Shown: piece by piece, positions 1 through 64,000 of the stretch | Position numbering within the stretch: position 1 is the stretch's first letter | Layout: each line of letters opens with the position of its first letter | Assembly (NCBI RefSeq): GCF_000165425.1 | Contig: NW_001798999.1 | Coordinates: 1-64,000, forward strand | Origin: Paramecium tetraurelia | Lineage: Eukaryota; Ciliophora; Oligohymenophorea; Peniculida; Parameciidae | Length of the DNA: 64,000 nucleotides | Reading direction: 5' to 3' | Made by a program: the position numbers and the translations under genes | Notes under the pieces: model-generated | What the model saw: the letters and a program-made list of their open reading frames with translations, nothing else | Told to the model about the DNA's origin: nothing | Databases searched by the model: none

Positions 1-2
1 AC

Positions 3-416
3 CCCTAATAAAAAGCCAAATTAGTTGGTCATTCTAATACAGTTAATTCAGTCAATTTTTCTCCTTATGGTACTACATTAGCATCTGGTAGTTTGGATAA
101 CTCTATCCGTTTATGGGACTTTAAGACAGGATTATAAATCATATCTTCAGATAATAATTACACAGATATTTTAGCTTAATTTTCACTTCAAATTTTCAAC
201 AACAGCTCTCTTCAAGAAAGTGGTATTTATTTTAACTATTTTTTAGTTAATTCTAGTGTTACTATCCTTCTAATATCACAATAGCTAATCTTTTAATCAT
301 AAGGTGCTTTAATTTTGAAAGGTGAATTTATAGATCAAGCTGGAATTGACTTGAAGACATTATTTTAATACAAAGGAAGTTGCATTTTAGAAAACTAAAT
401 TGGATTACAATAATGA
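3..416 (+). CDS. WD40-repeat protein, 3' end (5' truncated by window)
   Basis: Read in ciliate code, the frame beginning at base 3 gives one complete WD40 blade with the motifs [29 protein letters not shown] and KTG. A glutamine-rich C-terminal tail of about 85 residues follows ([16 protein letters not shown], then CILENQIGLQ) and ends at TGA 414-416. WD40 repeats build beta-propeller scaffolds for protein interaction. The blade plus this tail resembles a large family of Paramecium WD40 proteins, judged from memory of the family rather than by search. In-frame TAA and TAG codons in the WD40 blade show that the gene uses code 6. The start lies outside the window. Confidence 0.9.
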
Positions 417-443
417 TAAAATTGTTATTATTAACAATTTTAT
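416..443. repeat. Perfect 12-bp inverted repeat at the 3' end of the WD40 gene
   Basis: The left arm ATAAAATTGTTA (416-427) and its exact reverse complement TAACAATTTTAT (432-443) are separated by a 4-nt loop. The hairpin begins on the last base of the TGA stop codon. It could be a transcript 3'-end or anti-readthrough structure, but AT-rich inverted repeats also arise by chance, so function is inference. Confidence 0.6.
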
Positions 444-809
444 AAAATTCAATTTATCCATCACTGTAACATTATTCTCAACCTAGACAATGAACTTGAT
501 GACTTAGTTTGCCCAAATTTCCTGCACTAAAATTTTAGACTAAATCATAAATGAACTTTTATCCTTGAATTTTTATGAAAATCCCAGATCTTGATGCTTC
601 TTTGATATTCAATTTATTTTAGTTCTGTGCAAACTCTGCTACGTCGTGTTAATAGCGATAGTAGTGATTGATTTAACCTTATCTAATAGTATACTCGGAC
701 CATGCTTTTGACATAAGTTCCATCTCTTTTTGCTACCTACTCAGCTAGCTTAATTTTACATAAGCTACAAATTCTTTGAGTTTTTTCTAGCTTTGTTTTT
801 TCATGTGAC

Positions 810-842
810 TACACTACTTACGGTTAGGAAGTAAGTAGTGTA
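810..842. repeat. Perfect 12-bp inverted repeat with 9-nt loop
   Basis: TACACTACTTAC (810-821) pairs exactly with GTAAGTAGTGTA (831-842) around the loop GGTTAGGAA. It is less AT-rich than its surroundings and lies in the gene-poor region. It could be a palindromic transposon end, a regulatory hairpin or a chance event. No neighbouring coding sequence explains it. Confidence 0.55.
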
Positions 843-2956
843 TTTCAATTTTATATTACTTTCTGCACTTGAACTAGTAAGTAGAGGGTTACCTTTTCCA
901 ATAGTTTATTCTGTACATTAAGTCTGGATATGTGAATCAATTAATGGTGCTAAATGTTTTCCTAATTTTTACACAATTCACATATATATTTTCTCTGGAA
1001 ATTTTTTTGGAATGCAAAATAATATAAGATTATTAAACTTTCCTTGTTAGTATTGTTTCAATCTGATGATAAAAATGCTTGTCTACCATAGCTCATCTCC
1101 TTCTTTTACAACTATTCTATCTTGTTGGTTCTAATGATGTAGGGCTTTAATTTAATCTTTTCATTTGAACACACTCCTTGTAGTTTTCAGAGAATATTTT
1201 TAGAAATTGTACTATTGATCGTTGCAGTTACAATTTGTTAATATTATTATAATAAATTTTATTGATCTATCCAGTTTCTTTTCACTTATCAACTTGTGAC
1301 CATAACAAAAATAATTATTCTTGTTTAGCTTATAGGATGCCTGTTTAGAAATTAACAATTTAAAATCAAAGGAATTTTCTTCGTCAAACAATGGATCTCA
1401 CTAGAGAATGCTTTATATTTAAAACTGATGGAAATATTTTTGCTGGATGAAAAAAGCATTAAGGATAATGACATTATTAGACATTGCTCTAGTCGACTCC
1501 TTATTTTAATGCATAAAGCATGATTAATTTGTTGAGTTTAAATAAAAGTATCTGGTTCTTATCAAGCTTCTTGCAACATACGTCAATTTTAAGCTCTTGT
1601 ATATTTCTAAGATAATTCAAAATGATAAAGAATGTCAGGTTTTATCCCTAATATTTAATCTCTGACTCAATTTTTTTAAGATTGCTCTTTGTATGGCAAA
1701 AACTGATTTATTACTGAAGGAGATGGCAATATTTAATAATTCTAAAAGCTTATGAGTGCATAAATTATGGGTAAATAAATTAACTAACTAAATTATCTAT
1801 GAATTGCTAAAGTAAAGCTCCTGTAATTGAAGAATAAAAAGGTCTCAAATTGTTGCGGTGAACGTTATCAATTAATTTCGAATGTATCAATAAAATAAAA
1901 AGAATATCTCTTTAAATATAATGACTTGTACATATGGAATTTGAATTAATTTTAAGTAGGATATAACTCTATTATATAATTATAATTAAAAATTAAAAGA
2001 CTAAGATTCCAGCCTATTCAATAATAATTTAGTTAATAGAATGATGAGATACCATATCTAATAATTAAAATAGAACAGAAATCAAATCGAGTCACAAAAG
2101 AATTCGTAATGCATAAAACTTATATGTAAAAGATATTATTGGATAAATATGTTGTCATGCAAGTTAGATGCTAAATTCATATATCAATTTTCTTCTAATG
2201 CGAATATATGAGAGTTACTTCGACAAATTTTTGGTTTAAAAAATATTCATAAAAATGCTTAATTTACCAGCATAAGTCATAAGAAGTTAACAACAAGGCG
2301 GATTACAAAATTACCTTCATCCATATGATTAATGTATGATTTTTTAATCAATAATCTAGACTTCAGTAGTTAATCAACAGAAATTGAAAGCCTGAAATAT
2401 TGTTGACACAACCGATTATGAATATGTCGAAAAAGATTATAACTTTTTTGAGAATTAATTTTGACTATATCCAATAATGTTCTGATTATTTTTTCCTTTT
2501 CAGTTTATTGATATTTTGCATTTGATAATTTTTTTTTAGGTTATATATATCTGTAATTGCAGATGTAAATAATTATTAATAGGTGTATGGGTTATACATA
2601 ATTGAATACACTCAACTATAAATATTTTGGGAGCATGCTATTTAATCAGTGTTTGCAAAACGGATAATTACTTATAGTAATTCTAAGGTTTTGAGTATCT
2701 TATCTACTCTAATACCTCTTCCATTTATGAAATTAGTGTATATCGATTAAGAATCCAATATCCATCAAAACAGCTTCAATAAAAAAGGGATTAATTAAGA
2801 GATAAAAATTGCGGCTACAAAAGACTCTCATTTAGTGGTGATTTGAAAGCACCACTGTCAGATTATGTATCAATTTTAGAGTTGTAACTCAAAACTTAAA
2901 AGTAGAGATATACTGATAGCTAATGAAATAAGCGTGCTATTAGAATAAGCATGTGA

Positions 2957-3660
2957 TGCAAATGTCAAAAACGTTCCAAACCACAGCAAAATGTAAGCAT
3001 TAACAAAAACATGGAATGCAAACGGGAAGCTGATGGTGAATGTAAAAGAGATCTATTAAAAGAAATACAAGATCGAATGTGGGTAGCAATTAAAATATAT
3101 TAGTTGCCTCAAGAGATATAATTCCAATAAAATTGCAATTCGGATGATAAGCACCAAATGACACGTTAAAATTACAATTTAAATTGGTTATCACAAGCTG
3201 TTACAAAGGTATCTAAGCATAATCTTATTTGCAAGAAGAAGATGATAAATAGGATTCTTAATTAAATAGAATATGATGACAAGTTATTTTAACATCTGCT
3301 TACCGAGGAAGATTTTTTCTCAAACGCATGGCATCATTACTTCATTTTATACAGTCTAACAGCCACCACAAAATGAACACAATGCTCTGTATTTAGTTTG
3401 CACCTTTTAAGTAGACTTATAATATAATGCACTATATTTTTATATATATTGCAAAGCTTGATATCAACGAGTGGATCCGTTAATTGATACGAAATATGTA
3501 ATTAGCCATCATTACCAAAGAAGTTTAGCACTACATATCATTATTAAATTTTGTATTGAAATAATAAAAGCAGCATCGGATGTTTGGTGCACAACTGAAA
3601 ATACCTTTGAAAGGAAGTATGACTGATTCACCACAAAGCATTTTTGAACTTTAAATTTGA
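2957..3660 (+). pseudogene. Two overlapping open stretches, possibly one frameshifted decayed gene
   Basis: A TGA-free frame of 139 codons (2957-3376) contains segments such as LLKEIQDRMWVAIKIYQLPQ and LTEEDFFSNAWHHYFILYSL. A second frame of 95 codons (3373-3660) overlaps its end and contains IYIAKLDINEWIRQLIRNM. Joined by a single frameshift they would make about 230 residues with protein-like composition. With one stop codon and this base composition, open frames of this size are not rare by chance. I recognise no family, so this is a weak call. It may be part of the same dead element as the reverse-transcriptase relic, although the strand is opposite. Confidence 0.3.
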
Positions 3661-6600
3661 TTGTCAAAAAATGATTAATAGGAAGCTGGACTGAACATCA
3701 AGTTTGCAATCTCCATTAATAAAGGGACGAAAAATACAAATATCTGGTATCATCAAACGTTTATGCAAACGCATAAATACAAACTTGTACTGTATAATTA
3801 TTATAGGTGAAAGCTTATTATCATTCATATTTTAAACTCTTCATTAAATGCACCGTTTCATTTATGAACTTAATCTCAATACATTGCACTCGAAGAATGA
3901 GAAGATTAATCAAATACAATAGAGTGTATGACACTTACACAAATAATGAAAAAAATTCCTGCTTACAACATCATTAACATGGCTAATGACGTTTCAAGGA
4001 GATTCTAAGTATTCCTTATTGCCAAAGGAAAGATGAGGCTCAGGTACTGCCTATAGGGAAGGAGGATTATCCTATGAAAAGTGTATATGATAATAAATAA
4101 TGTAACTGAACAGCATACGACAATTATAAAACTAGTATTGAATTCAAAAGTGAATAAAGGATGATATAATAGAATCTTGAGCATTGACTTCAAACGATTT
4201 AGAATCCATGAGAAAGGAAAAAATTTCCAATAGAAATTGAAGAAATATCTTCTAGAATAAGAATAAAAGTGGCAATTTCATTTAGAAGTGTAAGTAGAAT
4301 TGCATAAGTGAAAGCCTATTTTACTTATAAAGTCAAACAAGGAATACATGAATATTTTTAGAACAAGTTGTATTTGGTACATTAAAGATGTATTGATTTG
4401 AACTTTAGTTAGTATAAGAAAGAAACATTGCTATTATAAGAAACAACATAGTATGAATGTGCATCATCATATGAACATTATGTCAATGAAGTATAATTTA
4501 ATACGAATCTAAATTAAAAGAGAAAGAATGTAAATATTATTCACAAAAAAAGGATCAACATCTATTCTGCCAGTATCAGGAGAATATTTAACTTTATGTG
4601 GTGGTTCACAAGCTAATAAACAGTCTCATACAGGGTAACCATCACCACACAATGTATGCAAGAATGATTTTATATAACTCACATGAAAGGTTAATAATAA
4701 GCAGGTATGATTTTATCATGCTTTGCTTCACACACAGCTGGCTCAAGTTATGCCAATTTCCAGATACATAAAGTGTCATTTCTCTAGAATATAGGTAATA
4801 TTGTTGGCCATACTAGTTTATCTTTTCATTTCAATATGAATATTACAAATAGCACCTTTCCTGTAGTACTTGTCGAAAATTATGATGAAAACATTAATCA
4901 TAGGATCCTATTAATAACATTGCATTTTTAAAATAGTAGTAACATCAGAATAATACGTATGTAGATTACTTGCAACAAATTTATACTACGGTTTTGTATA
5001 ACGCCCTTCATTAAATGTGTGCATGTAATTGGCTGCATTATTATTATATCAATTAGAGCAGCTATCTCAATAATTTTTGTTGTAAAGTCTGCAGGCCAAC
5101 TAAATCTATATTATCAAGCACAAAAACAGAACCAGCATAACATTTAATATACCCTGTGAAGTCGTTAAAGACTCTCATCAAAATTGTAAGGGTCCTTTTA
5201 TTATTGGTATTCAGTGTCATTTTTTAATAATTTCATGGATTTCCAAGGCATAATTTTTGCCTTTTTGAACTACCATGTTATATTCTTGCGTATTGAAACT
5301 TTGATAGTACTCTTAATTCTGGTAATCTCTGAAGTATTAAATTATTAAATCAATTCTTAAGTCCATTAATTACTTGGGATAGGGTCAACTTTTAATTGCC
5401 AAATATCAAATTAATCTTTGAGTAGTCGATTTTATTTGATGATGATTGTTAAGACACAATTCTTTTTCCAAAAGAGTCTTTTGCTCATTCAATTATTTTC
5501 TGCCTATAATATTTAGAATACACATTTAGTTGGAAAATTTGTCTTCCAGTTATTTTTGATAAATATGATTCTATCTTAATCAAACAACTAGTATTAGATG
5601 GACCTCATAGACATGTTTAGGAAAATACCAATTTACAACATTAAGTATAAAAGTGATGTGTAATACTATATTTTAGGGAAATAATAATAGAACTTATAAA
5701 AATTACAATAAACAGAACAAAGTGTGCAAATGAAATTTTTATTTATTAACTCTAATTCAGCTAAACAATCCTTTAAATAAGATCTGCTTATAAACATTAA
5801 GAGTGTGCTAAGTAAAACCCAAACATCCTTATTAATAACCAAAACAATGGCTGGGATTAAAATATACAATTACTTAATTTAGCTGAGTTGATTGCTGGCT
5901 CTTAAAAACAGGATATAGTATAAAAAGCCAGGATATTTAATTAAGTTAGCTATTTCGTGCATCATAATAATCAGGCACAAATAAGTACATAAATGATGCA
6001 AAATTGCCGAATTTTTAGAGCAAAATGAAATTAATATCGCTTTCTCTCGGAAATATTCAGCAACTCAATGATAAAGTAACGAGGAGTAGTAAGGGTGTTG
6101 CAATAAAATTGCTTTGCCATGTGGATAATAGTATAATAAAAGCTGCATAATTGATGTAACAAGTTAAGACATATACACATTTAGTGTACGCAATTAATAA
6201 TTAAAATCAGGACAAGAAATATATTTATCAAGATTCAAAAGAGTTCGAAGCAAATCAAATAACTGAAGGATAGGATACTATATTCTGGAATTCAGAATAG
6301 GAACAAATAAAATTAAGATGCAGTTTTAGATTTGATATAATTTACAACCCCAAATACACACGATGTAAATGAATTTTCAATCTCCTGAATCATTAATCAA
6401 CAATATGCTCTTCAAGTTTTGAAGTATAATGATGTCTACCAATAAAACTAGCCAATTGAGATGTATACTAAATAAAAGTGCTTAATTGAAACTGCAATAA
6501 CTGTTCTACATTTAATGCTATCAACAAAATAATTGTATGGAAGCTCTCTAATGTTCACAAATAAATCAAAGAGGTATAAGAAGGAATGTTATGAATACAA

Positions 6601-7183
6601 TTTTCATATATCTCCATTAGATCCCATTAAAAAGGAATGAGAGCAACAAAGTAAACATTTAGAATGGTTGGACTCATCAATATTCTATCTAAGAAATAAG
6701 CCCCTCCACAGTGAAAGAATTGTAAGAATACCGAAATTTATCACTTTTCAGGCACTAAAATTGGTGGGTCTCTTAAATATTTATTTGTTTGGTGGCAGAA
6801 CACTAAGTAATGAAAATTATTGCAAAAAAAAAAAATATTGATTAGTTAACAGTATAGCACGTTTGAATCAATAAGTAAATTTAGAAGGGAAAACTGTGTA
6901 TCACTTTTACAGTTTTATTTTTTGAGATTAATAAAAAATAGGTAGATACAAAATATTAACAATCCTAACTATATTTGTATATATTTATGTGATCGAAAGT
7001 TTTTTCCATAATACATTTATTTATTTATAATATCAGTCAGTAATCAACAGAATACTATATGGCACTAAATCATTTTCAACAATCAATAGCAATTCTTCAA
7101 TAACGCTCTACATTTTAAGAAAGTAAAATTAATTATTATTCTCTCTATTACGGTGTCAAAGTCAAAAAACTTAGAGTGCTAAT

Positions 7184-7207
7184 ATGACAGTTGACAGTTG
7201 ACAGTTA
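7184..7207. repeat. Short tandem repeat, 7-bp unit
   Basis: The unit TTGACAG is repeated in tandem (ATGACAG TTGACAG TTGACAG TT). It is a small microsatellite-like tract just beyond the reverse-transcriptase relic on the same decayed segment. No function is apparent. Confidence 0.6.
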
Positions 7208-7439
7208 TGAATCTAACAGATTTTATAATGCATTTTAAATAGATGTGGGAAATTCACTGGTAAATGCTTTACTATTGATTTACAGTTCTGGATAACAAAT
7301 GTTTTTTGCTGGCACTTTTCTGTATAGTAAGATTCCTCTTCTGCATTTTATAGTTCACTCATTCTTAGTGCGTGAATAGTTTGTGTGTGTTAAGAGCATA
7401 CAGACTATGGCAAATTTTTTGGGAACCTGCACAATCATT

Positions 7440-7860
7440 TATTATTAAAAGTAATAGATACTATGGTTTTGATATTGCTATTATACAGGATACTCAAGAA
7501 GTTCATTCGTATTAATTCTTGAGTGATATTAATACCATGATTCCAGATTTCTTCTTATTGATTATTAAGGAAAAATTTCGCATACTTTTTCAAATATGAT
7601 TATAATTATTTAATGTCTTGACGTTTAATTATTATAGAGATGTCGTCAGCATAGCTGTAGAGGTATCTATTTTACATAGAATATGTAGAATTTCACTCAT
7701 TAAATGGCTTCATTGTTTCTTTTTCTTCTGCTGTTTAAAAAAGGGGACTAGCAATTAAAGAAATATGTTGAAGTGTATGAAAATTTTATTGGTAATTCAC
7801 AATCACAAGTTGGTAATTGTTAATTCCTAGGATCAACGCAACTTGTAGGGTATTTCATTT
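7440..7860 (-). pseudogene. Decayed LINE-type reverse transcriptase fragment
   Basis: On the minus strand in code 6 the catalytic core is readable as RYLYSYADDISIIIKR, with the YADD box at 7653-7642. It is followed in frame by QSYLKKYAKFFLNN, then after a one-base shift by NKKKSGIM, then in a third frame by ELLEYPVQQQYQ. This order matches RT motif C, the conserved Lys-Ser-Gly-Ile strand after the palm, and the usual VxxYKYLG region. Upstream, LQVALILGINNYQLVI and SPLF resemble the motif B region (QG-SPLLF). In-frame TGA codons and at least two frameshifts show that it is dead. RTs of this layout copy non-LTR retrotransposons. No endonuclease, motif A or element ends were found. Confidence 0.75.
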
Positions 7861-8165
7861 ATTTTCATTTATATAGTTATTTTCACCGCCTTCACAAGTT
7901 AAACAGGATCCAACAAATTTTAAACATGTTATTCCTGACTTATAGAACCATTTGCACAATCACTACAATTAGTGATTGAGGAACATTTCGTAGAAGAAGA
8001 GGAAAAGCTAAAGCTATACAATCATTTGATCTTAAATTATAACCACCTTTACAAGATTAACAATGGTTTATGATGAACATGTATCACATACATCCGCACA
8101 ATCAAAACAACTCATCATCAATGATTATTAAAGTAATCCGCATGATAAGGCAGCTAAACCTTATA
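7861..8165 (-). pseudogene. Decayed cysteine-rich (furin-like repeat) surface protein fragment
   Basis: Minus-strand reading in three alternating frames gives a string of CxxC units: SCFDCADVCDTCSSQT, then HCQSCKGGYNLRSNDC, then CSSITNCSDCANGS, then SCLTCEGG. The spacing is that of growth-factor-receptor or furin-like cysteine-rich repeats, which are very common in Paramecium membrane proteins. The repeated frame changes mean it is a relic. It directly abuts the reverse-transcriptase fragment, so one may have inserted into or beside the other. Confidence 0.55.
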
Positions 8166-10192
8166 GAGAATATTACTATAGTTAAATTGCAGAATAAATC
8201 AAAAGAAATTGGACAATATTCTTTATTGGCACTTTTTGTTTAAATTAAATTTTGAAAATCTTTCTAAAAATATATTAAAATTGTCATTAGAGTTATTTAT
8301 ACATTTAAAAAATAATATTAATAACTATATATTATGATTAACTCCTATCATTTAAAAAAAGGGACATTCCTAATACATAAATTGCAGCAACATATATAGA
8401 AATGATAAAGGACATCTTTAAAATTCTGGCCTATAAACTTTTTTTTATCATCTAATTGCTTTTAAGGAAATCTTAATTTTTCAATAAACTAATAAAGATA
8501 TCTTTTCAATTCTAAATCAAAAAAAATACAGCTCAGTGTTCTCTATATTCAGAATTAAATTAACATGTTTAAGTAAAATAATAATTACTACTTTTGTGAA
8601 TATAAATAAGTCTTTCCATTAAAGGGTATTAAATTTCCTTATTAATAATAGTCAATAATGGCTCCTCCATAATAAAAAATAATTCCTTCCTACCCCAAAA
8701 TATATTTTGCTGTTTTTTTGCATAAGTAACTGTCAGAGAATGAGATTTTTCTTTTTAGAGAGAATTTCAAGTATTTTATGTTGAAAATGCAGCCCAATAT
8801 TACTTTATGTGAGGACTTTCAAGTGAGAAGATCGAAGTAGAAACTGAAAAAGTAAAATAATAATACAAAATTATTTGAGATTAGTTTAGCAAACAATTTG
8901 TATTGATTCTAATTATAAAATTTAAATGAATACTCAATTTTATTTCAAAAAATTGGAAGCAAGTTTAATATTTTAATAAGTACTCTTTTATAGATTTGAA
9001 TTCTGTTGCGAAATCTTTGATTAATTAATTATGTTTATATCTTTAACCTATATTATATAACTAACTATGTTTTTAGAAAGAAGCTTGCAGTGTAGGAATT
9101 TAAAAAGTTTCATAAATTTATTTGGAGAAAACTAGGTAGACTACCTTCAATTATTAAGTTCATTTTCTAAACAAATCATACTAAAACAATAATAGATATA
9201 ACATGATTTGTCATTATGCTAGAAAGAAATACCAAATGGTTTTTATTCTTTAAAAACAAGGAAATTTGAAACCATTTTAGATTTGATAGAATGGAGGTAA
9301 AGTATTAAATTAATATATTAGTATTGTAATAATTATAAAGTCAAATTGTGTAATAAAAATAATTTAAACTAATAAAGTTATCGTCTGAAATAGTAAAGTA
9401 TATTATAATTTCTTCCTTTTATACTGTTCTTTTCAAACCTTTTTTCACAATCCAAAATAGATAATATACTAATACAAAATTTAATAAACTATCTCATAGT
9501 TGGTTATAATATCTGTTCAAAGATTTAACCTTCAAATGATAAAGGAAGACCTACTATCATGAAATTTTGAGAAATTAACTGACTAAATTAAAATGTAAAA
9601 ATATATCAATTGTCTTTGATTTTTTAAGCCCATCAGTGGCCTTCCAGAAAATAACATTAAAGCTTTTGTTTAACTTAGAAAAGTAGAAGCATAGATCATT
9701 CTAATAATTATAATCTTTAAACAGGAGACTATGTTTTCGAAATTAATGTTTAAATTTCGAAGGAGATAAAAATTTTAGAGCAAATTACTACTCTTTGTGT
9801 AGGTATTCTTTTTAAAGAATTATAAAATTCATAATTCACAAATACTCCATTAATTTACAAAAATGGATGCAATTGTAGCAATAGAACAGATTTAGGAAAC
9901 TACTAGATTGGCTTTAATTTTGTCAACATCTAAGACTCCAAAATCTTGTTGACAATCCTTAATACATAATAAATATTATTTTAATGTAAAACACTTTTAC
10001 TTGATTACCTAGTAAATAGTGATAGAAACATCTTAGCTAACAATTATTACAAGACTTTAGATAATATATTAGTTTATCACGAAGAACTTTAACTCCGCGA
10101 AAAACAGAATCAACTTCAAAATAGCATTTAATTCCCATCCAAAATCAATATATGAATGAGAAAATAAAATTAAAAAATGATTAATTTAATAA
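8166..10192. other. Two-kb AT-rich stretch with no confident gene
   Basis: Most of this interval shows no convincing coding signal in either strand. The only ATG-initiated open frame of note is plus-strand 8659-8928 (about 89 codons, beginning MAPPQQKIIPSYPKIYF). It contains a 33-nt GTA...TAG segment that could be an in-frame intron. It matches no family I recognise and may be chance or decay. Confidence 0.4.
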
Positions 10193-11285
10193 TCATTTCT
10201 TCGATTTCTGAGCACAAATCTACTTGCAATTCTCTAAATTAATTATTTAATTAAAATACCCATTAAACTGTTTACCCGCTAATCACCAGGTTTATACTTC
10301 AAAAACTTTTGATAGCAAATCATAGCATCATCATAGTTTCCTAAATTTTCTAAACATTACCCTAGAAAATAGAATAATAAAATACCTTTTATTTGAATTG
10401 GAAAAGTGTTATAATGTTCAATTTAGAGTGCTTAATTCAGAAAAATTAAAGATTCTTCATACTTCCCTAATTTTCTTAAACATTCACCTAATGATTTAAC
10501 TACATTAATTTACCTTTATTACTTAAAGAATTAACATGTTTAGGATTTATTTCTATTGCTTAATCTAAGCAAACTAATGCATCTTGATATTTATCCAACA
10601 ACCTTAAACATGCACCTTATTATATTTATTATCAATACCTTTACATCCTAAAGCCAAAAAATTAGAAGGATCTAATTAAATTGACATATTTAACTATTCT
10701 ATAGACTCCTAAAATTTCCCACTACAATATAAATTATAACCTAAAAATTTAATTGATAATATTACCTCTTTGATAAAATTCTGCTGATATTTTTTAATAA
10801 TCTATCAAATAAGTAATTTAAGATAATTTTAATTATTCCTTTAAGTTACTAAATTAAAGATCTAATTTTTTAGTCATTTCTGTAATGATAGGTAAAATTG
10901 ATTATTTGTATTCATCAAATTTGATAGCTGAACTCAAGTAATCATTTAATTATTATAAATTCAAAATCATTATCCTTTCCTTTTATAAATAATATTTTTC
11001 TTCTATTCCCTTAATCAATATCTCTGATGATTTAAGGAGTCCTTAGATTATATTATTTAAGGTGTCTTTTAAATTTTGAAATTATTTATTCTAATTTTCT
11101 ACAAATTCAGATAGGCTACCTATATGTTCAACATCATTCATATGATTTCGATGGATTCCTTACTTAGTACATTTAAAACAATGGAATCTAAATTCATTGC
11201 AATATGGGTGATAACAAATAGCATTTATGCTGTCATTATGATCATTTATTTGGCATTTTAGAGTAATATTTGCTGATTAATCCAT
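10193..11285 (-). CDS. TPR-repeat protein with N-terminal zinc-binding module
   Basis: Translated from ATG 11285 the protein is 322 aa after removal of five introns of 25, 23, 26, 24 and 26 nt, which restores an exact reading frame. The N-terminus has a Cys/His cluster (CQINDHNDS, CYHPYC, FHCFKCTK, HRNH) like a B-box-type zinc module, then a coiled-coil region. From about residue 190 there are tetratricopeptide repeats (GYNLYCSGKFQESIEQLNM, LRLLDKYQDALVCLDQAIEI, CLRKLGKYEESLIFLNQAL, CLENLGNYDDAMICYQKFL). TPR repeats are helical protein-docking scaffolds. This architecture is common in Paramecium multigene families. The stop is TGA 10195-10193. Substrate and partners are unknown. Confidence 0.88.
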
Positions 11286-11639
11286 TGTTAAAAAAATATA
11301 TATTAATTATAAATAGGTAATGTATATTAGTTTATTTTCAATTTACCTTATTCTATTAAAATAAGGTATTAATCTATTTATAAAAACCACATTTAATAAA
11401 ACAAAGTATTTTAGATAGACGACATCATTTTCTATTGATTTATTTTTATCATAAGAAAATTAAATGCTAACTTCAAAAAGAAATATCCAAAATATCTTGA
11501 TATTTCTATTTTAAAAATATCTATGAGACATGTATAAGTATATATGACAGAAGTTAAGCATTCAAGATGAATTATAAGAATTTTAATAAAATAAACATAT
11601 AAATAATTTTAATGCTTCTTCAATTCCACTTATTATTTA
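11286..11639. other. Intergenic, AT-rich
   Basis: This is a divergence-free spacer between two minus-strand genes. I see no hairpin, RNA gene or conserved motif that stands out. Confidence 0.5.
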
Positions 11640-12129
11640 TCATTCTTAAAGAATATACTTATGGCTGATCACATTAATTTTTATTCTATTTTATTAAACA
11701 TACAAAATTTTTAAACCCTCAATTAGAGTTTGAGATGGTATCAAAGGGTTTTCTTTTTAGTCAAATTTCACCATATTCAGGTTGATGTTATCATATAAAG
11801 AAGGTGTTTAATGATTTGAAAATGTTATAATTTTGATTAAAATGAAATTTTAAGATTTATATTTCTCCATCTAATTATCATCGAAGCTGAAAGATGAGAA
11901 TAAATATTGTTCTTAAATATAGTAGTAGACACTATAGAGAAAGGATACTGGAGAAGCTTTACTAATGTCAATTTGAATTAGACTAGCTGCAAATACATAA
12001 AATAATTCGAATTAAAGTTGTATCATTCATTCTCTATTATTTTTCATTGTCAACAATTAAAGGTATTAAATTCTTAAAAGTAGAATTCAAATGAGTTGTT
12101 ATTTTATCTGAATTTGTTTGTTTAGTCAT
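11640..12129 (-). pseudogene. Small ORF of unknown function with one apparent frameshift
   Basis: From ATG 12129 the frame reads MTKQTNSDKITTHLNSTF and continues to NDTTLIRII. A one-base shift near 12010, in a T-rich run, is needed to continue into a clean open frame (YVFAASLIQIDISKASPVSF onward) that ends at TGA 11642-11640. The length of 490 nt is one more than a multiple of three, consistent with a single inserted base. The corrected product would be about 162 aa. Composition is coding-like, but I recognise no domain. It could be an assembly error in a live gene or an early pseudogene. Confidence 0.5.
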
Positions 12130-12229
12130 CTTTTCGCCAAAAAAAAAGAAGATTTGTCTCTTTAATAAAGCGAAGTAATTGTTTAATTAAGAAGTGGAGA
12201 CCTTTTGAGCGAAAATGTGATAATGGGTG

Positions 12230-13280
12230 GAAGAAATTTTAAAAATGATTGGGTAAACCAATAATTAGAAAGCTTAGGATTAAAAATAATGAGTAACTAG
12301 TGTGGCAAGAAGGTAGCCAAGAATAAAAAATAGTTATTCGGAATTAAGTTTGTAATAGATTTATCTAAACTTAATCCCAAGACAAATTTACTAAAGGAGA
12401 TATCCTAAGAATGTAAGAGCCTAATTTTTTAATTTTTATTTATAGAGATTAAATAAAGTTACAACTAGGAAATCAGAAATCCTAACTAATTTGGAAGAAT
12501 TACTTTTATATAATGGTCTAGATAGTATAACTGCAATAATCAAAAGTAGGCAAATGGATATATCCACATGGAAGATCAAATAATCAAAGATGTAGGTGAG
12601 AATTATTTAGAGAAAGGAAACAAAAAATGATTATGGTAAGAATTAATTGAAAGTCTTTGTATACAATCCTTAGCAATTGGAAGCAAATATTTGTAGGAGA
12701 TTATAATAATGGGATAAGGATGAAGAATTGGAAATATATCTCAGATAATAAAGAAATGTATAAAGATTAATTTCATATTATTATAGAGGTTGTGGCAACT
12801 ATAATTAGAATGGAGAAAGAAATGGTAAAAGGTAAGAACCTTTGGAAAGATTTTGGAGCACTTATTAATTAGTCTTCACAATGTACTTTTTTAGCGGCGG
12901 TGTATTATATAATGTAGAAAGGTATGGAATGAAATAGGGAAATTGGGTTGAAATATTGAATGAGCTTAGTTCATAAGTAACGTTAGATGGAGAATATCAG
13001 GATGGTAAAAAAGTTGAAAAATGGGATATTTATTAATTTAATCAAAAATAATTTAAATGGTTTTAGATATATTAGAAATTAATATTGTGCAGTGGATTTA
13101 TTATTTATGATTTTAAGGAAACCCAATTAATTAGGAAAGGAGATAATAAATTGCACTCCCATCTCTAGTAAAGCAGAGATATATTATGTGGGTAATTTCA
13201 AATATGGCAAAAAAGTTGGTTACTGGGATGTTTGGTTTAAGAAGAGTTATGAGGATGAAAAAAATGAAAAAATGTAAATT
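12230..13280 (+). pseudogene. Decayed MORN-like repeat protein
   Basis: Several frames contain the recurring unit seen in a Paramecium MORN-like family: GDYNNGIRMKNWKYI near 12690, GMKQGNWVEILNELSSQVTL near 12925, then GEYQDGKKVEKWDIY and, in another frame, GNFKYGKKVGYWDVW near 13195. MORN-type beta-hairpin repeats usually bind membranes or scaffolds. No single frame covers the region, and TGA codons interrupt each, so the gene is broken by multiple indels. Family assignment rests on the GxYxxGKKxGxWDI pattern and is from memory. Confidence 0.6.
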
Positions 13281-13616
13281 ATAATCGTTTGTAGTTTAAG
13301 AAAAATAACTCAATAAAATAGTTTATAAGATAAGTTTTTAAGATTGAAATTAATGTTGAGTTGAGATCAATATAACAATTAAAGGAAGAAGAGCAGGGTG
13401 AAAAAAAATTAATAAAACAATTTTCAAAAAAAAGTGGATATTTTTGGTAGAGTACGAAGTTAATATATTTCTTGACCTTTAAGATAAATTTGTTAAGGAT
13501 GTAGAATAAAGAATACCTTTGATTTTGTGGATCTTAAGGAACAAAGAGAATTCTATATGTTAAATTTAGATTAATAATTTTTATTTATTTAAAAAGGCTA
13601 AATAATAATTAATAAA
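13281..13616. other. Intergenic, AT-rich
   Basis: The interval is AT-rich, with short unconvincing open frames. It may include the worn 3' end of the MORN-like relic. No regulatory element is recognised. Confidence 0.4.
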
Positions 13617-15039
13617 ATGAATAAAATATTGAATACTATTGATAAAATAGATATTTTTGGAGTTCCTATTAATCTGCTAACTAATGAAAAGACTTCAGTT
13701 TTTCAGAGTAAAGTTGGAGGGATAATTACTCTAATTGCCGGAAGCGTAAGTCTTTCATATTTTTTATATGTTTTTGTATACTGGATAAGTAATTTAATTC
13801 CTCCTAATGTAAGTTTTAAGTAAGAAACAATAGGATATGCTTAATTTCATATACAATCTGCAATGATTGATTTGATGCTACAAGATTTTTCAGGTGATGT
13901 GGATCCATTTAGAAAATAAAATAATATTATAACTCCTCATTTGTATGCAGTTATTGATACGGCAATTATAGATAAACCAATCCCTTTATTTAGTAGTTAA
14001 GAGAAGCCTTTTACAATATCTTTTGAGAATATCACTTTAGTTTTAAATCATGAAATTATTCCAGATCAGGATCATTAGGAGATGAAACAATATTTAATTG
14101 TGCTTGAAAGTTGCTCTAATGAAACTTTGTAAGAAATGCTTATTGTGCTGATTAGAAAACAATTGATGAGTATCTATAAAAGTTTCATGGTTCTTGTTTT
14201 TAAGCATTAAATTAAATCAACTTAATCATTCAACAAGGGAATTAGAAGAATTCAATAAGCAATACTACTACGCTTTTGATATATTTAATCCACAATATTC
14301 ATAAGTTATGTTGAAATAGCAAGAGACAGTCATTGATGATGGTTTGTTATTTAATAATTATAAAAGCTACTAATTCTTAAATAATTATGAACTCATCAAT
14401 TAGTAAGTTGATTCATTTTTTTCATCTAATGTTGTATCATCAATGTCCAAATAACCTTATCACTTCACAAATTTTGGGTGCTATCTATTTAGATTAGATA
14501 GTATTTAAGTTAAAGAACTGGTTACTATGCCAAAACTAGGTCAATTTCTTGCTTAGGTTGGTTCAATTGTTTAATTAATATTTATGCTAAAATATATAGC
14601 TTTATATTATAACAATAAGCTTCTCGAGAATTAATTACTTCATGAAATCATTACAATGTATTATCCTGAATTAAAAAACGTAAAACTTACTATATTTAAT
14701 AAATTGGAAATCAAAGAGAGTATTGAAAATAAACTCAAATGCTCGATTGGGGATTTTAGGCTTAAATATAACTTTTTATTAGAAAGGGCAAAGGAGAAAT
14801 GTCGGTTTAATAATATACTGTATGAGATTTCGAGGATTTAATTTATCATTTAGTAGCGGTTTGGAGATTCAGTCTTATAATAGAGTCATTCGTTGGGAGG
14901 AAAACTGTAAAACAATTATAATGAATTTTAAAATTGCAAAGAAACAAACAGATTAGCAATAAAACCAGAAAATTCTATTGATTTAGAGAATAACTATAAT
15001 GTATTAGATCCATTGGAAATATTATCAAAATAACCCTGA
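13617..15039 (+). pseudogene. Ciliate multi-family membrane protein, frameshifted
   Basis: From ATG 13617 the first frame gives KIDIFGVPINLLTNEKTSVF, a membrane segment (GGIITLIAGSVSLSYFLYVF), then a lumenal region (DFSGDVDPFRKQNNIITP). The frame then shifts near 14123 to CADQKTIDEYLQKFHG and again near 14203 to LSIKLNQLNHSTRELEEFN. The third frame runs through a second membrane segment (FLAQVGSIVQLIFMLKYIAL) and a cytoplasmic tail to TGA 15037-15039. The pattern matches a large ciliate family of two-membrane-pass proteins of unknown function. Two single-base deletions fit the length (1423 nt). Alternatively a 76-nt intron from GTAAG (14122) to TAAG would bridge frames one and three, but it would delete the conserved-looking CADQKTIDEYL segment. 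Confidence 0.65.
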
Positions 15040-15059
15040 ATTGTTTTATTTTTATATTC

Positions 15060-16030
15060 TAAAATAGAATGGATTTATTTACATTTCACAAATCAGATTT
15101 ATTTATTTTTAGAATTTCTCTCTTTATATCCATTCCCATAAAAATAATTCAAAACTTTGGAGTATACAAATAATTATGAATTTCTATTAAAAGTCCTTCT
15201 TATTATTAATACTTTCATTGCTTAACAAGTAAATTAACTTAGTTTGTTTATTCAAATAAATATATTAACTTTCTAAAATTAAGTAAATTATTGATATTAA
15301 TTTTGATTGGTTGAGATTGACTCCTCACAGCATCATCTTATTATTTATTGAGTTATATAAAGTATTAGGAGGGTTAATTTTTAAACATGCCTTTTCTTGA
15401 AAATGCATAATTGCACAAATAATTTGCGCTTTGATTTTCTTTCTAGTGAGATTAAATAAGCAAAACTATTCTTCATCCTTATATGGATATCTAATATAGT
15501 TTATTTATCATTAGAAATATAATTCAATAACTTTTGCTTCTCTTAAATTTGCCTTACAATATTCATTATATTCCCAAAAAAATTGTCAAAAATCTGAGTT
15601 TTATGTCCACAAAGTGTATTAGTATTAAAGATATACTTGAATAGCTGAAATAATAATTTCTAGATTTATATCTAGATAACCCAAATTGAATCAAAGAATA
15701 TTAGATTTATCGAGTTATATCATCAATATCAATATGTGTATGTAAAATTTGGACTAATCGGACTTTCTTCATGCTATGCCAAATCTAACCAAATAATTTT
15801 GACAAACTAATTTCATTTCGTTTTATGGTCAACTAATGAATAAGTTAATCAATCAGCCAAAATATTTAATTGCAAAGTAAGACCATCTTAAATTTGTATT
15901 GATGGATAGAGTATTAAAAATGTGCCAATCCTTTCTGGTTTTAGATTTTATGATTCTACTTTGATGCTAACAATATTTGGCTATCTCAATCATTGTACAA
16001 CTAAGCAGAGGACATCTTTTTTAAGTGGAG
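15060..16030 (+). pseudogene. Decayed multi-membrane-pass gene
   Basis: Successive plus-strand open fragments in different frames look like parts of one hydrophobic protein: MDLFTFHKSDLFIFRISLFI (15070), YEFLLKVLLIINTFIAQQ (15176), then SIILLFIELYKVLGGLIF (15330). These are followed by IICALIFFLVRLNKQNY with LQYSLYSQKNCQKSEFYVHK (15400-15640), and IAEIIISRFISRQPKLNQRI (15640-15800). Each is terminated by TGA or a frame change. I recognise no specific family, and no intact start or intron chain could be built. It lies immediately upstream of CFAP54 on the same strand. Confidence 0.45.
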
Positions 16031-16079
16031 AACAATTTATCAATTTAGTATATAAGTTCCATTCAATTATTAAATTATT

Positions 16080-19000
16080 ATGGCTGATAAAAAGTAATAA
16101 GCGTAAGCAAAACCTGGAGTGAAATTCCAGGATCAACCAGCAGGTGTTTAGTAGGTGGAAAACAAACCATAAGTAATTTACAAGAATGCAACTGAATAAA
16201 GAGATCAAGCATTAAAGTAATTTAATAAAGTAACAGTTTTCATTGAATTCAGGTATAAACATTATTTAAAACATACACTGCGTCAGATCCTTAATGTGTA
16301 CGAAAGGACACAGCATAATCTTTGAAAACCTTACTGGCATCATTAAGAGATTGTATGCAAGTGTTGAATATAGGGACATTTGAGGATAAGAATTCAAATT
16401 ATTATCTAATATATAATGGAACAGTTTATATATTTGACATTTGCAGAGTCCTGAGAAAAGTAAATATGTTCATAAATACTAAAATAGTCAATATACTAAT
16501 ATATCGCAATTGATTTTTTGGCATTTTGTATCACCTCGATGGAGGGATGTTTGGTGTTGACATCCATAAAGTATTTGGATTGGAGGATCAAACTTTATGT
16601 TGAATTGGCACACATCTACCATTCCTTGCAGTCGAAGGCTTGTGCCTATAGAACAATAGATTTGGGGTTACAAAAGGTTTAAGAATTGAGAGAGTTGGAA
16701 GAAATGGATCCACCACTGCAGGATTACATGGATAAGATATTAAAATAGAATACAAGATTGCTCAAGATATTAGAGTTAAAATTTAAATTGCAAGCAGGAG
16801 TGTTCACCATCGATTAATGGAAAAAGAAGATTGAGGAGTTCTAATAGGACAAGGAGGCTAGATGTTTGGCAATTATTGAATCTTTGCGATTTTCACCTCC
16901 GAATTTATCAAACACAGTTAAGTAAACACATGTGGGCAATTAACTGAAGGAGTAATTAGTTTAAGTAAGTTTTGACATGCTAAAAAATGATATGGAAAGG
17001 ATAGCGATAGCATTGGAATAGCAGATGGATAAAATTACAAAGACAGTTGATTTTAAATCAAAAAACATTTTGGATGAATTAGAGCGAAATGATATGACCA
17101 AAAAGAGAAGAGAATTCGAAGCTTCATTAATCAAAGAGAAAGAATGGAGGGCTTTGGCTGATGGGTTGCCATTAGAATATTAGATTGAATTGGCACATCA
17201 TGCCTATGATGTTGGAAACACAAAAGTCTTTGAAGATATCAGCAATTCAGCTTATGTCAGATGTAAATATAGAAGAATTGAAGTTCCATATATCTAAGAT
17301 GTTAACATATTGATTAGTACTAATCCTTATCCAAATATTCCTAATGGTTATGATAAGATTTAAATCGATATTAATGAAGCTAATCTTAGAACCGAATTGA
17401 AACGACTTAGAAATAAGAATAAAGGTGATTAGCAATAGTAATAGCAGCAGACCCAAAAGAAGGATGAGAAAAAGGATAATAAAAAGCAACCATAATAGCA
17501 AGAATAAGAAAAACAATAGACAGATTAAGTGGGATTGGGAGTTCAGGCCACAGATTCGGAATTAGCATAGATAAACCATAATTATATCTATTTGGTATAT
17601 AAGAAATCTATGACTCCTGACAATGCAATTTATGAGATTGATGTTGTTATGGCAGATGAAGAATAAGGACCTGTTGAGAAGATGAATTAAGGATATCGGG
17701 CAATTGCCATACCTATTAAATAATATACAGGGGTCAGAGAAAAGTACAAAACTGTTCCTTATTTATTATTAAAACACACTATGAATGAGTTAAACGATGA
17801 AAATGAAAAAATGTCATTATTGGTTGGAATTAAACCATTATTTGGTAAGAACCCTCTCATTAGACCAGATTTTGGATATCAGAAAATAAATTTAGATCTC
17901 AGACAAACTCCAAAAGAGTTTATTCGAAGTCCTGGTATGGATTACATCTATATTACATACAAAACAGATAAGTACTATTTTGTAAAGGAAAGAGAGTTAT
18001 AAATATTGATTCATTTCATTAAATTAGAAAAGTCATATCAAAAGGAGGTCTCGTCTAGTATAGAGGATGACAGTAGACTAGAATTGGAAATATGTTATGA
18101 TTTATAATCCCTTAAGGATTTGATGGACATGATAAGCAGCTGTCTGGTTGGACCTTTGGGAATCCATTTCTTAAAAGAAAAAAGAGATTTTCTATCTTAA
18201 TTAGTGTTCTTACTTTGGAGAAAATACTATTTACCACCTCTCTATTAGATGCAATTCATCTAAGAGTTATTAATTACTTAAGAGTTGAGTAGGTAGGATT
18301 ATAGCCGTTATGAAAAGGTGATTCAATAGGCAAGAGAGATCTTTAAGAATGGATTGTTAGTGTTGAATGAGATTCTATTTAAGATCCCTTATGTGGATAT
18401 CATATTGTTATGCAAGGTGAATTTGTCACTTGCTAAATTTTTAGAGGAGGAGAAAGAAGCATCAGTTGCTGAGGAGAACTTGAAAATATGCATTGATAGG
18501 ATAATTCAACATAGGAATTCATTAACAGTGAGAGGAGTTGATTCTTAGAAAGATTTATTCTTACCATTTGCAGCCACATGTTCAAATTATAAAATAGAAG
18601 AAATGATGAATAGAATGAGGGAAGCGTGGATTAATCAGAAGAACTAAATAAATAGAGAAATTAGAATAAAAAATAGATCAAATAACAAGAAATAATAGTT
18701 AGAAGATGATGAATTGAATGAGGAGGAATATGAATTACTCGAAGCATATCAATCTTTATTGGGTGATGATAACAAAGATACAAGCACATTCTAAATCTAA
18801 TAAAAGATTAACGAAACAGATTTAATCATAAATGCGTTACATGCAGATCTAACTGTTGCATTGTATAGATGCCAATTAAAAGCAGGATTAGATCTCTAGA
18901 AGAATTCAATTAAGAAGAACTCATTAGAAGAAGAAGTAGAAGGAGTCTCATTAGCTATTCAAAAAAAAATGTCAATAATGCAAGGAGAAACAGCCCAAAC

Positions 19001-22000
19001 AATTAAGAAGAATGTTAATCAATTATAGAGTACACTTTAAAAAGAGGGCAAATTGAAACCGCCAAAACCTGTGATCCATTAATTCGAAACTGAGATAATG
19101 AATCAAGCTAATAAAAATCCTTATGCCAACTGTTTATTGTACATGCTTCTTGCTAGTGTGAAATAGAAATAAACAGAATAACGATCCTTTTTAGTAGATT
19201 CTCTGAAATTCTTGCAATAAGCAGAGAAAGAGGAGCAATTACACATAGAAAATGGAATCAATGATGCAATATTTGTAATGTCCACTTTATGTGATAACAT
19301 TGATACTCAAAGCACATCCAATAATGTATTCCCATATTCTATGTTGTACAATCCATTATACATTAAATCTACACAGGTACCTCGTAAACCAATTTTAATT
19401 AGTAGGAATTCTGAATCTGTAACTTTTAAATTGCCGCCTTTTAAACCAAAATTATTGGATATGATAGCCATTGATTAAGCGAAAAAGACCATAACAAGTA
19501 TGGCAATATTTGGAAAAATAAGTGCAAATGGAGTCAATGTGTCCCTCACTTGTAATGATCTTAATAACACTGGAATTAGGTAGAAGATAGGAGCAATAGT
19601 TACGATGAATGGATTAAAAAGAAACGAGAAATATTGTTTTGCTGTAGCAGCTTATGATGGTACAGAAGGTGTATCAAATGGAATAGGGGAAACTGGAGAT
19701 GACATCACTACATTGCATCCATTACCATTACCCTTGTTAGCATCTTATTTATGCAAAGTAGCTTATCAATTATCTAATTTTGACATTTGCGAAGAGGCAG
19801 CTGATTTTTGTATTACCTAGTTCACAGAAGATAGTGAATTTATAGATCGTCAATTACACAATGAACTTAATCCAATTCACATCAAAAGATTACTCTAATA
19901 GAGAATTAAATCAGTAAGTTTGATGGAAATACAAAATTTGACAGAAACCTTATTAATCAAAGCAAAATGCTTGTAAAAGAAAATTGCAAATACTGGAACC
20001 TAGGCTTAGAAACATTTAGTATTGTTACGAATTTGCAACTATCTATTGCTTTCATTAGAGACTTCTTTAAGTTGCAGACACTTCCTTATTGCCAAAAGAA
20101 TTGCGGCGGAATTGTACAATATGCTAGAGTCATTCTAGTAAGAAAAACCATTATAAGTATTCCATCTGTTGCTTAAAGCATAAATTATTATAGTTGAAAT
20201 ACCTAAACAATATTGGGATGCCAACCTACGGATTCTATCGGCTAAATTTACATATGAAATATTAAAAGTATGTATGAAACTAAATGAAATCGCTTTAGGA
20301 AGAAGAGTCATAACTGCTGAATTGCAATCATTTAATCGAAAGTGGTATTAAGTACCGAAAATCATTATGATTGAATAAGTGGAAGACACAAAGAAAGATA
20401 CCAAAAAGGATGTCAAAAAGGGAGGTAAACCGCAATAAGTAGATGAACCTGTATAACCACCTAAATAAGTACCTAAATTGATTAGAGAACTGTATGAAGT
20501 GAACTCTACTGTTTAAGACTTTTTAGAAGAAACTCTTCTAGCTATGAATGATGAATTTGGAGATTATGTTCCTTCCTTCGTAGAAAAGTGGAAAGAACAA
20601 ATTGATTAATTGATACCCTACATGGAGAATCCCTCAGATCAAATAGATAAAATATTTAGTGAATTGTCAATTAGATTAGAATATTGGGAATGCATTAAAG
20701 ACTTATCTACTGCAGCAACTTAAAGACTGCCAAAATAGCATCCAATTTATCTAGAAATGCTATGTAAATTGATTAGGAGAATGATTTAAAGTAACATAGA
20801 CTATAAAATTATTCAACCCCTTGCTGTTTTTAATGATCAATATTAACCTAGTGTTATTATATCCAATGATATTACTTCAATTTAATAAAAATGTATTCAA
20901 TTGGATATCGAATTTTATCCTGCTCTATTGCCAGAATTGATTGAGGACAAGAAAACCAATAAAGTAGGGAACGATGAAGCTATTCAACTGTTTGAGGAGT
21001 ACAATACAAAAAAAGCTTAATTATACGAGCAATTAAAAAATGAGGGTTAAACTATAAACAGATTTGGAATCATGTCAAAGGCAAAAAGATTCGAATACGT
21101 TCAATTGTGGAGAAGCGAGTTGAGCTTTTTGAAAGCCATCTTATCCTACAAAAGCAATAGAATCAGACTAGTTGATGTGGATTGTTTTGTGTCTGTCTTT
21201 AATTTAGATATCGAACACTTGAAAGAGCAAATCAATGAACATGAATCCTAAAAGTAGATTAAATAATAATAATAAGCACTTTAGCAATAAAAAGAATAAC
21301 AATTATAATAGCTTTAATAATAAGCACAATAAAAATAACCACCTGCGAAATAACCTCCAGGAAAATAATAAGTGTAATAGCCAGTTGTTGAATTAAGCGA
21401 GGAGGAAGAACTGATTTAATTATCGACTCAAATAATTAAAAATGTTGCAGATGCATGTGGGTTTGCTGTTTGGAGTAAACAATATATTGTTATGTTAAAC
21501 CATGTTAAATTCTTGTATAATTTCTTATTAAAAGAACAAATAACTCCATTCATTCACCAGGGACAATGTTGGTAAGACTTGTGTTTCATTGGAAATTGTA
21601 TAAATATGCTCATAAGAGAAGTCAAGGATCATGGTTGGTTCTAAGTTAAGGAACAGGCAGAAAATGAATTGGCATTGCAACCTCATCTGCCATAATAAGA
21701 TTATGTATTTGAGCCACCTTTGCCTAATACTGAACCAATTAGACCTTCCTTGCTTACCTAGTTGTCTAAGGACTGCTGGTTCAGTAAGTACAAAGAGATG
21801 GACTTATTGGCCAATATTATGGCATATATAGTTTAATCTTTGATGGTGGAGTAGAAGTGGAATAGTTTGATTGGAATATCAAGATAGTTTTGTAATTTGA
21901 CTACTCATTACTATTCTTAATATATTTTACCATTTACAATTCATGCATAGACCATTCTATTCAAAGAATCCCAGAATAAAACATAACTAAAACAGGAGGA

Positions 22001-25000
22001 GCTTAATGCAAGGACATAAGCATTTTAAGTTTGGGAATAAACAAAGAAAAAGAAAACTAGATCATCATTATTAACACAAGAAATACCCTAGGAAGAATAG
22101 GATTATCGTGCAGATAAAGAAATGCTGTTGCAATAAATTCATTTGCTATAGCATAAACAAGACTTCATTGAGAATTAATTAAAAGTAAGTGAGAAACTAA
22201 TCTAAGAAATAAATAGAGATGCCAATTAGGCATTAGAAAACTTGAAACAGGCACGTAAACTCTATGAAAAATTTGCCATCGATGACGAATTGTTGAGTAA
22301 AGAAAGTATACAATTAGAATTCAATTCTGAATTATTTTTATTAAAATAGACCACAATAGATAAGAAGCAATTGTAATTGATGGATTAAACTTTGAAATAA
22401 AAGAAGAAGAATCATAAATAGTTTGGTATGTAAGTAATATCCAAATACAAACTAACTTGTGAGTTATTGCATAAGAGACAAGAGAAATTTGCATAGGCTT
22501 TGGCTTTGAAAGAATTGGGATCTTTGAATTTTGCAATGTAGAATTATGCATAGGCAGAGGAATCTTGGAGTGAGAGTTTGGATACGATATTTCAAAGAAT
22601 TTTTGTTCTGAAAAGTAGTGCATTCAGATAGATAATATAGGAGTGCAACAAAAATAATTAGTTGCTTGCTTAAACTTATGGCATTTAATAATGTTTAATT
22701 GGAGTTACATTGTGCTCTATATTAGCTTATAATTGTTATTATGCTAATTGTCATCAACAGAGAGAAAGTGCAATTCTAGCATCTGAATTAGTGTCTTCAG
22801 TGTTAAAATTATAAATGATTAATGGATTGGATTGGCAAGCATTTATTCATTCAAAGGAAGTTGCTATTGGTAATATCTTTAATGATAGATATGTTTTGGA
22901 TCCAGCTGAATTGGCTTTGTCTTGTGAAAGATGTGCTTGGTTATTATTGGATAGAGATGAGGCTCTAAGGGCTGTTCCTCTAATTAATTTACTTGGTGAA
23001 TTGAGCAATCGTTTATAAAGTAATTTCTATTCAGTGCGTGCTAAGCTCTTAAGATCTATTGCCTTGTCATCTATTGGATATATCAACTAAGCATATTAAT
23101 CTTTATTATAAATTGCAAACGAGAAGGATCTACCAGATTAATCAAGTTCACTTTGGCAATCCAGAATTTCTGGTAAGTGGTGGTATTCAAATTTAGAATG
23201 GAATAATTCAATCCCTCCCTATGATGAGAAACACACATAGCTTACAGAAAAGATACTTAAAGAATTGGAGTTAACCAGAGAATTCGGTTTAAAATACGGA
23301 TTGTAAAATGAGAATATATTCAATTATGCTGTTGCTGTTTTAGTCTATAATATCCATTCTGGAGATATAATTGAGAAATGGGAAATTAACGACTTAAGGT
23401 GTAAATTCTTGATAAAAGTTGAGTCTATATTAAGAAACACTTTGAATAAGTTGAATTAGGAAGAATAAATAGAATAAAGAATATTGACCAAACCAAAAGA
23501 GGAAATCTTAGCTGATCCAAAAATGGAAGACTATTTTCACTTATAAGGAACATCCAAATAAGTTGGTGTAACTAACAATTAGGAAGGATTGACATATTTA
23601 TAAAAGAGAGAAGAGAGAATGTACATGATGGCAAGGTCTAGAAATTTGATGGCAAAAGTCAATGTTAGCATGGGTTAAATTACAAGAGCATTGTATATTT
23701 TCAAGTATGCAATTGAAAATTTGTATACTTACACACTTGAGTTGTCAGCCAACGAGAATGGTGAGGAAGTGGAAAATTTGCCATGGGATTAATTGAAACC
23801 TCAAGGAGTAGTAGAGGATAAGAAAGGAGCTAAGAAGGCACCAGAGAAGAAAGGAAAGGAAGGCAAAGAATCCAAGGATAAACCCGTTGCAGATGAAGTG
23901 CCTGCTGTGAAAACGGATGCATAACTAAAATTAGAAGAAACAATCTTACAAATTGTTGAAGCCAGAAAAACTAGACATTCATTAAATATCTTTTATTGGA
24001 TTAAGTTAAGAACTGAATTGACACTGCTATTATATAGACACAATAGGCATGAGGAAGCTCTAGAGTACATGGAAGCTTTGATGAATGATTGCAAATAGTT
24101 TAATGACAATTACCATCAAAGATTGATCATTGAATATCAAGCGAGAATTCAATTTAAGAAGGGAAAACAAACAGAATCCATAAAGAAATTCAAAGAGGCT
24201 ATAGAAATTGGCCAAAAGAATTTCCATTAGGATCCTCAAATGATTGTACTATATGGTGATCTTGGAGAAATCTATCATGAAAAAAATGAGTTTCAAGAAG
24301 CCAAACAACAATTTTATGATGCTTATTAAATGGCTGAGTAATTAATGTAGATGATCAACTATGGATATGGAGTAGTGCCTAATTGGAATCATAAATGTGG
24401 GCAGGAGAAGATTTAAATTTGCTAAGATTTGTGTGTCCCATTGGAAATAGAATAGGAAATACTAAAAAAGACTGATAAATAAATCAAGACAACTAAGAAA
24501 GATGAGAAGAAGAAGGATGATGGAAAAGTAGCTAGAAAGGGAGCTGATAAGTAAACGAAAAAGGATAATATTGATAAACCACAAATGCCCATTAAGGGAT
24601 TAAATTAATTACCTAATTTTAACTTTATTTAACCTACTAAACTCACCTACACTACTGTGGATATCGATACAATCAATAATACATAATATCAATATAATTG
24701 TTATTTAAAGAACATTGAATTATGGTAGAGAGCATCATTAAGATATGTTGACATAATGATTACTTTGAATTAAGCCAATGAAAATTCTAGTGTTTCTATA
24801 GATTCATAGGAATCATCAGTGGCTTCAGATTCAGAAAGTGAGAAATCTTCAGTTAAAGATACCTTTGATATCAATGTAATTAGTGAAATAGTTAATAAAA
24901 TTGATACTTCAATTAGTAAAAGTATCAATGTACCTATTAGTTTCAGATTAGAATTGCATTATTTATAAAGTAAGATTTATAAAATAAGATTTGTTTAATT

Positions 25001-26502
25001 ATTATTAAACTTACAACAAAAGTACTTTATGAAGTATTTGTCTGGTAAAAATAAAAAATACGCTGATTTCTATGAGAAAAGGCCTCATCGAGATCTTGTA
25101 AGGAATAAATACTTTCTACTTGTGCCTCCCTTTTGCTAATTGCTCAAAGAATAGGGTTTGCAATATCTGATGCAAGCCAAAGAAAGTTTATTGAAAGCCA
25201 TCAGTGTAATAAGAGGAGAGGCAGTTTTATTTGAATTCAATAGAAAACCAGAAGAAATCTTGGTTGCTATGGCTGAGATTTGTTTATTTATAAGAGAATA
25301 TCGAGTCAGGCAAGGGTATAGATATGTGAAGGTGGATTATTTACAATCCTTAATCAATTCTAAGAGTAATAATTATTATTAATATTTTAGACACTGAACA
25401 AAACAAAATAGATTTAGAATAATAATTGGTTAGTATGGAAAGATCAGATAGATTGGAATAACTCAATTTAGAATTAGAAGCACAAAGTTATCTCAAATAT
25501 GCCATTGAATTAGTTAAAGCAAGACAAGAACTCTTAGAAAATTTTGCAACAGTTGCACTTACTCCATTGCCTGATGTGAATAAATTGGCACTGGAAATTT
25601 ATGCTGAGATAATCGAATAGGACTATTAATATAAGAAAAAATACAATCCAATCTTATTTGAAGAATCCAAAAAAAAAGTTGGTGTATCATCAATGGATGT
25701 TTTATAATTCATTTAAAAAGTATGGAGAGAAGCTAAAGTAATGACCTTTAGTGGAGCATATTTACAAAGAATGATTTCTAAAACTCATCGTTTCTTAAAG
25801 TTGCATATGCAATCTTACCAAAAATGTTTGATAACTTCGTTAGAAGTGGCTCCTAAAAATGATGTGAATGCAGTATTCATAGATGAAGGCACTATTGTTA
25901 CTAAATTATTGTATAATCCAGTTGCACATGAATTTAAAGTCCTTTATGTCTTAGGTGGACTCAATAAGGATAAAATTATTACTTCATTATAGAAAGATGA
26001 TAAAGATAAATTAATCATTTCTGAAGAGAAGAATGTCTTATATGGTAATATCTATATTACTGATGCAAATATTTCGATGCTTTTGTAGGATGCTCTCAAT
26101 TTGCAATCTAAAATGAAGGAATCAGATTAACAATCATAAAAAATGAAGGAAAGAGATTACAAACATCATAAAAAAGCATTTTATAAACTAATTGAATAAA
26201 TAGGATTCTATTTCTTCTAAAAGCCAAGTATTATAATTATCTATATTTTAGGTACAATCTAAATGTAAAATGGCTAAGCACCTGAATCCGTTAAAAAGTC
26301 TGTGGCATTCAAAAAATCAGAATCCTTCATGTAAGAATAAAATGAACCAGATATTCTTTCCAAGTATGAAGCTATCGTCCCAGAATTAACTCATGACAAC
26401 ATTGCTATATTGATCAACTTATTCAATGATTAAGGAGTATTGTCCATTAATCATAACTATTTAGCAATATTAAGATATTTCCATCATTAAAAATATAAGT
26501 GA
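16080..26502 (+). CDS. CFAP54: CFAP54, central-apparatus protein of motile cilia
   Basis: One continuous code-6 frame of about 3440 aa is obtained after removing four introns (23, 28, 25 and 24 nt, near 16229, 16458, 25370 and 26225). The length fits CFAP54, which is roughly 3000 residues in animals and algae. The N-terminal region has the helical DUF4486-like segment (TLLASLRDCMQVLNIGTF, WRIKLYVELAHIYHSLQSKA). A fibronectin-III-like module at about residues 1100-1190 carries the diagnostic NEKYCFAVAAYDG and IGETGDD...HPLPLPLLASYL. Long helical and TPR-like repeats follow, interrupted by lysine- and glutamine-rich linkers (for example near 21250 and 23830). CFAP54 belongs to the C1d projection of the central pair and is needed for normal beating. 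The start is the first ATG, followed by a lysine/glutamine-rich leader. The identification rests on recognition of these motifs. Confidence 0.85.
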
Positions 26503-26613
26503 GATTATTAATATATATTTTAATTTAATATTAATAATATAGAATAATTAAATGATAGAATTTGGTTAAAAACAAATAAATATGTATATCTTTCTGTTCA
26601 AATAAATTGAATT

Positions 26614-28781
26614 ATGGATGATTTATTAGAAGAGAAATGTTCTTAACATGATTTAGAATTTATCGCAGTTAAAATTGGGTTAGATAATTAAGACTAGAAT
26701 AAATATTTATGTCCTCAATGTTTAATTGAATTAATAAACCCAAAAGAGTTGATACTAATTAGAGAAGCAAAACGATAAATACAGATTAAAAAAAACTAAA
26801 TTTCAAAAAGTATTGAAGAAGAATGCAAACAAAAAATAAACTTAGCCACTAATCTGAAAAATAGTCTTTAAGAGATAAAAAGTCCTTTCGAATAACTATT
26901 TATAAAACTCAATGAAGAAATTGATTAATTTAAAATCTAAAATGAAAAACAGAAGTAAGAAAGTCAGATAATTACACCTGGCAACTTAGATACAGATTTA
27001 GCATTATTAGCTGATGAAGAAACTAATTAGTTATAATAAAAGACTTAAGAAAATGATTTACTGTTAATATAGTCATTACTCAAATAATTTTAATTTTGCC
27101 AAATATCTAGTCTTTCAAAATAAAAGATTATAGAAATTATTTCAAAATGTGTATGATATATCCAAATTACAAATAGAGATTGAAGATGAAAGAATTTAAA
27201 ATGCCAAAGTAATTATTATTTTTTAATTAAGCTAACCCCATCCTTAAAGTTTCGATGTTAAAATCATGGTTAAGAAATTATTATGGTCTAACTTGATCAT
27301 CAAAATAAGAAGCTTGAACAATACTCTTGTGTTTAATGTATTTCAGAGAATTAAGGAAAGTATATGACACTCTAGTAATTGTAGAAATCGATTTAAGATT
27401 ATTATTAAGTATCAGAAAAATCATTAAAATATTGTTAAAAATTAAGAAAGAAGCATACAAATGAGATAATTAAATTCTGTAAGGAATTATGTGATAAATA
27501 TGTTGAAATCATAAATTTACATATTAAAGAATTGGAAGAAAATTTTAAGTCTTTTGAAAAGATAATAGAAACAAACCTATAATTCAAGGATCATAATATC
27601 TTTTAATTAGAATTGGAGGAAATAAATTAGATTTTATTGCCATTATGCTAAAATTCAAACTATTATTATTAAATAATTGAATAATAAATTGAATTAGACA
27701 AACAATTATATGTCAAATTTGAAGAATAAATACAAGAATTTTGTGAATTTTCAAGGGAAAAATTTAATTTAATCAAGCTTGAATAAGAGGATCATTAAAA
27801 CATTTTGAAAAAATTAGAAGAAGATTAACAATAAGATTAATTATATTTAGATAATGAAATAAACAGGGTTCAATCAAAATATATGAAAAAACACCCGCCT
27901 GCTAAAAAAAAGAGAAATTTATGAATTATATAATCAAAAAAATAATAAATTTAAAATATAATTTCATTAGAAAATAAACTAAGAGCACAATTGTGCACAA
28001 GAAAAGGAATTTCTTAATTAAATACTAAAACACAAATAGAATCTTTAGTTGAACTAAAGACCAAACTTAATTCAGTTTTATTTTGTAACTAAATATAAAA
28101 AGAAATCCTATATAAGCTGATAAAAAATGCTAGCCTTGATAAGAAAATAAATAAGGTTATATTTTCGATATAAATTGTAGTATAACTAAAAATCTCTTAA
28201 AATTAATAATAATAAATTGCACAACAAAAGTAAAAAATTAAAAATTTCAGAAAGATATTTTAACAGCCTCAATTTAATTATAGTTATAAATAGGCTTGGT
28301 TTTAAGCAGTCAACACGAAAGTATTTTCACTTTGAATTTTCTGCATCCTTCAGGAGGGCGTGGATTGAGTGTTATAAAATTTCCTTACTAAAGGCAAAAT
28401 AATAGAATTCATTATGAAAAGAAATATGGCGTTTATTCTATGAAGAAATGTGATATTTGGGCAAAGAGTTAATATACGCCACGTTAATAACCTAAAGATT
28501 TTATTTATGATATGCAAGTACAATATACATCAGAAAACCACTTTATTTACCTTTCGTGATTTGGTGGGTTTGTCATTTCAGGCTATAAAGGTTATATTGT
28601 TTCTATTTTATTTATTACAAAAGTACTTCACAAAATAACTTTCTATTATTAAGCAGATTTTGTAATTATAACTAATAGTAATTAAAATGGAAAACCATAT
28701 GAAATGGAGGGAGCTAAAAATGCTTTAGAATTTTCCCTTTGTGTCATGCTTTATGGAGGCGCATAAATAGAATTTATATGA
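26614..28781 (+). pseudogene. Zinc-finger/coiled-coil protein, broken by frameshifts and TGA
   Basis: From ATG 26614 the protein opens with a Cys/His finger (CSQHDLEFIAVKIGLDN, YLCPQCLIE) and a long glutamine-rich coiled coil. A second similar finger (RCQNHGQEIIMVQLDHQNKK, YSCVQCISE) after about 210 residues shows an internal duplication. One clean 23-nt intron (near 27210) is usable. Frame changes occur near 27120 and in the A-run near 27905, and the C-terminal part needs more. Near 28400 the reading NSL-TGA-KEIWRLFYEEM-TGA-YLGKELIYATL has two TGA codons where tryptophan (TGG) is plausible. The tail ends at YGGAQIEFI, TGA 28779-28781. It appears to be a dying member of a Paramecium family of unknown function. 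Confidence 0.6.
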
Positions 28782-28879
28782 AATTTAACAATAACATTTT
28801 CAAAATATATTATATATAAAGGAAATTATATACTATAATATTATAATTTGAGCATGAATAATGCAAGAACAAAGTTGAA

Positions 28880-30047
28880 TCAAACATAATTATTTAGGTT
28901 ACTGCGATGATAATATGCCTTATTAATTTTCCATAATTTATAATGGCTTGTGAATTTCCAAAAGTAATAAAATTAGATGATGTCTTGAGCATTTTTAGTT
29001 TTAATCTTAAATTAGGAAATATTTTACAAGATGGGATAAGAATTCATACTATTTGCCATATCTGCAGAGTCCGCATTCAAATATAGCGATTTCTTTAGGT
29101 GTCCAGGTTTCTTAAATATAGAAATATTTGTAATACCAAATGCAAAATCATTTCTTAATGGAGATATAAGGATATCTAAGACATCTTATTAAAGCAGAGA
29201 ATAAACATTGATATTAGTGGACTGTTGTTGCTATTGCTCGGTTTATTCCTGATTTGGTGAATCATTATCGAGGATCTTCTTTTTTCTTCCAGGTTTCTTT
29301 TCCTTGAATTTAGAAAGGTATATGAACCTGCTTGAGTTCTTTCTTTGAATCTATCAGGCCTTTTTCTTTCATAAACTCTGCCAATTTTTGATCACTCTTA
29401 TAATACAATTGGACCACCACACTTAGAAGACTCTCTAATGCGTTGACCCACAATGGTTAAGTTCCTTTGAATCTATATTGTCCTCCTTGTGGCAGTTTCT
29501 TGGTGAATATGAGTGGAGTGATTGAGTTTGGCGGTAAAAACTTACTATGTAAAAATAATAAGAAAAAATAAATGTTCGATATATGGGTTAGAATTGAGAT
29601 TGATTTGAAAATGGTCTTACTCTAATAATACTTCGTCAATCAATGCATCTGCATTACTTTTCTTTTTATATTGATTTATTTATTATGTTGGAAGCTCTAG
29701 ATATCCGGTACTAAAATAATAATAAGGAAGCAATGAAAATATAAGTGAAATGTGAAAACTACAATTGTAGTCATTAAAAATTGAAATAGATTGATAGTTA
29801 CATACATATGAGAGCCTTGTCCAGCAAGATGTTTAATTTATTAAATGACTTATTTTTGCTATTCATTAACTCTGATGGAATTGCATTACTAATCAATTAC
29901 TAAATTAATTTGAATACTAGTACTAGCATTCTCAGCACTTCCATCCATTTTTATTACTTTTCTTATGCTTTAATCGAGTCCATTAATGTCCTCACATTAA
30001 GTACAATTATATTTATTTTGTTGCTTTTCATCTGACTGATCCTTCAT
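28880..30047 (-). CDS. ELM2-SANT domain chromatin protein
   Basis: Five introns (95, 76, 25, 26 and 22 nt) give an exact 307-aa frame from ATG 30047 to TGA 28882-28880. A CxxC pair (YNCTQCEDI) comes first. An ELM2-like segment follows (IRVNEQQKQVI, GQGSHITGYLELPTQQI, NADALIDEVLL), then a basic KKPGRKKK patch and a glutamine run. A C-terminal SANT domain follows (WTPKEIAIFECGLCRYGKQY, IKTKNAQDIIQFYYFWK). ELM2-SANT proteins such as MTA and CoREST assemble histone deacetylase complexes in the nucleus. More 5' exons are possible: MKCQKCTYSNALEFKG lies at about 30130-30220 within an open frame starting at ATG 30288. The first two introns are three to four times the normal Paramecium size (29805-29711 and 29620-29545). 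Confidence 0.82.
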
Positions 30048-30288
30048 TACTTGCTACCGACTTAATATAATCAAAAGCAGACCTCTCTAAAATTGAATTA
30101 TGCTTATTGAAAATAATTAATTTTTTTCATAGTATTTCAAAACCTTTAAATTCTAAAGCATTTGAATAGGTACATTTCTAAACAGAAAACGTTATGATAA
30201 TACTTACTTAACATTTCATAAACTTTAATTCATTTTCCATTTATTAATTCATTTTGTTTTCAATAAGTCCCCCTGCACTCAATTCCAT

Positions 30289-30979
30289 TTTCCCTAATCA
30301 TTGATTTGATTATTCAATGAATTTACTCTTGAATGATGAGATTCTCATAAAATTTCAAAGAATAGATAATAACATAAGAATAATGATGGTAGGCTTAATT
30401 GCTTATTAATTCATAAAGTCATTGTATTTTGCTATAAGAATTAGAAAATCGCAGAATTCTAAGATGTTTGCCTTCCTCTTTCTTATTCTTTATTAGGTGA
30501 AGAAAAAACAATTATGTTGAATTACTTTTAAATGAGATAAACAAATTAGGGTTTTGAGAATGCCATGAACATTCAACTTATGTAATTTGTAGTTTAATAT
30601 AAAAATAACTCCATTTATTATAGACATGGAAAAAATTATAAATTTCTAATAAGTTCACATTAAGTATCCATTCCACTTAAAAAACCTTCATTTAGTCTAA
30701 TTTATATATAAAGCTCGATTTCTGAATATAATAATCCTTTAGAATTATGATTTACTTAAATAATTGTTATTTGATGTATATCCATAAGTGCATATTTATT
30801 TATCATTGATGTTATTGTAAATCAATATCTTTTACAGCAATTGATATTGTACAATAATTCTATTAATTAGATTCATAGATTTTAAGCAAAATAGAAAGTT
30901 AGTTTATATAAAACCTTTGTTTTGATTAATAAATTATAATATAGAAATTTAAATATGTAATAAAATTTATTATATTTAA
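30289..30979. other. Intergenic, AT-rich
   Basis: The interval lies between the ELM2-SANT gene with its possible 5' exons and the next minus-strand gene. Short open frames are present, but nothing recognised. No RNA gene or strong hairpin was seen. Confidence 0.4.
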
Positions 30980-32119
30980 TCATTGCAATTATTCATTAGT
31001 TAATATATTATACCTTCTATTTACACTATTAATACTGATTTTCCTTTTATGTTAAATTTAATCGATTGAAACAATTTCATGATTGTACCTGTCACTCCTT
31101 TAAGGTGACAGATTACCTGAAACACTATTGGACTTTTTTCTGTTTTTTATATTTCTATTTTTTACTTTACCAAACGTCCCTTCAAATCTTCTGGATTTTT
31201 CCTGAGTTAAATCCAAGGAGTGATCATTGCTTAAATCATTTTGGAGATAGACATTTCCTTTAGTTTCTGATGTTTGGATGGTATGATCTTTAAATTAATG
31301 ATGTAGAAACTTGGGAGAGGAATCAATAAGTGGATATTGATTAGTTCCTATATTTTCCTATTCAATAATCTAATCGTCATTTAACACATTAAACATTTAT
31401 TGTTATCCAAAGGAGATTCTGTTTGGTTTGTGAAAGTTTGGTTCTTTTGAGGAGATTGTCTAATTTGGAGTATCTCTCATAAGTGTAGGATAAGTTTAGG
31501 CATCTGATTCAGTTTTGATTATTTTATATTACTAATTTTAACTATTCTACATAGCTAATTTAGTGATCTTCTCTTTTAACTGATCTTTGAGTATATTAGT
31601 TTTCATCAATTTCTCACTCAGCTTATTCGAAAGTTGAGAAGTAGATGTGAGTTTACTAGATGATAAATACTAGCTTTAGTTTTACTCTTGAACCCTATTA
31701 ATAAGGGATTTCAAAGGATCTACATCGGTTGTTACAATTTTCTTTATCATTGATTAGAATTTGTCATTGCTTCCTTATTTTTGAGTGGGTTTTTAATCGG
31801 ATGAGTACCATGATTTATTATTGCTATTAGGTTACTACTCAGAAGTTTGTGATTATGTTTCTGTAAAATATTAATTAACTATCTGAAGTACTTTTGTTAG
31901 CAAAGTAGAGTACTACAAAGTGTCGAGCATTTGCAAAAACTTATCTTTGTTCCCACATCTCTGAATAAAAAGCTTATTTAATTGATGATTTCCATGTACT
32001 ATTGACAGAAAAAGAAATAGATTGCATTGTAAATTTTGATCATATATATCAGTTTTCATTGAAAAACTGTTGGTCATGGTATTTTTTGTATTGGGACTCA
32101 AGTAAATAGTGTTGTTCAT
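30980..32119 (-). CDS. Unknown serine/asparagine/glutamine-rich protein, 379 aa
   Basis: A single uninterrupted code-6 frame runs from ATG 32119 to TGA 30982-30980 with no intron. The N-terminus (MNNTIYLSPNTKNTMTNSFS) is followed by a helical stretch (LFLFLSIVHGNHQLNKLFI). A charged segment with coiled-coil character comes next (KLSEKLMKTNILKDQLKEKI). The C-terminus is basic and serine-rich (KNRKKSNSVSGN). The composition suggests a largely disordered intracellular protein. I recognise no domain. It is transcribed divergently from the next gene, with 94 bp between start codons. Confidence 0.8.
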
Positions 32120-32213
32120 TCCCTAGGATAAGTAAATTAAGTTACAATCGAAGTGTCTAAAATAAATGAATTGCCATATTATTTTTTCATCCTATAATTA
32201 TTTTATTAATACA

Positions 32214-32966
32214 ATGGATTTTTAATCGCGTTTTAAGGGAAAGATGACCGTGATGAATAAAGATGGAGTGATAGGAATGGTCAGCAAGCCTTCAATTCCC
32301 ATTGCTAAAAATAACCAATACATGGCTTCGTAGGATGAAATCTCTCCAACCCTCCCGACACTCGGACATTACACTGAAGGAATAAGGGAAACCAAATCTC
32401 ATATTTTCACCCATATCCAATCATCACCTAATCAAGGAAACTCAACCAACTATGCTTAGAAGTTTTCTAATGCGGGCTCTTAAGTTGTTAAATAAAATCA
32501 TGTTAAAACAGAACATCCTTATTATCTAGATGATCCCAAGAAACAGCAAAATCAATATCAATTCAGAATGCAATAGGATTTTAATTAACTGGATATGGAT
32601 GAATACGAAATAGTTGCCATTCCAAAAACGATGTTAGGTTAACTTCGCCAATAAATGAGTGTTGATAAGTACGGACTAACTCGGAGCTTCGGTCCTGATA
32701 AGAAAATGCCAATGGAGTATTTTATTTGGTTTAGGTAGATTCTCTTAACTATCACCTTAAATTACTACTTAATGTCCCAGTTACAATTAGACGCCTCTCC
32801 TCAAAAAACAGAACACCATCGATCAAATACTTAAGCCCCCATTAAATAAGCAAAAGTCGGAGAAGATGGAGAAAAAAAACTAAATCATCTAACAAGCAGG
32901 CATTGGAACTTTAAGATACAAGTATATAAAATACATATTAACACTAGTTCCTATAGTAAAAGATGA
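32214..32966 (+). CDS. Unknown disordered protein, 234 aa
   Basis: From ATG 32214 the frame reads MDFQSRFKGKMTVMNKDGV and contains TLPTLGHYTEGIRETKSHIF, DEYEIVAIPKTMLGQLRQQM and YGLTRSFGPDKKMPME. A 22-nt intron near 32719 and a 26-nt intron near 32922 give an exact frame ending ...RYNSYSKR, TGA 32964-32966. Both introns have GTA and TAG ends. Without them the frame stays open, but the downstream composition is worse, so exon choice is moderately certain. It is rich in serine, glutamine, proline and lysine, with no domain recognised. Confidence 0.65.
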
Positions 32967-33139
32967 GTTTTATATTATTATTAATAAATTTTGTTTTAGG
33001 AATACTTTTTATTCATTCAAATCACATAAATGTAGATGATTGAATGCACTACTAAAATTTAATACAAATAGTTATTTTTGTTAAATATATATTTTATAAT
33101 TTGAGTAAATTTAATTATATTATATTGCATCACAATACA

Positions 33140-33843
33140 ATGTCTAAAAGACTAACAATCTCAAAATTCAATCCCTATAATACTCAAGATGTCCCTGAAT
33201 TGGAAAGGGTTGAAACTTACAGGACATTTTATAAAAAGAGATTTAGAAAGCTTCAAGCAGAGGAGAGTCCAGTCTAACAAGTTGCTCCACAAAGTATCCT
33301 ATTGAAACCGGGATAGATTCCATTCAAAAGATCTTTTCAAAAACCTAAAGATGACATCATCGACGTTAAAAAATTGTAATTACAATTGATAACAAATAGT
33401 TAGATCTGTGAATTGTGGAGTTATAAATATAATCATGTTGTACAGAAGGTATCCAAACTAAACAATGTGAGTGAAATTCTAGAAATTCAGAGACAGTAAT
33501 AACAAAAGTCCTAAAAATATAAAACTCAAATTTCGTATTTTATTGTTTCATTTTTATAGATCAGATCAAATACCTTATAATTCCAATTTCTTTTCAGAAA
33601 AAAGCAAACTCAAAACTACTATATCGGATTACACTTTGCCAAAAATAGAATCATTATCTTCCTTTTAAAAGTAAGAAAAACAAAGCTTTTAATTTAAGTC
33701 CATTATCCCCAGAGAAAATTGTTACTAGTACTTAAAGTACCAAAATTAACAATGCATCTGAATTCAAAAGGAAACTCAAAGATTTAATTGATACGTGCGA
33801 TAATGCCTAATTATTTAGACCAAACAAATTTAGTAAGATATGA
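33140..33843 (+). CDS. Unknown basic protein, 216 aa
   Basis: ATG 33140 opens MSKRLTISKFNPYNTQDVPE, followed by YRTFYKKRFRKLQAEE and a short helical segment (KLQLQLITNSQICELWSYKY). Introns of 25 nt (near 33535) and 28 nt (near 33671) restore the frame into NPLSPEKIVTSTQSTKINN and KRKLKDLIDTCDNAQLF, ending at TGA 33841-33843. The protein looks mostly disordered and phosphorylatable (SP and TP sites). No family was recognised. The next gene begins 130 bp downstream on the same strand. Confidence 0.72.
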
Positions 33844-33973
33844 TTAACGAATTTATTTTATTTTTCATTTAATTAACTTATTCATCCTTAGATATTGTAT
33901 GTATTATTTTATACTTAATGTATATTATTAACATAAATCCTTGTTAAATTTAGGTAATTAGAACCGAAAATAT

Positions 33974-35059
33974 ATGGAACTTAATATTAATTTTCATAAT
34001 AATATGCATCACGAAAGAAGTAAACATTCTAGAGCTGACCTTTTACATTTGTTCTTTCCAAATGAAGATAATTTCTCAAGGTTTTGCAGGAGATTGAAAA
34101 AATGCAAGTCAACATTTTTAGGTTGCATTTACTAATTGACTCATTAGACGATTATTGACATACTGATTTCATTAGCTACTAAAGGGTGTAGAGTTGACAT
34201 AATTATGGATTTAAATTCAGAGGAATTTGAAGAAAGAAAGCAAATAATTATCAATAAACTATTAGTTATGAGTGGATTCAAAGTCAATGTTTCTTTGATT
34301 GAATCCAAAGGATTAATGCATAGCAAATTTTGCGTCATTGATGGCAAACTCACTATGGTAGGAAGTGCGAATTGGACCTATTAAGCATTTTCAAACAACT
34401 TTGAGCACATTTCAATCATTAGTGACACCAAAACAGCAAAATAATTTACGGAATCTTTCAAAAACATCTGGGATTAAGCGAAGTAAGCTAAATTCATTGA
34501 TTCGTAGATTGTATATTAACCAAATAAAAATTGCATTGAGTTTAAATCATATAAAAAAAATACACTTAAATTGAGGATAAAAAAAAGAAAATTTAAAAGG
34601 AGATTCCGACAATAAAAATAATATCAAAGGTTTAAATCAAAGAATAAATCGTAAGAAAAGTAGCGATTGATACCTGAATTAAAAGTGAAAGAAATAGGTT
34701 AATATGAAAACTCAAAGGGATTTCAGTAAAGTGATGAATAACAAAAAATGTAATTTACTAATTCAAATAAAACGTAAGATTTTCTTGAGAATCTAAAGTT
34801 AAACGAAGAATAAAAATATGACTATTCAGATTTTGCAAAAAAAGTTGACAATAATACTCATACCATTAAGTATACGAATAATAATAATGCTCATCAAATT
34901 TCTACTCCATGGCTAATCTAAAATTAATAATTATTTTTTCCAAATATAATTAAAGGTCCATCAAAACAGAAGTAATCTTAGAAAAAAGAACAAAATTTTA
35001 TCATTATAGATGATGAAGATGTACAAATCATCACAGATTTCTCAAAGGATAACCTTTGA
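33974..35059 (+). CDS. Phospholipase-D-superfamily protein with a single HKD motif
   Basis: An intronless 361-aa frame. Residues about 40-165 form a PLD fold: FLGCIYQLTHQTIIDILISL, RVDIIMDLNSEEF, then the catalytic HxKxxxxD as MHSKFCVIDGKLTMVGSANW (His116, Lys118, Asp123). A single HKD site is typical of Nuc/PLD6-type enzymes, which work as dimers on nucleic acid or on cardiolipin. The remaining 190 residues are very basic (LRIKKRKFKRRFRQQKQ), then glutamine- and asparagine-rich, which would suit nucleic-acid binding. No N-terminal membrane anchor of the PLD6 kind is obvious. Fold and catalytic site are seen directly; substrate is inference. Confidence 0.85.
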
Positions 35060-35099
35060 ATTTTTTGTTATATTTAATAATATAAGTAAGTAAATAAAT

Positions 35100-35445
35100 A
35101 GCGAGCCATTTTATTATTATTATAAAATATAACCATATACTACATTTTTAGATAAGATTATTCTTCATCATTCTCAAAGTTGTCATCATTTGATAACTAG
35201 TCTTTTCTCATCAGATTGGTTGCTCCTATTTGAATGGATTTCGTAGTATATCTAGTTGCTTTTGGATTTTCTGAAGTTTGTTATTGGATATCTTCAGTAT
35301 TTGCAGATGTAATAATTCTCTTTATATGTTGATTAGTTATTTCATTACTTTAGATTTTTTATAATTATAAATTAAGTAAAATTGTATCGCCGTTTTAATA
35401 GTAATCACTTCATTTTTTATGGTAAATGCTAAATTCAAATAACAT
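35100..35445 (-). pseudogene. Small serine/glutamine-rich ORF with early TGA
   Basis: Minus-strand ATG 35445 reads MLFEFSIYHKK then TGA, after which the same frame continues openly as SDYYQNGDTILLNLQLQKIQ, with SANTEDIQQQTSENPKATRY and NDDNFENDEEQ. The continuation is coding-like, so either TGA replaces a sense codon or an intron was missed; I could not find one that works cleanly. The 3' end is uncertain and approaches the convergent PLD gene. No domain was recognised. Confidence 0.4.
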
Positions 35446-35709
35446 CTATTATTAGTTTTAAATCATAATAAAACTAAAAATTAATTTTAATTTAACCTTG
35501 TAAATAGTTTAATTTATTTGATAAGAATTAACCTTTTGCTAAATTATATTAAGATATTAAAAACCTAATATGTATATATTTGGATTTTGTGTTAAAAACT
35601 AATAAATTAATTAAATCACTTTTGTGTCCTTATTGTACAATATTAAACTGTATTCTATTTGTTAATATTATTAAACATTAGTTCTTAATTATAAAATATA
35701 TATACAAAG

Positions 35710-36669
35710 TCATTGTGATTCAAATACTCTTAATTTACTTAATTTGCCTTTCGATTTATTATAATCTAGCGATAAGTAAATATTTCCTTTTGCATTCGAT
35801 ATAAATTTTGTGTGCTCTTTTTAACTTTTCATTGCTTTGTATTCTTTATTCTCATCTAAATTCAGAGAATAATAAGTTTTATGAGAGGTTGAAAATATTA
35901 CTGCTCCTGTTAAAAAATATAATTCGAATTAACTATTTAGACTTTTTAAAATAGGATCTAATTGGATTATTTATTATTTTTTTAATGTTTTTAGATTCCA
36001 TACTATTAAACCACTAGTACAAAGTATGAAGACTAAACCTTGATCGTTAAATGTAATATCAAAAATGTTACATTTTGCGTTATATATATGTAAGGGTTAA
36101 AAATGATAGTATTTGTAAACTATTAATTTTTTATGGCATATCGATAGTATAAGTTTTTATTAATCAAAATATTTTATTTTTTCCCCTTAGATTTGATATT
36201 TTCTTAATTTTTTGGCATTTTGTCTTACTTAAAATTAAAATATTCCCATTAAGTCTTCCAGTGATGGTTAATTGCAGCTTGTGTTGATTAAATTTATGGA
36301 GGGATTTAAATTAAATTTTAAAGGGAAATGAAGTGAATTATCAATATTCAAGAGCGATTTATGGTAATAAATAAGCCATTAATTATATTTTTCAGAATAT
36401 CTAAAATTTGTGTAGTAGATTTTGTGATTTTTTCTGTAAACCACCCCTAAATAGTTTTCATAAGGATGAAGCATAAAATCCTCTATATCCCAATAACATA
36501 AAAAATTTCGTTATTCTTATTAAATCTAATAACATTTTCCAACTTTTCGATAATATGTTAAGTAGGTATACTTTAGAATTACGAATTAAGAGCCATCATA
36601 ATTCATGGATATTAGACTAAGTGATAGATCGGTTAATTTAATATCACTGATGTTTTGAAAATTGCGCAT
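35710..36669 (-). CDS. WD40-like beta-propeller protein, 319 aa
   Basis: A single intronless code-6 frame runs from ATG 36669 to TGA 35712-35710. Degenerate WD-type blades are visible: ISMNYDGSQFVILKYTY followed by CYWDIEDFML, and FDITFNDQGLVFILCTSGLI followed by VWNLKTLKK. Other segments (LIVYKYYHFQPLHIYNAKC, FLTGAVIFSTSHKTYYSLNL) have the strand-turn pattern of a propeller without canonical GH/WD ends. The role is probably a scaffold. Divergence prevents naming the family. Confidence 0.7.
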
Positions 36670-36844
36670 TTAAAACAGACGTGATTATAAATAAAATAGA
36701 AATCTTCAAAAAAAATAATTTGTTTTATGGACTTATAAAAGAATTTACTGATTATTTCTACTATCTTCTTTTTAATTTACAAATCAAGCCTAAGCTTCAT
36801 CTAAATTAACAAAAGATTTGTATAATAATTATGTTTATTTTATA

Positions 36845-38927
36845 TCAATCAAATCTGATACGTCTTAAATTTGCAGCCAAAACAGAGTCATCAGCTTGAA
36901 TAATTTCAAACTTCTTTTGAATAAAAGAAAATTAGATTTCCTCTAAACAATCCTAACTTTATGAGAATTTAACTGTTTTTCCTTTATAAACTTCCTCATC
37001 AAATCCTTAGACGACAACACCAGGAGGAATCTTGATAGATTTAACTTGGCTGATCTTTTCCTATAATGATATCATAATAGAGTATTACTCTTGCAAGTGA
37101 TGGAGTATCTCTACAGACCTCAAATTTAGTTCCCTTGAATCCACATTCAGTATACAATTCAACGCAATCTTCTTTTAATTCATAAAGTAGTTGGAATTCT
37201 CTGAAACCCCATGATTCATCATCAGCAGCTTAATCTAGTGTAGAACTCAAGACTATATTGGCAGTAGGGTTAGAGTGTTCAATAATGACATCAACATTGA
37301 AGAAGTAAGTCATCCAAGTGCTTTGAGGAGCTCCACAGATTTTGGCTTATCCTGGAGTACTGAATCCGAATGATCTTTCAAAGACAACTTTGCCATCAAC
37401 AAAGACTTAGAACTTTTCATCATCCCATGAGTCGATCTTCCAGAATTAGAATTGAACTCTGAGTCTAGAATGTTTTGGAAGATTGAAATTTCTTTCAGCC
37501 TTAGCTTTGGATCCAAATCTTTGATAACCACCAAACAATTTCTTTTATCCGCAAGTTGAAAATGGATTTTAATTTTGGAATACACTTGATGGAACCCAAT
37601 CATACAATCCTTAGAAATCTTATTCATCATTAAAGAAGAATCTGTTCAATGTCATCCATTTAACTAATCAATTTATATATCTATTTAATTACTTCCTTCT
37701 TTGCATTCACCATTGACAAGATCAAAACCTTATCCACATGAAGTACAATCAGATTTAGCTGGTCCAGTGCAACCTGTGCATCCTTTGAAACATTGAGCAG
37801 CGAATAATTGGAAATCTCTAACTCCCCATGATTCATTCTCAGGTGGTTCATCCAATGTGGATTTCATTAAGACTTTGACTTCAGGGAATTTGTGAGGGAC
37901 ATTAATTTCGATATTAACTATCTTTTCAGCCCATCCTTCTCCTTATTTGGCACCTGTATCAACACCACAGAGATCTACTCCTTCATTATAGGCAAAGGCT
38001 TATCTGAATTTCTCCTAATCATCAATTTCCATTAAGAACAACTCATTATCCCAAGAATCAATCTTCCACATTTATACCTTGACCTTAACTTAAAAGTGGG
38101 GTGGTAAATTAGTGAATCTTTTCCATAAATTGGCTTTTCTTCCTAATTTTCCATAACCACCAAAGAGTTGTACTCCTGCACATTCATTTGATTCAGCCTT
38201 TCCTTCTCCATCCAATGTCCATCCTTCTAATGAAATTTACTTATTCCAATTAGTAGCTACATTTGTCCAAAAGAAACAATTGTCTGGCTTATTATCTCCA
38301 CATACTGCACATTCTGAATGACATCTTTAGAATGATATTTTGAAATCTCTGAATGCCCATGATTCCTATTATGATTAATATGATTATCCTTACATTCAAA
38401 GCATCTTCGTCCAAATTGGATGTCAATACTATGCTCACTGTTGGTGAATTGTGAGGAACTTCAAATTCTATGTTATAAAAGGCTTCTTTCCAATCATTTG
38501 CAGCTCCACATAAATTAGCTCCTTCAGAATAGTGCCATTTTGCTTGCCAAATGAAACCATCAACCAAAACAAACATTATTTCGTTATCCCAACTATCAAT
38601 TCTATTATTTTAGTTATTTAATCAATATTACTTCCATAACTGAACATTGATCTTTAATTTATAATGTGGTGGAAGTGCTAATTATTTTAAAGCTGTTGCT
38701 CCTTTTACCAAAAGCTCCATATCCACCAACCAAACTAATTTTGTCGCACTTACTAAAAGTGTTTCCTTTAAATGCTTTCTTTACAACCCAACCTAATTAT
38801 TAATTTCCACATCATTACCATCCAAGTCATTTATTTCAGCTGATGTAAATGCTGTATAATGGGTTACCCAAGGATCCTATGCTAATAAGATCTACACACT
38901 CAACAATACAAGTATGATTGTCTTCAT
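36845..38927 (-). CDS. Secreted repeat protein with C-terminal beta/gamma-crystallin-like domain (one apparent frameshift)
   Basis: A signal peptide (MKTIILVLLSVQILLAQ) precedes three copies of a ~170-residue module. Each copy has a GGYGxFG turn, a LPPHYKLK strand, WKIDSWDNE, a LCG or ICG turn and ESWGxRDF. The first two copies are followed by cysteine pairs (RCHSECAVCG, CFKGCTGCTG). The C-terminal ~90 residues read LYTECGFKGTKFEVC and VYKGKTVKF, the pattern of a beta/gamma-crystallin double Greek key. Five introns of 26-30 nt fit. The remaining one-base excess is explained by an extra A near 38708, between GAFGK and GATALK, which may be an assembly error. In Tetrahymena, crystallin-domain proteins such as Grt1p belong to regulated secretory granules, so a trichocyst-related role is plausible but inferred. 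Confidence 0.8.
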
Positions 38928-39139
38928 AAAATATTAATATTAATGCTAACCATAATTCTCTTAAAAACGAATACTTTAAAATTTATAATATCCAATATAT
39001 ATATTTTTAAATGGTCTATTGCATCATCCTTTTATTCATCCCCACTATCGAAAAACCACTCTCTTCTGCAATCAAATTTCTATAAGAATTCAAATAAATG
39101 TGAATTATATTTATATAATCTCATTCTTGCTTCTTTTTC

Positions 39140-40300
39140 TCAAGTGAACATGTAAAAGTTATTGCTATCCACATTCAACTCGTGAAAAATCTATCCAACT
39201 AACTATCTCATCTTAGGAGGACCACAGACCAAGACCAAAGTATGCTTATCGATGGTTCCAAAAGCCCTTTCAATCATAGACCTTGAAACAAATCCAGAAA
39301 ATTGAACCCATGAAGCAAGAGGCTAAGCATAATATTAATATAAAATGGTACCTTGTCCAAAGTGAGGTGCAATTTTATTTTTTTTGAAGCTTCAAAAGCC
39401 TTCAATTCGTTGTATAATAATATATCTTACTAAGTGATAGAATATTAAATATTACTTAAGTTTTATTTGCATAAAGCAATTGCAATTGTGTTTTATCACT
39501 ACTATTATTTGCCACAGCTTGAATAATTTAGTACATGGGGGCTATTCCTGATCCACCAGCAATCATCATTATTCTTTTGTATTTTGCGGTTATTCTCTGT
39601 GGTTTTTAAATTCTAAAAGTGTTTCCACTGCCGAAATAGAAAAAGGAACCTAAAGGACTTTTGATTAAAGCAGAATCTCCTGGCTTAAAAATTAATTATT
39701 TTTTACAATCATTTTTTCAATCCAATAATTGAAACTACTTCGATTTTGTTCATCTTTTTTAATTTTACTTTCATTTTGGTCATCTTTCTCAATTTTACTT
39801 CCATTTTGGTTATCTTTTTCAAATTCACTTCCATTTTGATCATCTTTCTCAATTTTACTTCCTTTTTAGTTATCTTTTTCAAATTCACTAACTTTTTGGT
39901 TATCTTTCTCCAATTCCCTTCCTTTTTGGTTATCTTTCTCCAATTCACTCTAGATCTTAACTAATAATTCGAATTTGCCTTTCTGATCAATTGGGTTGAT
40001 TGGAAAGTACATATTATTCAATTCATATTTATTTGGATGGCTAAGTATTTAAAATTTTTACTGTAAGCTAATATACTATCCTACTTTGATTCCTAAATCA
40101 TTAATTTTTGACGGAAGAGCAAATTTAAGTTTATAGGTATCATGATTTAATTTAGTTTTCTCTATCAATTAACATGTTTGCTCTTCTATTTTCTAACTCT
40201 GTTCCTGAGCACTAAAATTATTGGATTAGTTATAGTTTGCCCAAAGTATTAAAACCAAAATTAGTAGAAGCAGGGAAACTAAAATAACAAAAAAAATCAT
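39140..40300 (-). CDS. Membrane-anchored NADH-cytochrome b5 reductase with internal tandem repeat
   Basis: 353 aa after four introns (21, 23, 26 and 29 nt). An N-terminal anchor (MIFFVILVSLLLLILVLILW) precedes the FAD barrel (HDTYKLKFALPSK, VGQYISLHHPN, KGKFELLVKI). The NAD domain carries GDSALIKSPLGSFFYFG, then MIAGGSGIAPMYQIIQAV, LQLLYANKTQQDILLYNEL and the closing VLVCGPPKMRQLV, TGA 39142-39140. The enzyme passes electrons from NADH through FAD to cytochrome b5 for lipid desaturation and related work. Two oddities: the usual RxYTP flavin motif reads NMYFPI, and a seven-copy 10-residue repeat is inserted between the FAD and NAD domains. The start is 19 bp downstream of the preceding gene's stop. 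Confidence 0.9.
39738..39949 (-). repeat. 30-bp tandem repeat (7 copies) inside the reductase gene
   Basis: Seven imperfect copies encode a 10-residue unit of consensus ELEKDNQKGS (variants KIEKDDQNGS and EFEKDNQNGS) with no frame disturbance. The unit is highly charged and likely helical or extended. It sits at the linker between the flavin and nucleotide domains. Copies differ mainly by N/D, K/N and L/F/I exchanges, which suggests minisatellite-like expansion followed by divergence. Confidence 0.9.
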
Positions 40301-40319
40301 ATTAATATTATTTAAGATA

Positions 40320-42369
40320 TCAAATGTAGGATTTAATTTTGGCTTATAGTTAAGGCACACTGTATGGAGATACCTTAGAACCTGATTGTTAAGTTGCACC
40401 AGCTTAATTATATTGGGAATATGATTATTGTTGGTAGTTTTGATGTGTTTGTCTTTATTTGTTTTCATTTTCTTATCTCCTATGTAGATCTTGATATTTA
40501 TTTTCAATTTCGGCCATCTCATGTCGATGTCGTATAATCAACTCATTGATTTCCTTCTCCTTGTGAAATACTTTCTCTTCCAAAAACGATCTTTCCCTAT
40601 CAAACATAGATTTCACTTCTTAAACATATAACTCAGTTTATTAGATTTATTTTAGTAACTACTTATTTTCTGCCGTTAATCTACATAAATGTAATTAATA
40701 TATACCTGTTATTCTCCTCTTATAATTACCTAACCTGGTTGTCCAACTTCGATAATTGTTCCATGGATACTTTGGCATTGGGATCTTCTGCTTACAATTT
40801 CATTATTTTTAAATCTGACAATATACCATTGGGATCTTTTCTTACTTTCCATTTCAATTTATCATTTTCACATTGTAATTATTCATTTTCTACTTCCCTG
40901 AGTTTCAATCTCTTCCTCAACTCCTCAGATTCAGAACATAACACCTTCATTTATTCATATTGCAATTTAAATTGATCTCTTTCAGCCTTAGCATCTTAAG
41001 TAAGTTGTTGCATCTTCGCCAATTCTTCATCATATACACTCTTCTGATTGGTTAGTTTCTAAATCTTTTCTTTTAATGTACTCAAATGCTCCTATTGATC
41101 CTTTTTTCTAAACTCTAGATCATTCTCTATGGTAATTTTCTGATTCTCTAAACTATTGTAGGCTGCCAATAAACTCTTATGTTTTTCATTGACTTCCTTA
41201 TACAGAGTATTTATTTAGTTGAGATCAACACTCAATTGATGATTCAATTTCTGTAATCTTTCGATTGTGCCATCCTTCTCTAAAATAGCCAACTTGTCTT
41301 GAGCTGCAGCTTGAGTTTGTTAAAGATTGATTTTCTGCAATCTTCCGACTTCAGCTTCAAACTGTTTTAGATTCTACTCAAATGTATCTTTAGCTTTGTT
41401 GAGATAATTATTTCTGTTGTCTAATTCTGCACATTGGAATTTAGATTCCTAAAGTTAATCCTTTACAATCAACAACTCAGATCTAGAGGCTTATTTTAAA
41501 TCGTATAATTATTTGTCCAATTGTTCAATCTACATTTTTGACTGACTCAACTATTTATTCAAGTTTCTTATTTCTTGTGAAAGCATATCATTAATACTAG
41601 TTAGCTTAGTGTTTTCAGTTATTAATTTGGTTTTTTCAATATTCTATTCATTCAATTGCATTTATAACTATTAAGCGGATTCTTGATTTCTCACTATTAT
41701 TTCTTCATATTTATTAGCTATTTCCCTCTCCTTTGAGTGTTTTCTACAAGTGTGGCCTTTCTCCCTTCTGGCATCATCATACCCACTTGAGGATTCACTC
41801 TCAGATATCACTTATTTTTAGTATTAGTTTGCTCTTTCTTTCTCTTGAATTGGCTATTGAGGTACTATTGTTTATTGTTTTTGAGACTAATCTGGTTAAT
41901 TGCTTTTCTTTGAATCCTAATTTTCCTTTTATTATGGCTTCTTTTCTGGAATGGCAGTTGTTGGCTTCTCCTGCTTAGGATTTGTCTTTTAAATTGGCTT
42001 CTCTGGTTTGCCTTCCTTTTTTGTCGCTCTACTCTAACGTTCAGGCACAATAGCTTTAATTTCATTTTATTTGATTTATGGTTATAGGATGGGCTTTTCT
42101 TCCTTTTTATTTTCAACTGATTTTGATCGATCTATTTCTGCTGAAGATTTAATGGTATCTGCAAACTAGACATTTTTCTTGGATGAACCTCTTTGTTTTA
42201 GCATCTCATCATCTAATGGCTTTTTGAGGGCAGATTCAAATTATTTAAAGGTTTCATTGGCATTCTAAACTAATTTAAATGCTTCCTTCTGAGGGTCTTA
42301 AGCACTTTGAACGTCTCTGCTTACTTATTCCAGTAATTCCTTTTTTAGTTTCTCTTGATTCTTTGACAT
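40320..42369 (-). CDS. Long coiled-coil protein, 674 aa
   Basis: From ATG 42369 to TGA 40322-40320 with one 25-nt intron (near 40700). Residues 1-200 are basic and proline/lysine/glutamine-rich (KKNVQFADTIKSSAEIDRS, EKPILQPQIKQNEIKAI). A short HTCRKHSKERE element follows, then about 400 residues of nearly continuous heptad coiled coil (QNIEKTKLITENTKLTSIN, LEKDGTIERLQKLNHQLSV). The tail is glutamine- and serine-rich (YSQYNQAGATQQSGSKVSPY). It is probably a structural protein of cytoskeleton, basal body or cortex. No family could be named. Its stop is 19 bp before the reductase start. Confidence 0.85.
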
Positions 42370-42449
42370 TAGATTAACGAATATGTTTAATAATATATTG
42401 AACTAATATAATTAAAGCAATATTTATAAGTATATTATTTAAAATTTAA

Positions 42450-43364
42450 TCAACCTTCTTATACAAATCTACGAATTTATCGCGATTCTTTGTTAAATAA
42501 GTTGTATTCAATCATCTTATCAAAATCAATGTAGTATTTTGAAGTGTTTCTGATAACATTCAGAGTGCTCGTTTTGGTTGAGTTTTTACAGTATTTTTGA
42601 TATGCCTTTTCAAGAGCATCCGTATTGTCCTTGTCGTAATCATTCCATTCGTATGACTTAGGCTATATTTAGTATTGCCACACGATCTCTTTCAAGGCTC
42701 CTCTACTAATTGGTTTTTTCGGTGCCTCCTAATATTGTTTCTCTATGTTTCTCCTTTGAATGTGGTTGATGGTTAGGGTATTGGTATTTTCGAGTGTGTT
42801 TTCCTTGAGATCTACAATGAATCTATGTTGTTGCCAAGTGAATTCGTAAATGGATATGCCAGTCTAACACGCATTTTGATAGAAATTTTCAATTGCATCA
42901 TTGATTGACAGGTGCAAAGGTCTATATTTTCCATCTATACTTTCGAACCAATGGAATTAGGTGTAAGTTAACTTGGAGGCAGACGGTTGCTGTGAAATCT
43001 AGGCTTTGTGGTGCTGCTTCAGGAGTGTTCTGCCCAAAGGTACATCCAAATAAATCTGTCTGGATTTTCCATTTAGAGTGTTGATCAACCTCAAATTTTT
43101 CAGGTCGATGCAGTGTCCTCCGGTTTCAGCGAAGCGGACATAAATGAGGTCTTTGCCTGCTTCGATGCCTTGGAGAATGGAGAGGCTTAATTCATCCGTT
43201 ACTTGTTAGACAGTTGTGGGGGTAATGTCAATATAAAACTCTTATAGTTAATTGGGGTCGATTGACTTTTGGGCCTGGGCTGATTTCTTATATTCTAAAT
43301 TATAAGGGTAATCATCTTGAGAATATTTAAATTAATATTTAGGATAGGGACCTATTTTTCTCAT
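42450..43364 (-). CDS. Double WWE-domain protein, 304 aa
   Basis: An intronless frame from ATG 43364 to TGA 42452-42450. Two WWE modules are visible. The first is QFHWFESIDGKYRPLHLSIN...YQNACQTGISIYEFTWQQHRF..LKENTLENTNTLTINHIQRR. The second is IVWQYQIQPKSYEWNDYDKD...YCKNSTKTSTLNV..YYIDFDKMIEYN. WWE domains recognise iso-ADP-ribose in poly(ADP-ribose) chains, and are usually joined to PARP catalytic or ubiquitin-ligase domains. Neither is present here. The N-terminal ~120 residues (IDITPTTVQQVTDELSLSIL, YVRFAETGGHCIDLKNLRL) look like a further WWE-like or related beta fold. It may act as a free-standing PAR reader. Start codons of this and the next gene are 47 bp apart, divergent. Confidence 0.8.
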
Positions 43365-43411
43365 TTTCAGAAAAATTGTTAATAAAGTAAAAATTAATAA
43401 ATTTCATTTTT

Positions 43412-44804
43412 ATGATGATGAATTAATTGTCTTTAATATTATTCATCTCCATTTTGGGAGTGAATGGTTATATTTAGACTGAGAGGTGGTTTGAACACTA
43501 ATTGATCGATCATTACGATAGAACTAACACATAGACCTTCAGATAAAGATATTGGACAGTCGAGGAGTACTTCTAGCCGGAAGGAGGGGCAGTATTATTT
43601 TGGATCTGCGGAGAGTACACATGTAATTTACAGTATTTATGACAATCAAAGGTCCAGGAATTCGAAAGGAGAGACTCTTTCCAGTGGAATTAGCGTAGAC
43701 TCATAAGGCATTGATTGTAGTGTTAGAGCATAGATACTACGGTAAGAGTATGCCATTCGATGAAGATGCCTTAAGGTTAGAGAATTTAAAGTAAATTGAA
43801 ATATTAATGAAAGATACCTAGGTATAAGACAAGCATTGGATGATTTGGCTTATTTTTAATTGCATATTGTGTAAGGTAAGTTTTTTGGAGTCAGGGAAAG
43901 TCATCCTTGGATTGCAATTGGAGGTTCATACCCTGGGGCAATGGCTGCCTGGTACAGATATCAATACCCTCATTTGGTAGTGGGTGCATTGGCGTCATCT
44001 GCAGTAGTATAAATACTTACGGATTTTCCTAAATTTGATACCTAAGTTTATTTAAGTGCCTTGAAGTCAGGATAGTAGTGTGCTGATGATTTAAAGGCTT
44101 TGAATTAATATGCAGAAGACAATCTGGATGTAATAAGAGCAAGATTGAATGCACAAAAGTTGAAGGATGACGAGTTCTTATTTTATTTTACAGATGCTAT
44201 CATTTTAAAAATTCAATACGGGGGAAGAACCAAATTATGTAATGATCTGAAGGGGAAGACGATCGAAGAATAGATGGACTATTTTATCAGCAGGACTCTA
44301 GTTGAGGAAAATCCAGAATCATATGGATCATATTATTTGAAGGATGACGTCTACGATGAACATAATCTGAGATCATCGAGACAGTGGAAATATCAATGTT
44401 GCACAGAGGTTGGCTGGTGGTAAACTGCCCCTGAGTAGGACTCTTTAAGGTCTGATAGATTAGATTTAGAGTTTTATAGATAATATTGTAAGGATATTTT
44501 CGGAGAGGAATTGAAGTTATGGCCAGATGAGGATCTAGGAAATGCTTATTTCGGAGGATTTGATTTGCAGGTTGATAATATCATCTTTACCAATGGAGAT
44601 GAGGATCCATGGAAATGGGTGAGTATCATAGAGGAAAAAGGCAAGTTCAATGTCTATCACATCAATTGTGCTAATGCTGGACATTGTGTGGAATTGTATA
44701 CGCCTACTGATCAAGATTGCGATCAATTGAAATAGGCTAGGATTGAAATCTCCTAAATATTTGGAAATTGGATCAGAGAACACTATTCAAAATAAGAATT
44801 ATGA
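43412..44804 (+). CDS. S28-family serine carboxypeptidase, secreted
   Basis: 446 aa with two introns (29 nt near 43624, 23 nt near 43791). A signal peptide (MMMNQLSLILFISILGVNG) precedes the family signatures ERWFEHQLIDHYD, FRQRYW, WICGEYTC and VVLEHRYYGKSMP. The nucleophile elbow is IAIGGSYPGAMAAW, the catalytic Asp lies in TNGDEDPWKW and the His in CANAGHCVELY. All three catalytic residues are therefore present. S28 enzymes (prolyl carboxypeptidase, DPP7 type) cleave after proline in lysosome-like or secreted compartments. The second intron choice restores NLKYLGIRQALDDLAYF. Confidence 0.92.
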
Positions 44805-44856
44805 ATATTTATATCAATCTAACAGTATTAAAATTAAATAATTTGTATTTTGTTAT

Positions 44857-46146
44857 ATGAATACCAAAGATTACAGTATTTATGGGAATGTATTTCATAG
44901 TTCATAGAATGCTATACTTAAGCCAACTCAAGAAGGATTATTTGGAACAATGTCTATCCAAAGAATAGGAGCCAGATTACGAGTTGATCCACGTGATTTC
45001 CATCATCGAATCAAATTAGAACTCAAATCTAGACTTGACTCTGGTCAAAGCAACCTCCCTGCAATTGATTCTGCCATTGCTTAAGGTAAATTGTGCTATT
45101 ATCGATCAAGGCAGTGTCAAAATCAAATTGACTAAATTACCATTACATCCCAACAAGCCCAATAATTGAAGGACGTCCTTCCTTAGTTCATCGAAGAAAG
45201 CAATCTCGACATCCAGATACGTAAGAAGATTCCTCAATTGGATCTAAATCAAATCAATTCGTCCACCAGCAATTTGATTCAATCATCTTAGAGATAAAAC
45301 AAACTACAAAAATCCCCATCATAATATCAATTCAACACTGATCGCTTGTAAAATCCACAAAGCACAACAAGAATCAAAAAATAATTATTACCAACTACCT
45401 TGACCCAATAGACTCAGCCTAAATCCCCCAATACCAAAATAGTCAATGTCAAATTGAAAAAATAACACACTGAAGTAGTGGGAAAATCATTAACACACAA
45501 GAAAAGATTACAATTATAATCACATGAAGATTTAAATAGGAAGGTTAGTTCTCACAGTTTCACCAAACACAAAAATACAAGCAGTTCACCAATCAACGAA
45601 ACAACCAGCATCCAAAGACAAGTCAGCCAATATGCCACTGGCTAACACCAATTAAAAACCACTTCTTCAGGGGCCAACATTCAAATCAAAGCCTTATTGG
45701 AATCCTAACAGAGTCAAAAAACACTCAATACCACTATAGGCCCCAATGATCAAAATACCGATATTTCAATCCATCTGAAGAATCTAATCAGCTTTTGCAA
45801 TCAATCCATATTAAAAAAGAATCAGGAGTGTTACAGTTCAAAAAAGGATTTATCAACTCAACAAACCAATTCCAGCATCCTATAACTGAAGGAAAACAAA
45901 GAGAATACTTAGCCAATCAAAAAATCTACTCCTTTATTAAAAGCAACAGAACATACCATGATTAAGTTGACTGAATTGTCAGAGGAAGACAACCCTGAAA
46001 CAGCCAGATTCAATTCAGATGATGATGTCAGAAAGCTGACTAATTTCAATAGTAAAGGATTACAAAAATTACTCTAATCTAAGACGAATCAATTATCAGA
46101 ATAGAGCTCAACATAGTCATTACTTTCATTATTTTAAAGAAAATGA
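44857..46146 (+). CDS. Unknown basic, glutamine/serine/threonine-rich protein, 429 aa
   Basis: A single intronless frame beginning 52 bp after the peptidase stop. The N-terminal 130 residues look structured (MNTKDYSIYGNVFHSSQNAI, RLRVDPRDFHHRIKLELKSR, QLKDVLPQFIEESNLDIQIR). The rest is low-complexity (SSQRQNKLQKSPSQYQFNT, TSIQRQVSQYATGQHQLKTT) with a short helix near residue 300 (IHLKNLISFCNQSILKK). No domain was recognised. The style resembles cytoskeleton-associated disordered proteins. Confidence 0.8.
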
Positions 46147-46178
46147 TTATATTTATCAATTAATATTTCATAATTAAA

Positions 46179-47581
46179 ATGCTAAGAAAATTATTAGTGC
46201 TAAAATTGTGCAATCGATTTTGTTTTGCCAAATTCTACTAATTCTCAAAGTTAGATCACTTCTTCGAAAAATTTGAGATGGATAAATTTGATTCCGATAC
46301 TTAATTTACTCCCACAAATGGCAACTTCAAATTTTCAAAAATACTTGAATCCTTGGAAAAAGGCAAATAGTCTCTTTTCAATTCCAGTCTCAATGATTAC
46401 CTGACGACTCAAACTATTAACTTTGAATAATTGTTGGCATTACTTGTGGCCCTACATCAAACTAACATCTTTTGCAACAAATCCAACAAAGAAATTCTCT
46501 TGAAATACATTAATTCAAATTTGAACACTATTAACATCGGAGTCCTTCAAATGATCTCCCATAGTTTGTCTTTAGGCATTGCTGATCAATAGACATTAAG
46601 TTTATATTTTTAGCATTTTCTCAAATGCAATTTGAAGAGATTTAACCACATTCAACAATTTGACATGATATTCATCATTTCCCAGGCTGTTTTGAAATAT
46701 CAAGTGAATCTAGACAACTCTGAATTCGCTAATTAATGGAAATTACTCCTTTAATTACTTCTGCCACATTTGGAAACTAAAAAGGATTGGTTGGTCAAGA
46801 AATTTCCACATCTGGCCTTCATCATCAAAAGTGCCGGCAAAGACGATGCGTAGAGCTTCTTTATTGAGGATTTGATAAACTTGTTTAAGGCCATGACTAG
46901 CAAATTCAATCAATAAGCAGAACTCATTTATAAATTGGATTCAAAGGAAATCACTATATTATTATCAAGTGTGATAAAGATCAGAGACAGGTATTTAACA
47001 TAGGAACTCAACATTCTAATTGATAATTTGATAAAGTACCTGATTAGATATGATTTCTCTAAGTTCAATGATTCCTCCTTGCAATCCTTAGCCCTATCAA
47101 TAACTCACTTCCCATCCTATTAATCGCAGTTCTATGAGTTATTAGTAGATTAGATTGAATAGCGAAAGCAGAAGGGCAAGTTCAATACAAAGCAACATAT
47201 ATCTATAATATTTGAATTGAGTATTAAATGGAAGAATAAGGGGAGCAATGTAAAATTAGTTAATGTGATCTAAAGTCTATCGGTCATTGAATAATCAGAT
47301 TATGATCTTGCCCATTATTTTCAGATCCTGACGACATTGCCTCTAGAATATATAATTGACTTATTGAAATCGATTGAATTTGTAAATAGAAATAGTTATT
47401 GCAATAGGATTTGATTCAGCGAAATGAAAAAATTGCCCAAGATTAAAACTATAAGAAGGACTCTATCTCAGTTGAAAGAATGTAGAAATCTCTTCTGAAA
47501 ATTGAGGGATAAGTAAAGCAACAAATTTTATCCTCTGTTAATCTGTAATTGATATAGAAAATTTAGAATTTGTTAAAATGA
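46179..47581 (+). CDS. Helical-repeat protein with mitochondrial-type N-terminus, 458 aa
   Basis: The N-terminus MLRKLLVLKLCNRFCFAKFY has the arginine/lysine plus hydrophobic pattern of a mitochondrial presequence. The body is built of amphipathic helices (FEQLLALLVALHQTNIFCN, LIDNLIKYLIRYDFSKFNDS, QFYELLVDQIEQRKQKGKF, LAHYFQILTTLPLEYIIDLL), in the manner of FAST-kinase-like or related organellar RNA-binding repeat proteins. One 26-nt intron near 47374 leads into DLIQRNEKIAQDQNYKKD and TGA 47579-47581. The compartment and RNA link are inference from layout only. It starts 32 bp after the preceding stop. Confidence 0.75.
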
Positions 47582-47611
47582 TTATTGATTATAATTATTA
47601 ATTATTTCTAA

Positions 47612-48145
47612 ATGCAACAACAAACAGTGGAAGACCTGGCAGAAAAAGAGGCTGAAATCAAAGAAGCATTCGAAATATTCGATAAGAATAAATCCAAAAG
47701 TATTTCTGGTAAGAAACCCCCTATTCATTATCAAATAGTTTAGGAATTGACTTCGGTTTTCCGTTCTCTGGGTTACAATTTCTCGCAAGATGAAATCTAG
47801 TCAATGGTCAAGGAGTTGAGACAAAACTAGAAGGCTGAGGGGGCAGAAGATAAGGAATTAGATTTTGATGATTTTAAGAACCTATTATTGATGCAGGAGG
47901 AGAAGGCTAAAAGTGGTGAGGATGATTTGAGAGACGCCTTTGAAGTATTTGACAGAGATGCAAATGGCTATATCGGTTTGGAGGAATTGATGATGGTAGC
48001 AAAGAGTTTAGGTGAGAACATCTCGGAAGACGATTTAAAAGGTATGTTATAATATGCAGCCAATACATCGAATCAAAAGGACGACGACAAGGACAAAGCA
48101 CCACAGATTAATTTGCAATAATTCGTTGAAGCATATTTAAAATGA
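47612..48145 (+). CDS. Calmodulin/centrin-like EF-hand protein, 167 aa
   Basis: One 30-nt intron near 47710. EF-hand 1 has a complete loop DKNKSKSISVQE and EF-hand 3 a complete loop DRDANGYIGLEE; both have the 1,3,5,12 ligands. EF-hands 2 and 4 are degenerate, with insertions (RQNQKAEGAEDKELDFDDF and SNQKDDDKDKAPQINLQQF). The overall four-hand spacing follows the calmodulin/centrin pattern (EIKEAFEIFD, DDLRDAFEVFD). Two working hands suggest a calcium sensor, perhaps with cortical or ciliary targets. It is 30 bp from the previous stop and 40 bp from the next start. Confidence 0.88.
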
Positions 48146-48185
48146 AAGCATATAATAATAATTCTATTCATATTAAAATTTATAA

Positions 48186-48950
48186 ATGAAAAGTCCATAA
48201 CATTAAGAATAATTCAAATAAGTGAAGCAGAATCCCTTAAATAATTCAAAAAGTAAACAATTATACACCTTCCCCAAATCTCCAAGATTCAATTACAAGG
48301 AATAAAGAGAGTAAAACATGCAAATAGCAAATTAGTAACTCGCCATCCTTTTATTCAATCAAAACTGATCTCGTTTCCCCTAATAAAGGAGTCTCTTTTG
48401 GATCTGGCACCAAAGTTGATTTCTCCAAATTGGGAACTAAAACTCCAGGTCCAGGATAATACCAAGTCTAACAGCAAAAGATTAATCAAGTTACTAATTT
48501 AAAAAAACATACCATGGGAGTTGGTAGAACATAGACAAAACAGAAAAGTGAAGTACCTCCTGTTGGGGTTTATGAAGTCGCCCAAAATTTAGTCTAAGTT
48601 AATAAGGCTCCACATTTCGGATTAAAATTATAACCAAGTATATGATAATTATTATTTTAGAGAATGAAACATGCTCTCCTGGACCTGGAAAGTATGACAT
48701 TTAAGTGAAAGAACATTCTAAATCATTCGTTGCTGGATTTGGTTCTGGAAGATCAGGTCAGACTACTGACGATACTCCTGGACCTTAAGAATATAGACCC
48801 AGAACTGAAATGTCTCCTAAATATACAAATTCAAATTGGACTAATTGCCAAACAGCTAAGTTTTCAAAGGTCTAACGTTTTGGAAGTAACAAAACTATCA
48901 CACCTGGACCTGGAAACTATTAAATAGCTGGAGAATTTGGAATATACTGA
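48186..48950 (+). CDS. STPG/SHIPPO-repeat protein, 238 aa
   Basis: Introns of 25 nt (near 48312) and 23 nt (near 48644) give a clean frame. Proline-glycine repeats of the SHIPPO/STPGR type recur: KTPGPGQYQ, CSPGPGKYD, DTPGPQEYRPR and ITPGPGNYQ. Each is preceded by a glycine/phenylalanine strand such as GVSFGSGTKVDF or FVAGFGSGRSG. Proteins with these repeats (ODF3/CIMAP, STPG) associate with axonemal or cortical microtubules, including microtubule inner proteins. The ciliary role fits other genes of the window (CFAP54, EF-hand protein). The start ATG 48186 is the first in frame. Confidence 0.88.
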
Positions 48951-49239
48951 CATATATGAATATTTATAAAGTATATTAGAGAGTAAAGAAAAACGATGAC
49001 ATTTCAATTGATCTACTTTAGCTTGTTGGTTCCCATAATTTTATTTTCATCATTGATAAATCAGTAAATCATATGCTTTTTAATTTGTGTTTGTCTAAAA
49101 TAAGAAAATTCATATAAGCAAATTTCTGTCTTGCTTTTTGTTTAGTTACTATGAAAGGATAAAGAATTAAAGATATAATTATTAAATACCAATTCCTTCA
49201 GGTATTCTAAAATATATCATAAATAGTATAAATAAAATA

Positions 49240-49978
49240 TCAAATATTTGATAGATTCTTTTATTATCTAATAATGTTACAACTATAGGTAGGCTTTAGA
49301 TATAATGTTAAATTATAATTCTTTTTATTTTGAGTCACTAATCTTAAAAATAATAAGAAATAGTAATATAATTAATTATCAAACTTTTATTATTATATAA
49401 TGGTCAAACAAACTTTATTTGATTTGCGTACACTTTTTTTTGTAATTTCTAAAATAAAATTCTATATAGTAATAATTACATGAAGTCTATGTGTGTATTC
49501 ATTGTGAATCTATTCCTTTTAAATTGTTGTTTCAATGCGCAATTTTTATTTGTCTTTATGTTCTTATTCTTTCATGATCTTAATTTTTTCTGCTCTTTCA
49601 ATCTTTGACTCAAATTTCTTCAATTTTTCTGTTTCTATTCTTTTTAATTGCCTTTTTTGATTGGAAATCCACCTCTCATATGCTTCCTGCTCTAGCTCTA
49701 TTTTAGGTCTAAATGTACAAGACTCTCTCTTACCTTGTACGAATAGTATCACTTTCCTATGATTTAAATCTATGCTCATTTTATTGGTGCTTCACAACAG
49801 ACATTTGGCTCTATTTTAATTTCTGTAGTTATCTATCAGTAATCAATTACATCCTTTCACAAGATCTTAACACAAGTTAACTTTTTTGTAGTTCTTTTTC
49901 TCGGATGTGTCTTTCATATGCTAGAGCTTATTATATCTCTTATTGTTATTTCTTCTTAAACAAAGATAAAGAATCCAT
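49240..49978 (-). CDS. Coiled-coil protein, 237 aa
   Basis: From ATG 49978 (MDSLSLFKKKQQQEIQQAL) with one 25-nt intron near 49730, ending at TGA 49242-49240. The central part is a charged helix (RPKIELEQEAYERW, NQKRQLKRIETEKLKKFES, KIERAEKIKIMKEQEHKDK). The final ~80 codons are of much lower quality (isoleucine, tyrosine and asparagine), so the real stop may be reached earlier through an unseen intron. No family could be named; it resembles small axonemal or basal-body coiled-coil proteins in style. Confidence 0.65.
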
Positions 49979-50372
49979 TAATTTACTATTATAATTAATA
50001 ATTGTATATAAATAAGTATGTATAGTATAACTAAAATGAATAATATCGAGAATGATAATATCAAAATTATTTAAATATAACAAATTCTTGGATCTAAAAA
50101 ACAATCATTATCAAACACAATAATCAAATTATTAGATCATTAAATTATTAATTTTGATTCTTAATAAAAAAATTTTATATTTGTTAAAAATATAAAAATT
50201 AAAGTTAGCCAGATTGTTCTTCATTATAACCTTCATCAATGAGGTTTATATCAAAATAATTTAATAAGTTGGCAATAGTCCCTCTAATCCATTAGATTAC
50301 TTCTAATTTAAGATATGAAAATATTTTGTATGATATAAATATTTAAAACAATATAAATATAATACAATCAAT

Positions 50373-51123
50373 TCAGTCAAGAAGCCCTTCCAAATATTGG
50401 TTACAATTTTATCTATAACACCAATCGCTCTCATCATTAGAGTTACAACAAAAGTTATATAACTAAGGACGGGAGTCTTCATAATTGGAGAAGTACTCAA
50501 AGTGGCAGGGATCTGTGGGTCATAATAATTCGTTACTTAATTGAGACTTGATTTCTGGTGTGTAATACTATTGGGCTTAGCTAGCGAATGTGATGTTTTC
50601 AGTGTCTAAATTTATTATGATGAAAAATTACTGATTCTCTTCTTATTTTTCTTGTTTCTCTTTTACCCAGCTAAGGTAAATGGATTAAATTTTTGATGAT
50701 GAGATCTTTTATACGATTAATTTTTATACCTGCATTGAGATGGCGATCTAGTCCCAATTGTCATTGACATGAGTTTGAAGATTTTATTATTTTTTCTGTT
50801 TTGTTGATTTTGCATGGTTGTATTATGATGTTGTTTGAGGAACTCAACATAAACTTGATGTTCTTGAGTAGACCAATGGCCTTGATTTTTTTTCATATTT
50901 TGAGGTTGATCTTTGCTGATTTTCTTTTTGGTACCTTAAGACTTCTTGCTTCCTTCCTATTTAAGGTAGGTAGACTTCTTACGTTTTAAGTGAATGACAT
51001 CTCCCCCTAATTATTAGTTCCTTAACTGCTAGATGAGTCACTTAATTCATTTTATCTGGGAAATTCATTTCCAAGAGGAAGGAATGATTATGGTAGCAAG
51101 TGTAAGACACAGCTGTCCTCCAT
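50373..51123 (-). CDS. SHAQKY-like single-repeat Myb/SANT DNA-binding protein, 216 aa
   Basis: Four introns (26, 24, 26 and 24 nt) give an exact frame from ATG 51123 to TGA 50375-50373. The Myb repeat reads NQGHWSTQEHQVYVEFLKQH, then NKIFKLMSMTIGTRSPSQCR and SHHQKFNPF, with the third-helix SHHQKF in the place of the SHAQKYF motif. A basic tail (GQKRNKKNKKRI) may be a nuclear signal. The C-terminus is acidic and cysteine-containing (NFCCNSNDESDWCYRQN). Such proteins are transcription factors in plants and many protists. Its target genes are unknown. Confidence 0.82.
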
Positions 51124-51502
51124 TATTGGTATTAAAATTAATAATATATTTACCCTCTAAATATTACCGTCATAAGCCGTATTATAATATAATAATTTTC
51201 ATCCCCCCATAAATTTTGTTTTGTATAATTTTATAATACTATAAATAAATACTTTTACAGGATTTACTCCCTCCTTATTAGTCTAAACTAATTCTATTAA
51301 TATTGTAGAAAAGTTTAAAGAAAGTCAAATTTTTGTTATTAAAAATGTTTGATTCACTCAAATTTTATCAATTCACTTAAGTTAACCTACAAAACCAATC
51401 CTTTAAAATTCAATATATAATATATGATATTTTAAAACAGTACTATATATATATACATTATTTTAATATTAAGGAAAAATTTTGATTATAAAATTATATA
51501 TG
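51124..51502. other. Intergenic, very AT-rich
   Basis: The interval is AT-rich with (TA)n-like patches near 51450. It presumably holds the Myb promoter and the 3' end of the next upstream gene. No specific motif is supported. Confidence 0.5.
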
Positions 51503-52091
51503 TCATTATAATTTTAATTCATCAAGCTCCTCTTTATTGTAAGTAGAATTATAAAATTTGCTGATATATTTAAGATGGTTTTTGACGTCTTATATTTTCT
51601 CGCTTATCATGAGATCATGGATAATTTGAAATCCGGAGAAGTACTATCTCGATAACTCTGCTGCTGTTTTATCGTTGAAGAGTTTAGTGAAATCTTATCT
51701 GGAGAAGTTTTTTTTGTTCTCCCCATTGTTTAAAAAGAGTCTGATGGCTTCGTTTTCTCTCCATTTAGTGCCTAAATTGAAACTTAAATAGAATACTTAA
51801 ATATTTTTTCAACAGTACTCCAAAATTTTTTGGAATATTTTTTGTTTCTGATTTATAAACGTGGTTTTTATCCTTTTTCTTTTGTATCTTGCCTCTCTTG
51901 TTTACGCTGTTAATTTAGGAGGATTCATAATAATCTTCTGTGGAAAATTATTATCGATGAATTTCCTCTTTTAAGATTTCCTATTCGTCTTCAACTGTAT
52001 TGTCTTACTTTACATATTTTTTGAAGGAGGAATTGGGATTGATGTAATCCTTGGAGGAGAATTTATATTTTTGATTTTCTTGTTAAATCAT
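51503..52091 (-). CDS. Unknown protein, 187 aa
   Basis: From ATG 52091 (MIQQENQKYKFSSKDYINPN) with one 25-nt intron near 51790. After a basic region (KRGKIQKKKDKNHVYKSE) comes NIPKNFGVLLKKYLST and then KWRENEAIRLFLNNGENKKN, followed by DFTKLFNDKTAAELSRQYF and FQIIHDLMISEKIQDVKNH. The second half looks like a small helical domain. The stop is TGA 51505-51503. No family was recognised. Confidence 0.75.
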
Positions 52092-52202
52092 TTTGAATTA
52101 ATATAATTCAATTATATTAGTTTACCAAATAATTCTATGAATGCCTAATAATTTATAAAACAGTATCTTAAATTAGATAAAAATTATACATAAAATTCAT
52201 AA

Positions 52203-53651
52203 TCATTTCTAATAGTATATCTATACTCCTTAAGCTATTTCCTCCTAAATCTCTTGTGACATCTTATCAACCATATTTAAATAATCTTCATGTTCCTATT
52301 TGGATATCTATTTAATATTTTGGGTTTGATTTTTGAGAGCAGTATTTTTGATTTGCAACTCATAAAGTTCTTTTTTCCTTTGTTCAATCATCTACATTAA
52401 TTGGATTATCTATAAATTTTGATCATTTTAGAAATTAAAAATAAAATTGTCTTCAACTTTTATTTCCCTCTAGGAATTCTACTATGTCATTAATTATGGT
52501 AGAGTATCTATAAAACTACTGTTTTCGATGCTGCACACAGAATTACGTTTTCTAATCAAACTACTTTTAGGACTTGAAAATGTTAGTTGAGAGTTTCCTA
52601 GCTTCTAGTCCAATAATGATTTAATCTATGTGATAGCTCAAATATTATGGAATAATAAGATACATTTATAATCGGTTTTGTTTAGGATTTGCTTGCCTAT
52701 TGACTTGTAATCAAAACCAAATTATCCAAATGATTTTAAACAAGATTTAGCAACTACAATCAAATATTTTTGAATCACTTCAAAGTTCATCTACTAAACA
52801 AACTCCAAAAATATGATATGAAAGCAAGAGAAATTTAATCCTTTTATGAATAAACTTTAAGTATTTGGGGTAGAAAAGAATTCCATAAACTTTTTGATTT
52901 AAGAGATTTGGGTTGAATCTATTTTGAAAGCAAGTTAAAAGTCCTAAACTAAAGTTTGCAAATTAGGTTCCTAAGTAGAAGTAGGCCAGTATTCATAGGG
53001 CATTAATTCATACAGTTATTCTAATAATTGTAAAGCAGCATAATCCTTCATTTAGGTCAGTAGAACTATTGAAATTTACAATAATTCGCAGGAATATCCC
53101 ACTTATGAATTTCTATACAAAAATACAATTAATAGATTTTCTATGTCATCAAATATTTGATTGACTTTCATTTAATTGATCGAATGACAAATCCAATCCT
53201 AAAATGAGTAATTAAACATTTCTTGGGTAATGAAGCACTAAACTATAGTAATCAATTACTTTGATTAAATCAGATTTAATTTGTTCAAGATTCTGTTTAA
53301 AATTGTTCTGGACTTTGGAAATTTTGATGAGCTATTAATATTGCTCTGGATTGAGTGATTCTTGAAAAAGCTCAATTTATAATTAGGACTCCTTGTTCCA
53401 TGACTGATGGAACTATTCTAATTATTGTTCCACATACAAACAATCAGTTTTGCATTAGAGACAAACTTTTTCCTTTTTGAGGGGTTTCAACATGGAGGAA
53501 GAGATCTAGGAAGTAGAATGAGGTAGATGGCTACTTTAAATTCATTTTTATTGCAATCAAGACATACTACAAGTCCACATCTTTTACATTTTGATTTGTT
53601 TTGTTTGATAAAGGAGAATTCCTTATTACAGATGGAACACTGTTTGTCCAT
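52203..53651 (-). CDS. FYVE-like zinc finger plus TBC-like (RabGAP-related) protein, 456 aa
   Basis: Introns of 29, 22 and 27 nt give an exact frame from ATG 53651 to TGA 52205-52203. The 27-nt intron near 52650 is needed to remove an in-frame TGA. The N-terminus has a FYVE/RING-type cluster (CSICNKEFSFI, CKRCGLVVCLDC, then VCLQCKTDCL). Downstream, IFDDIENLLIVFLYRNSQVG and LQLLEQLYELMPYEYW resemble the core of a TBC domain. The YxQ glutamine-finger motif of active Rab GTPase-activating proteins reads GYSCEL here, so catalysis is doubtful. A coiled coil ends the protein (IIQLMQMIEQRKKELYELQI). A membrane-traffic adaptor role is inferred. Confidence 0.7.
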
Positions 53652-53690
53652 TAATTAATATAATATTAAATACACAAAAGTTGTAAACAA

Positions 53691-54588
53691 TCAAAATTTC
53701 AGTGACTTCTTACTTTTGAGTCCCACAAATCGTTCATTCATCATATCCTTGATTTTGATATAATCACTTTGACATGAAGGTTTCTTCTAATCTTGTCCAT
53801 TCAGCATCTTTAGTGCCTAAAAATGAATATTTAAATGATATTACTTAACCCCAGGTCACAAATCTACCTTTGATTCTTAATCTCTCTTCAGCAACCTTCT
53901 GTCTTATGTGATAATGCACTTTCTTCTCATATGTTCGATTGTGCTTTTTTTCTAGATATCTCTTAACCTTCTATTTCCTTGCCATTTCCTTTAGAGATTC
54001 ATAATTAGTTGAGGTGCATAATTGTTCAACCCAATCTTCAAATTTCAAAGTCTCTTCATCATTTAAAATTTCATAACACAATCCAACCTTGATTCTGAGT
54101 AGATCGTCTTTTTTAACATAATTCGAAATAAACTCATCTTGCTTTATAGACGGACTGAAGCGCATGCTCAAATCATCTAAACGAATATCTTCATTTTAAG
54201 GAGCTGGCAAATCCTTAGGATATGAAAATTTCTTATGGTTTTCCCTTTGCAATTGTTCTGCTAGTCTCTCCAAATCTCCAATTGGATGATGTTCAGATTA
54301 CTCAACTATAGAGTTTTGCCATTAGATGCAGACTTTCTTTTTTGGATCTTCATCTAAAATGAATTCATCAAAATGAACAGGCTTTTGTTTCTTAAATTGT
54401 AATAACTACTATGGTGAATAGACTTACAATTGAATATCATCCTATTGTTCCTCCAACTAGTTCATTTTAATCAGAATCATTACCATTTCTTAATCAACTT
54501 GATAATGAGGTTCCTAGTATGTGAATGAGTTCTCTTTTTCAACATTCTCTAATTTCTCGCCTAACACTTCATTATTTTAAGTATTCAT
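53691..54588 (-). CDS. CCT-motif protein, 289 aa
   Basis: From ATG 54588 (NTQNNEVLGEKLENVEKEN) with a 28-nt intron near 53855, ending at TGA 53693-53691. At about residues 200-245 there is a CCT motif: QKVKRYLEKKHNRTYEKKV, YHIRQKVAEERLRIKGRFV, matching the basic RY..K...R.Y.K...Y..R...A..R.R.KGRF signature. CCT motifs in plants act in transcription and DNA binding, often with NF-Y-type partners. In ciliates their role is unknown. The N-terminal half is acidic and glutamine-rich. A possible extra 5' exon starts at 54675 (MNFSNVYEG), but I could not join it cleanly. Confidence 0.8.
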
Positions 54589-54829
54589 TTCTTCCTCAAG
54601 ATTTTTATTTTCTTTTACAAATCTTTTTATTTATATCCAAATTATCAATACCCTCATAAACATTAGAGAAATTCATTTAAAAGAGAGAAAAGGATTAGTA
54701 AATTATATTATTTGTATATTTGATTCAAAATCTCGAAATAGTATAATAATAATTAAAATCAAAGCAAAAGAGTTCACATTAGTATTCTTTATCATTAATT
54801 TTAATTTTAAATCAATCAATTAAATACGA

Positions 54830-56165
54830 ATGGCAACACTTGGAGAAGAATTTCAAACCATTTTATAAGAAGTAGACAATGCTAGATTAGATACAAACAA
54901 TTTGGAAACAGCCTTATTGAAATTGCTATCATTTGGTACATTTTAATCATGATAAAAAAAGATTCAAAATCTGAGGAGCATTTGAAACACAAGGAAAGTG
55001 CATATAATAAATTGTCGTAATTGTATTGCAAACAACACAAACCTCAATTGGTATTTCAGATTATGAAAACACATGATTTCTCTGGATTCAATCAAACAAG
55101 AGCAGCAAAAATAATGAGACAGATGATTGATCAAGTAGCTTAATTGGAAGGCACAATTGAATTGTAAGTTGAAATGTGCTAATTCTTAATCGATCAATGT
55201 GCAAGAGACAAGAAGAATTACTTAAAACACAAGATGCAAATAAGATTGGCAACACTGTATAATGAATAAGAAAAATTCACCTAAGGAATCGAAATCATAG
55301 ACAAGATCGTAGTTGAAGTAAGAAAGGCTGATGACAAGCATTTGCTTCTTGAAATCTACTTAATTGAGAGCAAATTGCATTTTGGATAAACAAATCTCGC
55401 TAAAGCCAAAGCCTCATTAACTGCAGCCAGAGCCTGCTCAAATACAATTTACTGTCCCCCGCATGTTTAAGCTGAAATCGATATGATGGCTGGTGTGCTC
55501 TATGCAGAAGAAAGAGACTATAGAACCTCTTATTCCTATTTTTATGAGGCTTTTGAAGCATTTAATAATCTAGAAGACAAGAGAGCTTTGGGCACACTTA
55601 AATATATGTTGTTATGCAAAATAATGATTGGAGCTACAGATGAAGTCAAATAAATTTTAACTGGAAAGCATGGTTTGAAATATGCAGGCAGAGTAATTAT
55701 GTGCATCTAATTAATATTAGCACTTAGAGGCTATGAAAGCCATTTCTAATAGCAATTAAAAGAAATCTCTTATTGAATTTACTAAAGTCTTAGATGAATA
55801 TAGGGAAGAAATTGAAGGTGATAAAGTCATGAGATTACACATCAAATAGTTATATGAAGTCTTATTGGAAATGAATCTGTTTCAAGTCATCCAACCATAC
55901 TCTAAGGTTTAAATCGATTATATCACTTAAAGAATGTAAATTGATGTCGAAATTATCTAAAGAAAGTATTGTATCAATTCAATATACTAGATTATCTGAA
56001 TTGATTTTGGATAAGAAAATAGATGGAACCTTAGATTAAGGAAACGATTGTTTGATCTTATTTGATACAGTTAAGCATGATAATTTATATCAACATTCCC
56101 TTAGTTTGATTACCAATTTGAATGGAGTCGTAGATAAATTATTTGATAGAGTAAAAGTCAAATGA
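54830..56165 (+). CDS. RPN6: 26S proteasome lid subunit Rpn6 (PSMD11)
   Basis: Three introns (26 nt at 54936-54961, 28 nt near 55693, 25 nt near 55965) give 418 aa, against about 422 for the human subunit. Conserved blocks are clear: ANAIYCPP-like [44 protein letters not shown] and LKYAGR. The C-terminal PCI domain follows ([38 protein letters not shown]). Rpn6 is a clamp between lid and base of the regulatory particle and stabilises the 26S proteasome. It is an essential housekeeping gene and intact here. Confidence 0.96.
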
Positions 56166-56613
56166 ACATTAAATATATATAGATAAATTGTTATTTTTAA
56201 TTCATTACATACTGTTATTATTATTAGGTGTAAATCTACTAAGGAATATATTTAGTTCTAATTATACTAAAAATATTTTGATCAAATACTTACGATTAAT
56301 TGTAATATTAATATGTAGTTAAATAATATGATATTGATTTATTATACTGATAATTATGATTATAATATTTGAATTAAGTATTTTATTAAAATATTAAAAT
56401 AGTTAAATCTTTGTATTAAACCTGAATTAATATGCAAATCTCATCTCCAATAATAATGTTTTATATGCACTGGTTTTGATTAGATATAGTATATAAAAAT
56501 TTAAAGTTATTAAAATAATAGAAAAAGGGGAAGATTTCGAAATATTTTTTATGATATTAGAAATAATATTAGAAAGTGAGTATGATTTAAAGACAAAATT
56601 ACTTGATAAATTA
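56166..56613. other. Intergenic between convergent genes
   Basis: An AT-rich spacer between Rpn6 and the oppositely oriented basic protein. Long open frames exist on both strands around 56430-56610, but these are by-products of low TGA frequency. Nothing is supported. Confidence 0.5.
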
Positions 56614-57318
56614 TCAATCAATAAAATTAAAGGCGTATTTAGATAAACTCTATTAAGTTCTTGCGAGTAGATTAGAAGGGGTGGTATGCATTTTCTTGGG
56701 AGGAACGAACCTTTTGTTAATTGCGATGCTATAGGCGGATTGATAAGGGTGATGCGTCTTAATTGTCTTAATAATAGCTTATTTGGTTCTTTTTGTAGTG
56801 ATAAGGGGTTCATCTGGTTCAGTCATTTATTACCTGCTAGTTTGTATTAATTAATTTAAGTTTTTATCTATCCTTGTCATTTGTGTTTTAAGATGATTTA
56901 AAAAGTAGGAGTTCGACTGTTTGGATTGTAAATACTGGGATTGCATGGGGGACGGCTTCTAGTTTGAGGAATGGGCTTTGATTTCATCTTGTTGGTCTAG
57001 AGATGGAGATTTTTGTGGAGAATGATTATTGTCTGGGGACATCATTTATTGGCGATTATGAGAGAAAATTCTGAAGTTCTTGTACTTGTTTTTGGACCTT
57101 AAATATTTGTCAGTGGGTTTGAAGTTTTCGATAACTAAATTGGCGAGTCTAATTTTTCTATGCATGAGGATTTCATAATGCTGATTAGGTAATGTGATTT
57201 GTTTGATATTCGAACTAGAACAATGGGAACAATGGCAGCTGCTTCGACGAAGTTGGTGCAAAGGAGGTACGTAGGAGATTTGTTGGAAGGAAGCAGAATG
57301 AAAGGGTCTGATCATCAT
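56614..57318 (-). CDS. Unknown basic protein, 234 aa
   Basis: One intronless code-6 frame from ATG 57318 (MMIRPFHSASFQQISYVPPL) to TGA 56616-56614. The standard code splits it into two ORFs at TAA codons, but the frame is continuous. It includes a CHCSHC cluster, a basic stretch (KPTDKYLRSKNKYKNFRIFS), a serine/proline-rich middle (SPQKSPSLDQQDEIKAHSS) and a basic end (INKRFVPPKKMHTTPSNLL). It appears largely disordered. No family was recognised. It lies 40 bp downstream of the LITAF gene's stop. Confidence 0.75.
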
Positions 57319-57358
57319 AAAATATTAATAATAATATATAGTTTACTAGTAATTCTTA

Positions 57359-57745
57359 TCATCCACACATAAATTATTTGGTCCCTATAAGTTTGGTGCA
57401 TTTGGAACATCTATGTTGGGCATCCTTGCAATTATCAAGTAGACAAGGGAGGAAAGCCAAAATAGCAGTGATGATACCAGCGATGAGCACAATCACTACT
57501 ATATAACTACACCTTCCCATTTCATATTGAACATCGGATTCTACCACTTGGTTACATTTAGTGCAAAACAGTTTTTCTGTTTTTCTTGATTGTGGTACTT
57601 TGGGATACTCTGTTTCTTATTCAATGAGTTTATTTTTAACCGAAAGTTCTATTTGATTTGATTTAACTATTTAATAAGTTCCCTGTGATTGGCCACTACG
57701 AGTTTGATTGTTCTAATCTGATTCAAGCATAGGATTCGAGATCAT
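57359..57745 (-). CDS. LITAF-domain membrane protein, 128 aa
   Basis: An intronless frame with the LITAF layout. A first zinc knuckle (LFCTKCNQVVESDVQYEMGR) is followed by a hydrophobic segment (SYIVVIVLIAGIITAILAFL) ending in PCLLDNCKDAQHRCSKCTKL, the paired CxxC and HxCxxC that fold together as one zinc site around a membrane-inserted helix. LITAF/SIMPLE proteins sit on late endosomes and lysosomes and act in sorting. The N-terminal tail is glutamine/serine-rich, as expected. The family length of ~120-160 aa fits. Confidence 0.9.
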
Positions 57746-57811
57746 TTTATTATTAATTATTTTATATTTTGATTATCTATTATAATTGAAAAGTGAAAAA
57801 TGCAGTTTTGA

Positions 57812-59431
57812 TCACTGTTGAAACTTGTTGTTCTCCTCTATGACAGAATCTTTTTCACTTTCCTTCTCATTGATGATGATGTTCTCAATTTTTGAAGATT
57901 TACTAGAGTTCGAAGAATTCCCTTCACTTTCAAAAGAGTTCATCTGACAAAAGGATGGTAAATAGAAGTGAAAATCTGCATATTTTCTCGGACTCCTAGT
58001 TCTTTTTCTCTACTCCACTCTAACTCTGTATTGAGTCGGTGGACATTTTTTGATCTAAGCAGCTTAACTCTCATCAGGAACTGAATGAGTATCTTAGTGC
58101 TCCTCTGAATAAATTTAGATAAGCAAATAATACTTGTGAATTCTGAGCAGCCTGTCACTTTATCTAGGATCTCCTGTAGTATTCTAATGTCTTCCAATTA
58201 GCAATAGAAATAGGGATGTTCTAAACATTACGAAGCAGTAGGTCGAATATTGGGATTAGGTTCCAACATCAATTTCAATAAATTAAGGGCTTCCTTCTAA
58301 ACATTCTATTCTAGCTCATCCAATCGAATGTCGCATTGAGTATTTGCCTTCATGATATCTGCAGTGTTATCTGCTCTAAATAAGGTTCTTTTGGTTAGCC
58401 TATTAGGTAAGTAAATTTGGTAATTACAATTTGTAAAATATAACTCCTGCACTAAAGACATCACATTTCGTGGTGAAATATTCATTCTATTTGATATCAG
58501 CTCTTAGAATCTCTGGAGCAATATAACCTGGTGTTCCACAGATAGACAATTTGGTCTATGTATTCTCATAGATGGCCAGTCCAAAATCTATAATCTTCAG
58601 GGACTTGATTTCATTCTGCTTGGCTAATAGGATATTCTCCAGCTTGATATCTCTGTGTATCAAACCCATATGCTCCAAATATTAAAGACCAAGCAGCAAG
58701 GTCTAAAATTATATAAACTATTTAGTGTAACTTTAATTCCATCCCTTACTATGTAACTGGGTAAACTGTCGGTTTGAGTGTTTCGAATAAAATTGTAGAG
58801 AGTATCACCCTCGTAATAATCAGTTATCAGATAATAGGAGTTGTCTCCTTCATAAATTTCCAGTAATTTGACAAATATTGGGTGGTCAATCTTTTATAAA
58901 ATCTCGATTTCAGATTGCAATCTAGCCTTATCAGTAATAGTTAGTTGTACTTACTATGCGATCTTTGGACTTCTTGCCTGTCAGATACTTCTTTGAGATA
59001 CATTTAGCTGCGTAGTACAATACATCTGTGTTCCGCTTCACGAGACACACCTGAGAGTGAGGGAAAGCAGAATTACCTTCGAGGATGCACCAGAACCAAT
59101 GATCTGACTAGATTCATAGAAAATTGATATATTCCCAAAGAAAACCCTGTTGGAGAGGTACATTTTGAGAAGATTCAACTCTTTATGAACCCCCCAGAAC
59201 CATTTGATTCTCTTTTGGTAGAGGATACCAAAGCAACAGAGTTATTCATGTTCCGATTTCTTCCACATCACACGAGACTCAAAGTTGAATAGGACTACAT
59301 ATTTTGGATTTTGCATAGTCTTGTGCTACCATGCTTACTCAAAGATTTACTTCCGATAATATCATTTGGTCTTAAAGAACTTCTAAGTAGTACGTTTTGC
59401 TCTTCAATAGATGTTTGCGCAAACAATTCAT
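57812..59431 (-). CDS. Serine/threonine protein kinase with N-terminal PH-like region, 485 aa
   Basis: Six introns (25, 26, 28, 32, 28 and 23 nt) give an exact frame from ATG 59431 to TGA 57814-57812. Residues about 30-105 (YVVLFNFESRVMWKKSEHEQ, IKWFWGVHKELNLLKMYL) resemble the PH-like module common in Paramecium kinases. Kinase motifs follow: IIGSGASSKVCLVKR, AAKC (lysine), HRDIKLENIL (catalytic loop), IDFGLA and GTPGYIAPEI. All catalytic residues are present, so it should be active. The order suits a CAMK/AGC-like kinase. The C-terminus is acidic and serine-rich (NSFESEGNSSNSSKSSKI). The last intron starts GTGGAG, less typical, so the tail is the least certain part. Confidence 0.9.
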
Positions 59432-59466
59432 TTTAAACTACACTAACATTATTTATTATAATTAAA

Positions 59467-60240
59467 TCATTTCCAATGATCAGCATATGAAATGCATTTT
59501 CTACATTGTTTCTCATTATAAGTATGTCCAATCATAGAATTGCATACCACTTTGTGTAACTTCTCTGTATCAATCTACTCGCATTCATCATTGTTCTCAT
59601 AACATACAAACACCTTTCCCTTATGATCCACATACTCCCCATTGCATTCCTTGATGCTCCTGCTTTTGCAGTCAATCTCCTTGCACTTCTCATCCTGATA
59701 TTGGCATCCTCCCTATTAACAAACATCCCTGTCTTTGATAGATTCGCAATTATCAATAAATGAATTTCTAGCCTTACACTTCCTATCCCAATAACAAATA
59801 GAATCTATTTCCAAAGGCTTACTCTTAGCAATCAAAAAACTGTCACATGTAAATTGATCGTAAATATCATCACACTTCTCTGGCTTAAAACAGTATCCAC
59901 TCACAAGATCATATGCACATTAATATAATTAACATTATTCTCTAGCTTGTCCAACATTAGTTTAACTTATTTGAAGATCTTCACATCTTGCCAATTTCTC
60001 GCATCTTCCATTCTTAACATAACAATAAAGTGGATTTTAACTCAAGAATTGAGATGCACCAACGCAATTCTATAATGATCTTTAATCACATTCAGCCACT
60101 TTGCATTCAGACTATGCCCAATAACAATTATGACTCTCACAAGCCTCCTTATCTATGTGTTCATTGCAATCACATGCTGTTGGATAATCAAATGATGCAT
60201 TTATACAATACAGAAGTCCGAATATATAATAAATTATCAT
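59467..60240 (-). CDS. Secreted cysteine-rich antigen-like protein, 257 aa
   Basis: Intronless. A signal peptide (MIIYYIFGLLYCINAS) leads to about 230 residues with a regular cysteine pattern: CDCNEHIDKEACESHNCYW, CYVKNGRCEKLARCEDLQ, GYCFKPEKCDDIYDQFTC, CYWDRKCKARNSFIDNCESI and CQYQDEKCKEIDCKSRSI. This periodic arrangement resembles the ciliate surface-antigen or mini-antigen class. No GPI-type hydrophobic tail is visible, so it is probably secreted. Its start codon lies only 22 bp beyond the stop of the upstream dehydrogenase gene on the same strand. Confidence 0.82.
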
Positions 60241-60262
60241 TATTTATAATCAAAAGTCTCAT

Positions 60263-61040
60263 TCAAAATTCTTCCATTTTGCATTTGTCATTAAAATACA
60301 AACCTGTCCCATTTATCTTTTTATTGATTACGTATAAACTAGTAATTATACCTTCTTCAGGCTCTTTTGGTGCATTTGGTCCTCCCATATCAGTCTTCAA
60401 CCATCCTGGGTGTATGCAGAATACCTGCTATTTTACCTCCTTAGACAAGACATGTCTAAAATATGCATTAATTAAGGCTTTCGATGCTGAATAAATTCCT
60501 TTGTATTCCTTATACCATTCACCAAAATCATTCCTTTAATCTATATTCTGAATAAATTCTTGAACTATCATCTCAAGTTGATCCTTATTACATTTATTCA
60601 ATTATTCTTAGATAACAGAGTTTTGAATTCTTAGTTTTCCCAGATCTGAAGATATTACAATTATCTAAAAATCATTATCATTTTTTAACCTTTCCATTCT
60701 CTTTCATGTAGGGCAAGACTGCTTTTGTGAGATTTAATACTCCATAATAATTCACCTTAAACACTTACGATGCTAGGTTATTTTTATTTGTTAATTGAGT
60801 TTCAATAATGCCTGCATTGTTAACTAGAATATCAATAGGTTATTTTATGGTAGAGACAAATTATTTAATGCTTTCGTCATTACTAACATCCAAGTATTCC
60901 AAACTGCAATGCTTTTGATCATGCAATGCTTATTTTAGCTTGTGTATGTCTCTGGCTGTTGCAATAACATGATTGTTTTTTAATTCTTTGGCTAACAACA
61001 TTCCTAGTCCCCGATTACAACCTGTGATTAATATATTCAT
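60263..61040 (-). CDS. Short-chain dehydrogenase/reductase (carbonyl reductase-like), 250 aa
   Basis: One 25-nt intron near 60690. The Rossmann start MNILITGCNRGLGMLLAKEL gives TGxxxGxG, followed by YLDVSND and VNNAGII (NNAG). The catalytic tyrosine and lysine are in IYSASKALINAYF (YxxxK), with HPGWLKTDMGG after it. The serine region reads IIVISSDLGKL. The family oxidises or reduces carbonyl substrates with NAD(P). The TARD-type motif after strand two (ATARD) suggests NADP preference. The substrate is unknown. The stop is TGA 60265-60263. Confidence 0.92.
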
Positions 61041-61097
61041 TTATTTATTTATCAAATATACTCATTCCATTTATTTATTTATTAAATTCTGAACGTT

Positions 61098-61578
61098 ATG
61101 GATTAGGAAATAAAGAAGCTTGAGTAACTCAAATAATAAGAAATACTGTTGATGCAATAGATTTATGAAAAGAAAGTATAGTTTATTTTTGTATTAGATT
61201 AATTACTTGAATACAAAAATATAGTTATTAGCAGATGAATCAAAATAAAAAGATATTGAATTGCAAAATCTCAAAAATTCATAATCAGAGAATTAGACTG
61301 AATAAGAAATTGTAATCCAAGAAACTCCTAGTTTAGATTGGTAAAAACAAAAATTGAATGATGAAAAAGATAAAGAATTATAAAAGATCAAGGCTCAATA
61401 CTAAACAGATTTATAAAATATTCATCAGCAAATGAGAAATAGGGATTTGATGATAGAATAAATGAAATAAGAGATTAAAATGTTTGAACAATTCTCATAA
61501 TAGAACCTTGATCATTAAAAAGTACAATTTCTATCCTAAATTATTGATGTTACCAATGAATTGCTAGTTTAATTATGA
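61098..61578 (+). CDS. Small coiled-coil protein, 152 aa
   Basis: From ATG 61098 (MDQEIKKLEQLKQQEILLMQ) with one 22-nt intron near 61157. Nearly the whole length is a glutamine/lysine/glutamate-rich helix (QKQKLNDEKDKELQKIKAQ, HQQMRNRDLMIEQMKQEIKM), ending at TGA 61576-61578. Probably structural. It starts 57 bp from the dehydrogenase, divergently. No family could be named. Confidence 0.78.
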
Positions 61579-61884
61579 TTTCAAATATCAAATAAAATAA
61601 TATAATTATTGTTTATAAATGATTCAAAAAATTTATAATTATTAGATATTCATTAAATTTGATACTTATATTCAGGATTGATCGAAAATATAGAATAAAC
61701 TAGATTGCAATAAATACTCCTTTTTTTTATAAGCTAATAGCAATTTAATAATATATTCTAATTGTTCCCTTTTTAATAAAGTTAATTCATAAAACAATAA
61801 AATTCATAAGAGAGTTAGCTAACAAATGAATTTATATTTTATGTATAACAGATAATTAGTAATATAATAAATATCTGAGATTAA

Positions 61885-63009
61885 ATGAAATTCGCGTTAT
61901 TAATTCTTATTTGCGAAGTAGTCTACCTGAATGCTCAATAATGCACTGAATAATCTTCCATCCTTAACTATATATTTAATTCAGATAAGCCTAATATTGA
62001 AAATAATGAATGGAATTATTAAACTATTACATGTAATAATCATTATCTAATTTTAGCATTTGAATAGTGTAAATAGGGAATAACAACTGATACTAAAAAT
62101 TTCGAAATTTCTTAGGTGAGTTTACTTAGTACTAAGATAAGTTTAGATGTTGAAGAAATAATTGAGTTAGTGATCAATAAGACTTAAGGACCATTGGTTC
62201 AATATAAAACAAACACAATCAAGTTGACATCATGGGGAGTTAACAATATCGCCAGATATTCATCTTAGTATCTCACAATAGGACCAGCAGAACATAATTT
62301 CGATTTTTGGGCAAAGGCTCCTGATGCTGAAATTCAAGTGTATTTCGTTTAGGATTAATTTTATCAAAACTGCGAAGTCGAACCTCTTTATGCAGTACTA
62401 TCAATACCAGTCTATGTAATCTCAGAGACTTAGAATATTAAATACGCAATAAATATTAATGTCACAAATCAACTAAATGTAATTGGATCATTCAATTTCA
62501 AATAAAATATTCTTGGAGCTTATTCTTCCGACATGACCAGTTTTGTATCTTATAAGGCTCCAATTAACATTCCGTAATTATTTAGTGTATTGAAATCATA
62601 GACCTTGCGGGAATGCAAATTGGTTTGTGTTGACATAACCTTAATTCATTAAATTTGAATTACTAAAGACTTTATTATAATTAAATGCTGTTGATGCCTT
62701 ATAAAGGATGAATCTGGATGGAACCTATTTGAATTTCATAAAAGGAGTAAGATACTGTTATAAATTTTGTAGAGATTCATTTATGCAGGAGAGGATGATA
62801 TGAAGGATTATGATGATAATGTTGAATGGGCTGCCACGTGGGTAGCCTCAATAATACCTTGTTTACTATTTGCATTGGTTGTCTGCATCTATGGTTAATA
62901 TGAGATTTCTAATATTGGGAGATATAAGAGGCCTTAAGCTAAATAGCCTGAAGGAATGGAATAAGAATCACTAAAATAAGATGATGCAGCTGATAAGAAA
63001 TTGACATGA
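61885..63009 (+). CDS. Type I membrane protein with lumenal beta-rich domain, 356 aa
   Basis: A signal peptide (MKFALLILICEVVYLNAQ) is followed by a ~300-residue lumenal region (QCTEQSSILNYIFNS, LTSWGVNNIARYSSQYLTIG, PCGNANWFVLTQPQFIKFEL). A single membrane helix (WVASIIPCLLFALVVCIYG) and a short glutamine/aspartate-rich tail complete it. Introns of 28 nt (from GTAATT near 62573) and 26 nt (near 62745) make the frame exact. Orientation and layout suggest a surface or endomembrane receptor-like protein. I recognise no domain. Confidence 0.78.
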
Positions 63010-63074
63010 CATTATTTTCGATAAATTATAAAAAATACCAATATTTATATTTTATTACAGATCCCTCACAACTA

Positions 63075-63423
63075 ATGGACTAACCAAAGAAGACTCTCGT
63101 CAACCCAGAAACTAATGCTTATAACTTGAGTGGAAAGACTCATCCAAAAACATCAGTTTTCGTTGCCAAAATATATTTGAAGAGATTTGATGTTGTGGAA
63201 GTACATGCATTGGGGGACACAATCTCAAAGGCAGTGAGAATGGCTGAATAACTTCAAAGACAGAGTAATTATAATAAACTAACTCTTAGATTATGTAACT
63301 ATTGAGAAAATCAATACATTCACTCAGAAATTTGAGGATAACAGATCCAAAGTCAAGATTATTGTTACCCTAAAAGTGACTGCTGATGGAAAAAGGAGAG
63401 TCAACGAGGAGATAAAATAATGA
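63075..63423 (+). CDS. Alba-domain nucleic-acid-binding protein, 107 aa
   Basis: One 25-nt intron near 63263. The chain KTSVFVAKIYLKRFDVVEVH, ALGDTISKAVRMAEQLQRQ, then NYVTIEKINTFTQKFEDN and VKIIVTLKVTADGKRRV, has the Alba order of strands and helices, with the LGxxIxKAVxxAExL signature. Alba proteins bind RNA or DNA; in eukaryotes they include the RNase P/MRP subunits Rpp20/Rpp25 and translational regulators of protists. The length is that of a bare domain. It begins 65 bp after the membrane-protein stop. Confidence 0.85.
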
Positions 63424-64000
63424 TATTCATATAAATAAATAATAAAAAGTGTATATGTTGTCACCTCTTCGGTTTAAGATTTACTGAAATAAAATATTAT
63501 TAATTTCTTATGAATCTAAAACAATATTTACATATAGAGGAACATAAATCTAAAGCATATTAGCAATTTCAAAATATAGAAGGTGAGGTTTATATGAATG
63601 GTAATTGATTCCTAATTATATGGAAAATCCATCATGAATAAGGATAAAATCACTACTATAATTTCAGAATACCCTAAAATAGCTCTTATACTCAAGAAAT
63701 AAAATTACTTGGTTGAATAATTAACTAATTAGTTTATCTCTTAATTCTCTTAATTTTTATAATTCTGAAGAGTTAATAAAATCCTATAAATTATCTAAAT
63801 AAAGAAGAACGCTATTAGGCGAATCGATTTTTAGTTGATGTCACATTATTAAAGATCTGATTGGGAGGATAGGTTAGCTAAATTTTTAAAGTAAGTTAGG
63901 CTAAAATTATATCATGTCGCCCTTCTAATATCTTGATTTATGAAATGAATTATTTCTATTTCTTTAAGTATAGGGTTGATATTTATAGTCTGAATTTGAG
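63424..64000. other. Unresolved end of window, possible partial gene
   Basis: A plus-strand open stretch begins near 63510 (MNLKQYLHIEEHKSKAYQQF) and further coding-like pieces appear in other frames (ELIKSYKLSKQRRTLLGES near 63770, SCRPSNILIYEMNYFYFFKY near 63920). I could not connect them with introns, and the region runs off the window. It may be a partial gene or another relic. Confidence 0.35.

Follow-up and report, generated by a model that had tools for sequence, protein, structure and literature searches.

That the Paramecium MAC retains reverse transcriptase (RT) sequences is already on record. Guérin et al. (2017; PMC5405496) describe such sequences and place five groups of Paramecium LINEs in one ciliate clade. 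In one table of that paper LINEs make up 0.84% of what is MAC-destined, or 0.62 Mb, and its Table 1, to which a read-depth cut applies, gives 0.24 Mb for all transposable elements there and 92% of transposable element sequence as MIC-limited. Sections of PMC3408717, citing Le Mouël 2003, tie the fragmentation of MAC chromosomes to the heterogeneous elimination of repeats. According to parts of PMC8354472, constitutive MAC assemblies measure 66-73 Mb for most sequenced aurelia species and MAC-variable regions amount to 10-16 Mb in four species. Finally, passages of PMC9788069 place the classical serotype genes in subtelomeric positions and propose that a surface-antigen pseudogene lying in an under-amplified region could mark an alternative chromosome end.

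The window analyzed here is a stretch of 64,000 nucleotides, C46:1-64000, in an assembly of 69.07 Mb and 231 contigs. A sequence-only reading had assigned positions 7440-7860 to a LINE-type RT relic kept in a somatic ciliate chromosome, and the three minus-strand motifs on which it relied are present upon translation just as it described them: YSYADDISIIIK in a first frame, KSGIM in a second and EYPVQQQYQ in a third. In an alignment with RT segments taken from five further loci in this genome, they follow the order found in LINE RTs, motif C being succeeded by a KSGIM-like strand and then by a P..YKYLG-like strand, although EYPVQQQYQ is a weak match to this last one. In the relic on contig C214 the letters INKKKSGIM are identical to those in the window. 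We take the RT feature in Table 1 to be a real but badly decayed RT relic, smaller than had been claimed. It resembles LINE groups 1-5, as far as these are set out in PMC5405496, in being MAC-retained RT with motif C and the subsequent strands, a likeness drawn from motifs; unlike those groups, it amounts to about 190 bp of RT in which motifs A and B escape detection.

Table 1. Features assigned around the RT relic (window positions)
Feature	Position	Strand	Content and evidence
Decayed shared stretch	6129..6696	not settled	blastn 72-76% identity; tblastn pieces on both strands
Short stretch	7140..7235		75% identical to last 0.12 kb of contig C97
Possible weak extension of RT relic	7424..7468	minus	single-sequence alignment with C15 relic only, score 79
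LINE-type RT relic	7469..7656	minus	motif C (SYADD), INKKKSGIM, EYPVQQQYQ; two frameshifts; frameshift-tolerant profile alignment 49.9
Open motif-C piece of RT relic	7573..7680	minus	36 aa, code 6; matches positions 147-173 of the RVT_1 profile (Pfam) with E = 0.077
Junction, RT relic / cysteine-rich pseudogene	7657..7732	minus	without assignable homology; contains TGA
Decayed cysteine-rich (VSP-like repeat) pseudogene	7733..8109	minus	four frameshifts and one TGA in alignment

Support for the RT assignment comes from a profile-to-DNA local alignment tolerating frameshifts, written for this analysis. The profile combines pieces from contigs C15, C214, C169, C208 and C182, each of them one uninterrupted frame, and the 301 control chunks, each 800 bp long, came from the window (159) and from ten further loci (142). 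With a frameshift penalty of 12 the relic scores 49.9 (57.9 with a penalty of 8), whereas none of the control chunks reaches its score, their maximum being 37.1 at penalty 12, and neither does any of 500 column-shuffled profiles (maxima 37.9, at penalty 12, and 37.6). The fitted probability at penalty 12 is about 3e-6 per chunk, or about 5e-4 across the 159 window chunks. Leaving out each of the five profile members in turn gives 49.5-54.5 at the relic versus maxima of 35.3-41.2 in the window controls. These figures, together with the stability of the leave-one-out result, make it very improbable that the resemblance arose by chance in AT-rich DNA translated with code 6, even though several observations lean that way: two frameshifts are needed to obtain the match, the five profile rows were hand-picked from the relics read, after the window motifs had been seen, and the Pfam values are weak. 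RVT_1 matches two in-frame pieces with E values of 0.077 and 0.06, both under the cut-off and second to DUF5673, and Pfam found no RT in seven window pieces that were longer or in other frames, some of them off frame. A single relic used as query, L018, is also unspecific for the relic place, scoring 71 there versus 74 at another place in the window and aligning in the wrong register. The place is absent from the lists of whole-genome single-frame searches made with RVT_1 and with the RT proteins of C15 and C214; a PDB search with the 36-aa piece gave four weak matches (E >= 1.1), none of them an RT, and tblastn of a 7457-7840 piece against phages gave no match.

An intact LINE ORF was not found: the RT piece contains two frameshifts within 188 bp, the second stepping round a TGA, and positions 6001-8000 hold no open (TGA-free) stretch of 230 codons or more, as is also the case in two other of the 32 blocks of the window. 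Neither motif A nor motif B of RT was detected upstream of motif C, and a scan of the minus strand from 5500 to 9500 with the N-terminal part of the C15 RT reached at most 59, versus a window-wide maximum of 71. A scan downstream of the relic for the LINE C-terminal part found none, and the weak extension in Table 1 is absent from the five-locus profile alignment. At C15 and C74 we noticed by eye letters that we take to be endonuclease-like; a search of the assembly with PF03372 (APE endonuclease) listed neither C46 nor the C15 and C74 relics.

The upstream part of the stretch read as RT has another origin. On the same strand, 8109-7733 aligns with the protein encoded at C229:129.2-130.4 kb with a frameshift-alignment score of 208, whereas 300 shuffles reached at most 71 and the next best window chunk 65. 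This C229 frame is cysteine-rich and matches the Pfam VSP family PF03302 at 1.1e-10, and a whole-genome search with 7457-7840 finds, besides itself, C229 at E = 0.003 through residues 1-37, the upstream part. The pseudogene shares both cysteine spacing and sequence with the C229 VSP-like gene but, unlike it, is broken and adjoins an RT relic. Since 8109-7733 is a cysteine-rich pseudogene, 7733-7860 is not RT, and we rejected it as such. The claimed extent of 7440-7860 therefore merges two unrelated relics, RT at 7656-7469 and the pseudogene at 8109-7733. The damage that had been reported in the RT is likewise divided: the two frameshifts do lie inside the RT piece, but the TGA near 7693 falls in the junction between both relics, outside that piece.

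The alignments of the two relics are separated by 76 bp and lie on one strand, and of the RT domain the later portion alone was detected. This arrangement would suit a 5'-truncated LINE that had inserted into the cysteine-rich gene with the orientation of that gene. We consider this origin possible but doubtful, as the pseudogene is not detectably resumed past the RT (the best piece, 6022-5638, scores 60, below the best background of 65) and 6129-6696 is taken by another shared relic. In that shared relic, blastn matches 6129-6451 to C231, and the part of it from 6230 onward to C169, at 72-73% identity, and it matches 6577-6696 to C107 at 76%; a further C169 piece matches 5939-6224 at 65% identity. 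The C231, C169 and C97 relatives of these stretches lie no more than 5.6 kb from a contig end, and C107 is itself a 14-kb contig.

The window as a whole is read in the ciliate code, with TAA and TAG as Q. This assignment is well supported: code 6 gives long frames, one of 2959 aa, and code 11 leaves a single ORF of at least 150 aa in the window. Between 1384 and 9570 there are seven code-6 ORFs of at least 150 aa, and Pfam found no family over its cut-off in the five of them that were searched (a BVU_2266-like match lay under it); the ORF at 9832-10722 encodes TPR repeats according to Pfam. Elsewhere in the window, tandem 30-bp units in about seven copies occupy 39736-39949, inside a 318-aa code-6 ORF on the minus strand. 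At the beginning of the window, positions 1-397 are 81-90% identical to the start of contig C169 (L010:579-1212), and the starts of both C46 and C169 hold what we take, naming them from their letters, to be WD40-like repeats. The RT relic lies 7.5 kb from this contig end. This end is presumed to be that of a chromosome; the window contains no run of at least three telomeric units, and by eye none was seen at four true contig ends either.

Taken together, these observations make it very probable that the relic is a dead non-LTR (LINE) fragment of the known Paramecium or ciliate kind, lying in relic-rich, gene-poor DNA next to a cysteine-rich gene that is also dead. The elements that carry this reading were each demonstrated, namely the RT similarity, the order of the motifs, the frameshifts, the adjoining pseudogene and the other RT-like places in the assembly. 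At least 12 such places turn up with RT queries at E <= 0.006 (on contigs C74, C15, C214, C169, C208, C210, C230, C182, C128, C202, C91 and C50), a count from which C195, with an E value of 0.05, was left out. The relics on C15, C214 and C169, read through by eye, are all broken by frame changes, and the RT match on C50 is without a stop. With so many LINE-RT-like places elsewhere, retention in the window is not exceptional. The surprise that the sequence-only reading had expressed at finding such a sequence in a somatic chromosome is thus misplaced, given also the MAC-retained RT in print, at least in the portions of PMC5405496 that treat it. The profile scan does support its central claim, that a ciliate assembly of somatic type holds a relic of LINE-type RT.

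It had offered two routes to retention, sufficient age or imprecise excision, and the decay of the RT relic agrees with an age sufficient for escape from elimination. A LINE copy would have entered MAC-destined DNA long ago, its 5' part may have been lost through truncated reverse transcription or later deletion, and the fragment would then have decayed neutrally. It would still be replicated in the soma, elimination no longer being triggered, probably because it is too short and too diverged to be targeted, and it would have neither product nor function. The other route would make the junction between RT and pseudogene the joint left by imprecise elimination, germline LINE DNA having been removed in MAC development and its flanks joined, with more of the LINE in the micronucleus. 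Like the insertion of a truncated element, this concerns the origin of the same relic and does not deny it. Sections of PMC3408717 describe imprecise elimination of Paramecium repeats, accompanied by fragmentation or by internal deletions that vary, and the RT relic does end beside another relic close to the contig end; yet the RT piece is itself heavily decayed, like an old fossil, and the relics at C15, C214 and C169 are broken as well, so that we hold this route to be unlikely.

Six of the 12 RT-like places outside the window (C208, C210, C128, C91, C50 and C74) are no farther than 21 kb from a contig end, versus 1.4 expected, a limit that was set after the data were seen. For the end distances, Fisher's combined p is 0.029 and the KS p is 0.12; an enrichment toward ends is suggestive only. 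We tentatively entertain the idea, without favoring it, that MAC chromosomes break where the germline DNA is rich in transposons and that somatic LINE relics therefore gather toward chromosome ends, the outer 10-20 kb being a graveyard in which surface-protein genes and LINEs decay together.

Similar LINE remnants have already been described in such genomes, and the relic in the window is an ordinary fossil. Alone it matters little, as a further LINE fossil from a Paramecium genome of MAC type. It does carry a caution, which is that the eye readily over-extends a short RT match when cysteine-rich pseudogene DNA adjoins it. If the enrichment toward ends is true, LINE relics would mark the borders of germline transposon arrays with somatic chromosomes.
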